Shown: one piece after another, positions 1-64,000 of the stretch
How positions within the stretch are numbered: the first letter of the stretch is position 1
Layout: each line of letters begins with the position of its first letter
Source: Bacteroidota bacterium
GTDB taxonomy: Bacteria > Bacteroidota > Bacteroidia > Chitinophagales > Chitinophagaceae
DNA length: 64,000 bases
Assembly: GCA_018267615.1 (NCBI GenBank)
Contig: JAFDYD010000002.1
Location: 1 to 64,000, forward strand
Direction: 5' to 3'
Made by a program: the position numbers and the translations under genes
Notes under the pieces: generated by a model
What the model saw: the letters and a program-made list of their open reading frames with translations, nothing else
What the model was told of the DNA's origin: nothing
The model's database searches: none

Positions 1-32
1 GTGCCTTTACTAATAATGTTTTTTGTTCCCGC

Positions 33-40
33 TATCTTTG
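33..40 (+). promoter_or_regulatory. Bacteroidota-type -7 box before holB
   Basis: TATCTTTG matches TAnnTTTG, the -7 box of Bacteroidota primary sigma factor promoters. It ends four bases before the holB ATG, so transcription would be expected to begin at or next to the start codon. No good -33 TTTG is visible in the few upstream bases. Confidence 0.5.
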
Positions 41-44
41 TCAT

Positions 45-1250
45 ATGCAATTCAAAAAAATCATAGGTCAGGAAATGATAAAGTCAAAATTGACGGAAAT
101 GGTATCCAACAACCGTTTGAGTCATGCTTTACTTTTCTTAGGTCCGGAAGGAAGCGGTGCGTTGCCGCTGGCCCTGGCATTCTCACAATATCTTGTTTGT
201 GAAAAAATCAATAACCGGAATTCTGCTTCACAGGGGCCTTCTTTATTTGGCGCTGATGAACCAACGAATGAATCCAAATTAATGACCGATGCGTGCGGAG
301 TTTGCTCAGCATGTATTAAAGCGCAACAGCTCATTCATCCCGATATTCATTTTTCATATCCTGTCATCCCAAAAAAATCCGGCGACAAACCCCTTAGCAC
401 AGATTATATCAGTGAATGGAGGGAATTCATCACTCAATATCCTTATGGAAATATTTATGACTGGCTTCAATTTATCGGTGCAGAAAATAAACAGGGCAAT
501 ATTACCGCTTACGAATGCAATGATATCATCCGGAAATTGAGTCTAAAAAGTTTTGAAAGCGGATACAAAATCCTCATCATGTGGATGCCCGAATATCTCG
601 GAAATGAAGGAAATAAATTATTGAAATTAATAGAGGAGCCTCCGCCAAATACTTTATTCATACTCGTAGCTGAAAATGAATCAATGATTCTTCCCACCAT
701 CATTTCAAGAACTCAATTGATAAAAATTCCATCTCTTGAACAAAAAGATATTGAGATAGCATTGATACAACGTTCAAATGTTCCAGCCGACCAAGCAAGA
801 CGAGTAGCTTCAGTGAGCCAGGAGAATTACAGAGAGGCTTTGCAAATATTACAACATGCGGAAGAAGACTGGCAGGGATTATTAAGAGAATGGTTGAATG
901 CCATATTGAAAACAGGGCCAATTGCACAAGTGCGCTGGGTTGAGGAGATCAGCAAATCCGGCAGAGAAAAACAAAAACAGTTTCTTCATTATTTTAATCA
1001 CTTGTTGGAGCAGGCAGTCAGATTAAGAACAATGGGTGAAAATTCTTTAAATATTCCCGACAACGAAATGGACTTTGCGTCGCGTTTGAATAAAATTGCC
1101 GACATGTCCCAGCAACAGGCTATTATTGAAGCGTTGGATAATGCAGTTTATTATATTGAAAGGAATGCAAATGCTAAAATGCTATTTCATGCACTGACGA
1201 TCAAATTATATCATATCATCGCCGATAAAACCGTTATTGAACTTCGCTAA
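45..1250 (+). CDS. holB: DNA polymerase III subunit delta'
   Basis: Clamp-loader subunit of the replicative polymerase, cytoplasmic. The 401-residue protein starts with the AAA+ opening typical of delta' (IIGQE near residue 6, SHALLFLGP near 26). The P-loop position reads GPEGSGAL (33-40), lacking the Lys of a working Walker A; delta' is known not to hydrolyse ATP, so this fits the family. A zinc-finger set is visible at Cys52, Cys84, Cys87 and Cys90. The sensor-like stretch LLKLIEEPPPNTLFIL follows near residue 190. The C-terminal third is helical, like a clamp-loader collar. In many Bacteroidota holB lies next to the PSP1/ricT gene, and here ricT is 770 bp downstream. The ATG immediately follows a -7 box. 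Confidence 0.92.
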   Translation: MQFKKIIGQEMIKSKLTEMVSNNRLSHALLFLGPEGSGALPLALAFSQYLVCEKINNRNSASQGPSLFGADEPTNESKLMTDACGVCSACIKAQQLIHPDIHFSYPVIPKKSGDKPLSTDYISEWREFITQYPYGNIYDWLQFIGAENKQGNITAYECNDIIRKLSLKSFESGYKILIMWMPEYLGNEGNKLLKLIEEPPPNTLFILVAENESMILPTIISRTQLIKIPSLEQKDIEIALIQRSNVPADQARRVASVSQENYREALQILQHAEEDWQGLLREWLNAILKTGPIAQVRWVEEISKSGREKQKQFLHYFNHLLEQAVRLRTMGENSLNIPDNEMDFASRLNKIADMSQQQAIIEALDNAVYYIERNANAKMLFHALTIKLYHIIADKTVIELR

Positions 1251-1328
1251 TAATTTGGATGATCAAAAAGTCATTTTAAATATTTATATAAACCTTTTTT
1301 AAAAGTTTCAAAACCCATTTTTATTAAT

Positions 1329-1574
1329 ATGTCAACCTCAACTCTAATTGGTTCGTTGGGTGTGATCCTGCTGCTATTGGCGTTTTTTTTAAATCTTTTT
1401 AATTATACGTCCCAACAAAATCTGTTATATATTTTGCTAAACGTTATTGGAGCCGCGTTATCATGCTACGCATCATTTCTTATCAACTTCTTACCTTTTG
1501 TGATCCTGGAAGCCACCTGGTGCCTGGTTGCATTGGTCGGGCTATTCAAAACATTGGGTCGGCGATCCGCATAA
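1329..1574 (+). CDS. Small two- to three-helix membrane protein, CBU_0592-like
   Basis: An 81-residue, very hydrophobic protein with about three membrane segments (roughly residues 5-22, 30-50 and 54-74). The pattern LGVILLLLAFFLNL followed by NLLYILLNVIGA and a C-terminal VALVGLFK resembles the small CBU_0592-type membrane proteins, whose function is unknown. It lies 78 bp after holB in the same direction and could be co-transcribed. The assignment rests on the overall pattern, so it is tentative; that the ORF is a gene is more certain, because membrane topology and length are well kept. Confidence 0.6.
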   Translation: MSTSTLIGSLGVILLLLAFFLNLFNYTSQQNLLYILLNVIGAALSCYASFLINFLPFVILEATWCLVALVGLFKTLGRRSA

Positions 1575-1714
1575 TTGTTCGTGAAACATGAGACGATAGA
1601 CTTGATAGTGCCATCTTTCTTCTCAAGGCTGACGTTTCATGGATAATCGATCGTATTGGCCACGCGACCCAAATCTTTCTTTGGACCATGAATCGGGGTT
1701 CTAAGTTTATGTAT

Positions 1715-1722
1715 TATATTTG
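1715..1722 (+). promoter_or_regulatory. -7 box for a leader or small RNA
   Basis: TATATTTG is a full TAnnTTTG match inside the 448-bp space before ricT. Transcription would start near 1729, just before a GC-rich hairpin (GCCC..GGGC, 1729-1740). No convincing -33 TTTG was found 19-21 bp upstream. Confidence 0.5.
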
Positions 1723-1728
1723 TCAACA

Positions 1729-1990
1729 GCCCAATACGGGCCGGGGGTGAATGTCCGGAATAATCCGGGGGAGAGCTAGGTAGGTGAACAGAAAATGCTA
1801 AACCGATTCAACAGACTCATTTTGCACAAACATATTTCATACCGTAGCGTTTGTACCTGCAAAGAGCAGGTTATTTTCGATGCTGCCTTTTTTTTAATCA
1901 GCCCGAAGCTGTTTAAAAATGCAAATTTAGTTTCCCGTCCATCGGGAAAGGTTGCATAAAGCACCTTGTTGCCGGTCCACATTTCTGTAT
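1729..1990 (+). ncRNA. Candidate structured RNA (6S-like rod or ricT leader)
   Basis: The 448-bp gap between the small membrane protein and ricT holds no convincing ORF but shows structure. A 5' GGGCCGG (1738-1744) can pair with CCGGTCC (1972-1978, one G-U). A perfect six-pair hairpin, ACCTGC/GCAGGT with a five-base loop (1855-1871), sits almost at the midpoint, and GTAGC (1844-1848) can pair with GCTGC (1882-1886). Local hairpins occur at CCGGA..TCCGG (about 1755-1768) and TTCCCG..CGGGAA (about 1931-1946). A rod with a closing stem and a central hairpin is the shape of 6S RNA, and a Bacteroidota 6S class is known, but I cannot match its consensus. It could also be the 5' leader of ricT. RNase P and tmRNA signatures are absent. 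Confidence 0.35.
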
Positions 1991-2022
1991 CACACTATTA
2001 TTTTCATCATTAATTCTTTATT

Positions 2023-3201
2023 ATGGGATGTAGTAATTGTGGTACCGCAAATGGCAAACCTTCAGGTTGTAAGAGCAATGGCGGATGCAGTACTGGTGGA
2101 TGTAACAGGTTAAATGTTCACGATTGGTTATCCAATCTGCCTTTCAGCGATCCAAAAAGCGAATGCAGAATCGTGGAGGTAAGTTTCAATAATGGCAGCA
2201 GGAAAGATTTTTATCGCAATACAAGCACGCATGTTTTCGAAAAAGGAGATATGGTCAGCGTTGAAGGAGTTAGCGGTTTCGATGTGGGGTTGATTACATT
2301 GACTGGTGAAATTGTTCGTCTGCAGATGAAGAAAAAAAATATCGAGGAGAATAATCCCGATATGAAAAAGTTGTTACGCAAAGCTAACGATCGTGATCTT
2401 GAAACAATGGCTCAAAATAAAGGAAGGGAAAAAGAAGCGTTGATCCGATCGAGAGCGATGACAAAACAGTTGAAATTGGACATGAAAATGTCTGAAGTGG
2501 AGATACAAGCTGACGGACGAAAAGCAACTTTCTTTTATATCGCCGACGATCGCGTCGATTTCCGTGAGCTTATTAAATTATTTGCTTCCGAATTCCGTTT
2601 GAAAGTAGAAATGCGCCAGATCGGTGCGAGACAAGAAGCCGGTAAGGTGGGTGGCATCGGAAGTTGTGGAAGAGAGTTGTGTTGTAGTACATGGCTGAGT
2701 GATTTCAAATCTGTAAACACGACTGCGGCTCGTTATCAAAATCTTTCTATCAATCAAAGCAAACTGAGCGGACAATGCGGCCGTCTTAAATGTTGTTTGA
2801 ATTACGAGTTAGATACTTATTTAGACGCACTACAACATTTTCCCGATAATGCCGATACATTACAAGTAGCAAAAGGCACGGCACTTCTTATCAAAAAAGA
2901 CATCTTCAAAAATCTGATGTGGTATGTTCTTCCCGATAGCAGCAAACAATATCCAATGACTATCGAGTCTGTAAAGAAAATAAAAAAATTGAACGCGCAG
3001 AATATAACTCCGGAGCAATTGGAAACTGTGGAAGTAAACACAGGCAAACCAAAAGAAGAAGAACACACATTCGTTGATCTGACTGGACAGATCAGTTTAA
3101 AAACGCTGGAAAAAGCGGATAGAAAAAAAAGGCAGCAGAAGTCAAATCAAAATCAAAGACGTAATAATCCTCCTAATAATAATAACAACAAACGCAGATA
3201 A
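2023..3201 (+). CDS. ricT: RicT/PSP1-domain protein
   Basis: A 392-residue PSP1 C-terminal domain protein, the RicT family. In Bacillus RicT works with RicA and RicF in RNase Y-dependent RNA processing; in Bacteroidota the role is not established. The N-terminus is Cys-rich (Cys3, 6, 16, 22, 27). The core has the family signature GxCGRELCCSTWL and, further on, CGRLKCCLNYE, whose cysteines may carry an Fe-S cluster, as reported for the Bacillus complex. The last 40 residues are a basic, Asn/Arg-rich tail (NQRRNNPPNNNNNKRR) that suggests nucleic-acid contact. The usual Bacteroidota neighbour gldH is not here; an alpha/beta hydrolase follows. Expression may depend on the structured region upstream. 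Confidence 0.85.
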   Translation: MGCSNCGTANGKPSGCKSNGGCSTGGCNRLNVHDWLSNLPFSDPKSECRIVEVSFNNGSRKDFYRNTSTHVFEKGDMVSVEGVSGFDVGLITLTGEIVRLQMKKKNIEENNPDMKKLLRKANDRDLETMAQNKGREKEALIRSRAMTKQLKLDMKMSEVEIQADGRKATFFYIADDRVDFRELIKLFASEFRLKVEMRQIGARQEAGKVGGIGSCGRELCCSTWLSDFKSVNTTAARYQNLSINQSKLSGQCGRLKCCLNYELDTYLDALQHFPDNADTLQVAKGTALLIKKDIFKNLMWYVLPDSSKQYPMTIESVKKIKKLNAQNITPEQLETVEVNTGKPKEEEHTFVDLTGQISLKTLEKADRKKRQQKSNQNQRRNNPPNNNNNKRR

Positions 3202-3274
3202 AAAATTTACGTATATCAATATCTGAGGTGATGATTATTTGCGTAAATACCTGACTCATCCCAACCTTTATTTC

Positions 3275-4135
3275 ATGAAACGCTTCTTTATGAGAATGCT
3301 GGCGGTTTTAGGGACAATATTATTGATATGGCTGATTCTTGCTCAAAGTTGCATGACATTTCGCAAGCCGGATAGCGAAGCAAAAACTGAATTTGCAAAA
3401 GATGGCGTTCCTCTAACCACTGCCACGATTACGGTCAACAATCAGCATATTCATTATGCACTTACAGGAAGCGATACAATGCCGACAATTTTTTTTGTTC
3501 ATGGAACACCCGGAAGCTGGGATGCTTTTGCGCCATATTTGAAGGATAAAGAATTACTGCAACATTTTAGAATGATATCGATCGACAGGCCTGGCTTCGG
3601 TTATAGTGATTATGGAAAACCAGAGCACCTGGCAAAACAATCGGAGTTGATGAGTCCGCTCTTTAGCATCGTGAAAAATAATAAACCGATGTTTATTGCG
3701 GGACATTCACTCGGTGGACCAATGGTTGTAAAACTTGTCGCAGATAATCCAGGAATATTTTCAGGCGTTGTAATAATTTCCGGTTCCATCGATCCTGCTG
3801 AAGAAAAGCCTGAAAAATGGCGACCCATTCTTTATAAAACTCCGTTAAATTATTTTGTTCCCGGAGCCATGCGTCCTTCGAATGAAGAATTGTGGTATCT
3901 AAAAACCGATCTCGTTGATCTGAAAAAAGATTTTCAAAAAATTACTTGTCCCGTTTATTTTATTCACGGCCTCGAGGATACCTGGGTTCCTCCTGGAAAT
4001 GTAGCCTATGGTAAAAAATTATTGGTGAATGCTAGCCGTGTTGAAGAAACAATGATCCCCGGTGCCAATCATTTTATTCCCTGGACAAAATTTGACGAGA
4101 TCAAAACCGTTTTGTTAAAATTAGATAACAAGTGA
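3275..4135 (+). CDS. Alpha/beta-hydrolase, probably envelope-anchored
   Basis: A 286-residue alpha/beta-hydrolase. I chose the ATG at 3275 because the longer reading needs a TTG start; MKRFFMRMLAVLG then opens a signal-like hydrophobic stretch ending in LAQSC, a weak lipobox, so the enzyme is probably exported and perhaps lipidated. Catalytic elements are complete: oxyanion motif HGTPGSW, nucleophile elbow GHSLGG, an Asp in GLEDTWVP and a His in GANHFIPW. The substrate cannot be told; esters or lactones are possible. It lies 73 bp after ricT on the same strand. Confidence 0.8.
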   Translation: MKRFFMRMLAVLGTILLIWLILAQSCMTFRKPDSEAKTEFAKDGVPLTTATITVNNQHIHYALTGSDTMPTIFFVHGTPGSWDAFAPYLKDKELLQHFRMISIDRPGFGYSDYGKPEHLAKQSELMSPLFSIVKNNKPMFIAGHSLGGPMVVKLVADNPGIFSGVVIISGSIDPAEEKPEKWRPILYKTPLNYFVPGAMRPSNEELWYLKTDLVDLKKDFQKITCPVYFIHGLEDTWVPPGNVAYGKKLLVNASRVEETMIPGANHFIPWTKFDEIKTVLLKLDNK

Positions 4136-4243
4136 ACATTTTCAGTCGATGGTATTCTGCAACTGTCATCAATCAACTGTCAACCTCCCATTCGGAAACC
4201 AGGAATTTATTTTGTAAATTGCAAGTCTTAAAACTCTAAAAAT

Positions 4244-4999
4244 ATGGCAATCTTTAAATCCGGTAATCCGACTCTAAACGAAAAAGTATTTCAAAGTACA
4301 ATCGTACTTCCCGGCACAGATGTAATGACTGAAAGAGGGGCACTTAATAAATTTTTCTTTCTTTTCTTAATGGTGATGGCCTCTGCAGCTTTTACCTGGA
4401 AAGCATTTTATGATGGAAAAGATGTTTTTCCCTGGATGATTGGAAGCGCAATCGGCGGACTCATCGTAGCATTGGCGGTTTCTTTTAAAAGAGAATGGTC
4501 TCCATATCTGGCGCCTGCATACGGCTTGCTAGAAGGTGTGTTTGTTGGAGGTATTTCAGCATACTATAATAATGCGTTTGAAAAAGTTGCTCCGGGTATT
4601 GTGATGCAAGCGGTGTTATTAACCTTCGGTGCAGTAATCGCAATGTTTTTATTGTACCGTTTCAGAATCATCAAAGCAACAGAAAAATTCAAATCAATAA
4701 TTTTTGTTGCGACTGCGGGTATTGCTATTTTTTATTTGCTCGCAATTGTATTGCGCATGTTCAATATTGATATTGCGTTCATCCACGAAGGCTCAACGCT
4801 TGGTATCGTTTTTTCTCTTGTCGTTGTAGCGGTGGCCGCATTGAATTTGATTCTTGATTTCGATATGATCGAACAAGGCGCTGCCAAAGGTGCTCCGAAA
4901 TATATGGAGTGGTATGGAGCTTTTGCGCTGCTGGTAACAATCGTCTGGTTATATCTTGAAATTCTCCGCTTATTGGCGAAGATGTCGAGCAGAAGATAA
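4244..4999 (+). CDS. Bax inhibitor-1/YccA family membrane protein
   Basis: A 251-residue integral membrane protein with about seven helices, the BI-1/YccA family (TMBIM-like, proposed cation leak or membrane-protease regulators). Visible signatures are an N-terminal tail with GNPTLNEKVF, the APAYGLLEGVFVGGIS segment in the middle and the late acidic LNLILDFDMIEQG segment that carries the family's conserved Asp pair. The C-terminal YGAFALLVTIVWLYLEILRLL is typical. The start is preceded by an A-rich stretch rather than a Shine-Dalgarno sequence. A 30-bp perfect inverted repeat closes the gene, facing the convergent AIM24 gene. Confidence 0.9.
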   Translation: MAIFKSGNPTLNEKVFQSTIVLPGTDVMTERGALNKFFFLFLMVMASAAFTWKAFYDGKDVFPWMIGSAIGGLIVALAVSFKREWSPYLAPAYGLLEGVFVGGISAYYNNAFEKVAPGIVMQAVLLTFGAVIAMFLLYRFRIIKATEKFKSIIFVATAGIAIFYLLAIVLRMFNIDIAFIHEGSTLGIVFSLVVVAVAALNLILDFDMIEQGAAKGAPKYMEWYGAFALLVTIVWLYLEILRLLAKMSSRR

Positions 5000-5006
5000 T
5001 TTTTTA

Positions 5007-5067
5007 AAAGGAAAGAGGCGTGGGGTATAAGGTATGTCATACCTTATACCCCACGCCTCTTTCCTTT
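5007..5067. repeat. Perfect 30-bp inverted repeat, one-base loop
   Basis: Arms 5007-5036 and 5038-5067 pair without mismatch around T5037. It lies between the stop of the BI-1 gene and the stop of the convergent AIM24 gene, so it could end both transcripts. No long T-run follows either arm. Confidence 0.95.
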
Positions 5068-5092
5068 CTCATTATCACCCTATCTTTTCGCA

Positions 5093-5896
5093 TCAGTATC
5101 CGTCTCCGTCCAACAAATTTCCTAATCCGCCCAAGATACTTCCTTCTTCTCTTCTACGTCCGAGTTGCGGACTATACTGAATAATGCGACTTGCGAGTCT
5201 GCTTATCGGTAATGATTGCAACCACACTTTACCTGGTCCACGCATCAATGCAAAAAATAATCCTTCTCCGCCAAACATCCAGTTCTTAATTCCGCGGATA
5301 AATTCGATATCAAAATCAATAGTTGGAGTAAATGCAACAACACAACCTGTATCTACTTTTAGAATTTCACCAGCTTGTAATTCTTTTTCCATCACATAAC
5401 CACCTGCATGCACAAACGCTAATCCATCTCCATCCAGTTTCTCCATAATAAAACCTTCTCCGCCAAAAATTCCTGTACCCAATCTTTTTTGAAATGCGAT
5501 ACCAATGCTCACCCCTTTGGCTGCACACAAGAAGGCATCTTTTTGTGCGATGATAGTGCCACCCAATTGTTGCAGATCCAACGGAATAATTTTACCGGTA
5601 TAAGGCGCAGCAAAACTTACTTTCTTTTTTCCTTGTCCCACGTTGGTGAAAGCTGTCATAAATAGATTCTCACCAACCAATACGCGTTTGCCCGCGCTAA
5701 ATAGTTTGTCGAGCAAACCTCCACCCTGTGGCTGTTGAGATCCATCGCCAAAAATTGTTTCCATCTGGATGCCATCATCCATCATCATAAATCCTCCCGG
5801 CTCACCAATCACGGTTTCATTGGGATCAAGTTCTATTTCTACAAACTGCAACTCTTCCCCGTAGATTTTATAATCTATTTCATGATTATTTCTCAT
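5093..5896 (-). CDS. TIGR00266/AIM24 family protein
   Basis: A 267-residue protein of the AIM24/TIGR00266 family, a double beta-helix fold named for a yeast mitochondrial protein; the bacterial role is unknown. Family features are the glycine-rich turns EPGGFMMMDDG, GGEGFIMEKLDGDG, AFVHAGGYV and the late RGIKNWMFGGEGLFFA and GPGKVWLQSLP. The tail RRREEGSILGGLGNLLDGDGY is a common flexible end. No signal peptide. It stands alone on the minus strand, downstream of nothing obviously related; its 3' end faces BI-1 through a perfect hairpin. Confidence 0.88.
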   Translation of the reverse strand: MRNNHEIDYKIYGEELQFVEIELDPNETVIGEPGGFMMMDDGIQMETIFGDGSQQPQGGGLLDKLFSAGKRVLVGENLFMTAFTNVGQGKKKVSFAAPYTGKIIPLDLQQLGGTIIAQKDAFLCAAKGVSIGIAFQKRLGTGIFGGEGFIMEKLDGDGLAFVHAGGYVMEKELQAGEILKVDTGCVVAFTPTIDFDIEFIRGIKNWMFGGEGLFFALMRGPGKVWLQSLPISRLASRIIQYSPQLGRRREEGSILGGLGNLLDGDGY

Positions 5897-5950
5897 AACA
5901 AAATTTTTTATGAATTTAAATTAGAAAAAATAATTAGGATGTTAAATTGT

Positions 5951-6102
5951 CTGAACCGGGATTTTAAACGATTTTACTGATTAAGCTGAACGAGCTTCGT
6001 GGTTCAATTTTTTTGAACCAAAAAGACACCAAGGCACGAAGTTTTGAATGCGTTTTGACACGATCAGCATAATCAGTAAAATCGTCCAAAAATCCCGGTC
6101 AG
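5951..6102. repeat. Composite long inverted repeat after acrB
   Basis: Left arm 5951-5992 and right arm 6061-6102 pair over about 42 bp with few mismatches. Inside lie a second hairpin, GGTTCAA..TTGAACC (about 6001-6019), and a further pairing of CTTCGTG with CACGAAG. The right arm ends four bases before the acrB stop codon. The outer words (ACGATTTTACTGATT) resemble those in the repeat at 24138-24285. Confidence 0.85.
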
Positions 6103-6105
6103 GCT

Positions 6106-9100
6106 TTATTTCTTGTCAGTATTGAATCCCAGATAATTCGGCAACATTGGTTTTCTTTGTATGATTCTTTTATAAATCCACATCGGTAACAACAACAAGA
6201 AAAATACAGGGCCTGTGAATCCTAATAATGCGACCCATTTAGTGCCATAAAATTTTCTCATTGGTCTGCGCAAACGTTCACTAATCAGGTACATGGATGG
6301 CACAAGCAACAATGTCATAAAGAATGCAAACATCAAACCGAAGATCAATGTCCAGGATAATGGTCCCCAGAATACCACGCTATCACCTCCCATAAAAATA
6401 TTCGGTTTCAAATGTTGGAAGAATGAAACCCAATTTATATTCAAACCAACGGCAAGTGGTAACAACCCGAGCATCGTTGCCAACGCTGTTAACAATACCG
6501 GGATGATACGGATTTTACCAGCCTGGATGATTGCTTCTTTTGTTCGCATGCCGCGTTCACGTAACTCATCAGTAAATTCGATGAGCAGGATTGCATTCTT
6601 TACAACGATCCCCGCCAATCCCACAATTCCCACCGCAACCATGATCAATGGCATAGTCATTCCCGTTAGTGCAAAGCCAAAGAATACACCGATGATACTA
6701 AAGAAAATTTCATTCAATACAATAAACGGTTTGCTCAAAGAATTGAACTGCAACACCAGGATTCCGAAAATCATTCCCAATGCAATGATCAACGCTGTAA
6801 ATAAAAAGCTCAGTGACTCCTGTTGATCCTCTTGTTGACCGGTTTGCTTCAATTCGATATTATCCGGTTTGTCTTTAAAATCATTCATTGCAGTTCTTAT
6901 ATCAAGATTCACCTTGTTGGGATCGAATCCATCGATTAAGTTTGAATAGATGGAAATTTCGCGTTTCAGGTTTTTTCTTTTTACTCCGCCTAGTGTGTTG
7001 TTGTAATCGAATTTCACGAGACTACTGATAGGAACCTGCCTGATCAATCCCGATGTAAAATCACGATAAGTGATTTTCATATTCTGCAAATCGGAAATAC
7101 TATTGCGCAATACATCTGTGTAGCGAACCTGTATCTTGTATTCATCTTCACCTTCCTTTAATTTACTTGCTTCACGTCCGAACAAAGCTGAACGCAATTC
7201 CAAACCAATTTGTCCGGTGCTCAGCCCTTCACGCAGCGCACGTTCGCGGTCAACCGTCAACGTTAGTTCGGGTTTTGTTACATCCACATCCAATTTTAAT
7301 TTTTCGACACCCGCAATATTCTGCGCGTCCAGGTAATTTTTTAGTTTGACAGCAGTTCTCACAATGTCATCAAACTCATCACCTACTACTTCAATATTGA
7401 TAGGAGGACCGGATGCGGGACCATTCTGCTGACCTGCAATACTCACTTCAGCGCCAGGAATATCTTTGATAACCTTTCTTAATTCCTCAACATATTTCGA
7501 AGTTTTTTGACCGTGTCTTTTTTCATATTCCACAAATGAAATTTGGATACGTCCAAGGTTGGCTTGCGTGCCTCTTTCACCGGCAAACGGATCCGTAGCG
7601 CCCACAGCCACATTGGATATTACAGACTCTACAATGGGGTTATTTTCTCCCAACACCTGGAACACTTTTGCCTCAAGTTGTCGCGTAACACTATCGGTAT
7701 ACGATGTCTTTGTGCCAACCGGCATTTTCAGGTATATATAAACGATAGGAGGATCGCCTGTCGGAAAAAATTCTGTTTTAGTTCTGCCACCTACTATTGA
7801 TGCTCCTAATAAAACTGCTGACAAAATAAAAGCAAGAAATACTCCGGCGATCAGCCAACCCGGGCGATTGCGATATAACGCCCAACGCAATGCACGTTCA
7901 TAATGCGACATCAACCATGGCAATACCTTCAACTGAAAACTGTGAATCACATCGTGCAATACAAAACGGTTCAAAATAATCAGCAGCACCAGCATCAAAA
8001 CAAAATTAGCCGTGCCATGAAAACCCATCGCGTGAAATAGTCCACCGAATATTACAAAAACCCAAAACCATGTTTTTTTGAACAGATCTTTTTTCGGTTC
8101 TTTCGCGGGATAAAATTCCGGTTTCATGAATGAAGTTGCGAATACCGGGTTGATTAAAAACGCGACGATCAATGATGCTGTTAAAGTTAGAATCAGGACA
8201 GTCGGAAGATAAATCATGAATTTACCGATGATACCTGGCCAAAATAGCAGTGGGAAAAACGGAGCCAGCGTAGTAACAGTTCCTGAGAGCACTGGCACAA
8301 ACACTTCACCCGCGGCCATTTTTGCCGCTCGTTTTATCGGCACTTGTCCATTTGCAAAAATGCGGTGCGTATTTTCAATAACGACAATTGCGTCGTCCAC
8401 GATAATTCCTAATCCAAATAAGAGCGCAAACAGCACGATAAAGTTTAGCGTGATTTTCGTTCCAACAATTGTATCTGCCATCGGCAAAAACAGGAATGCA
8501 ACGAATACACTCAGCGGCACACTCAACGCAACAAAGAACGCGTTGCTCACTCCCATAAAAAACATCAAGACAAGTAATACAAGAATAAATCCGATGATGA
8601 TGGTATTGATGAGATCGTTGAAATTGGTGCGTGTCTGAATGCTCTGGTCACCGGTGATGCTGATATCAAGATCTTTTGGTAATTCGGATTTCTTCATCTC
8701 TGCAACAATCTCTTTTACTTTGTCCGAGGTGTTGATCAGGTTTTCGCCGGAACGTTTTACGATTTGCAGCGTGACAACATTTTTTCCGTTGATACGCGAA
8801 TAACTTTCTTTTTCTTTTACACTATCGATTAATTGAGCGATATCATGTAAGTAAACAGCCTGTCCATAAATATTTTTGATAACAATGGACTGCATATCAT
8901 TCACTGTAATAAATTGCCCCTTCACCTGGATGGTGGGTTGCATATTGCCGATCTTGATATTGCCTGCACTCAGATCGCGGTTTTCATTGGCGATGGCATT
9001 GGCAATATCGGTGAAGGTGATACCAGCAGCTTCCATTTTGTATTTATCAACATTTACCTGTATTTCACGTTCAGGCGCGCCCACGATATCTGCCTTGTTT

Positions 9101-9654
9101 ACTTCGGATAATTCTTCAATACGATCCTGTAATTTTTTTGCGTAGTCCTTTAGTTTAAGTCCATCATAATTTCCACTCACATTCACAAACATGATCGGGA
9201 AATCTGAAAAACTAACTTCAAGAACATCGGGTTCCTGTGTGAGATCGGTCGGCAAATCGGTTTTTGCTTTATCTACAGCATCTTTCACTTTCTGTTTCGC
9301 AACATCAACTTTTACATCTGTCTGAAATTCTACCAATATGCTGCTGAAATCCTGGATAGATGTACTCTTGATATTGCGGATTCTTGCGCCGGTAATTCCT
9401 TTGATTTGTTTTTCGATGGGTCGCGTTACAAGATTCTCCATATCCTTTGGAGATGTACCTGCATAGATTGTCGAAACATATATCTGCGGAAGCACGATAT
9501 CCGGATATGATTCTTTCGGAAGATTTATAAAAATCGTCAACCCCCAAAGTGTGATGGCAATGGTAGCAACATATGTAACTGTAGCGCGATCAATCACCCA
9601 GCTCGTCAGCTTGAATTGTTTGAATGTTTCTACTATTTTACTCTTAATACTCAT
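6106..9654 (-). CDS. RND efflux permease, AcrB/HAE1-like
   Basis: Inner-membrane drug/proton antiporter, 1182 residues, last gene of the tetR-tolC-hlyD-acrB operon. Proton-relay residues are kept: the Asp pair in GIIVDDAIVVIENTHR (TM4) and the Lys in GIVVKNAILLIEF (TM10). Both porter halves (beginning NLPKESYPDIVLPQIYV, and GDPPIVYIYLKMPVGT) are present. At 1182 residues it is about 140 longer than E. coli AcrB. The excess is partly an extra hydrophobic insert between the halves (WFWVFVIFGGLFHAMGF..LMLVLLIILNRFV) and partly a C-terminal membrane-and-tail extension ending NYLGFNTDKK. The start at MSIKSKIVETFKQFKL fits the family. Substrate is unknown. Confidence 0.93.
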   Translation of the reverse strand: MSIKSKIVETFKQFKLTSWVIDRATVTYVATIAITLWGLTIFINLPKESYPDIVLPQIYVSTIYAGTSPKDMENLVTRPIEKQIKGITGARIRNIKSTSIQDFSSILVEFQTDVKVDVAKQKVKDAVDKAKTDLPTDLTQEPDVLEVSFSDFPIMFVNVSGNYDGLKLKDYAKKLQDRIEELSEVNKADIVGAPEREIQVNVDKYKMEAAGITFTDIANAIANENRDLSAGNIKIGNMQPTIQVKGQFITVNDMQSIVIKNIYGQAVYLHDIAQLIDSVKEKESYSRINGKNVVTLQIVKRSGENLINTSDKVKEIVAEMKKSELPKDLDISITGDQSIQTRTNFNDLINTIIIGFILVLLVLMFFMGVSNAFFVALSVPLSVFVAFLFLPMADTIVGTKITLNFIVLFALLFGLGIIVDDAIVVIENTHRIFANGQVPIKRAAKMAAGEVFVPVLSGTVTTLAPFFPLLFWPGIIGKFMIYLPTVLILTLTASLIVAFLINPVFATSFMKPEFYPAKEPKKDLFKKTWFWVFVIFGGLFHAMGFHGTANFVLMLVLLIILNRFVLHDVIHSFQLKVLPWLMSHYERALRWALYRNRPGWLIAGVFLAFILSAVLLGASIVGGRTKTEFFPTGDPPIVYIYLKMPVGTKTSYTDSVTRQLEAKVFQVLGENNPIVESVISNVAVGATDPFAGERGTQANLGRIQISFVEYEKRHGQKTSKYVEELRKVIKDIPGAEVSIAGQQNGPASGPPINIEVVGDEFDDIVRTAVKLKNYLDAQNIAGVEKLKLDVDVTKPELTLTVDRERALREGLSTGQIGLELRSALFGREASKLKEGEDEYKIQVRYTDVLRNSISDLQNMKITYRDFTSGLIRQVPISSLVKFDYNNTLGGVKRKNLKREISIYSNLIDGFDPNKVNLDIRTAMNDFKDKPDNIELKQTGQQEDQQESLSFLFTALIIALGMIFGILVLQFNSLSKPFIVLNEIFFSIIGVFFGFALTGMTMPLIMVAVGIVGLAGIVVKNAILLIEFTDELRERGMRTKEAIIQAGKIRIIPVLLTALATMLGLLPLAVGLNINWVSFFQHLKPNIFMGGDSVVFWGPLSWTLIFGLMFAFFMTLLLVPSMYLISERLRRPMRKFYGTKWVALLGFTGPVFFLLLLPMWIYKRIIQRKPMLPNYLGFNTDKK

Positions 9655-9791
9655 GATTTATTTTTTAAGGCGCAAACTTTCTGAACCAGCTTGCATTTTT
9701 CGCATATACATGCCAGATTGTTTTGGATTTTCTATTGGCATTGCATGAATTGATAAGGATTAACTTCTAACCAGTTCATGAAGAATTCTTA

Positions 9792-10946
9792 TCAGGATTC
9801 AGTGGTAATCGCTTGCCCATCATATAAGCCCTGGAAACCTTCTGAAATAAGTTGTTCGCCTGTCTGCAATCCTTGTTTTATTTCAATCTTCTCTCCATAA
9901 ACAGAACCAACTATTACATTTCTTTTCTTAGCTACCAGTTTTCCGTCCACTTTGGAAACGACATAAACATATTTACCAGTTTCATCAGTTTGTAAACTTG
10001 TCATCGGTATCACGATCACATTGGAAGCTGCATAATCCTGGATCTTTATCAGCGCAACTAGGTTTGGCTTCAGATCACTTTCAGTTTTTAATTTTGCTTC
10101 GGCTGTAAATGCACGTGAGTTGTTATTGATCAATTGACTCACCAATGATATATTTGAGTTGAATTTTTTATTCAGATCAGGCACTTCGATAAGAACAGGT
10201 GTTCCTTTTTTTACACTGGACAAATAATTTTCCGGAACATCTACAACCGCTTTCAATTCATCAGGATTTACAATCGAAATGGTGGCTTGCGGATTTCCGG
10301 TGAACATTTCTCCGACATGAATATTTACGGTTTCGACAACGCCGGAAATTTCTGAATATACGTTGGAATAATTCCATTGCTCTTTGGTAGATTCAATTTG
10401 ACGTTCCATATTGTCTACATTATTCTTTGCGGTGATCAACTGTACTTCCGTACCAATTTTCTGATCCCACAAATTTTTCTGGCGATTATATAAATCTTTC
10501 AGGTAGTCTAGTTGCGTTTCCAGTTGTTTCAGATTTGTCAATATAACTGCATCATCCAACTTCAAAATCAGTTGCCCCTTTTTTACATGATCGCCTTCTT
10601 TTACGTAAACGGCCTTTACTTGGCCGCCCTGTCCACGTGGAGCGAGGTAGTAAATGTTTTTCGTTGTAATTTTTCCCTGTAAATCGATATAGTGGGTAAA
10701 GTTTTCTGTAGCAAGATTAGTGATACTCACCAATTTTGGTTTTACACCAAATGTCGAATCCATTGTGCTGATATCCGTTTCAAGCTTTTGGATATCGTTA
10801 TTCAATTTATCTCTCTGTTGTTTCAAAGCCGTCAGTTCAGCTTTTTTACCTGCAACAGTTTTGTCTTCATTTTTAGAAGACGACGCGCCGCAGGAAGCAA
10901 AGAAGATCGTTCCTGCGATGAATGCTATACTTACTAATTTATTCAT
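9792..10946 (-). CDS. RND periplasmic adaptor (HlyD/AcrA-like lipoprotein)
   Basis: A 384-residue membrane-fusion protein joining the permease to the outer-membrane channel. The signal peptide ends in a lipobox (FFASCGASS), so it is anchored by a lipidated Cys near residue 19. Then come a coiled-coil segment (LTALKQQRDKLNNDIQKLETDI), a lipoyl half-motif (VKEGDHVKKGQLILKLDD), an alpha-hairpin of about 65 residues, the second lipoyl half (SGVVETVNIHVGEMF) and beta-barrel/proximal domains ending in GLQTGEQLISEGFQGL. An additional coil before the lipoyl half is common in Bacteroidota adaptors. It starts 25 bp after tolC, clearly in one operon. Confidence 0.92.
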   Translation of the reverse strand: MNKLVSIAFIAGTIFFASCGASSSKNEDKTVAGKKAELTALKQQRDKLNNDIQKLETDISTMDSTFGVKPKLVSITNLATENFTHYIDLQGKITTKNIYYLAPRGQGGQVKAVYVKEGDHVKKGQLILKLDDAVILTNLKQLETQLDYLKDLYNRQKNLWDQKIGTEVQLITAKNNVDNMERQIESTKEQWNYSNVYSEISGVVETVNIHVGEMFTGNPQATISIVNPDELKAVVDVPENYLSSVKKGTPVLIEVPDLNKKFNSNISLVSQLINNNSRAFTAEAKLKTESDLKPNLVALIKIQDYAASNVIVIPMTSLQTDETGKYVYVVSKVDGKLVAKKRNVIVGSVYGEKIEIKQGLQTGEQLISEGFQGLYDGQAITTES

Positions 10947-10971
10947 ACAATGACTTTTTAAGATTTAATGA

Positions 10972-12321
10972 TTAAGGTAATTTGCCGATGGCCTTGAAAT
11001 AATCCACCCTCGCTATAACACCATCATAGAGTGCGTTGATATAATTTGTTTGAGCCGCAATAAGATCTGTTTGAGCATTGGTGATATCTGTGTTAGATGC
11101 CAGACCCAATTCATATTTCTTTTTTGTTTGATTATATACAGACTCTGCCAGCACCATATTTTTCTTCTGATTATCGATTGTTATTATCGCAGCCCGGAAT
11201 TTATTCTGCGCCTGGCTAACATCGTTATCGATCGATATCTTCATATTCTCAATCTGGTTCTCAACCTGCTGCAGTTGAAGTCTAGATTTTCTCAGATTTG
11301 CATTTTTTTCAAAGCCGCTGAAAATGGGCACGTTCAGCGTAAGTCCCACATAAGAAGTAGGATACCATGTGCCAACTCTCTGGAAAAAATTATACTCATT
11401 GGCGAGTGCATTTTTTTGAAACGAGCCATTCAAATCAAGTGTTGGCCAATAACTCGATTTGTAACGCTGCACATTGTAATCGCCCAGTTTTTTTGTTAAT
11501 AGAAGATATTGATAATCGTTTCTGTCTTCGTATTTGTAAGCAGTATCGTTCAACACACCTTTTTTCAGATTGTCTTCGGAAAAATCTTCTGTAAGAACCA
11601 GTGAATCTTTAATCGGCATCCCCATCAAGAATTTCAAACCAAAATATCCGTTGTCGATATTACTCTGCGTGGATAATTTTTGCGTTTGAAGATTTGCCAG
11701 TTGAACGGTGGCTCTATCAACATCAAGCTCTTCCTGGAAGCCATTTTGATACATCGCTTTTGCATCGCTCAATAATTTCTCAGCCCGGGTGATATTTGCA
11801 TCCAGCTGCTCCATTTGTTTTCGGCTGACCACTAATTGATAGTAGACTTTATAGATATTGGCGCGAACATTTTCATCAGTAACATCAATGGCTTTTTGGT
11901 AGTAATCAAGTGAGGTTTTTCTCGCCTTCAATCCAACGAAAACTGTACCGTCAAATAATACCTGTTTCAAATTGATGGCCGCGCCCGCACTATATTTCGG
12001 TTGAAAATTTACGGCCTTGGTAGTACCAGGTGCTCCTCCAAAAAATTCTCCCGGGACCAATGTAACGGGTGTTTGAATAAAAGCCGTAGTAGTACCAGTT
12101 GCACTTACCGAAGGCAACGCGCCTGCTGTTACTGCCTTATTTGTTTGTTGTTGGATCTGCAGATCGATCAGCGCATTTTTTACCTGTACATTATTTTTCT
12201 TAGCGTAAGCAATTGCCTCCTGTATTGAAAGAGCATGTATCTGCTGCGCCTCCATGTAGGTACTTAGCAACATCAGCGTCACGATGGCAATTAATTTTCT
12301 CTTACTAAACCTTTTGTTCAT
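10972..12321 (-). CDS. TolC-family outer-membrane efflux protein
   Basis: Outer-membrane channel subunit of the tripartite pump, 449 residues. A cleavable signal (MNKRFSKRKLIAIVTLMLLSTYMEAQQ) is followed by two outer-membrane-efflux repeats: the first opens LSIQEAIAYAKKNNVQVKNALIDLQIQQ, interrupted here only by description, the second lies in the NVPIFSGFEKNANLRKSR region near residue 330. Long helices rich in Gln and Lys match the periplasmic tunnel. The start codon overlaps the end of tetR by 17 bases, so the two are translationally linked. Regulation is presumably by that TetR protein. Confidence 0.92.
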   Translation of the reverse strand: MNKRFSKRKLIAIVTLMLLSTYMEAQQIHALSIQEAIAYAKKNNVQVKNALIDLQIQQQTNKAVTAGALPSVSATGTTTAFIQTPVTLVPGEFFGGAPGTTKAVNFQPKYSAGAAINLKQVLFDGTVFVGLKARKTSLDYYQKAIDVTDENVRANIYKVYYQLVVSRKQMEQLDANITRAEKLLSDAKAMYQNGFQEELDVDRATVQLANLQTQKLSTQSNIDNGYFGLKFLMGMPIKDSLVLTEDFSEDNLKKGVLNDTAYKYEDRNDYQYLLLTKKLGDYNVQRYKSSYWPTLDLNGSFQKNALANEYNFFQRVGTWYPTSYVGLTLNVPIFSGFEKNANLRKSRLQLQQVENQIENMKISIDNDVSQAQNKFRAAIITIDNQKKNMVLAESVYNQTKKKYELGLASNTDITNAQTDLIAAQTNYINALYDGVIARVDYFKAIGKLP

Positions 12322-12940
12322 GAGCTATTTGTTTTTTTCGTTCGGTCAAATATTTTTCAATAAGTTTTTTTCCTTTCGATGTAGTGATGCTATACAAGTA
12401 AAGAACCGCTAATTCATAACACAATTCAGAAATCTTGTACTTGTTGTGCGGAAAAACATCCTGGTTAAAACTCATAAATGCTGATTCTATCCTGTGTCTT
12501 GTCACTACATCAACATTTAAATCGGACCTGTAATTCTCTTCCAGTATTCCGCGCTCCAGGTTAGCTTTTATGACAGAGTACATAAACTGGTACTTATGAT
12601 TCTTGAATCTTTTAAAAGATTTTGGGTGATGTTTTTCAAGATCATACATGATGAGCGGGTTCATTGAATTCATCATCTCTTCCATTTTGTCCATTGCAAG
12701 AAAAATTTCGTGCAATGCATCATCGGAAAACTGTTTGAAGCGTTCACATTCATCTTCATTTTTATTGATTTCCTCAGTAACAACAGCCTCTACAATCTCA
12801 TCTTTATCGGTAAAAAACTGGTAAATTGTTTTCTTGCTGATGGCGAGTTGCGCAGCTATTTCGTCCATGGTAATGGATCGTATGCCATAACGCATAAATA
12901 AATCGGCCGCCTTCTCTAATATTCTTTCTTTTACTTCCAT
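12305..12940 (-). CDS. TetR-family repressor of the efflux operon
   Basis: A 211-residue TetR-type regulator. I place the start at 12940 (MEVKERILEKAADLFMRYG), not at an upstream in-frame ATG at 13165, because the TetR DNA-binding domain begins here and because the upstream 225 bp contains a promoter. The helix-turn-helix reads TMDEIAAQLAISKKTIYQFFTDKDEIV (residues about 24-50), the standard form. The C-terminal ligand domain is divergent. It is the first gene of the pump operon and overlaps tolC. Ligand unknown; autoregulation is likely from the palindrome over its promoter. Confidence 0.9.
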   Translation of the reverse strand: MEVKERILEKAADLFMRYGIRSITMDEIAAQLAISKKTIYQFFTDKDEIVEAVVTEEINKNEDECERFKQFSDDALHEIFLAMDKMEEMMNSMNPLIMYDLEKHHPKSFKRFKNHKYQFMYSVIKANLERGILEENYRSDLNVDVVTRHRIESAFMSFNQDVFPHNKYKISELCYELAVLYLYSITTSKGKKLIEKYLTERKKQIAHEQKV

Positions 12941-12949
12941 AATTGGGTG

Positions 12950-12980
12950 CAAAACTAAGGAAACTTTTTTTGTTACCAAA
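12950..12980 (-). promoter_or_regulatory. Promoter of the tetR efflux operon
   Basis: Read on the minus strand, TTTG (12980-12977), 19 bp spacer, then TAGTTTTG (12957-12950). Both elements match the Bacteroidota -33/-7 consensus with the expected spacing, the best promoter in the window. Transcription would start about 12943-12946, leaving a leader of a few bases before the ATG at 12940. Confidence 0.75.
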
Positions 12981-12986
12981 GTTTCC
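12959..12986. promoter_or_regulatory. Candidate TetR operator palindrome
   Basis: GGAAACTTT (12959-12967) and AAAGTTTCC (12978-12986) form a perfect nine-base inverted repeat with a ten-base centre. It covers the -33 box and most of the spacer of the tetR promoter, the usual place for an autorepressor site. Confidence 0.6.
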
Positions 12987-13238
12987 GCGAAGAAAAATGA
13001 ATTTTTTGTCTTATTTAACACAAAAATAAAATGGAGAATTTCTATCGTTTGTGTGCCAATAAACAAACACATGCAAGAATTTTCCCATAGGCTGAAAATC
13101 CGGCGCTTTTTTTTGAATGATGAGATAATTTGTTGCTTAGCGTAAGGCCGAATAGGTGAATTCACTCATCATTGAAAGGATTTTTCCGCATTGAATAAGC
13201 ATGCCGAATGATTAAATTTGATATCTAAACTGCTATGC

Positions 13239-13868
13239 ATGAAAATTCAATCAGTTGCCGGCAAACTTTTTAGATATTTTTTGCAGGGACTAATCATCCT
13301 CGCACCAATCATCATCACCATCTACACCGTCTATTCATTATTTAGTTGGATAGATAATATCCTTCCTAACCTGATCCATAATTTGTTCCCGTCTTTTATC
13401 GGGCTTGACCAGGAAGGAAATCCCAAAAAATTTCCTGGTTTGGGTTTCGTCATCGTGATCATATTGGTATTGCTTGTAGGATATGTTTCATCATCGTTTG
13501 TAGTAAGTAAACTCGTTGAGTTGTTTGATAATGTGCTCGAAAAAACTCCGGGTATTAAAATCATTTATTCAACGATCAAAGATTTTATTGAAGCCTTTGC
13601 CGGCAACAAAAGAAAATTTGACAAGGCCGTACTTGTGAGCGTTGGAGCGAGTGATGTATGGAGAGTTGGATTTATTACGCAGGAAGAACTTACTGAATTC
13701 GGATTAACTGACTACGTTTCTGTATATATTCCGCAATCGTACACCTTCGCGGGCCATCTTTATTTTGTAAAAAAAGAAAGAGTGCGACTCATCACAGATA
13801 TTAGCTCAACCGATGCCATGAAATTTGCAATTTCCGGAGGCGTGACGGAGATTGATGAACCGGATTAA
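13239..13868 (+). CDS. DUF502 family membrane protein
   Basis: A DUF502 protein of about 209 residues, function unknown. Two membrane helices are visible (FLQGLIILAPIIITIYTVYSLF and LGFVIVIILVLLVGYVSSSF), with a conserved stretch after them, LEKTPGIKIIYSTIKDFIEAF, and a late IPQSYTFAGHLYFVKKERV segment of the soluble domain. I prefer the ATG at 13239 (MKIQSVAGK) to one seven codons earlier since the earlier one adds no family sequence. It is divergent from tetR. An inverted repeat begins three bases after the stop. Confidence 0.85.
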   Translation: MKIQSVAGKLFRYFLQGLIILAPIIITIYTVYSLFSWIDNILPNLIHNLFPSFIGLDQEGNPKKFPGLGFVIVIILVLLVGYVSSSFVVSKLVELFDNVLEKTPGIKIIYSTIKDFIEAFAGNKRKFDKAVLVSVGASDVWRVGFITQEELTEFGLTDYVSVYIPQSYTFAGHLYFVKKERVRLITDISSTDAMKFAISGGVTEIDEPD

Positions 13869-13870
13869 TG

Positions 13871-13993
13871 AAGTTTGAACCATGATTGAAGGATTAGCGT
13901 GAAGACAGACAAGAAAATATAATACTAGAAATCAAGAATTTTTACCCCTCATCTCAAGCCAATCCTTCAATCCTTTAATCATGGTTCAAAACT
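13871..13993. repeat. Inverted repeat with an internally duplicated arm
   Basis: Left arm 13872-13896 and right arm ending at 13993 share AGTTTGAACCATGATT and GAAGGATT. The right arm has a second GGATT word, so it is longer than the left by one short tandem unit. It begins directly after the DUF502 stop. Confidence 0.8.
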
Positions 13994-14034
13994 AATTGGC
14001 CATTCGTCCACACTCCTTTTAAATTACTATCCCT

Positions 14035-15000
14035 ATGAAAAAAATCTTCCTTTTCCTTCTGGCAATATATCCATCTGAAAAATTATTCTGCTGGGGATTT
14101 TATATGCATGAACAGATAAATTATCATGCAGTTTTTCTATTGCCGCCGGAGATGATGATCCTATTCAAACCTAATATAGAATTTCTCCGCGCGCATGCAG
14201 TGGACCCGGATAAAAGAAGATATATCGTTGCATCGGAAGGCGCACATCATTTTATAGATATTGATCACTATGGAAAATATCCTTTTCCTGAATTACCAAG
14301 AAATTGGCGCGATGCGGTGAAAAAATTTTCCGGTGATAGTTTAAATGCGTATGGAATTGTTCCGTGGTGGATTCAAATTATGCAGCAAAGACTTACCAAA
14401 GCATTCCGTGAAAAAGATCGTACAAAAATTTTGCGCCTTGCTGCTGAGATTGGTCACTATATCGCCGACGCACATGTGCCTTTACATGCCAGCAGCAATC
14501 ACAACGGGCAGTTAACAAATCAACAAGGTATTCATGGATTCTGGGAATCACGCATCCCGGAATTATTTGCCGAAAAGGAATGGGATTTTTTTATCGGGAG
14601 AGCAGAATACATTTCACAACCCGGCGATTTTATCTGGCATCGCATCCTTGAAAGTGCCGCGGCTTCGGATACCGTGCTCCGTTATGAAAAAGAAATAAGC
14701 CGACTCTTCACTGAGGATCGGCGATTCGCATTTGAAGAAAAAAATGGAACCATGATCCGGCAATACTCTGCTGAATACGCAACTGCTTATAATAAGAAAC
14801 TAAACAATATGGTTGAACGAAGAATGCGCCAATCGATTTACGCAGTCGCATCTTTCTGGTTTACCTGCTGGGTCGATGCCGGTCAGCCTGATTTAAAAAA
14901 TTTAGTGAATCAAAATTTCAACCAAGATGAATTAAAGGAATTTGAAATACTCGATACAGCGTGGAAAAATGGAAACCAGAAAGAAAATATCTGTAAATAA
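14035..15000 (+). CDS. Zinc-dependent phospholipase C / S1-P1 nuclease-like protein
   Basis: A 321-residue secreted protein. After the signal peptide the mature chain would begin near CWGFYMHEQINYHAV; in this superfamily the N-terminal Trp and a set of His/Asp residues bind zinc. Further ligand-like motifs are EGAHHFIDIDHY, AEIGHYIADAHVPLH and NQQGIHGFWES, in the right order and spacing. The family cuts phosphodiesters of phospholipids or nucleic acids, and I cannot choose between these. The C-terminal 90 residues are helical without a motif. It probably acts in the periplasm or outside the cell. An inverted repeat follows its stop. Confidence 0.82.
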   Translation: MKKIFLFLLAIYPSEKLFCWGFYMHEQINYHAVFLLPPEMMILFKPNIEFLRAHAVDPDKRRYIVASEGAHHFIDIDHYGKYPFPELPRNWRDAVKKFSGDSLNAYGIVPWWIQIMQQRLTKAFREKDRTKILRLAAEIGHYIADAHVPLHASSNHNGQLTNQQGIHGFWESRIPELFAEKEWDFFIGRAEYISQPGDFIWHRILESAAASDTVLRYEKEISRLFTEDRRFAFEEKNGTMIRQYSAEYATAYNKKLNNMVERRMRQSIYAVASFWFTCWVDAGQPDLKNLVNQNFNQDELKEFEILDTAWKNGNQKENICK

Positions 15001-15010
15001 AATAGCCTTT

Positions 15011-15114
15011 CATCATCGCTCATCCCGTTGGCGGTCGAAGACCCCGACGGCGGTGTAAAATTTTATCGGGTAAATATTTTTACCGGTGATCACCGCCGAC
15101 GGGTGATGATGATG
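15011..15114. repeat. GC-rich inverted repeat
   Basis: Left arm 15011-15035 (CATCATCGCTCATCCCG..GGCGGT) and right arm 15092-15114 pair with a few mismatches. Inside, CCCGACGGCGGTG again pairs with the right arm word CACCGCCGACGGG, so two alternative hairpins are possible. It starts ten bases after the phospholipase-like gene. Confidence 0.75.
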
Positions 15115-15154
15115 AATTCTTTGGCATCATTGATATTTTTCTTATTTTTTCCAT

Positions 15155-15901
15155 ATGAAAATACTCCTCACCTCATTTTTTGCATTGCTATTGCAATTCT
15201 CCTTTGCGCAAAAAGAAGATCAGCTTATTGTTTGCGACCAGGATTGGAAACCAACTAAAATCAAAAAAGCGATTTATCTTTTACGTGTTCGTCAGCCGGA
15301 TGATTCGACCTACGAGCGAACTTATTACAAAATATATGGACCAAGAATAAAACAGGAAAGTTTTAAAGATGAAAAATCAACCATAAGAAATGGCAAATTC
15401 TCCTATTATTATTCCGACGGAATTCTTGATTCAACCGGCCGATATATAAACAATGAACAATCCGGTACATGGTACTATAATGATCATAAAGGTCATGTTA
15501 TCCGTGAAAAAAATTATGTGCATGGAGTAGTTGTAAAAGATACCGCGTATTCTCAACATTGGACCGAACCCAATCAGAAAATAGAATTGAAACCAGGGGA
15601 AAAAGAATCCGAATTTCCAGGAGGCGCAGCAGAATGGAATAGATATCTCGGCAAAAATCTGCATTACCCGGACAGAGCCGTAAACAATGAAGTGATGGGT
15701 GAAGTGCGCATACAGTTCATCGTTGACAAAGAAGGAAATGTGATCGATCCTGAAATAAATAAATCTGTCGAATATTCTTTAGATGAAGAAAGTTTGAGAA
15801 TGATCAAAGGTGCCGATAAATGGGAGCCAGCCATGCAGGAAGGCAGAAAAGTAAAATCATATAAAATACAGCCGATAAAATTTATGCTAACAAAAGGATA
15901 G
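15155..15901 (+). CDS. Secreted TonB C-terminal domain protein
   Basis: A 248-residue periplasmic protein. It has a signal peptide (MKILLTSFFALLLQFSFAQ), a middle part with MORN-like repeats (GKFSYYYSDGILDSTGRYINN, then EQSGTWYYND), and a C-terminal TonB-type domain (FPGGAAEWNRYLGKNLHYP .. GEVRIQFIVDKEGNVID). Such TonB-C proteins without an inner-membrane anchor are common in Bacteroidota and are not proven energy transducers. TATTTTTT ends four bases before the ATG, an imperfect version of the -7 box seen at holB. A repeat of the C family follows the stop. Confidence 0.85.
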   Translation: MKILLTSFFALLLQFSFAQKEDQLIVCDQDWKPTKIKKAIYLLRVRQPDDSTYERTYYKIYGPRIKQESFKDEKSTIRNGKFSYYYSDGILDSTGRYINNEQSGTWYYNDHKGHVIREKNYVHGVVVKDTAYSQHWTEPNQKIELKPGEKESEFPGGAAEWNRYLGKNLHYPDRAVNNEVMGEVRIQFIVDKEGNVIDPEINKSVEYSLDEESLRMIKGADKWEPAMQEGRKVKSYKIQPIKFMLTKG

Positions 15902-15905
15902 TAAT

Positions 15906-16055
15906 GAGTGGTTGAAAAGTTGACTGGTTAAAAAGTTGATTGGTCGATAAGTCGATTAGTTGGAGGAACACGCTTCCAAATAGGACGAAATTATCCGACA
16001 CGACGAACCAATCGACCAATCGACTTTTCGACTTTTCGACCAATCAACTCTCATT
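15906..16055. repeat. Inverted repeat, family C (TTGATTGGTCGATAAGTCGA words)
   Basis: Left part 15906-15962 and right part 16009-16055 pair imperfectly; both consist of shuffled words such as GGTTGA, AAAGTTGA, TTGGTCGA and TAAGTCGA. The same words form the larger repeat at 62604-62796. It lies between the TonB-C gene and serC. Confidence 0.85.
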
Positions 16056-16110
16056 CGCACATTAGTTCTGCTTTTCGTAATTTCGCGTCTCTTAATAAAA
16101 CAGCGGAACA

Positions 16111-17163
16111 GTGAAACATAATTTCAACTCAGGACCAAGTGTTCTTCCCAAAGAAGTATTTGAGCAAGCAAGTAAGGCGATTATTGATTTCAATAATTCC
16201 GGTTTGTCCATTCTCGAAATCGGGCATCGCACAACGCTGTTCCAGGAAGTATTGGACGAAGCAGAGGCGACTGCAAGAGAATTGATGCATCTTGATGACG
16301 AACATAAAATATTATTCCTTCACGGCGGCGCCACCACTCAATTTTTCCAGGTGCCGATGAATTTACTGAATGAAGATGAAACAGCAGCCTATCTAGATTG
16401 CGGTACATGGGGAATCAAATCAATCAACGAAGCAAAAATTTTTGGAAATGTAAATGTTGTTGCGTCCTCAAAGGATAAAAATTATACCTATATCCCGAAA
16501 AATTTCGTGATACCGGAAACTTCAAAATATTTCCATTTTACAACCAACAATACGATTGAAGGGACGCAGACACATTTTATTCCGGATACAAAAGTGCCGT
16601 TGGTTGCCGATATGAGCAGCGATATACTGAGTCGTGAAATGGATTTTAATCGTTTCTCCCTGATCTATGCCGGCGCTCAAAAAAATATTGGGGCCGCGGG
16701 TGTGAATATGGTGATTGTAAAAGAAGATATTCTTGGAAAAGTAAATCGCAAGCTTCCGTCGATGATGGATTATCAAAAACATATTGAAGCAGGATCAGTG
16801 CTCAATACACCTCCTGTATTCGCTATATATGTGTGTATGCTTACTTTAAGATGGCTAAAGAAAATCGGAGGCATCGCTGCTATTGAAAAAATAAATAATC
16901 AAAAGGCAGACTTACTATATAGCACTTTAGATTCACTTCCTCTTTTCAAACCCACAGTTGCAAAAGAAGATCGAAGTAAGATGAATGTAGTATGGGTGAT
17001 GGAAGATCCGGAACTTGAAAAGAAATTTCTTGCAGTCTGCAAAGAAAATGGAATGGTGGGCGTGAAGGGCCATCGCAGCGTTGGCGGATTTCGCGTGTCG
17101 CTTTATAATGCGTTGCCTCTTTCAAGTGTTGAACTGTTAACAGATATAATGAAGAACTTCTGA
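16111..17163 (+). CDS. serC: Phosphoserine aminotransferase
   Basis: PLP enzyme making 3-phosphoserine from 3-phosphohydroxypyruvate in serine synthesis (and the related step for vitamin B6 in some bacteria). 350 residues, normal length. The opening FNSGPSVLPKEVFEQA is diagnostic, HGGATTQF (71-78) binds the phosphate of PLP, and Lys191 in AGAQKNIGAAG is the Schiff-base lysine. The C-terminal GHRSVGGFRVSLYNA is the substrate end. The start is GTG at 16111, matching the family N-terminus. In many Bacteroidota serC, serA and a DUF1015 gene are together; serA is missing between serC and DUF1015 here. Confidence 0.95.
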   Translation: MKHNFNSGPSVLPKEVFEQASKAIIDFNNSGLSILEIGHRTTLFQEVLDEAEATARELMHLDDEHKILFLHGGATTQFFQVPMNLLNEDETAAYLDCGTWGIKSINEAKIFGNVNVVASSKDKNYTYIPKNFVIPETSKYFHFTTNNTIEGTQTHFIPDTKVPLVADMSSDILSREMDFNRFSLIYAGAQKNIGAAGVNMVIVKEDILGKVNRKLPSMMDYQKHIEAGSVLNTPPVFAIYVCMLTLRWLKKIGGIAAIEKINNQKADLLYSTLDSLPLFKPTVAKEDRSKMNVVWVMEDPELEKKFLAVCKENGMVGVKGHRSVGGFRVSLYNALPLSSVELLTDIMKNF

Positions 17164-17191
17164 TTTGAATGATTTGACTGATGGGCTATGT
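17154..17191. repeat. Family G left arm, containing the serC stop
   Basis: GAACTTCTGATTTGAATG and following bases pair with 17668-17704 at about four fifths of positions. The serC stop TGA lies inside the arm. Related arms begin at 28065 and 45280, each also overlapping a stop codon. Confidence 0.8.
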
Positions 17192-17264
17192 GGGTTATAT
17201 AGCTGTTCGAAAACCGTTAAATCACTTGCTGTATTTATCCGGATTTTCTGATCTTGTAGTCCTA

Positions 17265-17672
17265 ATGCCAAATGAAAATCCAGCATATAAACATTCTGAA
17301 ATAACTTCAAAAATTCTTGCTGCTGCTTTTGAAGTACATAAAATAATCGTTTCCGGATTTCAGGAATTAATATATCAGCGAGCACTGGGAATAGAATTTG
17401 AAAAAAGACAAATTCTTTACCATATGGAAAGTGAGTTACCGATAATATATAAAAATCAAAAAGTTGGATTAAGGAACGTTGACTTTCTAATTGAAAATGT
17501 TGTTGTAGTGGAAATAAAAGCAACTTCGAAACTTGAGAATGTTCATTTGGCGCAAGCAATCAACTATCTGGAAGCTTTTAATATCGATATTGGACTTCTT
17601 ATTAATTTCGGAGCTTTAAGACTAGAGTATAAGAGAATCATTCACCCGAAACTATTAAGAAATAAAACATAG
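17265..17672 (+). CDS. GxxExxY protein, PDDEXK-like fold
   Basis: A 135-residue GxxExxY family protein: GFQELIYQRAL carries the name motif, and NVDFLIENVVVVEIKA gives the D..(V)E-x-K pattern of PDDEXK nucleases. The biochemical role is unknown; nuclease activity is only suspected. I chose ATG 17265 (MPNENPAYKHSEITSK), since the family starts there and the upstream frame reads through repeat sequence. The gene is wholly enclosed by the two family G arms, and its TAG stop lies in the right arm. It sits where serA would be expected between serC and DUF1015, which suggests insertion of a gene together with, or into, a repeat. Confidence 0.85.
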   Translation: MPNENPAYKHSEITSKILAAAFEVHKIIVSGFQELIYQRALGIEFEKRQILYHMESELPIIYKNQKVGLRNVDFLIENVVVVEIKATSKLENVHLAQAINYLEAFNIDIGLLINFGALRLEYKRIIHPKLLRNKT

Positions 17673-17704
17673 TAAATCTTTTCAATCATTCTAATCAGAA
17701 GTTC
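17668..17704. repeat. Family G right arm
   Basis: Partner of 17154-17191. It contains the stop codon of the GxxExxY gene at its 5' edge and ends on the base before the DUF1015 ATG, so it occupies the entire 32-base spacer between the two genes. Confidence 0.8.
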
Positions 17705-18934
17705 ATGGCTACTATCAAACCTTTTTCCGCCCTCAGACCCAAACCAGAGCTTGCAAAAGAACTCGCTTCTCCTCCTTACGATGTTTTGAATTCAGAAGAA
17801 GCAAGAAAAGAAGCCGCTGGTAAAAAATATTCTTTTTTACATATCACCAAATCAGAAATTGATTTACCTGAAAATATCGATACGCATAGTCAGCAGGTAT
17901 ATGATAAAGCAAAAGAGAATTTAGAATCGTTCCAACAGAAAGGAATTTTATTCAGCGAAGAAAAACCCTGCTACTATATTTATCAATTGATCATGGATGG
18001 GAAAAGTCAAACCGGTTTGGTATGCGTGAGTTCTGTTGATGATTATGAAAAAGATATTATCAAGAAACATGAATTGACCAGACCCGATAAAGAATTGGAT
18101 CGCATCAATCACATGAAAACTATTGGTGCGCAGACTGGCAATGTATTTCTTGCATATAAAACGAATGAGACAATACACAAAACTATCGAGGATTGGAAAG
18201 CCAGTCACCACCCTACTTATGATTTTATTGCCGACGATGGAATCAAACATATCGTTTGGGTAGTGAACGATGATGCAACGAATGAAAGGATAACAAAATC
18301 ATTTTTACAAAATATTCCCTTCACATATATCGCCGATGGCCATCATCGCGCAGCTTCTGCCGCCAAAGTGAGAGCTGCATTGGGAAACAATGCAACTTCC
18401 GAGGCGAATTATTTCCTGACAACTTTATTTCCTTCCGATCAATTACATATACTCGCTTATAATCGCGTAGTAAAAGATCTGAACGGGATGACGGAAGAAG
18501 AATTTCTGAATCAGCTGGAGAAAAAATTTTTAGTAGGTAAACTAGATAAACCTTTTTCACCGGCGGGACTTCACGAATTCGGAATGTATCTCAACGGAAG
18601 CTGGTATGAACTCGTTGCAAAAGAAAATGCATATACGGATGATCCTATTGGAATTTTAGATGTTACGATTCTCCAGGAAAATATTCTCGATAAAATTCTT
18701 GCGATTAAAGATGTAAGAACCGATAAGCGAATAGATTTTGTCGGGGGTATCAGGGGATTGGATGAATTGGAAAAAAGAGTGAACAGTGGAGAAATGAAAG
18801 TCGCTTTCAGTTTGTATCCGGTGAGTATTCAGCAACTGTTCGATATTGCCGACAGTGGAAAAATTATGCCGCCGAAAAGCACTTGGTTTGAACCGAAATT
18901 GAGAGACGGTTTGTTGACACATTTGATCCTTTAA
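17705..18934 (+). CDS. DUF1015 family protein
   Basis: A 409-residue cytoplasmic DUF1015 protein, often found next to serine-synthesis genes but without a proven reaction. Family landmarks: FSALRPKPELAKELASPPYDVLN is the typical opening, then DKELDRINHMKTIGAQTGNVFL, IADGHHRAASA near residue 212, which resembles a metal or phosphate-binding loop, and KRIDFVGGIRGLDELEKRV near 342. The start ATG directly abuts the family G repeat arm. Its neighbour serC suggests a role related to serine or its phosphate ester; this is inference from gene order only. Confidence 0.88.
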   Translation: MATIKPFSALRPKPELAKELASPPYDVLNSEEARKEAAGKKYSFLHITKSEIDLPENIDTHSQQVYDKAKENLESFQQKGILFSEEKPCYYIYQLIMDGKSQTGLVCVSSVDDYEKDIIKKHELTRPDKELDRINHMKTIGAQTGNVFLAYKTNETIHKTIEDWKASHHPTYDFIADDGIKHIVWVVNDDATNERITKSFLQNIPFTYIADGHHRAASAAKVRAALGNNATSEANYFLTTLFPSDQLHILAYNRVVKDLNGMTEEEFLNQLEKKFLVGKLDKPFSPAGLHEFGMYLNGSWYELVAKENAYTDDPIGILDVTILQENILDKILAIKDVRTDKRIDFVGGIRGLDELEKRVNSGEMKVAFSLYPVSIQQLFDIADSGKIMPPKSTWFEPKLRDGLLTHLIL

Positions 18935-19003
18935 TCTTTGTTAAAACATCAGCGGTCATTACAATTAATCAGTCGCAAATCCGTTCCAATAAAGACGATA
19001 GCT

Positions 19004-19011
19004 TATCTTTA
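19004..19011 (+). promoter_or_regulatory. -7-like box directly before the TPR gene
   Basis: TATCTTTA, one base off TAnnTTTG, ends four bases before the ATG at 19016, the same geometry as at holB and rlmD. No clear -33 element. Confidence 0.4.
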
Positions 19012-19015
19012 AATA

Positions 19016-20032
19016 ATGAAAAAACGGGTTTTTCTTAGCGGTTTACTGGCTGCCATTTATCTTTCCTCATTTTCACAGGATGCAAATACCCTGCATCAAA
19101 CTGCAAAAACATACATGCGCCAGGGCGATTACAGCAATGCCATCGTGGTGCTCGATAACGCTTTGAAAAAAGATCCGAAAAATCTGGAAATACAAAAAGA
19201 TCTTGCCTTTACTTATTATCTCCAAAAAAATTATAGCAAAGCACTAGAAGTTGCAAAACCTTTACTTGATCGTAAAGATGCGGACGAACAAACTTACCAG
19301 ATAACTGGGATGGTGTATAAAGCGATCGAGGAAAGAAAGGAATGCGAGAAGATGTACAAACAGGGATTGAAGCGTTTTCCAAATAGCGGTGTTTTGTATA
19401 ATGAATATGGAGAAATGCTTTGGACAAAACAGGATTACGATGCCATCAAATTGTGGGAAAAAGGAATCGAGATGGATCCGAATTATTCTTCTAATTATTA
19501 CAATGCCGCTAAATATTATTATTTCACCACAGACCGGGTATGGAGTCTTATATACGGTGAAATTTTTGTAAATCTCGAAAGCTATAGCAAACGAACACCC
19601 GAAATAAAAAATATTCTTCTCGAAGGTTATAAAAAATTATTCACTGATCTTAAGTTGCAGAAAATTCAAAACCCAAAAGTGGTATTGTTCGTCCCAACTT
19701 ATCTTACGGTAATGAATGACCAGGCAGCGACCATCATGCCTGGAGTTACAGCAGAATCACTCACTATTTTGCGTAGCAAATTTGTGCTGGAATGGTTTGA
19801 TAAAAATGCGGCCAAATTTCCTTTTCGCCTTTTCGAATATCACCGCCAGTTATTGAAAGAAGGTCTATTCGATGCATACAATCAATGGATATTTGGTGCT
19901 GCTCAAAACCTGACTGATTTCCAAAATTGGACGTCCGCTCATACCGACGAATACGATCGTTTTATCAATTTCCAAAAGAACCGGGTGTTTAAAGTACCGA
20001 GTGGACAGTACTATCATCCGGTTGCCAAATAG
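19016..20032 (+). CDS. Secreted tetratricopeptide-repeat protein
   Basis: A 338-residue exported protein with a signal peptide (MKKRVFLSGLLAAIYLSSFSQD) and several TPR units in its first half: residues about 25-58 (TLHQTAKTYMRQGDYSNAIVVL), 59-90 (LAFTYYLQKNYSKALEVA), 95-125 and 130-165. The second half has no repeat I recognise and contains a Leu/Phe-rich helical region ending VFKVPSGQYYHPVAK. TPR proteins act as scaffolds; the partner is unknown. This stands alone between DUF1015 and an acyl-CoA ligase. Confidence 0.8.
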   Translation: MKKRVFLSGLLAAIYLSSFSQDANTLHQTAKTYMRQGDYSNAIVVLDNALKKDPKNLEIQKDLAFTYYLQKNYSKALEVAKPLLDRKDADEQTYQITGMVYKAIEERKECEKMYKQGLKRFPNSGVLYNEYGEMLWTKQDYDAIKLWEKGIEMDPNYSSNYYNAAKYYYFTTDRVWSLIYGEIFVNLESYSKRTPEIKNILLEGYKKLFTDLKLQKIQNPKVVLFVPTYLTVMNDQAATIMPGVTAESLTILRSKFVLEWFDKNAAKFPFRLFEYHRQLLKEGLFDAYNQWIFGAAQNLTDFQNWTSAHTDEYDRFINFQKNRVFKVPSGQYYHPVAK

Positions 20033-20112
20033 ATTCGCCTCCTTAGACAAATTCTCTTTCGCCTTTCAGACTATATTTGCCGTTTCTTTATTTTTTGTAT
20101 AATTTAAATCCT

Positions 20113-20220
20113 GCTTTTCGAAGGTTCTGTAGTGAGTCGACCACTCGTGAACAACAATTTCGAAATTACTTTTAACTTATTTTGACGAGTGGCCGACTCA
20201 CTACAGAGCCTTCGAAAAGC
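20113..20220. repeat. 39-bp inverted repeat before the acyl-CoA ligase
   Basis: Left arm 20113-20151 and right arm 20182-20220 differ at three positions. It ends 18 bases before the ligase ATG. It argues for that ATG rather than for an upstream in-frame one lying within the repeat. Confidence 0.92.
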
Positions 20221-20238
20221 TTCGATAAAGAGAACATC

Positions 20239-22053
20239 ATGAACGCACCCACGCGATTGTTTGACTGCATTGAATTCCAGCTGGAGAAATTTCCACAAGA
20301 AGATATGATTGCGGCGAAAGAAAATGGAGTATGGATAAAACACAGCACTAAAGAGATCCAGGAAAAAGTAAACCAGTTAACAGCAGGATTATTATCACTT
20401 GGAGTTTCCGGCAACGATATGACCATCGATGGAAGAGATAAGATTGCAATCATCTCCAATAACAGGTCTGAATGGTTGATAACAGATATGGCGGTTCAAC
20501 AATCCGGCGCCATACTCGTTCCTATTTATCCGACAACCAATCCCAATGAAATTGAATTTATATTTAATGATGCCGGCGTAAAATATGTTTTTGTCAGCAG
20601 TGATGAATTGCTCCAGAAAATAAGAGGAATTCAGTCAAATATTCCCAGCCTGAAAAATATTTACACGTTCAATAAAATTGAAGGCGCTGATCACTGGTCA
20701 AAAGTTTTGGAACTGGCATCGAATACAACTTCTTCACAGGTGGCGCAAATAAAAAATTCAATAAAAAAAGAAGATCTCGCTACCATCATTTATACGTCAG
20801 GCACCACGGGCGTTCCAAAGGGTGTGATGTTGAGTCATCACAATATCATGAGCAATGTTTTCAATTCCATTGACAGTTTCCCTTTTGACCAGGCGCCGGA
20901 ATTCAAGGCATTGAGTTTTTTGCCACTCAATCACATTTTTGAAAAACTGATCAGTTATATATATATGTACAGTGGCATCAGTATTTATTATGCAGAGAGT
21001 TTTGAAACCATCGGCGATAACCTGCGCGAATTGAAACCGGATATCTTTACAACAGTGCCACGCATTTTGGAAAAAGTATTTGAGCGGATCATGTCTACGG
21101 GATCAAAACTCACAGGCATCAAAAAAAGATTATTTTTCTGGGCGGTAGAAATTGGAAAAAAATATGATAATAGAAAGAATCTCGGGTTTTTTTATAACAT
21201 GCAATTGATGCTTGCCAATAAACTTATTTTTAATAAATGGCGTGAAGCTCTTGGCAACAATATCAAATATATTGTTTGCGGAGGTGCGGCTTGCCAGGAA
21301 AGATTGCTTCGCATTTTCAATGCAGCAAAGATTCCTTTGTATGAAGGATATGGACCCACAGAAAACTCACCGGTAATTTCAGTGAATTGTCGCAGACCTG
21401 GTGGTACAAAATTCGGAACGGTTGGACCTGTACTCAAGGGACAGGAAGTGAAACTTGCGGAAGATGGAGAAATTTGCGTGAAGGGTCCTTCAGTAATGGT
21501 TGGTTATTATAAACGCCCTGATTTAACTGCTGAAACTGTAATCGACGGCTGGCTTCACACTGGCGATATCGGCGTTTTTGAAGATGATATCTTTTTAAAA
21601 ATTACTGACCGTAAAAAAGAATTATTTAAAACAAGTGGTGGAAAATATGTTGCACCAGCTGCAATAGAAAATAAATTGAGAGAATCAAGATTTATCGAAC
21701 AGTTGATTGTGGTAGGTGCAGAAAGAAAATTCGTTGGTGCGCTCATTGTTCCATCCTTTGCGAATCTAAAAGATTGGTGTGAACAAAATAATGTGGCGTT
21801 TACAAACAATGAAGAAGTCATTCGCCAACCCGCGGTGATTCATTTTTACAAACAACTTGTTGAAAATTATAACCAACAATTCAATCATGTTGAACAAATA
21901 AAAAGATTCGAATTACTGCCGCGTGAATGGAGTGTTGAAACGGGTGAGCTGACTCCTAAATTGAGTTTGAAGAGAAAAGTAATTATGGAAAAATTCAAGG
22001 CAGCTATTGAAAGAATTTACTCGGAAAATTCGAATCATGATTCGCGTGATTGA
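20239..22053 (+). CDS. Long-chain fatty acid-CoA ligase (AMP-forming)
   Basis: A 604-residue ANL-superfamily ligase that activates a fatty acid to its acyl-AMP and then acyl-CoA at the membrane. The AMP-binding P-loop IIYTSGTTGVPKGVMLSHHN is complete, followed by YEGYGPTENSPVIS (A5 motif), GWLHTGDIG (A7) and ITDRKKELFKTSGGKYVAP (A8, hinge). The pattern fits the bacterial FAA1/FadD15-like type. I use the ATG at 20239 (MNAPTRLFDCIEFQLEK) because the extra 19 codons upstream lie in an inverted repeat. The next gene, GH97, is separate and preceded by another repeat. Confidence 0.9.
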   Translation: MNAPTRLFDCIEFQLEKFPQEDMIAAKENGVWIKHSTKEIQEKVNQLTAGLLSLGVSGNDMTIDGRDKIAIISNNRSEWLITDMAVQQSGAILVPIYPTTNPNEIEFIFNDAGVKYVFVSSDELLQKIRGIQSNIPSLKNIYTFNKIEGADHWSKVLELASNTTSSQVAQIKNSIKKEDLATIIYTSGTTGVPKGVMLSHHNIMSNVFNSIDSFPFDQAPEFKALSFLPLNHIFEKLISYIYMYSGISIYYAESFETIGDNLRELKPDIFTTVPRILEKVFERIMSTGSKLTGIKKRLFFWAVEIGKKYDNRKNLGFFYNMQLMLANKLIFNKWREALGNNIKYIVCGGAACQERLLRIFNAAKIPLYEGYGPTENSPVISVNCRRPGGTKFGTVGPVLKGQEVKLAEDGEICVKGPSVMVGYYKRPDLTAETVIDGWLHTGDIGVFEDDIFLKITDRKKELFKTSGGKYVAPAAIENKLRESRFIEQLIVVGAERKFVGALIVPSFANLKDWCEQNNVAFTNNEEVIRQPAVIHFYKQLVENYNQQFNHVEQIKRFELLPREWSVETGELTPKLSLKRKVIMEKFKAAIERIYSENSNHDSRD

Positions 22054-22058
22054 GATGT

Positions 22059-22137
22059 AGAGCTGATTCTTTGCGACTTTGCGTCTTTGCGTGATAATTT
22101 TTCACGCAAAGACGCAAAATCGCAAAGAATCAGCTCT
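22059..22137. repeat. 36-bp inverted repeat, family B (TTTGCGTCTTTGCG words)
   Basis: Arms 22059-22094 and 22102-22137 with a seven-base loop and one mismatch. Starts six bases after the ligase stop. The same words make the repeat at 39451-39521. Confidence 0.95.
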
Positions 22138-22172
22138 GCTCATAATATACTTCACAAAATAAATCACGGTTC

Positions 22173-24140
22173 ATGAAAAAAATCTCCACTTGTTTTTTAT
22201 TGCTCAGCTTTTTCTTTTTCGCAAACGCAAAGCCGTCAATAACGGCTTCATCTCCTGATAAATCAATTCGGCTCGAAGTTTCTGTATCGAATGTTATTTC
22301 ATGTACCGTTCAGGTTGATGGGAAACAAATCCTGCAAAGCAATATTGATCTTGAGTTGAGTGATGGAAAAAAACTTTCCGACAATGCGTCGGTAAAATCT
22401 TCGGATATCAAAACGGTGGATGAAACAATTATATCACCCGTTCCCTATCAACGTCGAAATATTCCGGATAACTATACGGAACTGAAAATTAATTTGAAAA
22501 ATTCGTTCGGAATTATTTTCAGGATATACAATGATGGAATCGCTTACCGTATTGCAACGGCCTTTAAAGATTCTATCATCATAAAAAATGAAAAAGCCAT
22601 TTATAAATTTACCAGCGGCAGCAGAATCATCGCGCCGATCATGCAGCAAAGAGAGAACCAGGATAAATATCACACCAGTTTTGAAGAATTATATCAGAAC
22701 AAACCGCTCGACAGTCTGCAGGAAAAAGATATGATGTTTTCGCCCGCACTTGTCGATGAAGGCAATTTGAAAATTGCAGTCACTGAATCCGATCTCGATG
22801 AATATCCCGGAATGTTTTTAAAAGGCACCGGCGATTTTGGGTTGCAGGGTGATTTTGCTCCTTATCCGTTAGCAGAAAGAATAGCCGAAGGTGATTACCC
22901 GGCAAAGATTGTTACTAAACGTGCCGACTATATTGCAAAGACTACAGGCAAAAGAAATTTACCCTGGCGCGTTTTCATGATTGCGAGAGAAGATAAGCAA
23001 CTACCGGCAAATGATATCGTTTATCGATTAGCAGCGCCATCTACCGTCAAAGATCCTTCGTGGATTCATCCGGGTAAATGCACGGATGAATGGATCATCG
23101 ATGTAAACTTATTCAATGTTCCTTTTAAAACTGGCGTGAATACGGCATCTTACAAATATTATATTGATTTCGCAAAGCGATTTGGCTTCGACAGAATCAT
23201 GATGGATGCGGGATGGAGTGATGCAAAAGATCTTTTTAAAATCAATCCAAATATCAATATGGATTCGATCACTGCCTATGCAAAAGAGAAAGGTGTAAAA
23301 ATAAGCATGTGGACTTTATCGATGACATTGGATAAACAATTAGAAGCGGCGCTAGATCAATTTAACAAATGGGGTGTTGATTTTATCATGACTGATTTTA
23401 TCGACCGGGATGATCAGCCTACAGTAAGTTTTTATAAACGCATTGCCGAAGCCTGCGCGCGTCATCATTTGATGATTATGTTTCATGGAGCATACCCACC
23501 AAAAGGGTTTAACCGCACATATCCAAACAATATAACAAGAGAAGCTGTACTTGGATCAGAGTACAATGCATGGAGTGATAAGCCAACTCCTGAACACGAT
23601 CTAACGTTGCCGTTCACACGAATGTTAGCTGGTCCGCTGGATTATGAACCAGGAATACTCGACAATGCAACCAAAATACAATTCAAACCGATTTGGGGAA
23701 AAGTGATGAGCCAGGGAACACGCTGTCATCAGCTGTCGATGTTTGTTGTATATGATAACCCATTGCAAATTTTTTCTGGAAATCCATCGCAGGGTTTTAT
23801 GGAACCAGCATTCATGGAATTCCTCGGAAGTTTTCCAACTGTTTGGGATACTACTGCAATTATCGATGCAAAAGTTTCTGATTATATCATTACTGCCAGA
23901 AAAAAAGGAGATGACTGGTTCGTTGCAGGTATGACTGACTGGACCGCAAGATCATTCGACATTCCGCTTAATTTTTTAGCCGACGGAAATTATGAATCTA
24001 CATTGTGCGCTGATGGTATCAATGCAGAAAGATATCCTTCGGATTATACTATTACAAGTTCTGTTGTCAATGTGAAAGATAAAGTGCATGTTAGTATGGC
24101 ACCGGGAGGGGGATTTGTTTTGAGATTGAAAAAAAAGTAG
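22173..24140 (+). CDS. Glycoside hydrolase family 97
   Basis: A 655-residue exported GH97 enzyme (signal peptide to about residue 19). The N-terminal beta-sandwich opens SSPDKSIRLEVSVSN; the (beta/alpha)8 barrel begins near FDRIMMDAGWSD and carries GVDFIMTDFIDRDDQ and ITREAVLGSEYNAW. GH97 holds inverting alpha-glucosidases (SusB) and retaining alpha-galactosidases. In retaining members an Asp in the segment equivalent to TDFIDRDDQ is the nucleophile, so this protein looks like the retaining type; that is inference from one motif. No SusC/SusD genes adjoin. It likely works in the periplasm on oligosaccharides. Confidence 0.9.
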   Translation: MKKISTCFLLLSFFFFANAKPSITASSPDKSIRLEVSVSNVISCTVQVDGKQILQSNIDLELSDGKKLSDNASVKSSDIKTVDETIISPVPYQRRNIPDNYTELKINLKNSFGIIFRIYNDGIAYRIATAFKDSIIIKNEKAIYKFTSGSRIIAPIMQQRENQDKYHTSFEELYQNKPLDSLQEKDMMFSPALVDEGNLKIAVTESDLDEYPGMFLKGTGDFGLQGDFAPYPLAERIAEGDYPAKIVTKRADYIAKTTGKRNLPWRVFMIAREDKQLPANDIVYRLAAPSTVKDPSWIHPGKCTDEWIIDVNLFNVPFKTGVNTASYKYYIDFAKRFGFDRIMMDAGWSDAKDLFKINPNINMDSITAYAKEKGVKISMWTLSMTLDKQLEAALDQFNKWGVDFIMTDFIDRDDQPTVSFYKRIAEACARHHLMIMFHGAYPPKGFNRTYPNNITREAVLGSEYNAWSDKPTPEHDLTLPFTRMLAGPLDYEPGILDNATKIQFKPIWGKVMSQGTRCHQLSMFVVYDNPLQIFSGNPSQGFMEPAFMEFLGSFPTVWDTTAIIDAKVSDYIITARKKGDDWFVAGMTDWTARSFDIPLNFLADGNYESTLCADGINAERYPSDYTITSSVVNVKDKVHVSMAPGGGFVLRLKKK

Positions 24141-24285
24141 TGAGAGGCGGGAGTTTAACCAGGATTTTAAACGATTAGTCTGATTGAACTGAATGAGAGC
24201 GGTTTTCTATTCACGTTTGACGTCTCACGTTCAGTTCAATCAGACTAATCGTTTAAAATCCTGGTTAAACTCCCGGTTCTCACTA
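24138..24285. repeat. Stop-to-stop inverted repeat between GH97 and mocR
   Basis: Left arm about 24138-24201, right arm about 24220-24285, over 60 bp with few mismatches. The left end is the TAG stop of GH97 and the right end, read backwards, is the TAG stop of the convergent MocR gene, so the palindrome runs exactly from stop to stop. The apex contains family A words (CACGTTTGACGTCTCACG). Confidence 0.93.
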
Positions 24286-25719
24286 TTTAATCATTTTCTT
24301 TATCAACTCTCCAACAATTCTCAAACCTCTTTCTACGTCAGCATCCCATGGACGAGCATAACTGATGCGCAAACAATTTCGAAACTGTCCCTGCGAAGAA
24401 AATATTTGCCCAGGCGCAATTGAAATTTGATGCTTCACCGTTTCCTGGTAGAGTTTAAAGCTGTTTATTTTTTTATTTACTTCAATCCATAATACAAAGC
24501 CTCCTTGCGGCCTCGATACTTTTGTATCTGGAGGAAAATATTGAATGATCCCCTGGATATACCGGAGACATTGTGTGTGCAATGCTTTCCGCAAATTTTT
24601 CAAATGATACTCATACCTGCCGATACTTAAAAAATGTGCAACAGCAAGCTGGGTGATCGCAACACCGCTAACGGTATGAACTAATTTCAAACGCATCACT
24701 TTCTCCGTGAACCTCCCCGGAATTGCCCACCCGATTCGGTAACCGGGCGCGAGCGATTTTGATAATGATCCACATAACAAAACCCAACCTTCCTTATCAA
24801 ATGTTTTGCAGGTTTTAGGGCGATGTCGTCCAAAATATAATTCACTGTAGATATCATCTTCTATCAGGGGAATTTTATGTTTTGTAATTAATTCAACGAG
24901 TAATTTCTTTTTCTCATCCGGCATGCAACTTCCAAGTGGATTATTAAAGTTGGGAACAAATACACATGCACTGACTTTAAATTTTTTAATTGCCTTTGCG
25001 AGTTCATCGATATCGAGTCCGGTGACGGGATCAGTAGGGATTTCCAATACTTTCAATCCTAAATTTTCTATTGCCTGGAAGATGCCGAAATAGGTGGGAC
25101 TTTCTATCGCAACTGTGTCACCTGGCTTTGTAACAGCACGTAAACATATATTCAATGCTTCTAAACAACCGGCAGTTACAACAATATCGTCAGCGGAAAA
25201 TTTTCCGCCCCAGTTAAATGCAAGTTTTGACAATTGCTTACGCAGATCTTTATTTCCCTGGACATGTTCATAATTTATTCCATGATCTTTCGATGCACGA
25301 ATTGCATGCACGAGTGCTTTGTTAAGTTTTGCCGCAGGAAGTAATTCCACTGGCGGCACTGCAACAGAAAAATTTAACAAGTCATCCGTAGACATATTTC
25401 TGTAAACAGTAGAAATCATGTCTTCAATACTGACTTCATTGACAAAAGGTTCCGGATCAGATTTTTCAGGCAGGCGCGGAAAACGACGAAAGTTAAACCG
25501 AACATAGTATCCCGATTTCGGTCTTGCTTCAATAAGGCCTTTTCCCTCCAGGTGATAATATGCCTGGAACGCAGTGCCCATGCTGATTCCATATTCATCA
25601 CTCAACACACGTACCGAAGGAAGTTTATCGCCAATTTTTAAAACCTCTTCACCAATCATTTTCTCAATGCCATCGGCTACCTGCAGGTAAAGATGATCAT
25701 CGGAGTTTTTTCTGAGCAT
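24283..25719 (-). CDS. MocR/PdxR-type GntR regulator with aminotransferase domain
   Basis: A 478-residue transcription factor that fuses a GntR-type winged helix to a class I aminotransferase fold. The helix-turn-helix is in residues about 8-75 (KIGDKLPSVRVLSDEYGISMGTAF..GLIEARPKSGYYVR), and the PLP lysine is in LLCGSLSKSLAPGYRIGW. I chose ATG 25719 (MLRKNSDDHLYLQVADGI) because the 32-codon upstream reading lies in an inverted repeat. MocR proteins usually control an adjacent amine or vitamin B6 gene; here the divergent neighbour is a double GNAT enzyme, a possible target. Confidence 0.9.
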   Translation of the reverse strand: MLRKNSDDHLYLQVADGIEKMIGEEVLKIGDKLPSVRVLSDEYGISMGTAFQAYYHLEGKGLIEARPKSGYYVRFNFRRFPRLPEKSDPEPFVNEVSIEDMISTVYRNMSTDDLLNFSVAVPPVELLPAAKLNKALVHAIRASKDHGINYEHVQGNKDLRKQLSKLAFNWGGKFSADDIVVTAGCLEALNICLRAVTKPGDTVAIESPTYFGIFQAIENLGLKVLEIPTDPVTGLDIDELAKAIKKFKVSACVFVPNFNNPLGSCMPDEKKKLLVELITKHKIPLIEDDIYSELYFGRHRPKTCKTFDKEGWVLLCGSLSKSLAPGYRIGWAIPGRFTEKVMRLKLVHTVSGVAITQLAVAHFLSIGRYEYHLKNLRKALHTQCLRYIQGIIQYFPPDTKVSRPQGGFVLWIEVNKKINSFKLYQETVKHQISIAPGQIFSSQGQFRNCLRISYARPWDADVERGLRIVGELIKKMIK

Positions 25720-25740
25720 ACACTTTGGTTTATTGTTTAT

Positions 25741-25845
25741 GTCTGAACTTGGATTTATGGGATGCATAGGATGAGTGGGATAATCTGGTAAATTTTTATT
25801 CAATTTCCCATACATCCTATCACTCTCAAAAATCTCAGTTCAGAC
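25741..25845. repeat. Inverted repeat, family H, in a divergent promoter space
   Basis: Arms 25741-25782 and 25804-25845, about four fifths identical. Words: CTGAACT, GGATTTATG, GATGCATAGGAT. A sister copy is at 37049-37150. Unlike most repeats here it lies between divergent genes. Confidence 0.85.
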
Positions 25846-25989
25846 AAAATAAAATCTGATCTAGTCAAAATTAATAAATCTGAATCTGTTTTTAATAAAA
25901 GATTTTGAAGAATTTTACGTAAGAAAAGCAAGAATCGGGTACGCAGGTTTTTGCAGTTGTATGAATTTTACAACGCAATACTTAACGTG

Positions 25990-27027
25990 ATGAAAAAGAT
26001 TGAAATAAAAATAATAGACTATCGTCCGGAACATCAGTCGCATTTCGAACGGCTCAACCGGCATTGGATAGAAAAATATTTCTGGCTTGAGCCGATAGAC
26101 AAATTTGTTTTGATGGAACCTGAAAAAGCGATCCTCCAAAGAGGTGGCAATATTTTGATGGCAACTATCAATAATGAAATCGCAGGAACAGTTGCTTTAA
26201 AAAAAGTAGATGAGACTACTTATGAATTTACCAAGATGGCTGTCGATGAAAAATTTCAAGGCAACGGTTTGGGATATGCGTTAACAAAAGCAGCAATAGA
26301 AAAAGCAAAAATCATGGGCGCTGAAAAATTGTTGCTCTATTCTCATACTTCCTTAAAAGCCGCCATCCATTTATATCGCAAAGTTGGATTTAGGGAAACT
26401 CATCTCGAACCTGGCGTTTACTCACGCAGTGATATTAAAATGGAAATGGATCTTGATCAGATCAAAATTATAAAGGCTGATGAAATGTATGCAAATGCGA
26501 TTTCAACTATCGGGAAAAAATCTTTTCACGATGCTTTCTTGCCTACTTTCAATAGGTATGAGGACCTGGTAGAATATCTTGATTACACGTATAACGTTGA
26601 AAAAATAACCGATAGTATTAAAAAATCCAATAATGTCTTTTTTGTAGCGTTATATAAAAACAAATTGGCGGGCTTTGCAAAGGTGAAAAAACAATCGTTG
26701 AATATGCAACTGACCGGCAGCCGTCAAATGGAATTGCAAAAGATATATGTGCTAAAGGAGTTTCATGGTACCGGTGTTGCGGCAGCTCTTCTGCATTCGG
26801 TTATCGGTCTCGCAAAAAATATTCGTCCCGCTTGTATATGGCTGGATGTATATATAGGAAACAAACGCGGTATCCGCTTTTATGAAAAGAATGGTTTTGA
26901 AAAATTTGGTAAACATTCTTTCAAAATCGGTACACAGATTTTTTCTTATGATCTTATGATTTTGCCCGGCGCCGTTTTTGGCGTTAATCAGGAATCATCA
27001 CAAATCGTTAGCTATGGAAATGACTGA
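25990..27027 (+). CDS. Tandem GNAT N-acetyltransferase
   Basis: A 345-residue protein holding two GNAT domains. The first (residues about 3-148) includes the acetyl-CoA loop VDEKFQGNGLGYALTKAAIEKA and CoA-side SLKAAIHLYRKVGFRET. The second (about 160-325) has VLKEFHGTGVAAALLHSVIGLAK and RGIRFYEKNGFEKFG. In the first domain the loop Q/R-x-x-G-x-G/A is fully kept (QGNGLG); the second reads HGTGVA. Acceptors are unknown. I use ATG 25990 (MKKIEIKIIDYRPEH). The last 14 bases overlap the ilvE start, so the genes are probably co-transcribed. Confidence 0.85.
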   Translation: MKKIEIKIIDYRPEHQSHFERLNRHWIEKYFWLEPIDKFVLMEPEKAILQRGGNILMATINNEIAGTVALKKVDETTYEFTKMAVDEKFQGNGLGYALTKAAIEKAKIMGAEKLLLYSHTSLKAAIHLYRKVGFRETHLEPGVYSRSDIKMEMDLDQIKIIKADEMYANAISTIGKKSFHDAFLPTFNRYEDLVEYLDYTYNVEKITDSIKKSNNVFFVALYKNKLAGFAKVKKQSLNMQLTGSRQMELQKIYVLKEFHGTGVAAALLHSVIGLAKNIRPACIWLDVYIGNKRGIRFYEKNGFEKFGKHSFKIGTQIFSYDLMILPGAVFGVNQESSQIVSYGND

Positions 27028-28078
27028 AACAATAAGAATCCACAAAACCAATCACTCAACACTCGCTGATGTTGATTGGAGCAATCTTGAGTTTGGTAAG
27101 TATAACGCGGATCACATGTTGGTTTGTGATTTTTTAAATGGAGCATGGGAATCGCCAAAAATAATTCCTTTTGCAAATCTCTCACTGAGCCCGGTAACAC
27201 TTTCATTGCACTATGGACAAACAATATTTGAAGGGATGAAGGCTTTCCGAATGATCGATAAGCGTATCAGCATTTTTCGTCCTGAAAAACATTATGAAAG
27301 ATTTGTCCGGTCTGCAGAGCGTATGTGCATGGAAGTTATACCAAGGGAAATTTTTATGGAAGGTTTGCACGAGTTGATCAAGTTAGATGGGGCCTGGGTT
27401 CCGTCAGCAGCCGGATCAGCGTTATATATCCGCCCATTTATAATAGCAACAGAAGCAAAGCTTGGTGTTAAAATATCTGAAGCGTATAAATTTCTCATTG
27501 TAAGCGGACCTGTAGGCTCGCTTTATCAAAAACCGATATCAGTAAAAGTAGAAACAAAATTCGTTCGTGCTTCCAGGGGAGGAACAGGCTGTGCAAAATG
27601 TGGTGGCAATTATGGTGCAGCATTCTATCCCACAAAAAAAGCCAGGGAACAAGGTTATGACCAGGTATTATGGACCGACGGAAAAGAAAATAAATATATC
27701 GAAGAATCAGGAACGATGAACGCGATGTTTGTGATCGATAATAAACTGGTGAGTCCGCCATCTTCTGATTCTATACTGGATGGTGTTACAAGAGATTCGT
27801 TTATTACATTGGCAAAACAAGAAGGCATCACTGTTGAAGAAAGACCCGTGAGCATTGACGAACTAAAAAGATCCTTTCGTGATAATACCATCACAGAAGC
27901 CTTTGGTGTAGGTACCGCAGCCGTTGCAACCCAGATCAAACTGATCGGTATCGATAACGTGCATTATAATCTTCCAACAAAAAAAGAATCCATTGCCGAA
28001 TTACTGAAAGCAAAACTCGATGGCATTCGTACAGGAAAAATTCCTGATGTGAATAATTGGAATAAACTTCTGATTTGA
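27014..28078 (+). CDS. ilvE: Branched-chain amino acid aminotransferase
   Basis: PLP enzyme of leucine, isoleucine and valine metabolism, 354 residues from the ATG at 27014, of the longer eukaryote-like BCAT subtype. The PLP lysine is Lys195 in GTGCAKCGGNYGA; the conserved QVLWTDGKENKYIEESGTMN follows. The redox CxxC pair of mammalian BCAT is absent: the equivalent region reads FGVGTAAVATQIKLIG. The start overlaps the GNAT gene. The stop lies in a family G repeat arm. An ATG two codons later is an alternative start. Confidence 0.92.
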   Translation: MEMTETIRIHKTNHSTLADVDWSNLEFGKYNADHMLVCDFLNGAWESPKIIPFANLSLSPVTLSLHYGQTIFEGMKAFRMIDKRISIFRPEKHYERFVRSAERMCMEVIPREIFMEGLHELIKLDGAWVPSAAGSALYIRPFIIATEAKLGVKISEAYKFLIVSGPVGSLYQKPISVKVETKFVRASRGGTGCAKCGGNYGAAFYPTKKAREQGYDQVLWTDGKENKYIEESGTMNAMFVIDNKLVSPPSSDSILDGVTRDSFITLAKQEGITVEERPVSIDELKRSFRDNTITEAFGVGTAAVATQIKLIGIDNVHYNLPTKKESIAELLKAKLDGIRTGKIPDVNNWNKLLI

Positions 28079-28386
28079 ATGATTGAAATGATTTGCTATG
28101 TGTAACTATGTTTCTACTGTGCCTATGTGGTGAAAAAAAATTTACCACAGCAGGAACATAGTTACACATAGTAATTCAAAACTCCGACATTAACCACTCT
28201 TCCTCATCCATACACAGTAAATCATTTTAATCAGTTAAATCAGAAGTTCCTACCGTGGCAAATTTTTTTTCACCACATAGGCACAATAGAAACATAGTTA
28301 CACATAGTAATTCAAAACTCCGACATTAACCACTCTTCCTCATCCACACATAGTAAATCATTTTAATCAGTTAAATCAGAAGTTCC
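28065..28386. repeat. Composite repeat: family D hairpin inside family G arms, with duplication
   Basis: G left arm 28065-28094 (includes the ilvE stop) pairs with 28219-28248 and again with 28355-28384. A family D hairpin (28096-28171) sits inside. A 96-bp block, 28155-28250, is repeated at 28291-28386 with two differences (period 136). The D left arm (28096-28132) pairs better with 28271-28307, one mismatch, than with its nearer partner. The space before the next gene (28420) holds nothing else apart from a weak -7 box TAACTTTC (28392-28399). Confidence 0.92.
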
Positions 28387-28419
28387 TTTTGTAACTTTCC
28401 CTATTACAAAATAAAAAAA

Positions 28420-31020
28420 ATGAATCCTGAACAGGAAAGGCTTAAAAATACGGCATGGAAAAAATGGGGGCCTTATTTAACCGAAAGACAATGGGGCACC
28501 GTTCGGGAAGATTATAGTAAAGATGGGTCTGCGTGGGAATATACTACGCACGATATGGCTCGTAGCAAAACATGGCGGTGGGGCGAAGAAGGCATTGGTG
28601 GTTTTTGTGATGATAAACAATTATTGTGTTTTGCAGTAAGCCTTTGGAATAAAAAAGATCCGATACTAAAAGAAAGATTATTCGGACTCACCGGACATGA
28701 AGGCAACCACGGTGAAGATGTTAAAGAGATCTATTATTACCTGGATGGATTACCCACCCATGCATACATGAAGATGCTTTATAAATATCCGCAGGCGGAA
28801 TTTCCTTACCAATGGTTAGTAACAGAAAATGCAAAAAGAACAAAAGCAGATCCTGAATTTGAAATACACGATACCGGAATTTTTGATCAGAGTAAATATT
28901 TCGATGTATTTATTGAATATGCGAAAGCAGATAAAGAAGACATCCTGATAAAAATTACCGCGCACAATCGTGGCCCTGAATCTGCTTCGTTGAATATGCT
29001 ACCTACTATTTGGTTTCGCAACAGGTGGGCCTGGGGATACGATAGTTACACCCCGGAAATGTTTGCGATCGATGATAATATTATCGATATACGTCACGAA
29101 GTATTGGGCCAATATTTTCTATACTGTGAAAATCCCAGTGAACTTTTATTTTGCAACAATGAAACAAATCTTCCAAAACTGTACAATTGCACAAGTAATA
29201 ATAAATATTTTAAAGACGGAATTAACGATTATATCATTCATAAGACAAATACCATCAATCCAGATCGGGGAGGAACCAAGGCCTCGGCCAATTATGATAT
29301 AACCATTGATGGAGGAAAATCTTTTTCGATAAGACTTCGCCTGTGCACCGCAAAACATCAAAATGCGTTTGATGATTTTGATGCAATCTTTGATCAAAGG
29401 ATAAAGGAAACAAATATTTTCTTCGAGGATTTGCAGAAAGGAATTCAATCCGACGAAGAAAAAATGATACATCGACAGGCACTCGCAGGAATGCTCTGGA
29501 GTAAACAATTCTATCATTACAATGTAGACAAGTGGTTGAAAGGAGATCCAGCTGAGCCCGCTCCACCTCAGGAACGTTGGGGCGGAAGAAATAAAGACTG
29601 GCGCCATCTGAATAATGCAGATATTATTTCTATGCCCGATAAATGGGAGTATCCCTGGTATGCTGCATGGGATCTCGCATTCCATTGTGTAACTTTTGCA
29701 TTGATCGATCCGGCATTCGCCAAACAGCAATTGACAATACTTACGCACGATTGGTATATGCACCCAAACGGCCAGTTGCCGGCTTATGAGTGGGCTTTCT
29801 CCGATGTCAATCCTCCTGTGCATGCATGGGCAGCATGGCGTGTATATGAAATTGAAAAAAAAGCGAGCGGTGTTGGCGACACACTCTTTCTTGAAACGAT
29901 CTTCCACAAACTGATCATCAATTTCACGTGGTGGGTTAACCGAAAAGATGAAGAAGGTAATAATATTTTTGAAGGTGGTTTTCTTGGAATGGATAATATC
30001 GGCATTTTTAATCGCAATGATACTTTGCCGAATGGCGCCTATCTCGAAGAATCTGACGGCACGAGCTGGATGGCCACGTATTCGCTCAACCTGATGCGCA
30101 TATCATTGGAGCTTGCGAAAACAAATATTGCGCATGAAGATCTCGCAAGTAAATTCTTTGAACACTTTCTTTATATCGCAGGAGCAATAGAAAGTATGGG
30201 AGGAAATAAAGAAGGTTTGTGGGATGAGGATGATCAATTCTTTTATGATGCGTTGAAGTTTAGTGATGGTTCGAGATTCAAACTAAAGGTGCGCTCGATG
30301 GTGGGATTGATTCCACTTTTTGCCGTTGAAGTATTGGATGATGAAATATTAAAATCAGAAAGCGAATTTGCAAATCGCTTGCGATGGTTTTTGGATAACA
30401 GACCCGATCTCGCTAGTCTCGTTTCAAGGTGGCATGAAAAAAGTCCGGATGAAAAACATTTGTTATCCTTGCTTCGTGGTCACCGGATGAAAAGAATTTT
30501 ATTTCGCATGCTCGATGAAAATGAATTTCTCGGAGAATATGGTGTACGCGCGCTTTCAAAATATCACGAACAACATCCTTATGAATTGCATATTGATGGA
30601 CATGATATGTCGGTGCAATATACTCCCGGCGAATCCACCACAGGGTTATTTGGCGGTAATTCGAACTGGAGAGGACCAATTTGGTTTCCTGCAAATTATC
30701 TGATCATCGAGTCGCTGCAGAGATTTCATTATTATTATGGCGATGATTTTAAGGTTGAATATCCTACCAATTCAGGTAAATATTTTTCGTTGGATGAGAT
30801 CAGTAGTCAGTTGTCAAAAAGATTGATCAGCATTTTTCTCCGCGATGGTAATGGAAGAAGGCCTGTTTATGGTGATAATAATCAATTTCAATCGGATCCG
30901 AATTTTAATAATTACATTCCCTTTTTCGAATATTTCCATGGAGACAATGGTAAAGGTCTTGGCGCCTCACATCAGACAGGATGGACCGGATTGATCGCAA
31001 AATTGATTCAACCGAGGTAG
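28420..31020 (+). CDS. MGH1/GH63-like glycoside hydrolase
   Basis: An 866-residue cytoplasmic protein (no signal peptide) of the large GH63-related group that includes bacterial glucosidase-like and mannosylglycerate hydrolase-like enzymes. Recognisable parts are the N-terminal YTTHDMARSKTWRWGEEGIGG, the barrel segment WEYPWYAAWDLAFHCV with DPAFAKQQL, the pattern QLPAYEWAFSDVNPPVHAWA, and late WRGPIWFPANYLIIESLQRF. An acidic residue in AYEWAFSD and one in the C-terminal part are likely catalytic by family analogy. The alpha-(1->2/3/4)-linked substrate is unknown. It is followed by a CBM48 gene, hinting at alpha-glucan or trehalose-like metabolism. Confidence 0.75.
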   Translation: MNPEQERLKNTAWKKWGPYLTERQWGTVREDYSKDGSAWEYTTHDMARSKTWRWGEEGIGGFCDDKQLLCFAVSLWNKKDPILKERLFGLTGHEGNHGEDVKEIYYYLDGLPTHAYMKMLYKYPQAEFPYQWLVTENAKRTKADPEFEIHDTGIFDQSKYFDVFIEYAKADKEDILIKITAHNRGPESASLNMLPTIWFRNRWAWGYDSYTPEMFAIDDNIIDIRHEVLGQYFLYCENPSELLFCNNETNLPKLYNCTSNNKYFKDGINDYIIHKTNTINPDRGGTKASANYDITIDGGKSFSIRLRLCTAKHQNAFDDFDAIFDQRIKETNIFFEDLQKGIQSDEEKMIHRQALAGMLWSKQFYHYNVDKWLKGDPAEPAPPQERWGGRNKDWRHLNNADIISMPDKWEYPWYAAWDLAFHCVTFALIDPAFAKQQLTILTHDWYMHPNGQLPAYEWAFSDVNPPVHAWAAWRVYEIEKKASGVGDTLFLETIFHKLIINFTWWVNRKDEEGNNIFEGGFLGMDNIGIFNRNDTLPNGAYLEESDGTSWMATYSLNLMRISLELAKTNIAHEDLASKFFEHFLYIAGAIESMGGNKEGLWDEDDQFFYDALKFSDGSRFKLKVRSMVGLIPLFAVEVLDDEILKSESEFANRLRWFLDNRPDLASLVSRWHEKSPDEKHLLSLLRGHRMKRILFRMLDENEFLGEYGVRALSKYHEQHPYELHIDGHDMSVQYTPGESTTGLFGGNSNWRGPIWFPANYLIIESLQRFHYYYGDDFKVEYPTNSGKYFSLDEISSQLSKRLISIFLRDGNGRRPVYGDNNQFQSDPNFNNYIPFFEYFHGDNGKGLGASHQTGWTGLIAKLIQPR

Positions 31021-31052
31021 AACCCTTTGAAATATTTATTCAATAATCAATA

Positions 31053-31135
31053 ATCAACACTCAATATTCAATACTCAAGCTGTAATCCAAAAATTTGATT
31101 TTTAAAACTTGAGCATTGAATATTGAGTGTTGAAT
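31053..31135. repeat. 27-bp inverted repeat, family F (TTCAATATTCAA words)
   Basis: Arms 31053-31079 and 31109-31135, one or two mismatches. Lies after the MGH1-like gene. A larger sister is at 31697-31798, only 560 bp away. Confidence 0.9.
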
Positions 31136-31219
31136 CTCCAGTTTCGGATTGAGCGGCCAATAGAATCTTGTTAATACAATATTAGCAGACTGTTATCGTT
31201 TAAAAAAAAGTCCGCATTC

Positions 31220-31252
31220 TTGCACAATTCGACAAATAATTTGTAACTTTTG
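31220..31252 (+). promoter_or_regulatory. Promoter-like sequence before the CBM48 gene
   Basis: TTG (31220-31222), 21 bp, then TAACTTTTG (31244-31252), a -7 box with one extra T. It ends four bases before the ATG at 31257, the same geometry as holB. Confidence 0.45.
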
Positions 31253-31256
31253 AAAG

Positions 31257-31673
31257 ATGGCAGATTTACTCGCTTCAATGCCATCGGATATCTTCTCCTT
31301 ACCTCGTGAATTAACTCAAAACTATCTCTTGCCGTCCATTGAAAACAATTATTTAAAATCTAAAATGGAGGCCGTCATGAAACTACATCAATCTCCTTTC
31401 GTGAACAGGCGCAAAAAAACTATTGAATTCCACATTTCGAATAGTTGCGCTTCACGCATTTCTTTAGCAGGAACTTTTAACCACTGGGCCCAGGATGAAC
31501 TGGCAATGAAACAACTAAAAAATGGTATCTGGAAAATTGAAATTCCGATGTTGCCAGAGGGCAAGTATCATTACAAATTCTTTATCGATGATCGCATGTG
31601 GGCGGAAGACATCGAAAATCAACTTCGCGAACCGGATGGGATGACTGGGTGGAATAGTGTGCTGACGGTTTGA
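31257..31673 (+). CDS. CBM48/AMPK-type glycogen-binding domain protein
   Basis: A 138-residue cytoplasmic protein. The first 50 residues are a helical leader (LPRELTQNYLLPSIENNYL); residues about 52-138 form an early-set CBM48 fold, seen in ISLAGTFNHWAQDELAMKQL, GIWKIEIPMLPEGKYHYKFFIDD and the end DGMTGWNSVLTV. Family members bind alpha-glucans such as glycogen, with the Trp in NHWA and the Lys/Trp in YHYKF and MWAED contacting sugar. No enzyme domain is present, so it may be a targeting subunit or a regulator. It lies downstream of the MGH1-like glycosidase. Confidence 0.85.
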   Translation: MADLLASMPSDIFSLPRELTQNYLLPSIENNYLKSKMEAVMKLHQSPFVNRRKKTIEFHISNSCASRISLAGTFNHWAQDELAMKQLKNGIWKIEIPMLPEGKYHYKFFIDDRMWAEDIENQLREPDGMTGWNSVLTV

Positions 31674-31696
31674 GGCGGGAGCGTTATTAGAAAAAT

Positions 31697-31798
31697 ATTC
31701 AATAATCAATATTCAACACTCAATGCTCAAGTATTAATTCAAAATCGCTGCTTGAATTTGAAACTTGAATATTGAGTGTTGAATATTGATTATTGAAT
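31697..31798. repeat. 36-bp inverted repeat, family F
   Basis: Arms 31697-31732 and 31763-31798 with two adjacent mismatches. It fills the space between the CBM48 stop and the convergent esterase stop. Confidence 0.95.
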
Positions 31799-31820
31799 TT
31801 TTTTTTCCAATTGCTTACTT

Positions 31821-32495
31821 TCATTTCATCAGCGCTTCCATCATTTTGTCCGCCACCAATTGATTTCCCTGGTCATTTAGATGAACACGATCGCGGGTGA
31901 GAATGCCTGATTCTTTGTTCTCAGGATTGTTTTTGAGATTATACTCGAGGAAAATTTTTCTTAAATCTACAAGGTCACAATTATTTGTCGCTGCAATGCC
32001 TCTTATAATCTGTGAGTATTTGTTTAGATCGCCGTCGAGTTGATTGGTGAAATCAGTTTTCTCCCCGATCGCGGCAGGTGTACAAAGAATCACCTTTATA
32101 TTTTTTGCCTGCAATTTTTTGATGATGGCATTATAAAATTTTTCGAACTTATCCGGATCGGTTCCTGTGCCGAATGATTGCTTATGCCAAACATCGTTCA
32201 CACCAATCCATATCACTACGATATCAGGATTTTTTGCGAGTACATCATCTTCCATTCTCAGATAAAGATCATACACTTTGTTTCCTCCGATGCCAGCGCC
32301 AATCAATTCAAATTGGTCGGCAATTCCTTTTTTTGTGAGTTCTTCACCCAATTTAACAATATAACCGCCGGGTTTTGCGCCAGCTTCAGTAATGGAATCT
32401 CCAAAGAAAACAACGCGCTTCGCTTTCATGGTGAACATAGACCCGCCGATGACAAGCGAAAGGCAAACGATAACAGAGCGAATAATTACTTTCAT
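31821..32495 (-). CDS. SGNH/GDSL-type esterase
   Basis: A 224-residue exported SGNH hydrolase. After a signal-like N-terminus (MKVIIRSVIVCLSLVIGGSMFTM) the block I motif FFGDSITEAGAKPG holds the nucleophile Ser; block II Gly is in GAGIGGNKVYDL, block III Asn in WIGVNDVWH and block V Asp/His in LTRDRVHLND. All four are intact. It lies downstream of the mannan genes on the same strand, so it may remove acetyl groups from mannan; this is inference. A 54-bp perfect inverted repeat separates it from the epimerase gene, so co-transcription is uncertain. Confidence 0.85.
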   Translation of the reverse strand: MKVIIRSVIVCLSLVIGGSMFTMKAKRVVFFGDSITEAGAKPGGYIVKLGEELTKKGIADQFELIGAGIGGNKVYDLYLRMEDDVLAKNPDIVVIWIGVNDVWHKQSFGTGTDPDKFEKFYNAIIKKLQAKNIKVILCTPAAIGEKTDFTNQLDGDLNKYSQIIRGIAATNNCDLVDLRKIFLEYNLKNNPENKESGILTRDRVHLNDQGNQLVADKMMEALMK

Positions 32496-32524
32496 ATTGA
32501 TTACTTTTTTATTTTGAAGAGTTT

Positions 32525-32642
32525 GAATTTTTTCTTTGTGCCTGGGATGAATCGTGAGACGTGAGACGTCAAACGTGAGATACTTTACTCACGTTTGACG
32601 TCTCACGTCTCACGATTCATCCCAGGCACAAAGAAAAAATTC
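32525..32642. repeat. Perfect 54-bp inverted repeat, family A
   Basis: Arms 32525-32578 and 32589-32642 are exact complements with a ten-base loop. Inner part is built of ACGTGAGACGTGAGACGTCA words. It lies between the esterase and epimerase genes, both on the minus strand. Confidence 0.97.
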
Positions 32643-32649
32643 GAATCCA

Positions 32650-33855
32650 TTAATCACGCAATTTAAAAACAGATTCTGTTCTTTGAAGCAATTCCATACA
32701 AGCCCGCGAATTATGGTAAGGGCATTTCCAAAATCCTGCCTTATCATATCCCATCATCAGTGAATGATCATCATAAACACCCCAGAACCACTCTCCATTT
32801 TTTTCGTCGCGGATATATTTCTTTATAAAATCCCAACTTTTTAAAGAATGATGCAAATATTTATCATCACCGGTGGATTGGAATGCATTAAAAAAACCAA
32901 TGATCGCTTCTGCTTGTGGCCACCAATGCTTTTGCGAAATAATTTGTCCCTTATCGATTTCATAATTTAACCCGCCATCTTCATCCAAACCCTCAACGGT
33001 TGCATCGGCAATTTTTACACCCAGCGATCGCATCGTGGTCATCCAGCCCGGATGATGAATTGTTTCCGCGATTTGTTGCAACAGCCACGCTGCTTCTATA
33101 TCATGTCCGAAAGAAATAATATCCGATTTTACATTCCAATTTTCATCAAAAAATAAATGCAGGTGATGTTTTTTATCATCGACAATATGATGCGCAAAAA
33201 TTTCAAGTAGTGTTTCTATCTGTTGTTTCAATTTTTTATCGGGCCATACTTTATAGAGACTGGCATATGCTTCCGCAATATGCAAATGGGTGTTCATCGT
33301 CTTTTTTTCATTTGCGTCCTTTGCACTTAAACGCAGGTCGGCAATAGGTTTCCATTCGCGCGTGAAAGCTTCAAAATAACCTTTTTGTTTCTGATCATAT
33401 GCATGGTATTCTATCAGCCAAAATAATTTCACCGCCAGGTCCAATGCAAGTTTGTTATTAGCCGCCCGGTAATATTCGCTCAATCCATAAATGCAAAATG
33501 CCAGACCATAAATTTGTTTGCGATCATTTAATTTTTCTCCATTATAGTTTACGGTCCAATATACGCCCCCAAAATTCTCATCTACAAAATGGGAAACGAT
33601 ATATTGAAAAGCTCGTTCCGCAAACCGAATGTATTCTCGTTCCCCGGTTTCATTATAAGCCGCGGAAAAAGTCCATAGTATCCGCGCATTCAACACCACT
33701 CCTTTTTCAGCTTCAAGAATCGGATTGTTGTTGTTATCAATGCTTCCATAAAATCCGCCATGAGTATCATCTGGTGCAAATCGCATCCAGTAGTTGAGAA
33801 TGTCCCTTAACTCACGCTGCAATTCATTTCTGAATTTTGTGATACTAGATTTCAT
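32650..33855 (-). CDS. Cellobiose/mannobiose 2-epimerase (AGE family)
   Basis: A 401-residue (alpha/alpha)6-barrel enzyme that epimerises the reducing-end sugar of beta-1,4-disaccharides. Family motifs: GGFYGSIDNNNN near residue 37, NARILWTFSAAY, TMNTHLHIAEAYASLY (catalytic-type His) near 190, ISFGHDIEAAWLL near 245, and KHWWPQAEAIIGFFNA near 315. In Bacteroides fragilis such an enzyme turns mannobiose into mannosylglucose for a GH130 phosphorylase, and the gene is next to a GH130 here. I chose ATG 33855 (MKSSITKFRNELQ). A short family A repeat (33908-33954) separates it from the phosphorylase. Confidence 0.9.
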   Translation of the reverse strand: MKSSITKFRNELQRELRDILNYWMRFAPDDTHGGFYGSIDNNNNPILEAEKGVVLNARILWTFSAAYNETGEREYIRFAERAFQYIVSHFVDENFGGVYWTVNYNGEKLNDRKQIYGLAFCIYGLSEYYRAANNKLALDLAVKLFWLIEYHAYDQKQKGYFEAFTREWKPIADLRLSAKDANEKKTMNTHLHIAEAYASLYKVWPDKKLKQQIETLLEIFAHHIVDDKKHHLHLFFDENWNVKSDIISFGHDIEAAWLLQQIAETIHHPGWMTTMRSLGVKIADATVEGLDEDGGLNYEIDKGQIISQKHWWPQAEAIIGFFNAFQSTGDDKYLHHSLKSWDFIKKYIRDEKNGEWFWGVYDDHSLMMGYDKAGFWKCPYHNSRACMELLQRTESVFKLRD

Positions 33856-33907
33856 AACCAAAAGCAACTATTAATTTTCGCCAAAAAATTTGCATAGCTC
33901 TTTGTTC

Positions 33908-33954
33908 GTGAGACGTGAGACGACAAACGTGAATTATATCGTCTCACGTTTCAC
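33908..33954. repeat. Short inverted repeat, family A
   Basis: Arms 33908-33923 and 33939-33954, one mismatch, loop of 15. It lies between the epimerase and GH130 genes, so inside a probable operon. Confidence 0.85.
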
Positions 33955-33961
33955 AGTATAC

Positions 33962-35158
33962 TCATTTCTGCATTTCCTTTTTCTTCAAAACTTTTTTGTT
34001 CTTATCAATCATTTGCTTCAATACATTCACAGATGTTGCAGAACGAAGTCCATCGGGCGAAGTGTTGATTACATAATCTACCAATTGATCAACCGTACTC
34101 GTTGCAACATGCAGCCTCGTATCCGCCGAAGCATAATAAATAAAAACTTTCCCGTCTTTATCTGCGATCCATCCATTGGAAAAAACAACATTGGAAACAT
34201 CGCCGGTTCGTTCTTCATCTTCAGGAGCCAAAAAATATCCTGCGGGTTTGTGCGTCACTTTGGTAAGATCATTCAAATCAGTCAAAAATAAATAAAGCAC
34301 ATATCGCAAACCTGCTGCTGTATTTCTTACACCATGCGCCTGGTGCAGCCATCCGGCCGCGGTTTTTATTGGAGGCGCGCCCAAACCATTTTTTAATTCA
34401 TATACGGTGTGATATTGTTTTGCATCGATGATCATTTCTTTATCAACACTGGCATTTGTAATAGAAGCCGATAATCCAAAACCGATTCCTCCTCCACTGC
34501 CCGCATCAATAAAACCATCCTGCGGTCTTGTATAAAAAGCATATTTGCCATTTACAAATTCGGGATGCAAAACCACATTGCGTTGCTGTGGTGAACGTGT
34601 TTGCAGATCCGCCAATCGCTCCCATGTTTTCAAATCTTTTGTGCGAACAATTCCACATTTTGCAATAGCCGATGATTGATCATAACGTGGAGCTACCGGA
34701 TCTCTTCTTTCCGTGCAGAACAAACCGTAGATCCATCCATCCTCATGTTCGGTGAGGCGAATATCATACACGTTGGTATCTGCTTCACCTGTTTCCGGTA
34801 TGGCAATTGGGTAATCCCAAAATTTAAAATGATCGATGCCATTCGGGCTTTCTGCAACAGCAAAAAAAGATTTTCTGTCAGCACCTTCCACGCGTGCAAC
34901 AACGATGTATTTATTTTTCCATTTAATAGCACCTGCATTGAACACCGCATTGATGCCAAATCTTTCCATGAAAAAAGGATTGCTCTTACTATTGAAATCG
35001 TAGCGCCAGAAAAGCGGAGTATGTGCAGCCGTCAGTATCGGATGCTTGTAGCGATCAAAAATACCGTTACCATTTTTTTGTAGCTGGTTCGGTCTATCAA
35101 TTAATTCTTCCCAGGATTTCTCCTGTTTTTTTAATCGTTTTTTAAATAGATCATTCAT
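33962..35158 (-). CDS. GH130 mannosylglucose phosphorylase-like
   Basis: A 398-residue cytoplasmic GH130 enzyme. By pathway it would split beta-mannosyl-(1,4)-glucose with phosphate to mannose 1-phosphate and glucose. Visible features: five-bladed propeller segments such as [33 protein letters not shown] (given as a description only), the acid segment [17 protein letters not shown], the [22 protein letters not shown] stretch and [18 protein letters not shown], close to the GH130_1 type. The start is uncertain: ATG 35158 avoids overlap with the symporter gene; a longer start at 35197 overlaps it by 11 bases. Confidence 0.88.
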
Positions 35159-35186
35159 CAGTATTTGTTTTAAGGTCATCAAGCAA

Positions 35187-37034
35187 TTAATATTCACTGA
35201 GCCTGTTCCACCAGGTTTTTTTCAATATTAATATGATCAGTAATAATATGATAACGGTAATGAATAGGGGAAGTTTAAGCCAAAGCACGATATACATTGG
35301 AAGAATGGTGAGACATAACTGCCCGATCATTCCCAATACAATATTGAATGCGTTAATACGAAAATTTCTATTGCCAATGAATGTTGGATCTTCAGCAACA
35401 ATTTTATCGTGCACTGGTTTCCAGAAACCCCATGGACGAACGAGTTTATAAAATGATTTCAATACATCGTAGTCGGTAGGCGGTGCAGCATAAGTGCCAA
35501 TAACTGATCCTGCAAGTGATAAAAGAAATAACCATGGCCAATAATAAAGATCCAATCCTTTCAACACATCGTATGATTTTAATACTGCCAATGCGATTGC
35601 CGGCACAATACCAGCGAGCATTCCCCAGAAAAATCCATTTGCGTTAAAGCGCCACCAATGCCATTTCAACATATTGGATGCAACATATCCTCCATACAAA
35701 CCAGATACGATCCATTGCAATACCGTGTTCACATCTTTTACAAATAATCCCAATACCACACCGATGATCACGACCAGTAATCCGGCGAGGTAATTCATCG
35801 AAATAATTTTTTTGGTAGAAGCTTGCGGATTTACATACTTCAGGTAAATATCATTCACCAAATAAGCTTGCGCAGCATTGAGGGTTCCGGAAAAAGTTCC
35901 CATAAACGCACCCAGCAAACCGGTGAGTACCAATCCCATCAATCCTGCCGGAAGAAAAGTATTGATCGCGGCCGGAAGTATTTTTTCGAAATCGGTTCCA
36001 TTTGGCGTTTGTAGATCACCGTTAATCTGGTTAAAATATAATAAAGCCAATACCGTCAATCCTATTATCATCGAATAACGGACAGGCAATAAAATAATCG
36101 AAACAAATCCGCTCATTTTACTCGCTTCCTGCGGTGATCTCGTGCTGAGAATCTTTTGCATATCATAATTAGGAGCAGGTCCGGCTACACTTGCAAAAAT
36201 TCCTTTAAACAACATCATCATGAAAAATATACCGAACAGTGAAAAGCCGTCATCATTTATTTTTTTATTTGCGTCATCGACGATGTTGGTCCAATTGAGA
36301 TTTAGCTTCCACCCAAAAAAAGGATTTTCCCAACCTGCAGGTACATGCACTGAATGTCCGTGCAGCCTGATCGCTGCAATGATACCAATGCTGATGCACG
36401 CAACCACCATAATAATATATTTCACCACATCACCCCAAACAATACTGTGCATACCGCCGAGTATCGAATAAAACATGGCGAATAAAGTGAAGATGATTCC
36501 ATAAAAGTGTGGGACGTACGCTGGACTTACGTTGAAAGGAACAAATTGTTTGATATCATTCCATGGAATAAATATTTCCATAAATTTTCCAAGTCCCACG
36601 AATCCATAAGCCATAAAACCCAGGCAACTCAACAAAGCAAATGCTACGACAATATTGTGTGATGCCTTAACGCCTGCACCTGTTTTTCCAAATCGGCCCG
36701 CGAGCCATTCCGCGCCAGTTGTTGCATTTGAACGGCGTAACCATCTTGAGAGATACATCATCAGGAAAACCTGGTTGAACACGGGCCATAACCACGGGAT
36801 CCAAATACTTTTCATTCCATATACAAAACACAAACTCACCATCCACATGGTCCCGGATATATCAAACATATCTGAAGCATCACTCAATCCAAGCATATAC
36901 CATGGCAATGACTTACCTCCCATGAGATAATTCTCTTTGTTACGCCTGGCTTTTTTTCGCAATACCCAACCTATGACAACCATCGTTGCCAGGTATGTAA
37001 TGATCATTGCAAAATCAATGGCCTGAAGTTTCAT
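35187..37034 (-). CDS. Sodium:solute symporter, probable oligosaccharide uptake
   Basis: A 615-residue inner-membrane transporter of the SSS family with about 14 helices. The family signature is the [28 protein letters not shown] opening of TM1-TM2, described here by its parts GGKSLPWY and [11 protein letters not shown], followed by an [16 protein letters not shown] segment near residue 375. Its place between GH26 and GH130 implies that it carries mannobiose; the family more often carries monosaccharides, amino acids or ions. It follows the GH26 gene on the same strand, with a family H repeat in the 119-bp spacer. Confidence 0.88.
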
Positions 37035-37048
37035 GATGAGTGGTTATG

Positions 37049-37150
37049 ATCTGAACTAGGATTTATGAGATGGATAGGATTTATGGGAAATTAAGAATGA
37101 TGATTTTTAATTTCCCATATATCCTATCCATCTCAAAAATCCTAGTTCAT
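37049..37150. repeat. Inverted repeat, family H, inside the mannan operon
   Basis: Arms 37049-37092 and 37109-37150, about nine tenths matching. Words GAACTAGGATTT, GAGATGGATAGGAT and TATGGGAAATT. Between symporter and GH26, both minus strand. Sister of 25741-25845. Confidence 0.93.
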
Positions 37151-37153
37151 ACC

Positions 37154-38278
37154 TTATTCATATATTTTTTCTTTCGCAATATCTTTTTGAAAAATAGTAT
37201 TATCGGCATTATAAAAATCCACAAAATCTTTTGCAGAAGCCTGACCTTTATATGGCACATAAAAATCAGCGTGACCAGGAGTTGTATATCCTGCATTGCG
37301 CCACCCGAGCACATAAGCGATATGATGAGGCTGCAATGTTTTCAGGAAAACTTTTGTCCACCATAAACTATCCGGCAGGCCAACAAAACCAAATTCTGTA
37401 AGGGCAGGAATTTTATTTTTCTCTGTAGCGATCTCTTCGAGGTCGGTCAGTGTTCTGTCGAACTCCTTCATAAAATCTTCATTCCGGAGAATATTATTTC
37501 CCTGGTAAATATCGAATCCGATAATATCAACCCATTCGTCACCTGGATATCTTTCAAGATAAATTTGTTTTGATGCAAAGCGATCGGTATTGAATGCATA
37601 TAACAGGTTATGTACATTTTTTTCGTCGCGCAAATAAGTTTCGGTAAAACGATACAATTTTTTTATTTCTTCCGATGTACAATTCTTACCGCCCCACCAA
37701 AACCAGTTTCCGTTCAATTCATGAAAAGGCCTGAAGATAACCGGGATCAATTCTCCATTTTTTCCTTTCAGACTCAATATGAATGCCGCGATTCTATCGA
37801 GCCATGTTTTATATAAATCATGTTTTTCACCTCCGGGTAATATGGAAGCAACGGTGCCCGGCGCAGGATCCCAAGCTGTTTTACCAGTAAGCGGATTGTT
37901 CAGATGCCAACTGATAGTTATAATTCCACCGCGCGCATATCCTTCACCGATAAATTTTTTCATAGCATCAAAAGGAACGGAATCCAGGTTCATAGGATGA
38001 TCCAATTCAATGCGCCCGAGTTCCCAACCATATATTGCCGGATAATCGCCGGTAACATCTTTGATATCACTTTTTTCCGGAATATATTTCCAGCCGACAC
38101 CGTAAGCGAGATCATCCTGGTGGCCGAACAAAAAACCTTTTCCGGAAAGTCTTTTTAGATTTTGATAAAGATGGATAGTTTGGGTAGTCGCTTTTTTATC
38201 AACCGGGAGGTTCTGGCTGAATGAGCAATTAGCAACTGCTACTAAAAGAAGCAAGCCAACCGTTTTTTTTTGCGACAT
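37154..38278 (-). CDS. GH26 beta-mannanase
   Basis: A 374-residue exported GH26 enzyme that cuts beta-1,4-mannan to mannobiose or longer units. Signal peptide MSQKKTVGLLLLVAVANCSFSQ; the start at 38278 is preferred to a 20-codon upstream extension for that reason. The acid/base Glu is in VIFRPFHELNGNWFWWG, the nucleophile Glu in PALTEFGFVGLP, both in the right order. It lies first in the minus-strand mannan operon, next to the divergent AraC regulator, and has a good promoter. No carbohydrate-binding module is attached. Confidence 0.93.
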   Translation of the reverse strand: MSQKKTVGLLLLVAVANCSFSQNLPVDKKATTQTIHLYQNLKRLSGKGFLFGHQDDLAYGVGWKYIPEKSDIKDVTGDYPAIYGWELGRIELDHPMNLDSVPFDAMKKFIGEGYARGGIITISWHLNNPLTGKTAWDPAPGTVASILPGGEKHDLYKTWLDRIAAFILSLKGKNGELIPVIFRPFHELNGNWFWWGGKNCTSEEIKKLYRFTETYLRDEKNVHNLLYAFNTDRFASKQIYLERYPGDEWVDIIGFDIYQGNNILRNEDFMKEFDRTLTDLEEIATEKNKIPALTEFGFVGLPDSLWWTKVFLKTLQPHHIAYVLGWRNAGYTTPGHADFYVPYKGQASAKDFVDFYNADNTIFQKDIAKEKIYE

Positions 38279-38335
38279 TTTCGGCTTATAAGGGATAAAA
38301 GAAGAATCAGTTTTTCCAAACAAATTAAACCAAAT

Positions 38336-38364
38336 CAAATATAAGTTTACTGGTCTGTCTGCAA
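38336..38364 (-). promoter_or_regulatory. Promoter of the mannan operon
   Basis: On the minus strand, TTG (38364-38362), 18 bp, then TATATTTG (38343-38336). Transcription would start near 38329, a leader of about 50 bases to the GH26 ATG. It faces the AraC gene, so a binding site for that regulator is expected in 38360-38559, though I see no clear repeat there. Confidence 0.65.
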
Positions 38365-38559
38365 TAATACTTTTTTGCCACTTAGTTATTTTTATTTATC
38401 AGTAGCCCGCGGCCCAAAAACCATTTTTTCAGGAAAGAGGTTGAATAATAATCCCTTTGCTTAGGGACTTTTATTCACCTTTTAATAATATTTTTTTATC
38501 TTTTCATGGGCAATGCAGCTATTTTAATAAGTGCAATGTCTTAATTAGTCGCTACCATT

Positions 38560-39438
38560 ATGAATAAAGACATTATGCGGGAAATCACCCCGCTTACTCA
38601 AAACGACTGCTTTACGATTTTTTTTAGAGAAAAGAAGGAATTCGCCTTTCCCCTCCACTATCACGATGAGTTCGAATTGAATTTTATCATGAATGGAAAA
38701 GGCGCAAAAAGGATCGTCGGCGACAATATCGAAGTTATTGACGACTTGGAAATGGTGTTGGTAGGGCCGAATTTATATCATTCCTGGTTCACGCATCAGT
38801 GCAAATCTGAATCGATTAAAGAGATCACCATTCAGTGGCATAAGGATCTTTTTGACGAAAAATTTCTTTGCAGAAATCAGCTCAATTTTATCCGTGCAAT
38901 GTTTGATCGCGCATCTCGGGGAATTGTTTTTTCAAAAGAAACGATTGCATCCCTTGCGCCTCGTATTTTGGCATTGAATGAAAAAAATGGATTTGATTCC
39001 GTACTTGAACTCATGTCCATTCTTCATGATCTTTCAACGTCGAGGAATATGCGCACTTTGTCAAATGCCACTTTTGCCAATGAACAATTCAGTTATAACA
39101 GCAGGCGCATTGAAAAAGCATTTCAGTATATGTACACCAACTATGATCGTACGGTTACATTAAGTGAAGTTGCCAAGCTTGTAAATATGACGGAAGTTTC
39201 TTTTAGCCGATTTATGAAAAAGAGAACAGGAAATACATTTATCGATAGTTTGAATGAGATCCGGTTAGGACATGCTTCCAAAAAATTAATTGATACCACA
39301 CATTCCATCGCAGAAATTTCTTACAACTGCGGATTTAATAATATCTCCAACTTCAATAGAATTTTTAAAAAGAAAAAAGGATGCACGCCGAAGGCGTTTC
39401 GTGAGAGTTTTACTACGGGGACTAAAGTGTTTATTTGA
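38560..39438 (+). CDS. AraC-family regulator beside the mannan operon
   Basis: A 292-residue AraC/XylS regulator. The N-terminal half is a cupin-type sensor domain (FAFPLHYHDEFELNFIMNGKGAKR, then LVGPNLYHSW). The two C-terminal helix-turn-helix units are TLSEVAKLVNMTEVSFSRFMKKRTG near 197-222 and SIAEISYNCGFNNISNFNRIFKKKKG near 247-272, followed by the usual TPKAFRES. Divergent arrangement with the GH26 promoter suggests that it activates the mannan genes on a sugar signal. The start ATG 38560 is supported by the cupin beginning soon after. Confidence 0.92.
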   Translation: MNKDIMREITPLTQNDCFTIFFREKKEFAFPLHYHDEFELNFIMNGKGAKRIVGDNIEVIDDLEMVLVGPNLYHSWFTHQCKSESIKEITIQWHKDLFDEKFLCRNQLNFIRAMFDRASRGIVFSKETIASLAPRILALNEKNGFDSVLELMSILHDLSTSRNMRTLSNATFANEQFSYNSRRIEKAFQYMYTNYDRTVTLSEVAKLVNMTEVSFSRFMKKRTGNTFIDSLNEIRLGHASKKLIDTTHSIAEISYNCGFNNISNFNRIFKKKKGCTPKAFRESFTTGTKVFI

Positions 39439-39450
39439 AACGCCTGATTT

Positions 39451-39521
39451 GTTGAACTTTGCGATTTTGCGTCTTTGCGAGAAAAATTATCACGCAAAGG
39501 CGCAAAATCGCAAAGATCAAC
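39451..39521. repeat. Inverted repeat, family B
   Basis: Arms about 39451-39480 and 39491-39521 with three mismatches, sharing TTTGCGATTTTGCG words with the repeat at 22059-22137. Begins 12 bases after the AraC stop. Confidence 0.92.
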
Positions 39522-39538
39522 CACTCAACATTCCTCAA

Positions 39539-39546
39539 TATATTTG
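39539..39546 (+). promoter_or_regulatory. -7 box of obgE
   Basis: TATATTTG, a full consensus match, 18 bases before the GTG start of obgE. It lies just after the family B repeat. Confidence 0.6.
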
Positions 39547-39564
39547 CACTCCAATTGCTAAATA

Positions 39565-40560
39565 GTGGAGAAATCAAACTTTGTAGATCAGATCAGGATA
39601 TTTTGCCGAAGCGGACATGGTGGTGCGGGCAGCAAACATTTCATGCGCACCAAATACAACGCATTAGCCGGTCCGGATGGTGGTGATGGCGGACGTGGTG
39701 GTCATATCATCCTGCGAGGTAATAAAAATTTGTGGACCTTATTGCATCTTCGTTATTATAAAAATGTATTGGCAGAAAATGGTGAAGCGGGCAGCGGCAA
39801 TAACTGTACAGGTCGTTTCGGAAAAGATATTATTATCGATGTCCCGTTGGGAACGATTGCAAGAGATGAAGAAACAAATAAAAAAGACGCAGAGATATTA
39901 GAAGATGGACAAGAAATTATTTGGATCAAAGGTGGCCGCGGCGGATTGGGTAATTCACATTTTGCAACTGCCACCAACCAGGCTCCCGAACACGCACAAC
40001 CTGGTGAACCCGGTAGTGAAGGATGGAAAGTATTGGAATTAAAAATGCTTGCGGATGTTGGACTCGTTGGTTTTCCGAATGCAGGTAAATCAACACTGCT
40101 CTCCGTTGTCACTGCTGCAAAACCAAAAATCGCGAACTATGCATTTACCACTTTGGTTCCTCAACTAGGTATGGTCGAATACCGCGATGGAAAAAGTTTT
40201 TGCATGGCCGATTTACCCGGCATCATCGAAGGTGCAGCGGAAGGAAAAGGATTGGGACATCGTTTTCTTCGTCATATAGAACGCAACGCTGTCTTATTGT
40301 TTTTAATTCCTGCAGATAGCAACGATCATAAAAAAGAATTTGAGATCCTCGTCAACGAGCTCAAACAATACAACCCCGAATTATTACACAAAAAATTTAT
40401 CATCGCCATCAGTAAATCGGATTTATTGGATGAAGAATTGAAAACTGAAATTGCAAAAGAACTTCCAAAAAATATTCCACACATTTTTATTTCATCAGCG
40501 ACACAACAAGGATTGACAGCACTAAAAGATTTATTATGGAAATCTTTGACTAGTGAATAA
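39565..40560 (+). CDS. obgE: GTPase Obg/CgtA
   Basis: Ribosome-assembly and stress GTPase, essential in most bacteria. 331 residues: the glycine-rich Obg domain (residues 1-158; [31 protein letters not shown]), then the G domain with G1 GFPNAGKST (169-177), G3 DLPGIIEGA and G4 SKSD. The variable C-terminal domain is absent, as is usual for Bacteroidota Obg proteins. The start is GTG at 39565, giving the normal N-terminus [12 protein letters not shown]; no ATG fits. Confidence 0.96.
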
Positions 40561-40754
40561 ATGATCATACATAAGTATACTGTTTATCATCGCAATTATT
40601 ATTTATCAAAATTATTTTTACGAAATCCATTTCAGCATCAACATCACGATGCACAATAACGAATATGCATCTGCGTTACTTATATGAAAGATTTTAATTT
40701 AAGCGGTTAACATTAATTTAATTCAAACCGCTGCAGTGAAAAGGGAAATTGTCA

Positions 40755-40762
40755 TATATTTG
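40755..40762 (+). promoter_or_regulatory. -7 box in the 369-bp gap after obgE
   Basis: TATATTTG, full consensus, in the 40561-40929 space. It would give a leader of about 160 bases to the small secreted protein gene. I saw no further gene or long repeat in this gap. Confidence 0.5.
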
Positions 40763-40929
40763 CGTCATCAAAAGATCAACAGACATTCAATTACATCGAG
40801 TCTGTCATTATTAGATTCTTTTAATCTTTCTTCACTGATTCTCTCCTAAAAACGATTACTGCCCTTACAATTGCAAGCCGTTTCGATTGCGTGTCATGAA
40901 TATTTTATTCATCACTAAAAACCACATAT

Positions 40930-41325
40930 ATGAAGAAGCATGTTATGTCCGCAATCAGTAAGCTTACCTTAGGTGTTCTATTATTTATGAGTGTTGCAGC
41001 AGGTACACAAGCAGCAACTGTTAATCCCGGTGACAAAATCGCTGAAGTAAAATACATCGGCACATCAGATGATGCTGTGTTGTTCAATGTATCGGTTGAT
41101 AATCCAACCGGAAGCAAATTCAGTATAATTGTTTTGGATGGAGAAGGCGATCAGATATTCCAGGAGATATATTCTGATAAGAAGTTTGACAAAAAATTCA
41201 GACTGCCAAAATCAGAAAAAAATAAACTGACATTTGTTATCAGGAATTTCAAAACAGCTGATGTTAGACAAACGTTCGAAATCAATACGAAATATATTGA
41301 AGACGTTGTTGTAACCAAATTATAA
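40930..41325 (+). CDS. Small secreted protein of unknown function
   Basis: A 131-residue protein with a clear signal peptide (MKKHVMSAISKLTLGVLLFMSVAAGTQA). The mature part looks like a single beta-sandwich domain: DKIAEVKYIGTSDDAVLFNVSVDNP, then FSIIVLDGEGDQIFQEIYSDKKFDKKFRLP (cited by position only as residues 65-95) and a final beta-strand run DVRQTFEINTKYIEDVVV. I do not recognise a named family; similar short secreted sandwich proteins occur widely in Chitinophagaceae. It has its own promoter and a classic terminator, implying a single-gene, possibly strongly expressed unit. Confidence 0.75.
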   Translation: MKKHVMSAISKLTLGVLLFMSVAAGTQAATVNPGDKIAEVKYIGTSDDAVLFNVSVDNPTGSKFSIIVLDGEGDQIFQEIYSDKKFDKKFRLPKSEKNKLTFVIRNFKTADVRQTFEINTKYIEDVVVTKL

Positions 41326-41381
41326 TAAACATTTATCCGCGCTTACTGATTTTATGCTGAACAATTTATCAGCAGCTTAGT

Positions 41382-41424
41382 AACTGTTCCGACTTTCCTA
41401 AGGGTTGGAACAGTTTTATTTTTA
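41382..41424 (+). terminator. Rho-independent terminator
   Basis: AACTGTTCC (41382-41390) pairs with GGAACAGTT (41407-41415), then a T-rich tail TTATTTTTAT. This is the classical form and contrasts with the long palindromes elsewhere. Confidence 0.85.
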
Positions 41425-41448
41425 TAGCTTTGTAGTTGCATGATGGGG

Positions 41449-41520
41449 TGGATCGTGAGACGTGAGACGTCAAACGAGAGTTGAAATTCTCACGTTTGAC
41501 GTCTCACGTCTCACGATCCA
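41449..41520. repeat. 32-bp inverted repeat, family A
   Basis: Arms 41449-41480 and 41489-41520 with one mismatch and an eight-base loop. The sequence GATCGTGAGACGTGAGACGT is almost that of the inner part of 32525-32642. Ends 32 bases before an aminotransferase start. Confidence 0.95.
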
Positions 41521-41552
41521 TCAACAATCACAAATTTCATGCATACACGCTC

Positions 41553-42815
41553 ATGAAAGAAAAGCTGTCTTATTTATCGGAAACATTGATTGGTTCAGAA
41601 ATCGTAAAACTGGGTGGAGATATCCGGGAAAAAATTCGTTTGGGAGAAAAAATTTACAATTTTACCGTTGGGGATTTTGATCCAAAAATATTTCCAATTC
41701 CAAAGGCTTTGGAAGATTTGATTGTGGAAGCATATCGAATGCATTTCACCAATTATCCTGCATCCGAAGGTAATCTTGACTTACGGCAATCCATATCCGC
41801 TTTTTTAAAAGAAAGAGAAGGTCTTGATTATTCGCCAAAAGAAATTATGGTTGCCAATGGCGGCAGACCTCTGATATATTCATTATTCAGAGCCATTGCC
41901 GATAAAGGTGATAAGATCATTTATGCTGTTCCTTCCTGGAACAATAATCACTACACGCATTTTGTCGGTGGCGAACATGTCATTGTAGAAACCACTATCG
42001 AGAATAATTTCATGCCGACAGCCAAAGATGTAAAACCGCATATCAAAGGAGCTACGCTTATTTGTCTTTGCTCGCCACAGAATCCAACCGGAACAACCAT
42101 CGCAGAAAAGGACCTGGAAGAAATTTGTGAAATGATATTGGAAGAAAATGCGGCGCGCGGTGAAAATGAAAAAAAATTATACCTGATGTATGACCAGATG
42201 TATTGGCATCTGACATACGGCGAAACAAAACACTACAACCCGGTTTCATTAAAACCGGAAATGAAATCATACACGATTTATATCGACGCGATCAGCAAAG
42301 TTTTTGCGGCTACGGGCGTGCGCGTGGGTTGGGCCTTCGGGCCGGCTGAGATCATGAGTAAGATTAATGCGATTCTCTCGCATATTGGTGCATGGGCTCC
42401 GATGGCCGAGCAAAAAGCTACTGCTCTTTTTCTTTTAAAAACAAAAGAGATCGATGAATATCTTCATGGTTTCAAAAAAGAAATCGGCGAAAGACTATAC
42501 CGGATACACGAAGGATTTCAGCGCCTGAAAAAAGAAGGATTTAATGTAGATGCCGTAGCGCCTCAGGCGGCAATTTATCTCACGGTAAAGATTGATCTTG
42601 TAGGTAAGAAAACCGCTGATGGAAGATTATTGCAATCGCAGGCAGATGTGACATCTTATATTCTCGACGAAGCAAAACTGGCAATCGTGCCTTTCTCTGC
42701 ATTCGGTGCCTCCAAAAATTCTCCCTGGTATCGATTGAGCGTTGGTACCTGCCATAAAGAAGATATTGGATCTATGTTCCAGCAATTAAGAGAAGCAATG
42801 GAAAGGTTGAAGTAA
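41553..42815 (+). CDS. Class I/II pyridoxal-phosphate aminotransferase
   Basis: A 420-residue fold-type I aminotransferase, probably aspartate-like or aromatic. From ATG 41553 (MKEKLSYLSETLIGSEIVKL) it shows TNYPASEGNLDLRQSISAFL near residue 66, the PLP contact NPTG in LCSPQNPTGTTI, and the Schiff-base lysine in IYIDAISKVFAATGVRVGW. Substrate-binding Arg is plausible in PWYRLSVGTC near the end. I cannot assign a specific amino acid. The ORF upstream of the chosen start runs through a palindromic repeat, so it is not coding. No operon partner is obvious. Confidence 0.85.
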   Translation: MKEKLSYLSETLIGSEIVKLGGDIREKIRLGEKIYNFTVGDFDPKIFPIPKALEDLIVEAYRMHFTNYPASEGNLDLRQSISAFLKEREGLDYSPKEIMVANGGRPLIYSLFRAIADKGDKIIYAVPSWNNNHYTHFVGGEHVIVETTIENNFMPTAKDVKPHIKGATLICLCSPQNPTGTTIAEKDLEEICEMILEENAARGENEKKLYLMYDQMYWHLTYGETKHYNPVSLKPEMKSYTIYIDAISKVFAATGVRVGWAFGPAEIMSKINAILSHIGAWAPMAEQKATALFLLKTKEIDEYLHGFKKEIGERLYRIHEGFQRLKKEGFNVDAVAPQAAIYLTVKIDLVGKKTADGRLLQSQADVTSYILDEAKLAIVPFSAFGASKNSPWYRLSVGTCHKEDIGSMFQQLREAMERLK

Positions 42816-42950
42816 AGAAGGAACAAGGAACAAGGGACAAGAGACAAGAGACAAGGCACAAGATTTGGCGACCCTTGTACCTTGTCTCTTGTTCCTTGTA
42901 TCTTGTGCCTTGTGCCTTCTTCCTTCTTCCTTCTTCCTTCTTCCTTGCAC
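42813..42950. repeat. Family E repeat (ACAAGG words) with TTCTTCC tandem array
   Basis: A left stretch of GGAACAAGGGACAAGAGACAA words (42813-42865) faces a right stretch of CTTGTACC and CTTGTGCC words (42874-42916), pairing imperfectly. Then about four seven-base TTCTTCC units follow to 42946. Relative of 52677-52770. Confidence 0.9.
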
Positions 42951-42979
42951 CTTTACTAGCTTTTTCTTAAATTCAGGAA

Positions 42980-43210
42980 ATGAATTATATCCAAATTCGC
43001 TCCTTCGACAATTATATCAATGCCAATATCCAACTCGGCATGTTGCAGAATGAAGGAATCAATTGTCATTTGATGGATGAATACATCATCACACTCGATC
43101 CATTATTAAGTCCGGCAATAGGTGGTATGAAACTGATGGTTTATGAAACACAGGCGCAAAGAGCGAAAGAATTACTGGAAGATGTAGAGAATCATCATCG
43201 GCAAGATTAA
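42980..43210 (+). CDS. DUF2007-type small protein
   Basis: A 76-residue putative signal-transducing protein of the DUF2007 (GlnB-like fold) group. It reads NYIQIRSFDNYINANIQLGML with the conserved GI-type turn NEGINCHLMDEY and a PAIGGMKLMVYETQAQRAKELL end, the usual ferredoxin-like pattern. Function unknown. Short but conserved in length. It follows a repeat and precedes the sterol-desaturase-like gene by 120 bp. Confidence 0.8.
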   Translation: MNYIQIRSFDNYINANIQLGMLQNEGINCHLMDEYIITLDPLLSPAIGGMKLMVYETQAQRAKELLEDVENHHRQD

Positions 43211-43330
43211 AGACAATTGTGAAAGGGAAAGTTAATTAGAAGCATTCAAAACAATAAAATCACCGTTATTCCTGTTCCTGTATAAATCCATTTTCTATGA
43301 ATCATAAAAACTAACGATAAGCGTGGTTCT

Positions 43331-44185
43331 ATGGAACATGTCATCAACTTCTTTGAACATATCGAATCGTGGCAACGATCGCTGATGGTAGCAGGCGGAA
43401 TATTATTTTTCTGGATCATAGAAAGTTTTATCCCTCTATTCAGTTTTCGTTATAGAAAAATCCAACACGCGGGACTAAATATCTTTTTTACAATCACTAC
43501 TGTCATTGTCAATATTGCCTTTGCTTATTTTATTGTAAGGGCGAGTGTCTATACAAATGAACATCATTTGGGCTTGCTCAACATCGTAAAGCTGCCTTTG
43601 TGGTTATATATTCTTTTTGGTTTGATGATTATGGATTTTGTGAGCTCATGGCTGATTCATTGGATCCAACATCAGGTAAAATGGATGTGGAAATTTCATC
43701 TTATACACCATTGCGATACCTGGGTTGATACAACTACGGCAAATCGTCATCACCCTGGCGAAAGTATTTTCCGGGCTGTCTTTACTTTTTTGGCCGTTGC
43801 CATTTCAGGTGCAACGATCTGGCTGATTTTTATGTACCAGGCGCTTTCCGTTTTATTTTCACAATTCAATCATGCAAATATTTCTTTTCCGGGATGGTTG
43901 GATAAAACACTCAGTTGGGTGATTGTTTCTCCCGATATGCATAAGGTTCATCACCATCATGCACAACCGCTAACGGACACCAACTACGGTAATATTTTTT
44001 CCTGGTGGGATCGCATATTCGGAACCTATGCAGATGTAAAAGACATGACTTCACTTCACTACGGAATCGATACGCATCCGCTGGAAAAAGAAAATAATTC
44101 TCTAAGCAAATTGCTCAAAATACCCTTTGAAAAATATCGCCCACCTGCCGGCGATAAATTTAGTAACCCCAATATAAAAGCATGA
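43331..44185 (+). CDS. Sterol desaturase/fatty acid hydroxylase family protein
   Basis: A 284-residue membrane di-iron oxygenase. The His boxes are HWIQHQ (near residue 113), FHLIHHCDTWVDTTTANRHHP (the central box, residues about 124-140) and HKVHHHH (near 214). Four to five membrane helices alternate with them. The family hydroxylates or desaturates lipids; sterols are unlikely here, while fatty acids or hopanoid-like lipids are possible. It overlaps the next gene by four bases (ATGA), so both proteins are translated together. Confidence 0.9.
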   Translation: MEHVINFFEHIESWQRSLMVAGGILFFWIIESFIPLFSFRYRKIQHAGLNIFFTITTVIVNIAFAYFIVRASVYTNEHHLGLLNIVKLPLWLYILFGLMIMDFVSSWLIHWIQHQVKWMWKFHLIHHCDTWVDTTTANRHHPGESIFRAVFTFLAVAISGATIWLIFMYQALSVLFSQFNHANISFPGWLDKTLSWVIVSPDMHKVHHHHAQPLTDTNYGNIFSWWDRIFGTYADVKDMTSLHYGIDTHPLEKENNSLSKLLKIPFEKYRPPAGDKFSNPNIKA

Positions 44186-45288
44186 GATTATTGCTTAACA
44201 AATTTTACTTGCTGATTTTTTTGCTGGTTCCATTCGTTGTATGCTCTCAAACATTGCGTGACATTGCTGATTCAGTTCGTTTGTCGAGAGGTGTTCCCGG
44301 GTTGGTGTACGCTGTTTTTACAAGTGACAGCATCTTGGACCAGGGAGCCTGCGGAGTTAGAAAATACAGAACAAAAGATAGTATCCGTATAACTGATTGC
44401 TTTGATATTGGTCTCAATACTGCTGCCTTTACATCTTATATCGCCGCAAAAATGGTAGAGGAAAAAAAGATAAATTGGGATACGAAGTTGTTAGATATTT
44501 TCCCTGATTTTAAAAAGAAAGCATTTCCTGTTTATAAAAATTTAACGCTTGTTGATTTATTATCAAACCGCACTGTCGTTCCACTTTATACCGAATTAAA
44601 TGATCTGTCAAGAATCCCAAATATCGAAGGCAAAACGATGTCGTCCAAGCGAAGACAATTCACGATGTATATGCTTACGCAAAAACCATTTCTGGATAAT
44701 TTCGTTTCCAAAAAAATTGCGTTTTCAATACCGGCTTATGTGATGGCCGCTTCCATGCTTGAAAAAGTCGCGGGAAAAAAATGGGAAGGATTGGTAAACG
44801 ATTACATCAACATCCCTTTAAAAGTTACAATCAAATATGGATGGCCATTTATGACAGATAGTACAGCGCCTGCGGGACATTGGACGCAGGGAAACTATTT
44901 CCATGCCGAAGGAGCAGATACATGGGTGCGGCCTAACCCGATTTTGTATCCTGCACATCATATCAGTATCAATTTGCAGGATTATATCAAGTTTATGCAG
45001 GAAAATCTTTCAGGGCTTCTCGGCAAAACAGCTCATTTGAAAAAAGAGACTTTTGAATTTTTACATTTTGGTTTGATAGATTATGCACTGGGATGGAATA
45101 ATGGTGCACTGGATAATTATTCATATTCTTTTCACGAAGGACTTTCATTCCTCTACAATTGCAGAGCCGTTATTATCAAAGAAAAAAATATCGGCATCGT
45201 AGTTATGTGCAACTCTGGTGATAGCGATGGCCGCGGAGCAGTTTTGAATTTGACGAGAATATTGGAGAGCCACTATTTAAACTTCTGA
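44182..45288 (+). CDS. Beta-lactamase-fold protein with lost catalytic residues
   Basis: A 368-residue exported serine beta-lactamase/PBP4-like protein. The signal peptide is MRLLLNKFYLLIFLLVPFVVCSQ. The fold is clear (DIADSVRLSRGVPGLVYAVFTSD, LVDLLSNRT, LEKVAGKKW), but the motif normally reading F-x-I-G-S-x-x-K-x-F-T is FDIGLNTAAFT (74-84): the nucleophile Ser is Leu78 and the Lys is Ala81. The YxN motif is FSI (181-183). Only a HxG-like FHEGL near 330 survives. It should be catalytically dead, perhaps a binding protein. It is co-translated with the sterol-desaturase-like gene. Confidence 0.85.
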   Translation: MRLLLNKFYLLIFLLVPFVVCSQTLRDIADSVRLSRGVPGLVYAVFTSDSILDQGACGVRKYRTKDSIRITDCFDIGLNTAAFTSYIAAKMVEEKKINWDTKLLDIFPDFKKKAFPVYKNLTLVDLLSNRTVVPLYTELNDLSRIPNIEGKTMSSKRRQFTMYMLTQKPFLDNFVSKKIAFSIPAYVMAASMLEKVAGKKWEGLVNDYINIPLKVTIKYGWPFMTDSTAPAGHWTQGNYFHAEGADTWVRPNPILYPAHHISINLQDYIKFMQENLSGLLGKTAHLKKETFEFLHFGLIDYALGWNNGALDNYSYSFHEGLSFLYNCRAVIIKEKNIGIVVMCNSGDSDGRGAVLNLTRILESHYLNF

Positions 45289-45431
45289 TTGGAATGATTG
45301 AAATGATTTACTATGTAGTTAGGAAAGAAAACTAATTTCATCTATTTAAATTTATTGCTATAGTAAATCATTTTAATCAGTTCAATCAGAAGTTGCTCAG
45401 TAAATCATTTCAATCATTCCAATCAGAAGTT
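45280..45431. repeat. Perfect 33-bp inverted repeat, family G, with duplicated right arm
   Basis: Left arm 45280-45312 and outer right arm 45399-45431 are exact complements. A second, imperfect right arm is at 45358-45394. The left arm contains the stop of the beta-lactamase-like gene and the right arm touches the stop of the convergent transglutaminase gene. Confidence 0.95.
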
Positions 45432-46384
45432 CATTGCTGCTGCATCATCTCCATATATCTTCTATAAGAATTTTCACCGGTTGGATTTTTTGACGGCTGC
45501 GCTTTTAATAAAATATTTTCCTCTTCGGTAGAACGTCCGTCTTCATATGTTACCGACACGCCCACTTCAAGCTGCTGTCCGGATATCCCTTTAAATGTTC
45601 CTTTTACCGGAGAGCAATCGCTGAAGTTGCGTCCCACAGCAAGACGTACATGCAGGTCATTCGCCAAACAATTATTCGTGGGATCGATACCGAGCCATCC
45701 ATAAAAAGGAATATACGCTTCTACCCATGCATGTGTGGCGCCTTCACCACGCATATCATTTTTATTCGGACAAACATAACCGCTTACATATCGCGCAGGA
45801 ATATTAGTAATGCGCAACATCACAAGCAGCATATGCGCGAAATCCTGGCACACGCCTGCTTTTAGTTTCCAGACTTCGTCGAGTGTGGTTTCTACATCGG
45901 TAATACCTTTGATATATTTAAAATTTGAAAACACAAATGCCGCCATTTTCTTTGTAGCCTCGAGCGGCGTGCAATTTTTGCACTGCTGTTCCTCGAGTAC
46001 GCGAACCACATCCTGCAAAGAACTAAACTGCTCCTGATTTAAAAAATCGATAAAAGGAACCTGGAAACGCAGCGCTTTCATTTGTTTCCACTGCTCATCC
46101 GCAGGCATGCTGTCTTTTGGCGAAGGCCGCACGCGCGTTATCACTTCCACCTTTGAATCGATCAGCATTTCAGTATGCGGCTCCGCATACATGAACGATC
46201 CAATTTCATTCCCATAATAATCTTTGTAGGTTTCTATTTCCGGTTCATTGCTAATATGAATTTCCTGTTTCACCACATCCTGGTATTCATCCCTGATAGG
46301 AAAAAGAATGATCTGGTTGGCACTGTCACGCACCGGAGCTTCATAAGTGTACTTGGTGATATGATGAATTTTGAAACGTGGCAT
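45431..46384 (-). CDS. Transglutaminase-like peptidase family protein
   Basis: A 317-residue protein, N-terminal bacterial transglutaminase beta-sandwich (RFKIHHITKYTYEAPVRDSANQIILFP) and a C-terminal catalytic core. The catalytic Cys is in KAGVCQDFAHMLLVML, the His in GATHAWVEAYIP and the Asp in GWLGIDPTNN, so the triad is intact. No signal peptide is visible. Its two upstream neighbours are the alpha-E and circularly permuted ATP-grasp proteins. These three families (COG1305, COG2307, COG2308) recur together and are predicted to make and cut an unknown peptide or amide tag. Spacers of 137 and 116 bp hold palindromes. Confidence 0.9.
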   Translation of the reverse strand: MPRFKIHHITKYTYEAPVRDSANQIILFPIRDEYQDVVKQEIHISNEPEIETYKDYYGNEIGSFMYAEPHTEMLIDSKVEVITRVRPSPKDSMPADEQWKQMKALRFQVPFIDFLNQEQFSSLQDVVRVLEEQQCKNCTPLEATKKMAAFVFSNFKYIKGITDVETTLDEVWKLKAGVCQDFAHMLLVMLRITNIPARYVSGYVCPNKNDMRGEGATHAWVEAYIPFYGWLGIDPTNNCLANDLHVRLAVGRNFSDCSPVKGTFKGISGQQLEVGVSVTYEDGRSTEEENILLKAQPSKNPTGENSYRRYMEMMQQQ

Positions 46385-46417
46385 GGGTTGATGTTGTTTT
46401 GAAAAAATTATTTGACG

Positions 46418-46520
46418 AATGTGAGGCGTGAAACGTGAGACGTCAGACGTGAGAAGTCAAATGCCAATTGTGAATAAGAACAATCCCTTTCACGTCTCAT
46501 GTTTCACGTCTGACGCCTCC
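46418..46520. repeat. Inverted repeat, family A, word-shuffled
   Basis: Left stretch 46421-46455 and right stretch 46485-46520 are complementary in words (GAGGCGT, GTGAAACGTGAGACGT, CGTCAGACGT), but the word order differs between the arms. It fills the space between the transglutaminase and alpha-E genes. Confidence 0.85.
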
Positions 46521-46521
46521 A

Positions 46522-47454
46522 TCACGAATATGCAAAATAATGTTGATTAAACGCGGTGCCTATTTCATATAAATCTTCCTTGATCATTTCCAAATAGGAA
46601 TGCAATCCCTGCTCGAGAATCGTTTCCACCGTTGAATACCTGACTTTACTCTTCAATTTACCAATCATAAAATCAACTTTATGATGCGCCTGGATATTTT
46701 TTTCACTTTTGAGTCGTTGAAAATATCGATGCAGTTGATTGATAGAATATACAATTGAACGTGGAAAATCTTCATTCAACACAATTTGCTCAACAACATT
46801 TTTCGCATCGAATCCTCCCCGGTATGTTTTTAAATATAGCTCATAACCGGAAATAGATAGTAACAGATATTTCCAGTAAGTGGCGTCGGTTTTATCAAAA
46901 TCATAATTCTTATCACTGAATTTCACGTCGAGAATATCTGCCGATTGAACACTACGCTCAAGAAATTTTCCGATGTTGATGAAAGAATATCCTTCTCCCC
47001 TGGCCATAGTAATTTCTGTTGTTCCATAATACAATAATCCCTGCTTGATCAATACATCGAGTATTGTGATCGGATCTTCGCGGTGTAACAATTTCACCAA
47101 CTGTTCATCTCTCACCGTGTGATAATAGTCATTTAAACATTGCCAAAGTTCTTTGGTAATATGATCCTGCACGCTCCTTGCATTCTCACGGGCATGAGTA
47201 ACTATATTTAAAACAGAATTTGAATTCTCTTTGTCGGTAACCATAAATTGCAATACTGCCCTGGAGTGTTTTGCAATTTCCTGTACCCGTTCTTCTTCGA
47301 GATAACTGAATATGCGGAGCACCGGCTTCCAGGAAAAATCAAGCAGATCATCCTGCGATGACGCATAATTAATTTTGAGCATGCGCAAAATGCCATCCGT
47401 TCTTTCGATATAACGACTCATCCAGTATAAACTATCAGCGACGCGACTTAACAT
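46522..47454 (-). CDS. Alpha-E domain protein (DUF403)
   Basis: A 310-residue all-helical protein of the alpha-E/COG2307 family. The signature opening MLSRVADSLYWMSRYIERTDGILRML is followed by conserved acidic helices (WQCLNDYYHT, DFMIGKLKSKVRYST) and a C-terminal GLHSYLEMIKEDLYEIGTAFNQHYFAY. No enzyme motif is seen; the family always travels with the ATP-grasp partner and was proposed to help in peptide-bond or amide formation. No signal peptide. It is translated after the ATP-grasp gene with an 88-bp palindrome between them. Confidence 0.9.
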   Translation of the reverse strand: MLSRVADSLYWMSRYIERTDGILRMLKINYASSQDDLLDFSWKPVLRIFSYLEEERVQEIAKHSRAVLQFMVTDKENSNSVLNIVTHARENARSVQDHITKELWQCLNDYYHTVRDEQLVKLLHREDPITILDVLIKQGLLYYGTTEITMARGEGYSFINIGKFLERSVQSADILDVKFSDKNYDFDKTDATYWKYLLLSISGYELYLKTYRGGFDAKNVVEQIVLNEDFPRSIVYSINQLHRYFQRLKSEKNIQAHHKVDFMIGKLKSKVRYSTVETILEQGLHSYLEMIKEDLYEIGTAFNQHYFAYS

Positions 47455-47485
47455 GTGTGATCTGTGATTTGATTTTAAAAAAAGC

Positions 47486-47573
47486 TAGTGACTTGAAAAG
47501 AGTGGAGGAACAGGGCGGAGAGCGTAGAGCTCTACGCTCTCCGCCCTGTTCCTCCACTCTTTTCAAGTCACTA
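47486..47573. repeat. Perfect 88-bp palindrome with no loop
   Basis: Every base of 47486-47529 pairs with 47530-47573; the centre is GAGCTC. The right end is the TAG stop of the ATP-grasp gene, mirrored as TAG at the left end. GC-rich in the middle. It separates two genes of a conserved trio. Confidence 0.98.
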
Positions 47574-49019
47574 TCCCGCCAATACCCAGGTATCCTTACT
47601 TCCGCCACCTTGTGATGAATTTACAACCAATGATCCTTCACGCAATGCGACTCTTGTTAAACCGCCGGGAACAATTTCTATTCCGCCGGGACCGCAGAGT
47701 GCATAAGGCCGAAGATCGATCCTGCGTGGTTGCAATCTGCCATTCATATAACATGGCGCAGAAGATAAGCTGATAATGGGTTGAGCAATATATTGACGCG
47801 GATCTTTCATGATTTCCGCCTTGTAACGGACGATCTCTTCATCGGTTGCTGTATGTCCCATGAGCATTCCATAACCCCCACTCTCATTTGTTTTTTTCAC
47901 AACCATTTTATTCATGTTGGAAAAAACATATTCTCTTTCTTCATTATTATTCAACTGGTATGTCGGAACATTTTTCAATATTGGTTCCTCATTCAAATAA
48001 TATTTTATCATCGCCGGAACATAACTGTAAATCGCCTTGTCATCCGCTACGCCATTTCCTATCGCATTAACAATTGCAACATTACCCTTCCGATACGCAC
48101 TCATGATGCCGGATACACCGAGCATACTTTTTGGATTGAACACAAGCGGATCCAAAAATTCATCATCCACTCGTCTATATATCACATCCACTTGTTGCAG
48201 CCCGGATGTCGTTTTCATATACACGCGATGACCATCAACCACCAGGTCTCTTCCTTCTACCAGCTCAACGCCCATCAAGCGGGCCAATGTAGTATGTTCG
48301 AAATAAGCTGAGTTATAAATTCCGGGCGTGAGTACAACAATGGTTGGGTTACTAATACCGCGCGGTGATAATGAAACAAGATTTTTGTGAAGAATATTTG
48401 GATATTCTGTTACAGGGCGTACGTTGTTTCTTGGAATCAGATCGGGAAAGATGCGTTTGGTGATTTCTCTGTTCTCCAGCATATAACTAACGCCGCTGGG
48501 TGTACGAAGATTATCTTCCAGGATATAGAACTCACCATCACTATTCCGGATCAGATCGATACCTGCAATATGTACATAGATATCATGCGGCACCGGGAAT
48601 CCATGCATCTCCCGTAAATAGTGCGGACAACTATATATCATGTCAATCGGAACTATTTCATCCTTCAAAATAAATTGATCACTATACACATCTTTTAAAA
48701 AAAGATTGAGCGCTTTCAGTCGCTGTTTGATTCCTTTTTCAATATAGTTCCATTCGGGTGCAGTAATGATACGCGGGATGATATCAAAAGGAAATATTTT
48801 TTCAATGCCTTCGCCGCTGCTATAAACAGTAAAAGTAATACCCTGACTCATAAAAAGCTTCCTGGCCATTTCTTCTTTTCTGTTCAATTCTTCTACGCTC
48901 AACTCCTGCATAAATTCAACAACACCCTGGTATTGTTCGCGAACAGAGTCATTTTTATACATCTCATCCCATGTATTGGTATCAACGAGATACTTATTAA
49001 GCAGTTCACTGGTTTGCAT
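47571..49019 (-). CDS. Circularly permuted ATP-grasp protein
   Basis: A 482-residue cytoplasmic protein of the COG2308 (DUF404/DUF407) family, an ATP-grasp ligase with permuted domains. Recognisable elements: RPSGV-like RTPSGVSYMLENREI, FPDLIPRNNVRPVTEYP, GRDLVVDGHRVYMKTTSGLQQVDVIYRRVDDEFLDP (named by position, residues about 270-305), the ATP-binding MVVKKTNESGGYGMLMG near 385 and RRIDLRPYALCGPGG near 440. The family is predicted to ligate an amino acid to an acceptor; the product is unknown. It is first in the trio. The stop is inside the palindrome. Confidence 0.9.
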   Translation of the reverse strand: MQTSELLNKYLVDTNTWDEMYKNDSVREQYQGVVEFMQELSVEELNRKEEMARKLFMSQGITFTVYSSGEGIEKIFPFDIIPRIITAPEWNYIEKGIKQRLKALNLFLKDVYSDQFILKDEIVPIDMIYSCPHYLREMHGFPVPHDIYVHIAGIDLIRNSDGEFYILEDNLRTPSGVSYMLENREITKRIFPDLIPRNNVRPVTEYPNILHKNLVSLSPRGISNPTIVVLTPGIYNSAYFEHTTLARLMGVELVEGRDLVVDGHRVYMKTTSGLQQVDVIYRRVDDEFLDPLVFNPKSMLGVSGIMSAYRKGNVAIVNAIGNGVADDKAIYSYVPAMIKYYLNEEPILKNVPTYQLNNNEEREYVFSNMNKMVVKKTNESGGYGMLMGHTATDEEIVRYKAEIMKDPRQYIAQPIISLSSAPCYMNGRLQPRRIDLRPYALCGPGGIEIVPGGLTRVALREGSLVVNSSQGGGSKDTWVLAG

Positions 49020-49243
49020 GGCTGTCTGTTTTGAAAACGGAGAAATGATGGCGGGCTATCGTTGATACACTAAATATAAAAAAATGTAAACGAATTACAC
49101 AAAATAACGGGATTTTTGATAGTGTCCCGGTTCGATTTCTTTGAGAGCGGGAATGTTTGGGGTATTGAGGATGGCAGGCTGTAAATTAACAATGCAGATT
49201 GCCCGAAATGATACAAATTCATTTATGAATTTTTCGTAAATAG

Positions 49244-49774
49244 TTATTCAGCGACAATCTTTCCCTGCATCGTTCCCCAATGACCCGGGTAACTGCATAT
49301 AAAATTGTATACGCCTGCCTGTGGTATGGTGAATTCTATTTCCGCTTTATCGCCTGCAGCTACCATGTTCGTATGCGCAACGACCAGCGTACTTACGGAA
49401 GACGGAACATATTGTTCGTTTTTAGCAGTACGCGCAACTTCTGCGAAATCTGCAATATCGGTTCCCTTGTTCAGGATAACTACATTATGCGACATTGCCG
49501 CCCCAATTTTCTTGCTGGTGTTGTAAAATACAAGCCTTAATTTTTTCCCTGATTTTACGCGAAACAATTCATTGTCGAATTTCATATTTTCATTTGCGCT
49601 CAATTTGAGCGTATCCGAAAACGCAAGTTTGTCCGCGCCCGGAACAGTTGTTTCACTCGTATCTGCCTGTGCAGCTTTTGGATTTTCATTATGCGTTTTT
49701 TGATCGCCCGTTCCTTGTCCGCATGATACCAACAAGAATATCACTGCCCAAATGGGTACAAAATATTTCTTCAT
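49244..49774 (-). CDS. Azurin-like blue copper lipoprotein
   Basis: A 176-residue envelope protein that likely carries electrons. Lipobox VSCGQ after a signal peptide gives a lipidated Cys near residue 18, followed by a flexible Asn/Gln/Thr-rich linker. The cupredoxin domain has all type 1 copper ligands: His in AMSHNVVIL, Cys in NFICSYPGHW, His in the same segment and Met in GTMQGK. The DUF1080 gene lies 60 bp upstream on the same strand. A respiratory partner is not in view. Confidence 0.9.
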   Translation of the reverse strand: MKKYFVPIWAVIFLLVSCGQGTGDQKTHNENPKAAQADTSETTVPGADKLAFSDTLKLSANENMKFDNELFRVKSGKKLRLVFYNTSKKIGAAMSHNVVILNKGTDIADFAEVARTAKNEQYVPSSVSTLVVAHTNMVAAGDKAEIEFTIPQAGVYNFICSYPGHWGTMQGKIVAE

Positions 49775-49834
49775 GCTTTTGATGATTGATGATTCTGCAT
49801 TTGTTTTATCGGGTTTCTTTTATGATTCTTTATG

Positions 49835-50572
49835 CTAAAGTCGTTTGATTTTGATATCACGAAATGCAACTCCGTTTGTCCAATCCTGCACGGCAATATG
49901 TCCCTTTGTAGCGACACCGAATTCGGGATAGCTTGCCATTGGACTTGCTGCCACCATTTTTTTCCAGTCATCGCTTTTCAAATCTACCTGAACAGTTTGC
50001 ACTCCATTCAACCAGAATGTCAATTTCCCATTTTGTTGCAACACGCGTGACTGATTCCATTCGCCTGGCTTCGGACTTGATGTGCTGTTGTTTGCAATCA
50101 CGCCAAAAATTGAAGCGGCTTTATGCGAAGCATTGCTTAAATAATCCGGTTCAACATTTTTATCATCCAGTAATTGATATTCCGGTCCCGTAGAGAAAGT
50201 AGTTGCTAACTCAGGGCGCTCCTGCACATTTACGAAAAGGCCGCTGTTTCCTGCCTTTGAAATTTTCCATTCAAATGTCAGGTCATAATTTTCGTACTCA
50301 TCATCGGTGACGAGATCGCCATGCTTTACGTTTTTCGCATGTGGATTGCAAATGATCCGGCCGCTGTCCACCGACCATGCTGATGGCACATTACCCTTAT
50401 TGAACACATGCCATCCCGTAAGTGATGTTCCATCAAATAATAACTTCCAACCGTCTTTTTGTTCCTGGTCCGAAAGCATGTTGTGTTTTTCTGCGTTTCC
50501 GGTGCATCCGCTAAACAAAATACCTGCGAGAACGATTGAAAAAAAGCTGGCTGATAGCAATCGAATATTCAT
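49835..50572 (-). CDS. DUF1080 / 3-keto-disaccharide hydrolase-type lipoprotein
   Basis: A 245-residue lipoprotein. Signal plus lipobox LFSGCTGN, then a concanavalin-like beta-jellyroll: WKLLFDGTSLTGWHVF, the DYENY-type segment DDEYENYDLTFEWKISKAGNSG and the final QDWTNGVAFRDIKIKRL. The family (formerly DUF1080) includes enzymes that hydrolyse 3-keto sugars; there are very many copies in Bacteroidota and most are uncharacterised. Exported, probably to the outer membrane periplasmic face. It precedes azurin on the same strand. Confidence 0.88.
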   Translation of the reverse strand: MNIRLLSASFFSIVLAGILFSGCTGNAEKHNMLSDQEQKDGWKLLFDGTSLTGWHVFNKGNVPSAWSVDSGRIICNPHAKNVKHGDLVTDDEYENYDLTFEWKISKAGNSGLFVNVQERPELATTFSTGPEYQLLDDKNVEPDYLSNASHKAASIFGVIANNSTSSPKPGEWNQSRVLQQNGKLTFWLNGVQTVQVDLKSDDWKKMVAASPMASYPEFGVATKGHIAVQDWTNGVAFRDIKIKRL

Positions 50573-50647
50573 AAATAATTTTTAAGGGATGATGAATGGA
50601 GTTGACAAATATCGCAAACAGTGGAAGAATTCAAAAAAAATTAAAAT

Positions 50648-50730
50648 CTATGTGTACCTATGTGCCTACTGTGCCTATGTGGTGAAAAAAAATTACCACA
50701 TAGACACAGTAGGCACATAGGTACACATAG
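50648..50730. repeat. 36-bp inverted repeat, family D (CTATGTG..CCTATGTGG words)
   Basis: Arms 50648-50683 and 50695-50730 with one mismatch and an A-rich loop (GAAAAAAAATT). The words recur at 28096-28171 and 51601-51677. Lies between divergent DUF1080 and kdsB. Confidence 0.95.
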
Positions 50731-50841
50731 TTGAGTTCTCTAAAGATGGAATTATATTTCAAATTGATCCGTTACCAAAAATTCCAGTTAACACAAATTC
50801 TCTTAATTTGCGTATTCACCTGATACTAAAAATCGCCACTG

Positions 50842-51570
50842 ATGAAATGCATCGCTATGATACCGGCACGCTACGCCGCCACTCGTTTTCCCGCGAAGCT
50901 GATGCAAAAATTGGGTAACAAAACAGTCATTCACCACACATATGACAATACCGTTGCGACAGGGCTTTTTGATGAAGTAATCGTTGTAACCGACAGCGCT
51001 GTTATTTATGATGAAATCACCGGCAACGATGGTAATGCAATCATGAGCATCAAAGAACATGAAAGCGGAAGCGACAGGATAGCCGAAGCGGTTGAAAAAA
51101 TAGATGTAGAGATCGTGGTGAATGTTCAGGGTGATGAACCATTTGTTCAAAAATCTCCTCTCGAAAAATTATTAAATGTGTTTGAGGGAGAACAGGGCAA
51201 ATCCGTTCAGGTTGCTTCGCTGATGCAGGTGTTGAAAGAGCAAAAATATATTGATGACCCAAATTATGTGAAAGTGGCGGTTGACAAGCAGATGAATTCT
51301 TTATTCTTCAGTAGAAGTGTTATTCCTTATCCGCGCAATAAGCAGATCGCTCCGATATATTATGAACATATCGGTGTTTATGCTTTTCGCAAGCAGGCGT
51401 TGATGAATTTCACAAAATGGCCGATTACACCTTTGGAAGCTGCGGAAAAAATCGAATGCCTTCGCTATCTTGAATACGGAATTCCATTGAAAATGGTGGT
51501 TACAGAATATATGGGAGTTGAAATCGATACTCCGGAAGATTTGCAGAGAGCAGAAAAATTGTTGAAATAA
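50842..51570 (+). CDS. kdsB: 3-deoxy-manno-octulosonate cytidylyltransferase
   Basis: Activates Kdo to CMP-Kdo for lipopolysaccharide inner core synthesis; 242 residues, usual length. Diagnostic motifs are MIPARYAATRFPAKLM (CTP loop), VVVTDSAVI, a substrate segment HESGSDRIAEA and the metal site VNVQGDEPFV. End ETPEDL-like IDTPEDLQRAE. The start ATG 50842 gives the conserved N-terminus MKCIAMIPARYA. A KdnB-like oxidase, which acts on Kdo in 8-amino-Kdo synthesis, is 4.6 kb downstream. Confidence 0.96.
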   Translation: MKCIAMIPARYAATRFPAKLMQKLGNKTVIHHTYDNTVATGLFDEVIVVTDSAVIYDEITGNDGNAIMSIKEHESGSDRIAEAVEKIDVEIVVNVQGDEPFVQKSPLEKLLNVFEGEQGKSVQVASLMQVLKEQKYIDDPNYVKVAVDKQMNSLFFSRSVIPYPRNKQIAPIYYEHIGVYAFRKQALMNFTKWPITPLEAAEKIECLRYLEYGIPLKMVVTEYMGVEIDTPEDLQRAEKLLK

Positions 51571-51600
51571 ATCCTCCGAAAGAAAATGGGTAGTATCCTA

Positions 51601-51677
51601 TTTTTAAATTACTATGTGCCTACTGTGCCTATGTGGTGAAAAAAAATTTACCATGTAGGGACATAGAAATTTAAAAA
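51601..51677. repeat. Family D inverted repeat, shortened right arm
   Basis: Left arm 51601-51637 and right arm 51650-51677. The right arm lacks about eight bases (one CCTATGTG word) of the left arm. Between kdsB and the ROK gene. Confidence 0.85.
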
Positions 51678-51732
51678 TGAGTTTATACAATGAAGTCTTG
51701 TATTGCATTTATCAAATAAAACTGTCTTACAT

Positions 51733-52650
51733 ATGAAAGAACCTTTATGGGGTATTGATCTTGGCGGAACAAAAATTGAAGGAGTTATATTGCCAGCTAC
51801 CGGTGATCCCCAACCGATTTTACGGACCAGAGTGGATACAGAAGCTTCCCAGGGATATCATCATATCGTAAGCCAGATCGCCAAGCTCGTCGATCAGATG
51901 AAATCAGCATCCGGACTAACTCCAAAGCGCATTGGATTTGGTACACCCGGTGTGTTGGATCCTATTTTGCAAACGATGAAAAATTGTAATAGCACTGCGC
52001 TGAACGGAATGCCTTTGAAAAAAAGCCTGGAAGAAAAATTACAAATACCGGTTGTGCTGGCTAACGACGCAAATTGTTTTGCACTCGCTGAAACGCATTG
52101 GGGAGCAGTAAAACAAAAAGTGCCAAATGCGAAATTGGTATTTGGTATTATCCTCGGAACAGGTGTGGGCGGAGGTATTGTGATTGATGGAAAAGTGTGG
52201 TCCGGTTGCCATGGTATCGGTGGTGAGTGGGGACATAATTTTCTCGATGAATCTGGTGGCCCCTGTTATTGTGGAAAAACCGGCTGCGTTGAAACCGTTA
52301 TCGCCGGCCCCTCGCTGGAGAGATATTATGAAAGTGTAACCGGGAAAAAAATGAGGTTGAAAGAAATTGTAAAAAGACACCAGGAAGGTGTCGATGAAGT
52401 GGCCACGCGCACGATCGATCGGCTTTGTCATTTTTTTGGTAAAGCGGTTTCCGTAGTCACTAATTTATTAGATCCCGATGTAATGGTTATCGGCGGCGGC
52501 GTAGGAAATATTGACGTGATCTATACACAGGGTCTGTCGTCACTGAACCAATTTATTTTTAATAACAGGGTTGATGTGCCGATCATAAAACCAATACTGG
52601 GTGATAGCGCCGGCGTTTTTGGCGCAGCGGCATTAGTGAATGAAGAATAA
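51733..52650 (+). CDS. ROK-family sugar kinase (glucokinase-like)
   Basis: A 305-residue ROK kinase. The ATP-binding opening is WGIDLGGTKIEGVIL, with substrate motifs ANDANCFALAE and GTGVGGGIVIDGKVW, the ROK signature HGIGGEWGH, and the zinc-binding CYCGKTGCVET. ROK enzymes phosphorylate glucose or related hexoses. In this neighbourhood it precedes a GH32 enzyme; fructose or glucose are possible substrates, so I call it only glucokinase-like. It could also serve the glucose released by GH130, 17 kb away. ATG 51733 is chosen over a 10-codon upstream start since it is closer to the family N-terminus. Confidence 0.87.
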   Translation: MKEPLWGIDLGGTKIEGVILPATGDPQPILRTRVDTEASQGYHHIVSQIAKLVDQMKSASGLTPKRIGFGTPGVLDPILQTMKNCNSTALNGMPLKKSLEEKLQIPVVLANDANCFALAETHWGAVKQKVPNAKLVFGIILGTGVGGGIVIDGKVWSGCHGIGGEWGHNFLDESGGPCYCGKTGCVETVIAGPSLERYYESVTGKKMRLKEIVKRHQEGVDEVATRTIDRLCHFFGKAVSVVTNLLDPDVMVIGGGVGNIDVIYTQGLSSLNQFIFNNRVDVPIIKPILGDSAGVFGAAALVNEE

Positions 52651-52676
52651 AACAAGAAACAAATTGCGAGAAAAAA

Positions 52677-52770
52677 GGCACAAGATACAAGGTACAAGGT
52701 ACAAGTCTTGAACCTTGTACCTTGTATCTTGTACCTTGTATCTTGTATCTTGTAACCTGTATCTTGAACC
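52677..52770. repeat. Family E inverted repeat (ACAAGGTACAAG words)
   Basis: Left arm 52677-52705, eight-base loop, then CTTGTACC and CTTGTATC words from 52714 to about 52770. The right part is longer, with extra words. It ends about 25 bases before the GH32 start. Confidence 0.9.
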
Positions 52771-52796
52771 TTCCAACTAATAATAAAAATCCAACA

Positions 52797-54320
52797 ATGA
52801 AATATCTCATCATATTCTGTATGCTAATAAATGTGATGGCTTCGCAGGCGCAGGACAACCCATTATCAGAAAAATATCGTCCGCAATTTCATTTTACGCC
52901 TGCTATCAATTGGACAAACGATCCAAACGGACTTGTTTATTATAATGGCAAGTACCATTTATTTTACCAGTATAATCCGCTTGGCAATATATGGGGACAT
53001 ATGAGTTGGGGACACGCAACAAGTATTGATCTTATACATTGGAAGCACTTACCCGTAGCAATACCCGAAGAAAAAGGAACGATGATTTTTTCAGGAGCAG
53101 CAGTAATGGACGAGCATAACACATCGGGCTTCGCTCAAAAAAAAGGAACTGTTCCGATGGTGGCTATATATACAGGCAATTTCGTTGCAGACACAAGCAA
53201 TCGCGACAATTATTTGCAAAGTCAAAATGTTGCGTACAGTCTCGATGATGGCACAAGCTGGATCAAATACAAAAAAAATCCAGTACTTGATCTACATAAA
53301 AAAGATTTTCGCGATCCATCCGTCTTCTGGTATGCTCCGCAAAAAAAATGGATAATGGCAGTCGTGCTTCCGCACGAACACATTGTACAGTTTTATGGTT
53401 CTTCAAATCTGACAAGCTGGAATCACCTGAGCGATTTTGGTCCCGCAGGTGATACGAATGATATCTGGGAATGTCCGAACCTTGTACAAGTTCCTGTAGC
53501 AGGATCAACCAGCAAAAAAAAATGGGTGCTATTTAATTCGCAGCAAGACAGAATGCAATATTTTGTAGGCGAATTCGACGGAACGAAATTCATCAATGAA
53601 AATCCTGCTTCTGAAATTTACAGACCTGATTATGGTCCGGATTATTATGCAGGCATCACTTACAATAATCTTCCTTCTAATCAACCGCCGGTGTTGTTGG
53701 CCTGGGTGAATAATTGGACTTATGCTAATGACATTCCCACGCGTCCATGGAAAGGTATGATGAGTTTACCAAGACAACTTTCGCTAAAGAAAATAAATAA
53801 TGCGTGGACACTTATTCAAAAACCAGTTCCGGCTATTTACAAACTTCGCGGCGAATTATGGGAAGACACAAAAGTCAAAGTAGACAAGGAAAATAAATTG
53901 CCTGTTTATAGCCAGCAATGTGAAATAGAAATTAACTGGCAACCTGTTGCAAATACAATTTCCGGAATTTATATCGCGGCGGGAAAAAATAATAAGCTGG
54001 TAATCGGTTATGATGCCAAAGAACAGAAATTATTTATGGACAGAACCAACGCGGGCGATATATCTTTCAATAAAAAATTTGGAGAATTGTCGAAGTATGA
54101 AACAAAAATTTCTTTAAAGGAAAACGAATTGCGACTGCATATTTTTTTCGATCAAAGTGTTGTGGAAGTATTTGCAAATGGTGGAGAGCGGGTCATGACG
54201 ATGCAGCTTTTTCCGGAAGAAGCCTACCAGGAAATCACATTATACTCTGAACAGGGAAGTAATACTTTCCAGGATGTAAAAGTCTGGAAAATGGGATCTA
54301 TCTGGAAAGGAGAAAAATAA
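52797..54320 (+). CDS. GH32 fructan beta-fructosidase / levanase-like enzyme
   Basis: A 507-residue exported GH32 enzyme hydrolysing beta-fructose links (inulin, levan or sucrose). Signal peptide MKYLIIFCMLINVMASQAQ; the nucleophile Asp42 is in the WTNDPNG motif, the transition-state stabiliser Asp in FRDPSVFW and the acid/base Glu in WECPNL. The C-terminal beta-sandwich (VEVFANGGERVMTMQLFPEE) is typical. The start 52797 is chosen because the longer frame crosses the family E repeat. Its neighbour ROK kinase could phosphorylate released fructose. The stop is only one base from that of the next, convergent gene. Confidence 0.93.
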   Translation: MKYLIIFCMLINVMASQAQDNPLSEKYRPQFHFTPAINWTNDPNGLVYYNGKYHLFYQYNPLGNIWGHMSWGHATSIDLIHWKHLPVAIPEEKGTMIFSGAAVMDEHNTSGFAQKKGTVPMVAIYTGNFVADTSNRDNYLQSQNVAYSLDDGTSWIKYKKNPVLDLHKKDFRDPSVFWYAPQKKWIMAVVLPHEHIVQFYGSSNLTSWNHLSDFGPAGDTNDIWECPNLVQVPVAGSTSKKKWVLFNSQQDRMQYFVGEFDGTKFINENPASEIYRPDYGPDYYAGITYNNLPSNQPPVLLAWVNNWTYANDIPTRPWKGMMSLPRQLSLKKINNAWTLIQKPVPAIYKLRGELWEDTKVKVDKENKLPVYSQQCEIEINWQPVANTISGIYIAAGKNNKLVIGYDAKEQKLFMDRTNAGDISFNKKFGELSKYETKISLKENELRLHIFFDQSVVEVFANGGERVMTMQLFPEEAYQEITLYSEQGSNTFQDVKVWKMGSIWKGEK

Positions 54321-54321
54321 A

Positions 54322-55872
54322 TTAAAAGCGGACTATCGCAAATCCTTTTCTTTTAAAATTATCGTAAGGGATGGCGACTTCCTCATCCGCAATTTGCCTG
54401 GATTGTTGAAAGTTGAGCGTATTATATAGTTTGGAGTAGATCAATCCTTCTCCTGTCATTTGATATCCCTGGTAATCGAGAATAGTAGTATTTCCAAATT
54501 GCAATTCATTATTATTCCGGAAAGCGCTATTGTAGAGAAGAAAAATTCTCTCTTTGGCAGGAACTACCACATAAGAAAGATAAGGAGAATTAAATTCCGT
54601 TACCTGCTCTTTATTGATGATGCCGCTCCAACAAGTATCATTGTTCCTCGCCGGAAAATAGAACATACATAAATCACCCCTGCTATATAAGGCACGCGGT
54701 CCGCCAAGCAAATTATATCTCGTGTATCCATCACTGTTAATCAGTGGCGGCGACACAGTATTTGAAATAGAATTGTCGGCAAATACTGCTTCCAGTCCAC
54801 CGGGATTAATATATTGGTTATTATCAAAAATATCCGGGTACGGCCTTCCATATTCCTTCAACAACATAAATCCTTTTCCCGGAACCGTAATAAAGCTCTC
54901 GTGTATCATGTTTTCATTGAGCAAGCGGTAAGCCATCAGCGTATTGAAACGATAAGCGGAATCAAAACTGATTTCATGATTACTTAGCGAATAATGTATC
55001 ACCTGAACATTTTTCAACGTTGGATACCGGAAGATGGATAATATTCCTGCCTGCACTTCATGTGTTTTCTCATCAACAGACAGCGCCACATCTTCCCATG
55101 TTGATGTTTTTGGTAATTTAATTTCCTTATACACGATCGACGTATCCTTTCCATTAAAATGAAACAGCAAAAAATTATTGTTTGTCCGCGATGGAGAAGC
55201 CATCAGCCATTCTCCGTCGTTTGTAAGTTTTAGTGGATTGCTATTAAAATGTTCGATGGGATAACTCGTAAAATCATCTTGTATTAAAGGTTGCGTCAGG
55301 AAGCGATGCGTATAAATGGTATAAGAAAGTTTTGTCCAGTTCCTGTCAAATAAAATCGCATGCATTCTTGACTTGGTAGAAGTCGATTCAAAACAAACCA
55401 GGAGCATTTTATTTTTGTCCTCGGACCGCGTAAATAAAAAACTATTTCCATCCTCATTAAAGGGAAGCTCCATGATGGTTTTATGATCTGCGATCACTTC
55501 CCCTTCTGGCGAATACCTCGTTACTTGTAAACTGGTTTTTTTTCTATCAGAAACTAAAATGAAATGATCGATGTAATTTTTATTTGTAAGAAAATATTCT
55601 TTGAGAATAGTGTCGGTGGTAACAGAAGGTTCTACGATGTTCACGACATTCATACGCGTGTCGTAGATTTCAAAAACTTCCATTTCAACTGGGGCATGTT
55701 TCTTACCAACTTTTTGTAAGACTTTTTTTTCGATCCAATAGAAATTTCCCGTTTTCCCAATAACGTTAAATTCATCATCGATAAAAGGAGAATACAAAAC
55801 TTTTTGTGCTCTGGTATTTCCGTGAAATGCGAAAAAGAGAATTGCAATATATATCGGTATCCTGCGGCGCAT
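54322..55872 (-). CDS. Secreted protein of unknown function
   Basis: A 516-residue exported protein; signal peptide MRRRIPIYIAILFFAFHGNTRAQ. I do not recognise the family. Repeated beta-strand-turn units such as GNFYWIEKKVLQK, NYIDHFILVSDRKKTSL, GNSFLFTRSEDKNKMLLV, GEWLMASPSRTNNNFLL and GVSM-like VPGKGFMLLKEYGRP suggest a beta-propeller, perhaps a cell-surface or periplasmic one. There is no lipobox and no carbohydrate-active motif. It lies alone, its stop one base from GH32, with no hairpin in between, an exception among the convergent pairs here. Confidence 0.75.
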   Translation of the reverse strand: MRRRIPIYIAILFFAFHGNTRAQKVLYSPFIDDEFNVIGKTGNFYWIEKKVLQKVGKKHAPVEMEVFEIYDTRMNVVNIVEPSVTTDTILKEYFLTNKNYIDHFILVSDRKKTSLQVTRYSPEGEVIADHKTIMELPFNEDGNSFLFTRSEDKNKMLLVCFESTSTKSRMHAILFDRNWTKLSYTIYTHRFLTQPLIQDDFTSYPIEHFNSNPLKLTNDGEWLMASPSRTNNNFLLFHFNGKDTSIVYKEIKLPKTSTWEDVALSVDEKTHEVQAGILSIFRYPTLKNVQVIHYSLSNHEISFDSAYRFNTLMAYRLLNENMIHESFITVPGKGFMLLKEYGRPYPDIFDNNQYINPGGLEAVFADNSISNTVSPPLINSDGYTRYNLLGGPRALYSRGDLCMFYFPARNNDTCWSGIINKEQVTEFNSPYLSYVVVPAKERIFLLYNSAFRNNNELQFGNTTILDYQGYQMTGEGLIYSKLYNTLNFQQSRQIADEEVAIPYDNFKRKGFAIVRF

Positions 55873-56200
55873 ATTTATAAACAGTCAATTTAAGTTACGA
55901 ATAAAAATGCGGAATGATTGCGGATTTTTGATGATAACAGATGTCACGGATCGATATTTTGCAATATCATTTTTCTGTTTAAGAAAACTGGTTGTTTCCC
56001 AATAAAAATATCCACGAAGTCTATTAAAATCTTTTAATCGGCAATTACAAATTCAAGGGGAAGGATATAAGCGGTTAGTAAATTATTTACGTGTTATATG
56101 AGAAAAAGGATTCTAGGAGCAACAAAAAGAATCCTCGAAATCTCATGAAATCCGCCAATCCGCGATAACTTCGCGCAATAAATTGATAAATAGTCGGCTT

Positions 56201-57274
56201 ATGAAGTTTAGAAATTTTAAGATGGTCAGTTATGTGGTTTATGGCAGGGGAAGTTTCAATCAATTGGATGAGATATTGTTGCCGCATCGCAAGCAGGATG
56301 CTCCGATGATTTTTTTGGTTGATCATTTCTTTGAAGGAAAACCTTTAACTGCGCGAATTCCATTAAAGGGCAAGGATAAAGTGATATTTGCCGATGTCAG
56401 CTATGAACCGAAAACTTCTTATGTAGATAAAATAGCACAACAATTAAATGATGAATTTGGAACCGTGAGCGGAATCATTGGTATTGGAGGCGGATCAGCG
56501 ATGGATCTCGCCAAAGCTGTTTCGTTGATGATGAACAATCCCGGATCTTCATCAGATTACCAGGGATGGGACCTTGTAAAAAAACCAGGCGTTTATAAAG
56601 CCGGCATACCTACACTCAGTGGTACGGGTGCTGAGGTGTCCAGGACGACCGTATTGACTGGTCCCACAAAAAAATTGGGTATGAATTCTGATTTTACTCC
56701 ATTCGATCAAATCATTCTTGATCCGGAGTTAACAGCAAATGCTCCCGTGAACCAGCGTTTTTATACCGGCATGGATTGTTATATCCATTGTATAGAAAGT
56801 TTGCAGGGAACTTTCCTAAATGAATTCAGCAAATCATATGGAGAAAAAGCATTGCAGCTTTGTCAGAAAGTATTTGTTGAAAAAAATAAATGGGATGATG
56901 AAAGTGATGATCAACTGATGATGGCTTCCTATGCGGGTGGTATGAGCATTGCATATTCGCAAGTGGGCGTTGCACACGCAGTGAGTTATGGATTGAGTTA
57001 TTTGCTGGGAACAAAACATGGCGTTGGGAATTGTATCGTATTCGACAAACTGGAAGAATATTATCCCGCCGGTGTTCGGGAGTTTAAAAAAATGGTTGAG
57101 AAAAATAAAATTGACATACCACAGCATATTACAAAAGGTTTATCTGATGAAGAGTTCGATACGATGATCAATGTGTCTTTAGGGATGAAACCTCTTTGGG
57201 AAAATGCATTGGGAGCCGGTTGGGAAAAAATAATGACGAGAGAAAAATTAAGAGCATTGTACGAATTACTATAG
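56201..57274 (+). CDS. Iron-containing alcohol dehydrogenase, KdnB-like
   Basis: A 357-residue group III (Fe-dependent) dehydrogenase. The NAD loop GIIGIGGGSAMDLAKAVS is complete, and metal ligands are Asp and His in FYTGMDCYIHCIES and two His in QVGVAHAVSYGLSYLLGTKHGVG. The opening KFRNFKMVSYVVYGRGSFNQLDEIL resembles KdnB, the 3-deoxy-manno-octulosonate 8-oxidase of 8-amino-Kdo synthesis. The aminotransferase partner KdnA is not seen in the window. I prefer ATG 56201; an earlier one is 6 codons upstream. The 55873-56200 space holds no gene, only a small AGGATTCT/AGAATCCT hairpin (about 56107-56135). Confidence 0.75.
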   Translation: MKFRNFKMVSYVVYGRGSFNQLDEILLPHRKQDAPMIFLVDHFFEGKPLTARIPLKGKDKVIFADVSYEPKTSYVDKIAQQLNDEFGTVSGIIGIGGGSAMDLAKAVSLMMNNPGSSSDYQGWDLVKKPGVYKAGIPTLSGTGAEVSRTTVLTGPTKKLGMNSDFTPFDQIILDPELTANAPVNQRFYTGMDCYIHCIESLQGTFLNEFSKSYGEKALQLCQKVFVEKNKWDDESDDQLMMASYAGGMSIAYSQVGVAHAVSYGLSYLLGTKHGVGNCIVFDKLEEYYPAGVREFKKMVEKNKIDIPQHITKGLSDEEFDTMINVSLGMKPLWENALGAGWEKIMTREKLRALYELL

Positions 57275-57317
57275 CTATAGTTTATTAGTTAAATTATTTA
57301 CCTGCTAAAACCATCTT

Positions 57318-57842
57318 ATGAAAAAAAGTTTTTGCATTTCATTTTCGTTTGTCCTGCTTTCAATATTTTTTTCTACCCAGCAAACTCACGCACAGAAATT
57401 GTTTTTTTTATTTGCACACGGTCAATATGCATTGCCGGCCGACAGTTATTTCAAGCATAATTATAACTATGGACTGGGTGTTGAAGGTGGAGCAGGTATT
57501 GGAACCAGCAGAACTTTTCTTGTGGCAACGGTGGGCTACACTTCTTTTAAAAGTGTTTCCGGAAATAGTTTTGGAAATACTTCTTATGTACCGATAAAAG
57601 GAGGTATTCGTCACTACTTGCTGGTGGGTAAAATATTATTTATTCAAGTGGATGGAGGCGTTGGAATGATAAAAAATAATTTCGTGAATAGTTCGCGGTT
57701 TAGCGGAGACGCCGGACTTGGCGTTAAACTCGGGCCCTTTGAAGTAATAGCCGATTACGACGGCTTCACCCGCGGAAGTGCTGAAAATTCCGGCTACTCG
57801 TCATGGATCGGAATAAAGGCGGGGTTTAGATTTGGGATGTGA
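57318..57842 (+). CDS. Small outer-membrane beta-barrel-like protein
   Basis: A 174-residue exported protein, signal peptide MKKSFCISFSFVLLSIFFSTQQTHAQ. The mature part alternates Gly/aromatic strands (YGLGVEGGAGIGTSRTFLVATVGY, then LGVKLGPFEVIADYDG and WIGIKAGFRFGM) ending with a terminal Phe-x-aromatic style strand, like eight-stranded porin-type OmpA barrels. Function unknown. It follows the KdnB-like gene by 43 bp and may be co-transcribed. A 413-bp gap follows. Confidence 0.75.
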   Translation: MKKSFCISFSFVLLSIFFSTQQTHAQKLFFLFAHGQYALPADSYFKHNYNYGLGVEGGAGIGTSRTFLVATVGYTSFKSVSGNSFGNTSYVPIKGGIRHYLLVGKILFIQVDGGVGMIKNNFVNSSRFSGDAGLGVKLGPFEVIADYDGFTRGSAENSGYSSWIGIKAGFRFGM

Positions 57843-58264
57843 GGTTTAAAAGATATGGTGTGTAGTTTTAAGTGTTGATTTCATTCCTCTTTTTGAGCAT
57901 CATTTTCTATACAACAATGCACAGTGCGCAGTTTGATTCTTTTTAAAAAGTTGAAAGGTATACGGAATGACATACCCTATTTCGATTCACGGCTTTAATT
58001 TTTCACTCTCGGCAGCATTATTAATTAATAGCCTGCAATACCTTATATCCTTCCCTTCCAGCTTTTAAAAATTAGCCTGCACTACTATATAACGGTGTCC
58101 TATATGTTTTTTTTAATGAAATGCTTTTTTTCCGGTTTTGCTCATTTAAAAAAAAATAGTTTCGGCATTAATTTTGTATATTTATTCCCTCATAAAACGT
58201 TCTCCTGCCTTTTAATTTCCCTATTGCTTGTCGAATCGACAAATAATCAAATTTATTGAACATT
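57843..58264. other. Gene-free interval
   Basis: No gene, tRNA or long repeat is seen. A -7-like box TATATTTA at 58177-58184 could start the GT14 transcript with a leader near 75 bases. Long A/T runs dominate. Confidence 0.5.
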
Positions 58265-59116
58265 ATGCGTATAGCCTGTTTGATGATGGCACATAAGGAC
58301 CCAATGCAAATCGAACGTTTGCTGAAAAAATTTGACCATGAGGCTTTTGATTTTTATATCCATCTTGACAAAAAAACGGATATAAAAGATTTTATTTATC
58401 TCGAGCAGATTGGCAGGGTTTATTTTATCAAAAAAAGAATAAAGGTCAGGTGGGCGTCTTATAGTTTTTTGAACGCAGTGCTGACTTCTTTCCGCGAAGT
58501 ACTAGAGAGCGGACGCAAATATGATTTTATCAGCGTTATGAGTGGGCAGGATTATCCGATCAAACCCATTAGTACCATCTATTCATTTCTCGAAGACAAT
58601 AAGGAAAAAAACTTTATTTGCTATGAAGAAGGTGAGGAATGGTGGGAGCACGCCGTTACCCGGATTAATAAATACCATTTTACAAATTTTGATTTTAAAG
58701 GAAGATACAGGCTTCAATTCCTGGTAAATGCTATTCTGCCAGAAAGAAAGTTTCCATTGCCTTATACACTTTACGGCGGACCAAGAGCCATGTGCATGAC
58801 GCTGCGTGTTGATTGCGCAAAATATGTGGTGGACTTTGTTGCGGGAAATAAAAAACTGCAACGATTTGCTCATTTTACGTGGGGACCAGATGAATTTTTG
58901 ATTCCGACGGTTATCATGAACTCTCCTTACAAAGACACTGTAGTCAATAATAATTTCTATTATATCGATTGGTCACAGGGAGGAGCAAATCCGAAAACAC
59001 TTACAGTGGAAGATTTTGAAACTCTTATCAAGACCGATAAAATGCTAGCGCGCAAATTTGATATTTCAGAAGACGCAATTATCCTCGATATGCTCGATAA
59101 TTTACACTTCGCGTAA
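58265..59116 (+). CDS. GT14-type glycosyltransferase
   Basis: A 283-residue member of the core-2/I-branching family GT14, which in animals adds GlcNAc in beta-1,6 linkage. Motifs: CLMMAHKDPMQIERLLKKF at the N-terminus, HLDKKTD, SVMSGQDYPIKP and GGPRAMCMTLRVDCAKYV with FTWGPDEFLIPT near 210. Bacterial members are mostly uncharacterised and thought to modify surface polysaccharides. No signal peptide. Start ATG 58265 is used; the earlier TTG codon is less likely. It is convergent with the PpiC gene, 52 bp away, with no long palindrome. Confidence 0.88.
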   Translation: MRIACLMMAHKDPMQIERLLKKFDHEAFDFYIHLDKKTDIKDFIYLEQIGRVYFIKKRIKVRWASYSFLNAVLTSFREVLESGRKYDFISVMSGQDYPIKPISTIYSFLEDNKEKNFICYEEGEEWWEHAVTRINKYHFTNFDFKGRYRLQFLVNAILPERKFPLPYTLYGGPRAMCMTLRVDCAKYVVDFVAGNKKLQRFAHFTWGPDEFLIPTVIMNSPYKDTVVNNNFYYIDWSQGGANPKTLTVEDFETLIKTDKMLARKFDISEDAIILDMLDNLHFA

Positions 59117-59168
59117 AACCAATAATAAATTTATTGATAGATTGTCTTGATGAATGCATTCAGCTTGC

Positions 59169-61115
59169 TCAATGCGGTAAACTCTTCAACACAGCGTCAT
59201 TTACTTTGACCGGGTATTTCTTTTTCAATGTTGCTATCCAGTTGTCTTCCATAAAAACCTGGTAATCGTTGATAACAAGTCCGCGCGCATCATTATAGCT
59301 GCGTTGAGTACGATCATTATACAATGTGATGATATAAGCCATCGTAACGCTATTGTCAGTATTTTTTACAACAGAGCTAAATTGGCCCGCTTTCAAATTT
59401 CCTGATTCAGCGGGAGGCAATTGCGTTCGTTCAAATCTTCCTGAATCGGCCTGCGCCATTCCGCGCGAACTATCAATCATTTTTTTCCATGCACCTAACT
59501 GGCTGGGCAATTTGGATTGAATATCAGTTGCCGCTTTTTCATTGGCGCATGTAAAAATAATAGCATCAGCACTTGGCTCCCAGAAATATTTATTTTTATG
59601 AGCCTCAAAATAATTTCTCAATCCGGCACTGTCTGCAGACGCCTTATCCCAAATGGTATGTTGCATGATCTCAAACAAAAGATTTCCATCTTTGAATTCA
59701 TTTAACTGGTATGCGAATTCTTTATTATAATCTTCGAGATGGTTTCGGTAATAGTCGAAAGCCGCTGTTTGCTGATATTGAGCAAGTATTTCTTTATTGC
59801 TTTTTCCCAATATCAATCCCGGCTGATTTCTTATTCCAGTCCTATATTCGATCCAGTCTTTTACAGTAATTTCTTTTTTTGAAAATGAAAAAAGAATCGT
59901 CTTGCTATTGATATCGGTAAAAGCTGGCGATTTTTTATTTTGCAAACTGCTGTCAGTATAAGCAAACAAATGATCCTCATTAACCGGGAAAGATTTAAAA
60001 TTGCACTCCTTTAATATTGTTCCCAACATTTCCTTATGCGCAACTTCAATCCGCTGATCATTCATCATACGCTGTTTTATATTGTCTATTGTTTTTTTGT
60101 CTTTTGTCACTGCAACCGGATTGCGATGCGTGCGCTTGATAATATGATACCCAAAACTTGTGAGCACAGGCTGGCTGATATCACCATCTTTCTTCAAGGC
60201 AAATGCTGCTTTTTCAAAATTTGATTCATATTTTCCAACACCGAATTCACTCATCTCTCCGCCTAATTGATAAGAAAGATTATCGCCGCTGAATTTCCTC
60301 GCGAGCTCAGCGAAATTGCTTCCTTTCTGCAACGCATCGTAAATTGAATCCGCTCGTTTTTTCGCTTCGGATTTTAAATTTTCATCCGCATTTGCAGGAA
60401 CCATTAATAATATCTGCGCAGTATTTATTTTCCCGATTGCTTTTCTTTCTTCAATATTTTTAAAAATATGATACCCACTTTTACCACGATAGACTTTAGA
60501 AAATTTTCCGGGCGCCGTTTTATACGCCAGGTTTTCCAGGTCGTAAGGAAGCGTAAAAACAGTGATGAAACCAATATCGCCGTGATTTTCTTTCGCGAAA
60601 GGATCTTGTGAATACTCTACAGCCACATCTCCAAAATTCTTTCCAGATTTCAAAGCATTATACGCATCCATCGCCATTTTATATGCTACCAGCGTATCCC
60701 CGATCAATGGATTTTTAGGAAGAGCTATAAAAATATGAGCGAGATGAATATCTTTTTGGCTACGCACAAAGGCTTCCTCAACCAACCTGTTCACACTTGT
60801 TTCATTATTCATATACTGATCCACGATCTGGTTGCGGAAGTTTTGCATTTCTGCAAGTTGATTCGGCATCGTATCTATTTTAAGATCGTAAGCCGCTTTC
60901 ACTTTTAATTTATAGCGTGTATATAATTCAAGATATTCGTTATAGGATTTTTGTGTCGCCTTGGTGTTTGTATTGTTTTTCTGAAATGCCTTAAGGAATT
61001 CCTGTTTACTAACGGAGCGGTCGCCGTAAGTAAAAAGTGTTTGTGCAGGAAGTTGAATATAAACGAAGCAAATAAAAAAAGTAAAAATGATGGGCTGCAA
61101 AACGAGATGCTTCAT
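59169..61115 (-). CDS. Periplasmic PpiC-type peptidyl-prolyl isomerase
   Basis: A 648-residue SurA/PrsA-like chaperone with two parvulin domains. Start ATG 61115 (MKHLVLQPIIFTFFICFVYIQLPAQ, an uncleaved or cleaved signal). The first rotamase is near residues 125-230 (IHLAHIFIALPKN, GDIGFITVFTLPYDLENLA), the second near 232-340 (NTAQILLMVPAN, GGEMSEFGVGKYESNFEKAAF). The N-terminal helical domain carries the SurA-like KQEFLKAFQKNN. It probably helps outer-membrane protein folding. It starts one base after the thioredoxin-like gene's stop, a firm operon. Confidence 0.88.
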   Translation of the reverse strand: MKHLVLQPIIFTFFICFVYIQLPAQTLFTYGDRSVSKQEFLKAFQKNNTNTKATQKSYNEYLELYTRYKLKVKAAYDLKIDTMPNQLAEMQNFRNQIVDQYMNNETSVNRLVEEAFVRSQKDIHLAHIFIALPKNPLIGDTLVAYKMAMDAYNALKSGKNFGDVAVEYSQDPFAKENHGDIGFITVFTLPYDLENLAYKTAPGKFSKVYRGKSGYHIFKNIEERKAIGKINTAQILLMVPANADENLKSEAKKRADSIYDALQKGSNFAELARKFSGDNLSYQLGGEMSEFGVGKYESNFEKAAFALKKDGDISQPVLTSFGYHIIKRTHRNPVAVTKDKKTIDNIKQRMMNDQRIEVAHKEMLGTILKECNFKSFPVNEDHLFAYTDSSLQNKKSPAFTDINSKTILFSFSKKEITVKDWIEYRTGIRNQPGLILGKSNKEILAQYQQTAAFDYYRNHLEDYNKEFAYQLNEFKDGNLLFEIMQHTIWDKASADSAGLRNYFEAHKNKYFWEPSADAIIFTCANEKAATDIQSKLPSQLGAWKKMIDSSRGMAQADSGRFERTQLPPAESGNLKAGQFSSVVKNTDNSVTMAYIITLYNDRTQRSYNDARGLVINDYQVFMEDNWIATLKKKYPVKVNDAVLKSLPH

Positions 61116-61116
61116 A

Positions 61117-62553
61117 TCAGTTGGATTTGGCATTCTTTAATTTAAGATTGATGACTTCATCCAATTGCAGGTAAGTCAGTTTCTTTGCGATGATGCGTTT
61201 ATTCTTATCCAGTAAATACAAAATAGGCGTTTGATAAACATCGTATAACTGTCTGTAATCCGGCCTGCCGGCTTTTGCATCAGCGTCGTGTTGGGCCTGC
61301 GTCTGGTAAACGTGTATCCAATCCTTCAAATTGTGGTCATGGATGAATTTCAGCCAGAGGTCTCTGCCCCCGTCAACCATCACACCATATAATTTCACAC
61401 CTTCTTTTTTCCATTTTGCCTGGTAAATTGAATCCACTTTCGGAACGGTCTCTTTACAATGGCTGCAGGTAGGATCCCAAAAACAAATCACAAAAAAATC
61501 CGCCTCCTCTCCATAAAGTGGCTTTGGCTTATCTAATGAGTCAACCATTTCGAGATTGGGAGCTATTTGTCCAACGAGGTTTGCCATCAGGCTATAAGCC
61601 CTATCGTTTATAAATTTTCTGTATTTCTCGGTAAAGAAATCTGCTTCGCCGGTATTGATATATTTCTCAAAAATGTGAACAAAAACGGCATCTTGTCCCA
61701 TGTATTCGGGATTCACATATTTCTGTACAAAATGAATCAGCAGGTATTTGAACATTTCTTTATTACTTCTCGAAAACAACAACATCATATCCACTTCGCG
61801 ATTGATGGAATCAGACTCGGGCGATACTAAGTCTTTGTAATATTTATCGAGCTTCGGCTCGAACAGTGGCGTTCTAATCAAACGGTCATCAGTAAGCGAA
61901 ACTCCATCCCAGAAATGCGATTTATAATATTGGTAGGCAAATGCGGTGTCATATTTCCCGCCGGGATGTTTATCGGCAGGAGGAACTACTGGTTCTTTTA
62001 ATGCACGCAGCAAGGTAGCCAACAAGGAAGAAGGAGATTTTTTTTCTACATCATCCCTGTACTGTTGTATCTCAGAATTTATTTGTTTGATCTTTTCCTG
62101 AAGTGCTACCGAATCTTTTTTGTTTTTGGCATTTTTTAAATCCGACTGTGCAGCAGTAATTGCCTTTCCATTCTTATCCATAAAGCTGGTGTAAGATTGA
62201 AACATTGTATTATCAGGTGAACCGGTGAACACTACATGAGGAAGTGTTGCGGAATCGGCAACCATGGAAAAATTTTGCTGTTTGTCCAATAGTAACTCAA
62301 ATAAAATTTCTTTTTTGGGAGATACGATAAAATAAATTCCGCCTTGTAATGGCTCTTTGCCCTTGAATGTGCAGGTGCTTGCAGCATCCAGCATTGCTGA
62401 GTCGGCCACTGCTTTTAATTTTCCGTAATAATATCCCAAATACACTTTTGCATTTGTGTAAGGTTTGAGGGTAAGTTTTAAATTATATCCGTTTTGAGGA
62501 TAGGCAAAAAGGGTTGATAGCAGCGAGGCGCAGAAGATTATTTTTCTTTTCAT
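61117..62553 (-). CDS. TlpA-like thioredoxin protein with DUF4369 N-terminus
   Basis: A 478-residue exported protein (signal to about residue 19). Residues about 22-120 form a DUF4369-like beta domain (YNLKLTLKPYTNAKVYLGYYYG), a helical middle (120-330) looks like DUF5106, and the end is a thioredoxin fold with the active site DPTCSHCKETVPKVDSIY near residue 360 and the cis-Pro in VYQTPILYLLD. It probably reduces or isomerises disulfides in the periplasm. It is translated just before the PpiC isomerase, which suggests a shared role in folding of exported proteins. Confidence 0.85.
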   Translation of the reverse strand: MKRKIIFCASLLSTLFAYPQNGYNLKLTLKPYTNAKVYLGYYYGKLKAVADSAMLDAASTCTFKGKEPLQGGIYFIVSPKKEILFELLLDKQQNFSMVADSATLPHVVFTGSPDNTMFQSYTSFMDKNGKAITAAQSDLKNAKNKKDSVALQEKIKQINSEIQQYRDDVEKKSPSSLLATLLRALKEPVVPPADKHPGGKYDTAFAYQYYKSHFWDGVSLTDDRLIRTPLFEPKLDKYYKDLVSPESDSINREVDMMLLFSRSNKEMFKYLLIHFVQKYVNPEYMGQDAVFVHIFEKYINTGEADFFTEKYRKFINDRAYSLMANLVGQIAPNLEMVDSLDKPKPLYGEEADFFVICFWDPTCSHCKETVPKVDSIYQAKWKKEGVKLYGVMVDGGRDLWLKFIHDHNLKDWIHVYQTQAQHDADAKAGRPDYRQLYDVYQTPILYLLDKNKRIIAKKLTYLQLDEVINLKLKNAKSN

Positions 62554-62603
62554 AATACGGTGAAATCTGGATGGGCGCTAAATTACGAAAGAACCGGGAG
62601 AAG

Positions 62604-62796
62604 TTGATTGGTTGAAAGGTTGAGAGGTTGACTGGTCGATAAGTCGATAAGTTGATTGGTCGATAAGTCCACACTGCAGATGGAATAGATTTTATTTAGT
62701 ATCACCTTTATTCTTCAGACCTATCGACCTATCGACCAATCAACTTATCGACTTATCGACCAGTCAACCTCTCAACTAATCAACCTATCAACCTAT
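62604..62796. repeat. 48-bp inverted repeat, family C, with word expansions
   Basis: Core arms 62622-62669 and 62726-62773 have one mismatch. Outside them, words GGTTGA and CAACCTATCA continue on both sides, longer at the right. Between the thioredoxin-like gene and rlmD, divergent. Family relation to 15906-16055. Confidence 0.95.
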
Positions 62797-62801
62797 TTTT
62801 G
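62794..62801 (+). promoter_or_regulatory. -7 box directly before rlmD
   Basis: TATTTTTG matches TAnnTTTG and ends four bases before the GTG start at 62806. It directly follows the family C repeat. Confidence 0.5.
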
Positions 62802-62805
62802 CACC

Positions 62806-64000
62806 GTGAGATCAAAAAAGAAAAACATAGTATTAGAAAAACTGCTGGTGGCCGATTATGCGGCTGAAGGAAAATCACTGGCACGTATAGACGGAAAAGT
62901 GATATTCATGGAAAATGCAATTCCGGGTGATATTGTAGATGTAAAATTGACCAGGAATAAAAAGGATTGGGGAGAAGGGTTTGTCACCACGTATCATGAA
63001 TATTCATCGGACCGGGTTAAACCATTTTGTTCGCATTTTGGAGTTTGCGGCGGTTGTCAATGGCAGATGCTTCCGTATGAAAAGCAACTTTTTTACAAAC
63101 AGAAACAGGTTGAAGATAATCTCAGCCGGATTGGAAAAGTGTTGCTGCCACCGATTCTGCCGATCATCGGCGGGTCGGTGGATCGATACTACCGCAATAA
63201 AATGGAATATACTTTTTCCAACAAAAGGTTTTTGTTACAACAAGAATTGCGCGATCCTACAATTTCCTCCAGGCAAAATTCTGCGGGCTTTCATGCAAAG
63301 GGAATATTCGACAAAGTGGTGAATATCGATACCTGTTATCTCCAGGCAGAACCTACCAATCAATTGCGCAAAGCCGTCGAAAAATGGGGAAATGAAAATG
63401 ATGTTTCATTTTACGATATACAAATGCACGAAGGGTTTTTGCGCACCATGCAAATCCGGATCTGTATCACGGGAGAAATCATGGTGAATATCGTATTTGG
63501 ATACGAGGATGAAGAAAAAATAAAATCTTTGGCTGATTATCTATTATCATCATTCCCTACTATTACAACATTATTGTACACGATCAACACAAAAAAGAAT
63601 GACAGCATGTACGATCTGCTGCCGCGTGTTTTTTATGGAAAAGGATTTGTGATAGAAAAATTATCGGCTGAACCAGGAGAAGATTTTTATTTCAAGATCG
63701 GTCCAAAGTCTTTCTTCCAAACCAATACAAAACAGGCAGAGCGATTATATAACGTAACAAAAGAGTTTGCCGGATTGACCAATACTGAAACATTGTATGA
63801 TCTCTATTGCGGCACGGGCAGCATTGGTATTTTCTTAAGTCCGCGTGCAAAAAAAATAATCGGTGTTGATGTTATTTCCGAAGCCATTGAAGACGCAAAA
63901 GAAAATGCCATGCTCAATAAAATTGAACATGCAAACTTCGTGGCGGGTGATGTGGTAGATGTTTGCGACGATGCCTTTTTTTCGCAATATGGAAAGCCAG
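62806..64000 (+). CDS. rlmD: 23S rRNA uracil-C5 methyltransferase (5' part; runs off the window)
   Basis: SAM-dependent methyltransferase of the RlmD/TrmA family, which makes 5-methyluridine in 23S rRNA (position 1939 for RlmD). 398 codons are present and the frame stays open to the window edge. It begins GTG AGA TCA AAA AAG (62806) with the TRAM domain GKSLARIDGKVIFMENAIPGDIVDVKL. The iron-sulfur cysteines Cys75, Cys81 and Cys84 (KPFCSHFGVCGGCQ) are in place, and the SAM motif YDLYCGTGSIGIFLS with IGVDVISEAI is intact. The catalytic Cys lies beyond the window. RlmCD and RlmD cannot be separated by what I see. Confidence 0.9.
   Translation, partial: MRSKKKNIVLEKLLVADYAAEGKSLARIDGKVIFMENAIPGDIVDVKLTRNKKDWGEGFVTTYHEYSSDRVKPFCSHFGVCGGCQWQMLPYEKQLFYKQKQVEDNLSRIGKVLLPPILPIIGGSVDRYYRNKMEYTFSNKRFLLQQELRDPTISSRQNSAGFHAKGIFDKVVNIDTCYLQAEPTNQLRKAVEKWGNENDVSFYDIQMHEGFLRTMQIRICITGEIMVNIVFGYEDEEKIKSLADYLLSSFPTITTLLYTINTKKNDSMYDLLPRVFYGKGFVIEKLSAEPGEDFYFKIGPKSFFQTNTKQAERLYNVTKEFAGLTNTETLYDLYCGTGSIGIFLSPRAKKIIGVDVISEAIEDAKENAMLNKIEHANFVAGDVVDVCDDAFFSQYGKP

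Follow-up and report, generated by a model that had tools for sequence, protein, structure and literature searches.

RAYT proteins belong to the IS200/IS605 line of HUH Y1 tyrosine nucleases. In the REP/RAYT (TnpA-REP) systems and the REPINs, extragenic palindromes are abundant, and inverted copies of these palindromes flank a single gene for a small nuclease (PMC2817692, PMC3116915, PMC8266576). The locus described here lies in a 64,000-nt stretch of the genome of a member of the Chitinophagaceae (Bacteroidota; contig JAFDYD010000002.1, positions 1 to 64,000), hereafter the window, and resembles these systems in that a gene, in this case of the GxxExxY family, is flanked by inverted copies of a genomic palindrome, that the palindrome type is coupled to the protein type, and that gene-less miniature pairs occur as well. 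It differs from them in the enzyme, which is a Cas4/RecB-like PD-(D/E)XK protein and not an HUH Y1 one (the HUH signature was not found in the window protein), in the arms, which are 38-45 nt arrays of ~9-nt words instead of short REPs, and in the presence of several copies per genome (0-12) that belong to divergent clades.

A second system of comparable build is the intervening sequence (IVS) of 23S rRNA genes, which in Coxiella carries a four-helix-bundle ORF with heptamers in tandem beside it and has inverted repeats at its termini (PMC4990558). Like the IVS (S23p, PF05635), the GxxExxY element is of sub-kilobase size, ends in inverted repeats, holds a single small ORF in its loop and has short repeats in the arms, but it is found between the protein genes serC and DUF1015 and not in an rRNA gene, its arms have a period of 8-10 (mode 9) and not 7, and the S23p protein is unrelated and lacks the nuclease fold, the window ORF matching PF13366 only. 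Insertion sequences with MITE derivatives (e.g. the MITEs of P. gingivalis, PMC4596501) likewise have terminal inverted repeats and non-autonomous copies, whereas the GxxExxY element has neither a DDE nor an HUH transposase. Finally, the Cas4, RecB and lambda-exonuclease PD-(D/E)XK nucleases share with the GxxExxY protein the fold and the D, ExK and QxxxY motifs, but the latter is a minimal domain of 120-135 aa, and its gene in the window is not accompanied by a partner gene of CRISPR or recombination type.

No report of an association between GxxExxY genes and palindromes was found in the literature searched, mainly freely available journal articles; there, GxxExxY appears only in passing in two papers, in one as a neighbour label and in the other as a gene-list entry, and PDDEXK_3 nowhere. 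The gene and its arms look like one compact element of selfish type, seemingly undescribed.

A GxxExxY gene enclosed by inverted arms

An earlier note on this DNA had described a 135-residue GxxExxY protein with a PDDEXK-like motif, encoded between two inverted arms, one of which contains its stop codon, and had observed that the arms share words with the palindromes at 28065 and 45280. Each of these points was borne out (Table 1). The two arms, 38 nt long, 79% complementary and 475 nt apart, are the longest inverted pair of the region, and their score of 45 was reached at 0 of 1240 window positions of the same geometry (median 15, maximum 30). Both are flush with the neighbouring genes, and the final SerC residues and stop are read from the left arm (AAC TTC TGA), the C-terminus being ..LTDIMKNF* here versus ..LMKEFATQKA* in most relatives. 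The window arms read GAACTTC-TGATT-TGAA-TGATT-TGAC-TGATG and fit the frame of the ends found with the GFQE protein clade (see below). They were also compared with R1, a sequence-only model of 65 arms from other genomes, whose training arms were selected by the word GTCTGAAC, and which matches the left as well as the right arm (E 1e-3 and 5e-4, respectively). We consider that 17154-17704 probably represents one copy of a compact element, in which two inverted quasi-periodic arms surround a single nuclease gene.

Table 1. Coordinates of the GxxExxY locus, its neighbours and the gene-less palindromes of the window (R1, arm model described in the text)
Feature	Position	Strand	Remarks
Arm of GTCTGAACC/GATT type	5949..5989	+	In gene-less palindrome 5951-6102; R1 match
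serC (phosphoserine aminotransferase)	16111..17163	+	PF00266; arm replaces last ~5 codons
Left inverted arm (GAACTTCTGATTTGAATGATTTGACTGATG...)	17154..17191	+	serC stop (17161-17163) inside; R1 match 17154-17182, E 1.1e-3
GxxExxY gene	17265..17672	+	ATG at 17265; 135 aa, PD-(D/E)XK nuclease family, GFQE clade; TIGR04256/PF13366; fold model pLDDT 91; catalytic columns kept
Right inverted arm	17667..17704	-	GxxExxY stop (TAG, 17670-17672) inside; R1 match 17665-17705 minus, E 5.2e-4
DUF1015 gene	17705..18934	+	PF06245, 3.2e-111; ATG directly 3' of right arm, no gap
Gene-less palindrome with GTCTGAACTTGGATT arm	25733..25852		R1 match at 25741
Gene-less palindromes, same arms	28065..28385	28065-28094 +; 28217-28249 -; 28353-28385 -	R1 matches; nested CTATGTG-type palindrome; stop of upstream ORF 26978-28078 inside left arm
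Gene-less palindrome, TCTGAACT/GGATT arms	37045..37156		54 nt, 89%; R1 match 37050-37149
Gene-less palindrome, same arms	45280..45433	45280-45310 +; 45364-45394 -; 45397-45433 -	R1 matches; stops of both convergent flanking genes in or at its arms

The GxxExxY protein and its predicted fold

Pfam and NCBIfam assign the window ORF to PDDEXK_3 / GxxExxY only, with scores above the cut-offs (TIGR04256, 118.6 bits vs 35, E 1.8e-34; PF13366, 116.5 bits vs 22, E 1.1e-33). The best fold match of its AlphaFold2 model in the PDB is SSO0001 (4ic1), which we take to be a Cas4 nuclease (Foldseek E 4.5e-5, Z 10.2 over 101 residues), followed by weaker matches to LHK-Exo, lambda exonuclease and MGME1, and a PDB search by sequence gave no relative, the S100 matches at E 0.65 being due to chance. 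Residues G30, E33, Y36, D72, E82, K84, Q96 and Y100 (numbered from residue 2 of the protein) are present in the window protein and invariant, or nearly so, in 58 sequences, and with D72, E82xK84, Q96xxxY100 and E33 they fit a PD-(D/E)XK site with a QxxxY motif. Because of the Cas4-like fold of the model and these conserved residues, the protein likely has nuclease activity, and a role as the nuclease for the hairpin ends of the arms is plausible.

Inverted arms accompany GxxExxY genes across genomes

The genome from which the window comes (G000) holds six GxxExxY loci, one of them broken (from seven matches), and at least four of the six lie visibly in inverted arms, of different word families. 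Among 116 GxxExxY genes of Bacteroidota genomes, chosen by the Pfam model only, 54% have an inverted-arm score of 40 or more, as against 0 of 835 control ORFs, and the median scores are 41 and 21, respectively. A similar proportion, 55%, reaches this score in the 78 GxxExxY loci from named records, which were chosen by the GFQE motif and include Pedobacter, Spirosoma, Anabaena, Pseudanabaena and Oscillochloris, as well as bins labelled Nitrospirae, Spirochaetes, Fibrobacter, Ignavibacteriaceae and Dojkabacteria (metagenome-bin labels as given). The association with arms of this kind is therefore found at other GxxExxY genes as well, so that the lack of association which the earlier note had named as a refutation was not observed, and the earlier suggestion of a gene captured by, or mobilised with, a palindromic element was right in that gene and palindrome belong together. 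Capture is the less likely part of it: since the arm type follows the protein clade, GxxExxY is more likely the coding form of the element.

A possible fusion of GxxExxY to a large protein is seen in three genomes that belong to a single genus, where an 883-codon open frame contains the domain (G085:C9:91047-91385, G096:C22:338274, G112:C1:72351).

Arm type follows the protein clade

The arms fall into three word types, TGATT/GGATT, CRCNNAG and CRCNGAT. GFQE proteins, including that of the window, have arms of TCTGAAC and TGATT words, repeated about every 9 nt, and GLLE proteins have arms of CACAGAG/CGCAAAG words. A protein and its nearest neighbour, taken from among those with <70% identity to it, agree in arm type in 80 of 88 cases (label shuffling: mean 37, maximum 56), and in loci picked by PF13366 only, GATT arms are found with 14 of the 14 classified GFQE proteins vs 4 of 52 other proteins (p 4e-11). 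A first Mantel test based on local alignment of the arms gave a weak correlation (r 0.16, p 0.007), because the arms share word frameworks and not whole sequences, and k-mer and word-class tests were used in its place. Protein identity was found to correlate with the 5-mer content of the 110 nt next to the gene (r 0.15-0.26, p<=0.004), and the correlation is close to zero for the flank farther from the gene.

The GFQE elements have common ends, GTCTGAACY-N-TGATT..TGATT.., in distinct left (GTCTGAACYNTGATTNNNNTGATTAAATGATT..) and right (GTCTGAACTATGATTTATTTGATTTTTGGATT.., reverse complement) versions, of which the initial GTCTGAAC is part of the selection rule and most of the remainder is not. 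Element length ranges from 456 to 709 nt, most often 462. In our view the nuclease and its arms probably evolve as a matched pair.

Beside one GFQE GxxExxY gene, five GTCTGAAC-type arms lie in direct tandem, ~45 nt apart (L340:70-330; G117:C1:1588776-1588988), which looks as if arms can amplify in tandem.

Gene-less palindromes track the cognate gene

Arms of the same type are also present without a gene, in the window (Table 1) and in the genome as a whole. With up to three mismatches, the 5.37 Mb genome contains 32 copies of the arm word AACTTCTGATTNGAATGATTGAAATGATTT and 0 of its reversed control; most of these matches form opposed pairs 50-200 nt apart, those at 28065 and 45280 among them. 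R1 gives 121 arm matches at E<=0.05 in the same genome, with 25 inward-facing pairs (span 79-301 nt) vs 2 other neighbour pairs. In nine of its gene-less palindromes the arms are 96% identical within a locus and 69% between loci, with a conserved word frame and variable spacer letters on which the two arms of one locus agree. Because the agreement is higher within than between loci, these sequences suggest either that one arm served as the template of the other or that selection maintains their pairing. Relatives such as G010 have gene-less pairs of lower symmetry.

Arms of CTATGTG..CACCACATAGG type are nested in the GATT-type palindrome at 28065-28385, and the same kind flanks another GxxExxY gene of the genome (L002:1415-1956). 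The perfect, spacer-less inverted repeat of 44 nt at 47486-47573 belongs to a different sequence family.

In samples of 20-64 kb per genome, palindrome density is high in G000 and G026 and low in G010 and G020, although the latter two have GxxExxY genes; raw density is therefore a loose correlate only, and the clade-specific model R1 is the better test. Among 60 relatives, in which a GFQE-type gene was defined as a match to the window protein at E<=1e-24, R1 matches are found in 7 of 11 genomes with such a gene vs 3 of 49 without (p 8e-5), and three or more matches in 6 of 11 vs 0 of 49 (p 9e-6). Across the phylum (118 genomes) the counts are 18 of 28 with a GFQE gene, G092 and G141 being borderline members of the 28, vs 2 of 90 without (p 3e-12).

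A proposed mode of spread

The explanation that in our opinion fits best, and which we regard as probable, is that of a compact (~0.46-0.7 kb) REP/RAYT-like or IVS-like element, with a nuclease matched to its own hairpin ends and with the gene-less palindromes as its miniature derivatives; its mobility and the cleavage are what we infer. The arms would fold into hairpins, either as a cruciform or in single-stranded DNA during replication, and the nuclease would cut these at their base, close to the conserved TCTGAAC end. A new intergenic site would then receive a copy of the element or of one of its gene-less derivatives, probably via a fold-back (snap-back) intermediate, by which the second arm would become a copy of the first, and gene-less copies would spread in trans. 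Stop codons within the arms would make insertion at gene ends harmless, and the whole arrangement would work like a REP/RAYT pair with an unrelated enzyme.

Some observations speak against this explanation. No signal of a target-site duplication was detected in 43 elements, neither for lengths of 2 to 9 nor when the boundaries were shifted. Unlike ordinary insertion sequences, the GxxExxY family is rarely carried by plasmids (8 of 72,556 records) and was found in 0 of 50,697 phage records. For strand transfer, a nuclease of 130 aa would depend on host factors. In the genome G082 there are five R1 matches and no GxxExxY match, several GFQE-positive genomes are devoid of R1 matches, and the R1 training arms had been picked by the word GTCTGAAC and the named loci by the GFQE motif. 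Given that no target duplication was detected, and given the plasmid and phage counts, the GxxExxY element resembles chromosomal REP/RAYT more than insertion sequences.

One GxxExxY gene with CACAGAG arms is found directly after radA in a record labelled as a 24.8 kb Bacteroides finegoldii plasmid (L341, NZ_OY725952.1); with radA and thrA on it, this record has the look of a piece of chromosome.

Alternatively, the palindromes could owe both their origin and their spread to a different (host) mechanism, with the nuclease gene as a parasite that inserts into matching palindromes, cuts gene-less copies and spreads by gene conversion. Such homing or hitch-hiking would agree with the gene-less palindromes far outnumbering the genes, with the nesting of palindromes of different families, with the occurrence of an unrelated four-helix-bundle family (PF05635) in palindromes, and with the arms without a gene in G082. 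We consider it unlikely, though, in view of the arm type, which follows the protein clade across genomes and phyla, of the defined element ends, whose left and right versions differ systematically, and of seven same-genus genomes without a GxxExxY gene, in whose sampled stretches long palindromes are all but absent.

Four-helix-bundle genes with similar architecture

Genes of the four-helix-bundle family PF05635 are multi-copy in many of the same genomes and also found in inverted arms, with period 7 in 12 of 14. Loci of this family (23S_rRNA_IVP; L057-L086, with C23:4268, C50:67520, C44:285869 and C5:46409 in G000) have period-7 words such as (TTAACGC)n, (GGTTGAC)n and (AGTGGTT)n, and are probably the intergenic form of the rRNA intervening sequences. 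Thus, two unrelated small genes share one architecture, each with its own arm period. In a relative, G017, a four-helix-bundle gene is located directly upstream of serC (G017:C24:30036-30353), the serC operon having been invaded there independently by this other element type.

The period 7 of these arms would be in line with an element acting at the RNA level, in which RNase III cuts out the arm RNA hairpin, insertion is neutral and the nuclease takes no part in spread, as would the Coxiella IVS, of 428 nt, with terminal inverted repeats, heptameric repeats upstream of the ORF and excision by RNase III (PMC4990558). This is quite improbable for the GxxExxY loci, as it leaves unexplained both that the arm sequence follows the nuclease clade and that gene-less copies track the gene, and a search of Rfam gave no family matches.

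Placement and genomic neighbours

The elements are often placed at the 3' ends of genes: in 29 of 52 the first 24 nt of the left arm contain the stop of the upstream gene (control 1.1%), and the ATG of the downstream gene is within 8 nt of the right end in 17 of 50 (control 5.3%). Around 40% of the GFQE-type elements (L207-L286) are in type I restriction-modification operons, where many of them follow hsdS or hsdR immediately, and in two cases (L239 and L241) both sides of the element resemble the hsdR end.

The GFQE nuclease might be a working accessory of these operons, with the arms as their regulatory hairpins. Its neighbours include HsdS (14/51) and the HsdR C-terminus (6/51) upstream, and HSDR_N (8/50), RhuM (7/50) and HsdS (4/50) downstream, but more than half of the loci, that of the window included, are outside such operons and the gene-less copies sit between ordinary genes, which makes this a very improbable explanation.

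The serC-DUF1015 junction

The proposal of the earlier note that the GxxExxY gene took the place of serA in a serC-serA-DUF1015 operon can practically be dismissed, as a serA-sized gap (~970-1250 nt), presumably occupied by serA, is found between serC and DUF1015 only in other families of the order, whereas in 19 same-genus loci the two genes are adjacent, at a distance of 5-36 nt that holds no serA and no GxxExxY gene, and serA-like genes are located elsewhere in the genome (contigs C4, C20 and C33, all under the strict TIGR01327 cut-off, C4 being the best). The same-genus genomes thus provide the empty site, and from this adjacency and the serA-like genes elsewhere it follows that the element was inserted into the serC|DUF1015 junction.

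Significance

GxxExxY is a family of no known function, and its tie to cognate hairpin ends gives it one that can be tested. The link between arms and gene would explain abundant intergenic palindromes, and it would represent a second, independent arrangement of REP/RAYT type, with a Cas4-like nuclease as its enzyme. Were the nuclease sufficient for spread by itself, this would be a very small DNA-mobility system. More tentatively, the GxxExxY genes may form a new class of self-spreading palindromic element, in which a lone Cas4-like nuclease of ~130 aa would recognise clade-specific hairpin ends and disperse itself and its gene-less miniatures by fold-back, in about half of the sampled Bacteroidota genomes and in loci from Cyanobacteria, Chloroflexi, Nitrospirae, Spirochaetes and others. 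Should this be true, few known autonomous DNA elements would be as small, and many of the quasi-periodic palindromes between the genes of such genomes would find an explanation.

Follow-up and report, generated by a model that had tools for sequence, protein, structure and literature searches.

Palindromic and short repeated sequences near bacterial gene ends have been described in several forms. REP/BIME sequences, which are linked to RAYT transposases, are intergenic, palindromic, and present in many copies, and often lie no more than 15 nt from a stop codon (PMC12306157). Stable stem-loops and intrinsic terminators are overrepresented between convergent genes and immediately downstream of stop codons (PMC1590033; PMC13155455). 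Intergenic heptamer repeats, such as TAACTGA, are words of seven nt with a patchy distribution that includes Bacteroidetes (PMC4679880). In quasipalindrome template switching, long stems are created or made perfect when one arm serves as the template for the other; perfect stems can be made in one event, and the source raises, for RNA genes, the question of how stems arise and stay perfect (PMC8794818). In yeast, foldback inverted duplications increase upon the loss of the Mre11 nuclease (PMC10622511).

The present study concerns a long inverted repeat between two convergent genes and similar hairpins in the same genome. The window refers to the whole stretch of DNA that was analyzed (64,000 nt). 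As with REP/BIME, the hairpins have a high copy number in intergenic DNA near stop codons. However, they have 20–118 pairs, in contrast to the 20–40-bp units of REP/BIME, consist of many unrelated word families with a 7–8-nt periodicity, carry no GTAG/CGTC tag, and have no matching RAYT locus. They abut or swallow the stop codon (median distance of 9 nt), whereas intrinsic terminators peak at +50 to +80 bp according to PMC13155455; they are also much longer, with few U-tracts and no wobble signal on the transcript strand. The heptamer repeats of PMC4679880 are direct and mostly precede start codons, whereas the words in the present genome form inverted arms at stop codons. In contrast to the described cases of quasipalindrome template switching, hundreds of loci are involved, the arms contain genome-wide words, and we infer the events rather than observe them. 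We regard the hairpins as a probable lineage-specific variant of the palindromic repeats known from gene ends. Among the results of literature searches on such repeats, gene-end palindromes, and the words, we found no recognized description of the pattern.

Results and Discussion

Inverted repeat between the GH97 and MocR-type genes

The genes and the parts of the repeat are as follows.

22173–24140, + strand: GH97 glycoside hydrolase gene (open reading frame; Pfam GH97_N, Glyco_hydro_97, and GH97_C), stop codon TAG at 24138–24140
24135–24199: left arm, 65 nt
24138–24154: left outer extension, TAG included, 15/17 identical to the mate arm and absent elsewhere in the genome
24155–24193: left copy of a genome-wide module, with the foot TTAACCAGGATT, a variant of TGAACCAGGATT, then TTTAAACGATT..CTGATT..ACTGAA
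24200–24223: loop; a second word set, CACGTTTGACGTCTCACG, lies in its right side and the inner arm, and also in other hairpins
24224–24288: right arm, 65 nt
24269–24285: right outer extension with the mirrored TAG (CTA on the + strand)
24283–25815, − strand: GntR/aminotransferase (MocR-type) gene (open reading frame with a domain match), stop codon TAG at 24285–24283

The 154-nt inverted repeat at 24135–24288 forms 60 pairs around a 24-nt loop and fills the gap between the two genes. Its arms, separated by 24 nt, are 92% complementary, and its RNA fold has a computed energy of −110 kcal/mol (z = −18), which none of 200 shuffles equaled. The TAG of GH97 and that of MocR occupy exact mirror positions, and the stem takes in both. 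Pairing continues for 3 nt beyond each TAG (AAG/AAA, two of three matched), and, thus, the description in the earlier note of a repeat running exactly from stop codon to stop codon is confirmed to within one codon. The left foot reads GTAG by chance; its mirror is ATAG.

The word TTAACCAGGATT starts at 24155, and the stop-adjacent unique stretch adjoins the outer side of this module foot; these 17 nt, the TAG included, pair with the mate at 15 of 17 positions. A whole-genome search with the 21 nt inward from the GH97 stop, allowing up to 3 mismatches, returned the two arms only, and other places in the genome that resemble the locus are 69–93% identical over shorter lengths. No match to the locus was detected among 38 relatives. 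The module word, searched for in the whole collection, gave one stretch outside this genome, located in a predicted coding region and taken as chance; the record with that match had no hairpins in the 8 kb read. Since the outer 17 nt are unique to both arms, we consider both arms of a usual module hairpin to have lengthened together until they reached the stop codons, a pattern compatible with template switching or foldback synthesis. The earlier note held that an insertion would be hard to reconcile with these end points; that argument ignores that a genome-wide repeat forms most of the arm.

Ends of the flanking genes

The C-terminal Pfam domain of the GH97 protein reaches residue 653 of 655. 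The true start of the MocR-type gene may be 25719, as homologues align from about residue 35. The stop codons of both genes match the end points of nine GH97 and nine MocR homologues within a few codons, and the end points of the closest homologues agree to about one codon. Among these 18 homologues, L056 has its own hairpin after the stop, and L057 and L060 have little downstream sequence. The GH97 gene of another genome (G001) ends in RLQEQ TAG versus RLKKK TAG in that studied here, and the nine MocR homologues end in LIRKMS, KMI, KML, KMSK, KKLD, and similar residues. Because the end points are conserved, neither gene end appears to have been visibly altered, except for a possible extra lysine codon in MocR.

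Hairpins in the genome and its relatives

The window contained 18 hairpins with a score of at least 20 (17 besides that at 24135–24288), and a shuffled 64-kb control contained none at the same threshold. In 860,657 bases (16% of the genome), we found 234 comparable hairpins, 231 of which were intergenic (68 convergent, 129 tandem, and 34 divergent). A hairpin was present in 65 of the 114 gaps between convergent genes, 127 of the 459 between tandem genes, and 34 of the 117 between divergent genes, with genes called by our own simple script and not a standard gene finder. The number of pairs ranged between 20 and 118 (quartiles of 30.5, 37, and 45.5), with shorter hairpins being excluded by the score threshold. 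Density was roughly 27 per 100 kb, although it may be biased because the contigs other than that of the window were chosen from among those hit by earlier searches and are not a random sample. When extrapolated from these contigs, which were not drawn at random, the whole genome would hold about 1,450 long hairpins.

Only three hairpins were present in 400 kb sampled from 20 relatives as twenty 20-kb stretches (13 relatives labeled as the same genus). When 395 other genomes of the order were searched for a module-B hairpin pattern, five contained it; among the five loci read, those of G138 and G352 carry hairpins at stop codons. G352, which belongs to another family, has long hairpins (L145) of the seven-nt words CAGTGAG/CAGTCAA and GATGAAT that start at stop codons, and, thus, this kind of hairpin recurs in distant lineages with other words. 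In G034, also from another family, the word TTTGCGTCTTTGCG occurs 50 times, SbcC and SbcD were matched, and the tested hairpin form was absent.

False inverted duplications arising from assembly or amplification would also produce long palindromes, and 15 of the 16 runs of N in the 861-kb sample (the window and contigs of the same genome, G000) lie inside hairpins. However, mismatches are scattered between the arms, the arms recur as families placed at stop codons, and hardly any similar hairpins were present in the sampled relatives. We regard the probability of such an artifact as close to negligible. The runs of N are assembly gaps at stems or masked stretches.

Position of the hairpins at stop codons

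Tandem hairpins lie a median of 9 nt from the stop codon and 78 nt from the next start codon; 116 of 129 are nearer the stop and 11 are nearer the start, and 85 are within 15 nt of the stop. Among the 68 convergent hairpins, six have equal gaps on both sides, all of which overlap the stop codons, whereas shuffling of the partners gave a mean of 0.97 (P = 0.00035). In the 11 cases with both stop codons wholly within the arms, six are mirrored versus one third expected for identical arms and random frames (P = 0.12). Mirrored stops follow from arm symmetry and the reading frame; they exceed independence, yet are unremarkable for two genes that each continue into one of a pair of identical arms.

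The earlier note suggested looking for other stop-to-stop cases. Both feet are located 0–3 nt outside the stop codons in three of the 68 convergent hairpins, versus 0.11 expected from random sliding.

24135–24288: inverted repeat between the GH97 and MocR-type genes
C60:86541–86621: hairpin with both feet 0–3 nt outside stop codons
C31:60483–60747: hairpin with both feet 0–3 nt outside stop codons

Gene ends written by repeats

Repeats often write gene ends in this genome. The protein that ends at the repeat C31:155051–155153 has the C terminus LTR-LSG, in which the last three codons (LSG) and the stop codon lie in the repeat. Fourteen homologues were fetched, and four without a recognizable C-terminal motif were left out; of the ten readable homologues, six end exactly at TR, one has one residue more, two differ, and one is longer. 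Two further hairpins in the window reach stop codons.

45280–45431: hairpin in a convergent gap; its foot AACTTCTGA provides the last codons and stop codon of the left gene
47486–47573: hairpin with one end exactly on a stop codon, the second such case in the window (the TAG belongs to the − strand gene 47571–49019); the other arm ends before a start codon

A hairpin foot terminates six of the eight genes that end in AAC TTC TGA. The C terminus Asn-Phe was noted in six proteins whose last codons and stop codon come from the foot AACTTCTGA (C22:45288, C60:98997, C60:110532, C31:54023, C31:54187, and C31:102652).

These data bear on the earlier proposal that the palindrome grew by template switching, with the end of one gene being copied onto the other strand. 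Growth through local inverted copying is plausible and supported by the unique outer arms, whereas the transfer of one gene end to the other is not supported: the stop positions of both genes are conserved in homologues without the repeat, and both genes, which end in AAR TAG in a mirrored register, have only one codon in common. The mirrored register speaks for literal copying, as do the three convergent hairpins with both feet just outside the stops, the MocR gene, which ends one codon later than four of its nine homologues, and the locus-specific arms that extend 10–27 nt into a gene at a few other loci. However, gene ends that may have been transferred to the opposite arm are rare (locus-specific arms at 4 of 35 deep feet), and arms deep inside genes mostly consist of the genome-wide module. 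Furthermore, at C31:155051–155153, codons were supplied by the repeat, which is the opposite direction. Literal copying of one gene end onto the other is, therefore, very improbable.

Words and copies within the hairpins

The hairpins are mosaics of 7–8-nt words common across the genome. Self-identity within arms was 0.40 at lag 7 and 0.37 at lag 8, versus 0.29 after shuffling and 0.29 and 0.285, respectively, in other intergenic DNA. Twenty-six recurring ten-letter words were listed. When 218 arms were compared with the other sampled copies (16% of the genome), the arm's own mate was the closest in 157, tied in 21, and less close than another locus in 40. Well-paired outer arms without an above-chance copy elsewhere in the sample were present in 21 of the 218 hairpins.

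REP- or MITE-like mobile elements, namely, ready-made hairpins inserted next to stop codons and moved by a transposase acting in trans, are an alternative origin. Copies elsewhere in the sample cover 93% of hairpin length, modules mostly occur as hairpins, and TGAAC...GATT is present at many feet, often in a single orientation, with TGAAC at 8 times the background; this word could be an element end. The genome also has three Y1 transposase genes. However, the outer 17–21 nt of the palindrome at 24135–24288 are restricted to a single locus, and the two arms of a hairpin generally resemble each other more closely than copies do. The feet show no tag preference: among 462 feet, 19 carry GTAG and 11 carry CGTC (tetramer ranks of 109 and 163). 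Another, G+C-rich repeat borders the RAYT-like genes on C50. We consider mobile elements to be an unlikely origin, although less so than literal copying.

RAYT transposases were checked as the driver at the loci on C50 and C29 and rejected because no link to the hairpins was found there. The C50 locus (L130, G000:C50:48000–66000) has two RAYT-like genes among many copies of the G+C-rich repeat GGCGCAAGTGTTCCCGC..., which is a transposase-linked palindrome family distinct from the gene-end hairpins. A single Y1 transposase-like gene (L131, G000:C29:123160–123591) lies amid ordinary genes, has matches of a similar span in several genomes of the same genus, and is possibly domesticated; only ordinary hairpins adjoin it.

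Tests of RNA-level selection

Hairpins that act as bidirectional terminators or protect mRNA 3′ ends would be selected as RNA. The accumulation near 3′ ends and between convergent genes, which PMC1590033 reports for stable stem-loops in all bacteria surveyed, is consistent with this possibility, as is the highly stable RNA fold of the palindrome at 24135–24288. In the 12 nt that follow the hairpin, TTTT is slightly more common on the sense side (15 of 129) than on the other side (7 of 129). However, T content 3′ of the hairpin is 0.335 versus 0.318 on the other side, and sense-strand arm mismatches in the 129 tandem hairpins comprise 136 G.T and 127 A.C (P = 0.62). The stems (median of 37 pairs) are far longer than terminator stems, 34 hairpins lie between divergent genes, and the stem at 24135–24288 swallows both stop codons with no T-run at either end. 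Since there is no bias of G.U over A.C and almost no U-tract excess, RNA selection does not account for the hairpins; both tests came out against this candidate, which we rejected and consider improbable.

Proposed copying between arms

We lean slightly toward an origin at the DNA level, in which template switching or foldback synthesis made and keeps the symmetry and the arms lengthen outward to the stop codons. Template switching or foldback-primed synthesis inside a hairpin would copy one arm onto the other, and the same copying may lengthen both arms outward. Lengthening would be neutral until coding sequence is met, and arms would pile up at stop codons; where two neighboring genes enter identical arms in a shared frame, their stop codons would lie at mirrored positions. 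At 24135–24288, the usual module hairpin would have had both arms lengthened outward by about 17 bp to the stops. In this explanation, we infer the copying mechanism, its direction, and purifying selection as the boundary-setter.

That the own mate is usually the closest copy points to local, DNA-level copying of one arm from the other. Template-switch quasipalindromes are characterized by arms that resemble each other more than they resemble related copies, and also by locus-specific sequence in both arms, which was found at the present locus on a whole-genome scale and in the 21 hairpins of the sample. Several points stand against local copying. The word CTTTGCGTGA occurs in 28 hairpins versus twice outside them, and modules are mostly present in hairpins and not as single arms, an outcome not predicted by local copying alone. 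Another locus is closer than the mate in 40 of the 218 arms, well-paired, locus-specific outer arms are limited to those 21 hairpins, and the common word TGAAC...GATT at some feet is a candidate element end.

A more specific form of copying between arms is only tentatively proposed and, in our opinion, is rather unlikely as a whole: re-priming on 7–8 nt by a replication or repair polymerase would expand heptamer and octamer words and write foldback copies as a lineage-specific process, with hairpins growing to stop codons and filling about half of the convergent gaps in one species, whose genome gave no SbcCD match.

As a rule, bacteria do not maintain long palindromes stably. No match to SbcD or SbcC was found in this genome, which is 99% complete, and the absence of detectable SbcC and SbcD may permit such hairpins; it is at most permissive. 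We rejected the loss of SbcCD as the only cause: many relatives without hairpins in the 20-kb samples likewise gave no SbcC match, whereas G352, in which comparable hairpins lie at stop codons, has SbcC.

Conclusion

A stop-to-stop palindrome that is striking when viewed alone can belong to the tail of a pattern that spans the genome, and we consider this pattern to be of more interest than the single case. The genome shows that the last codons of proteins are rewritten by repeats. With its long hairpins, which by extrapolation number about 1,450 and are mostly located at gene ends, it is a natural laboratory for the origin and upkeep of stems.
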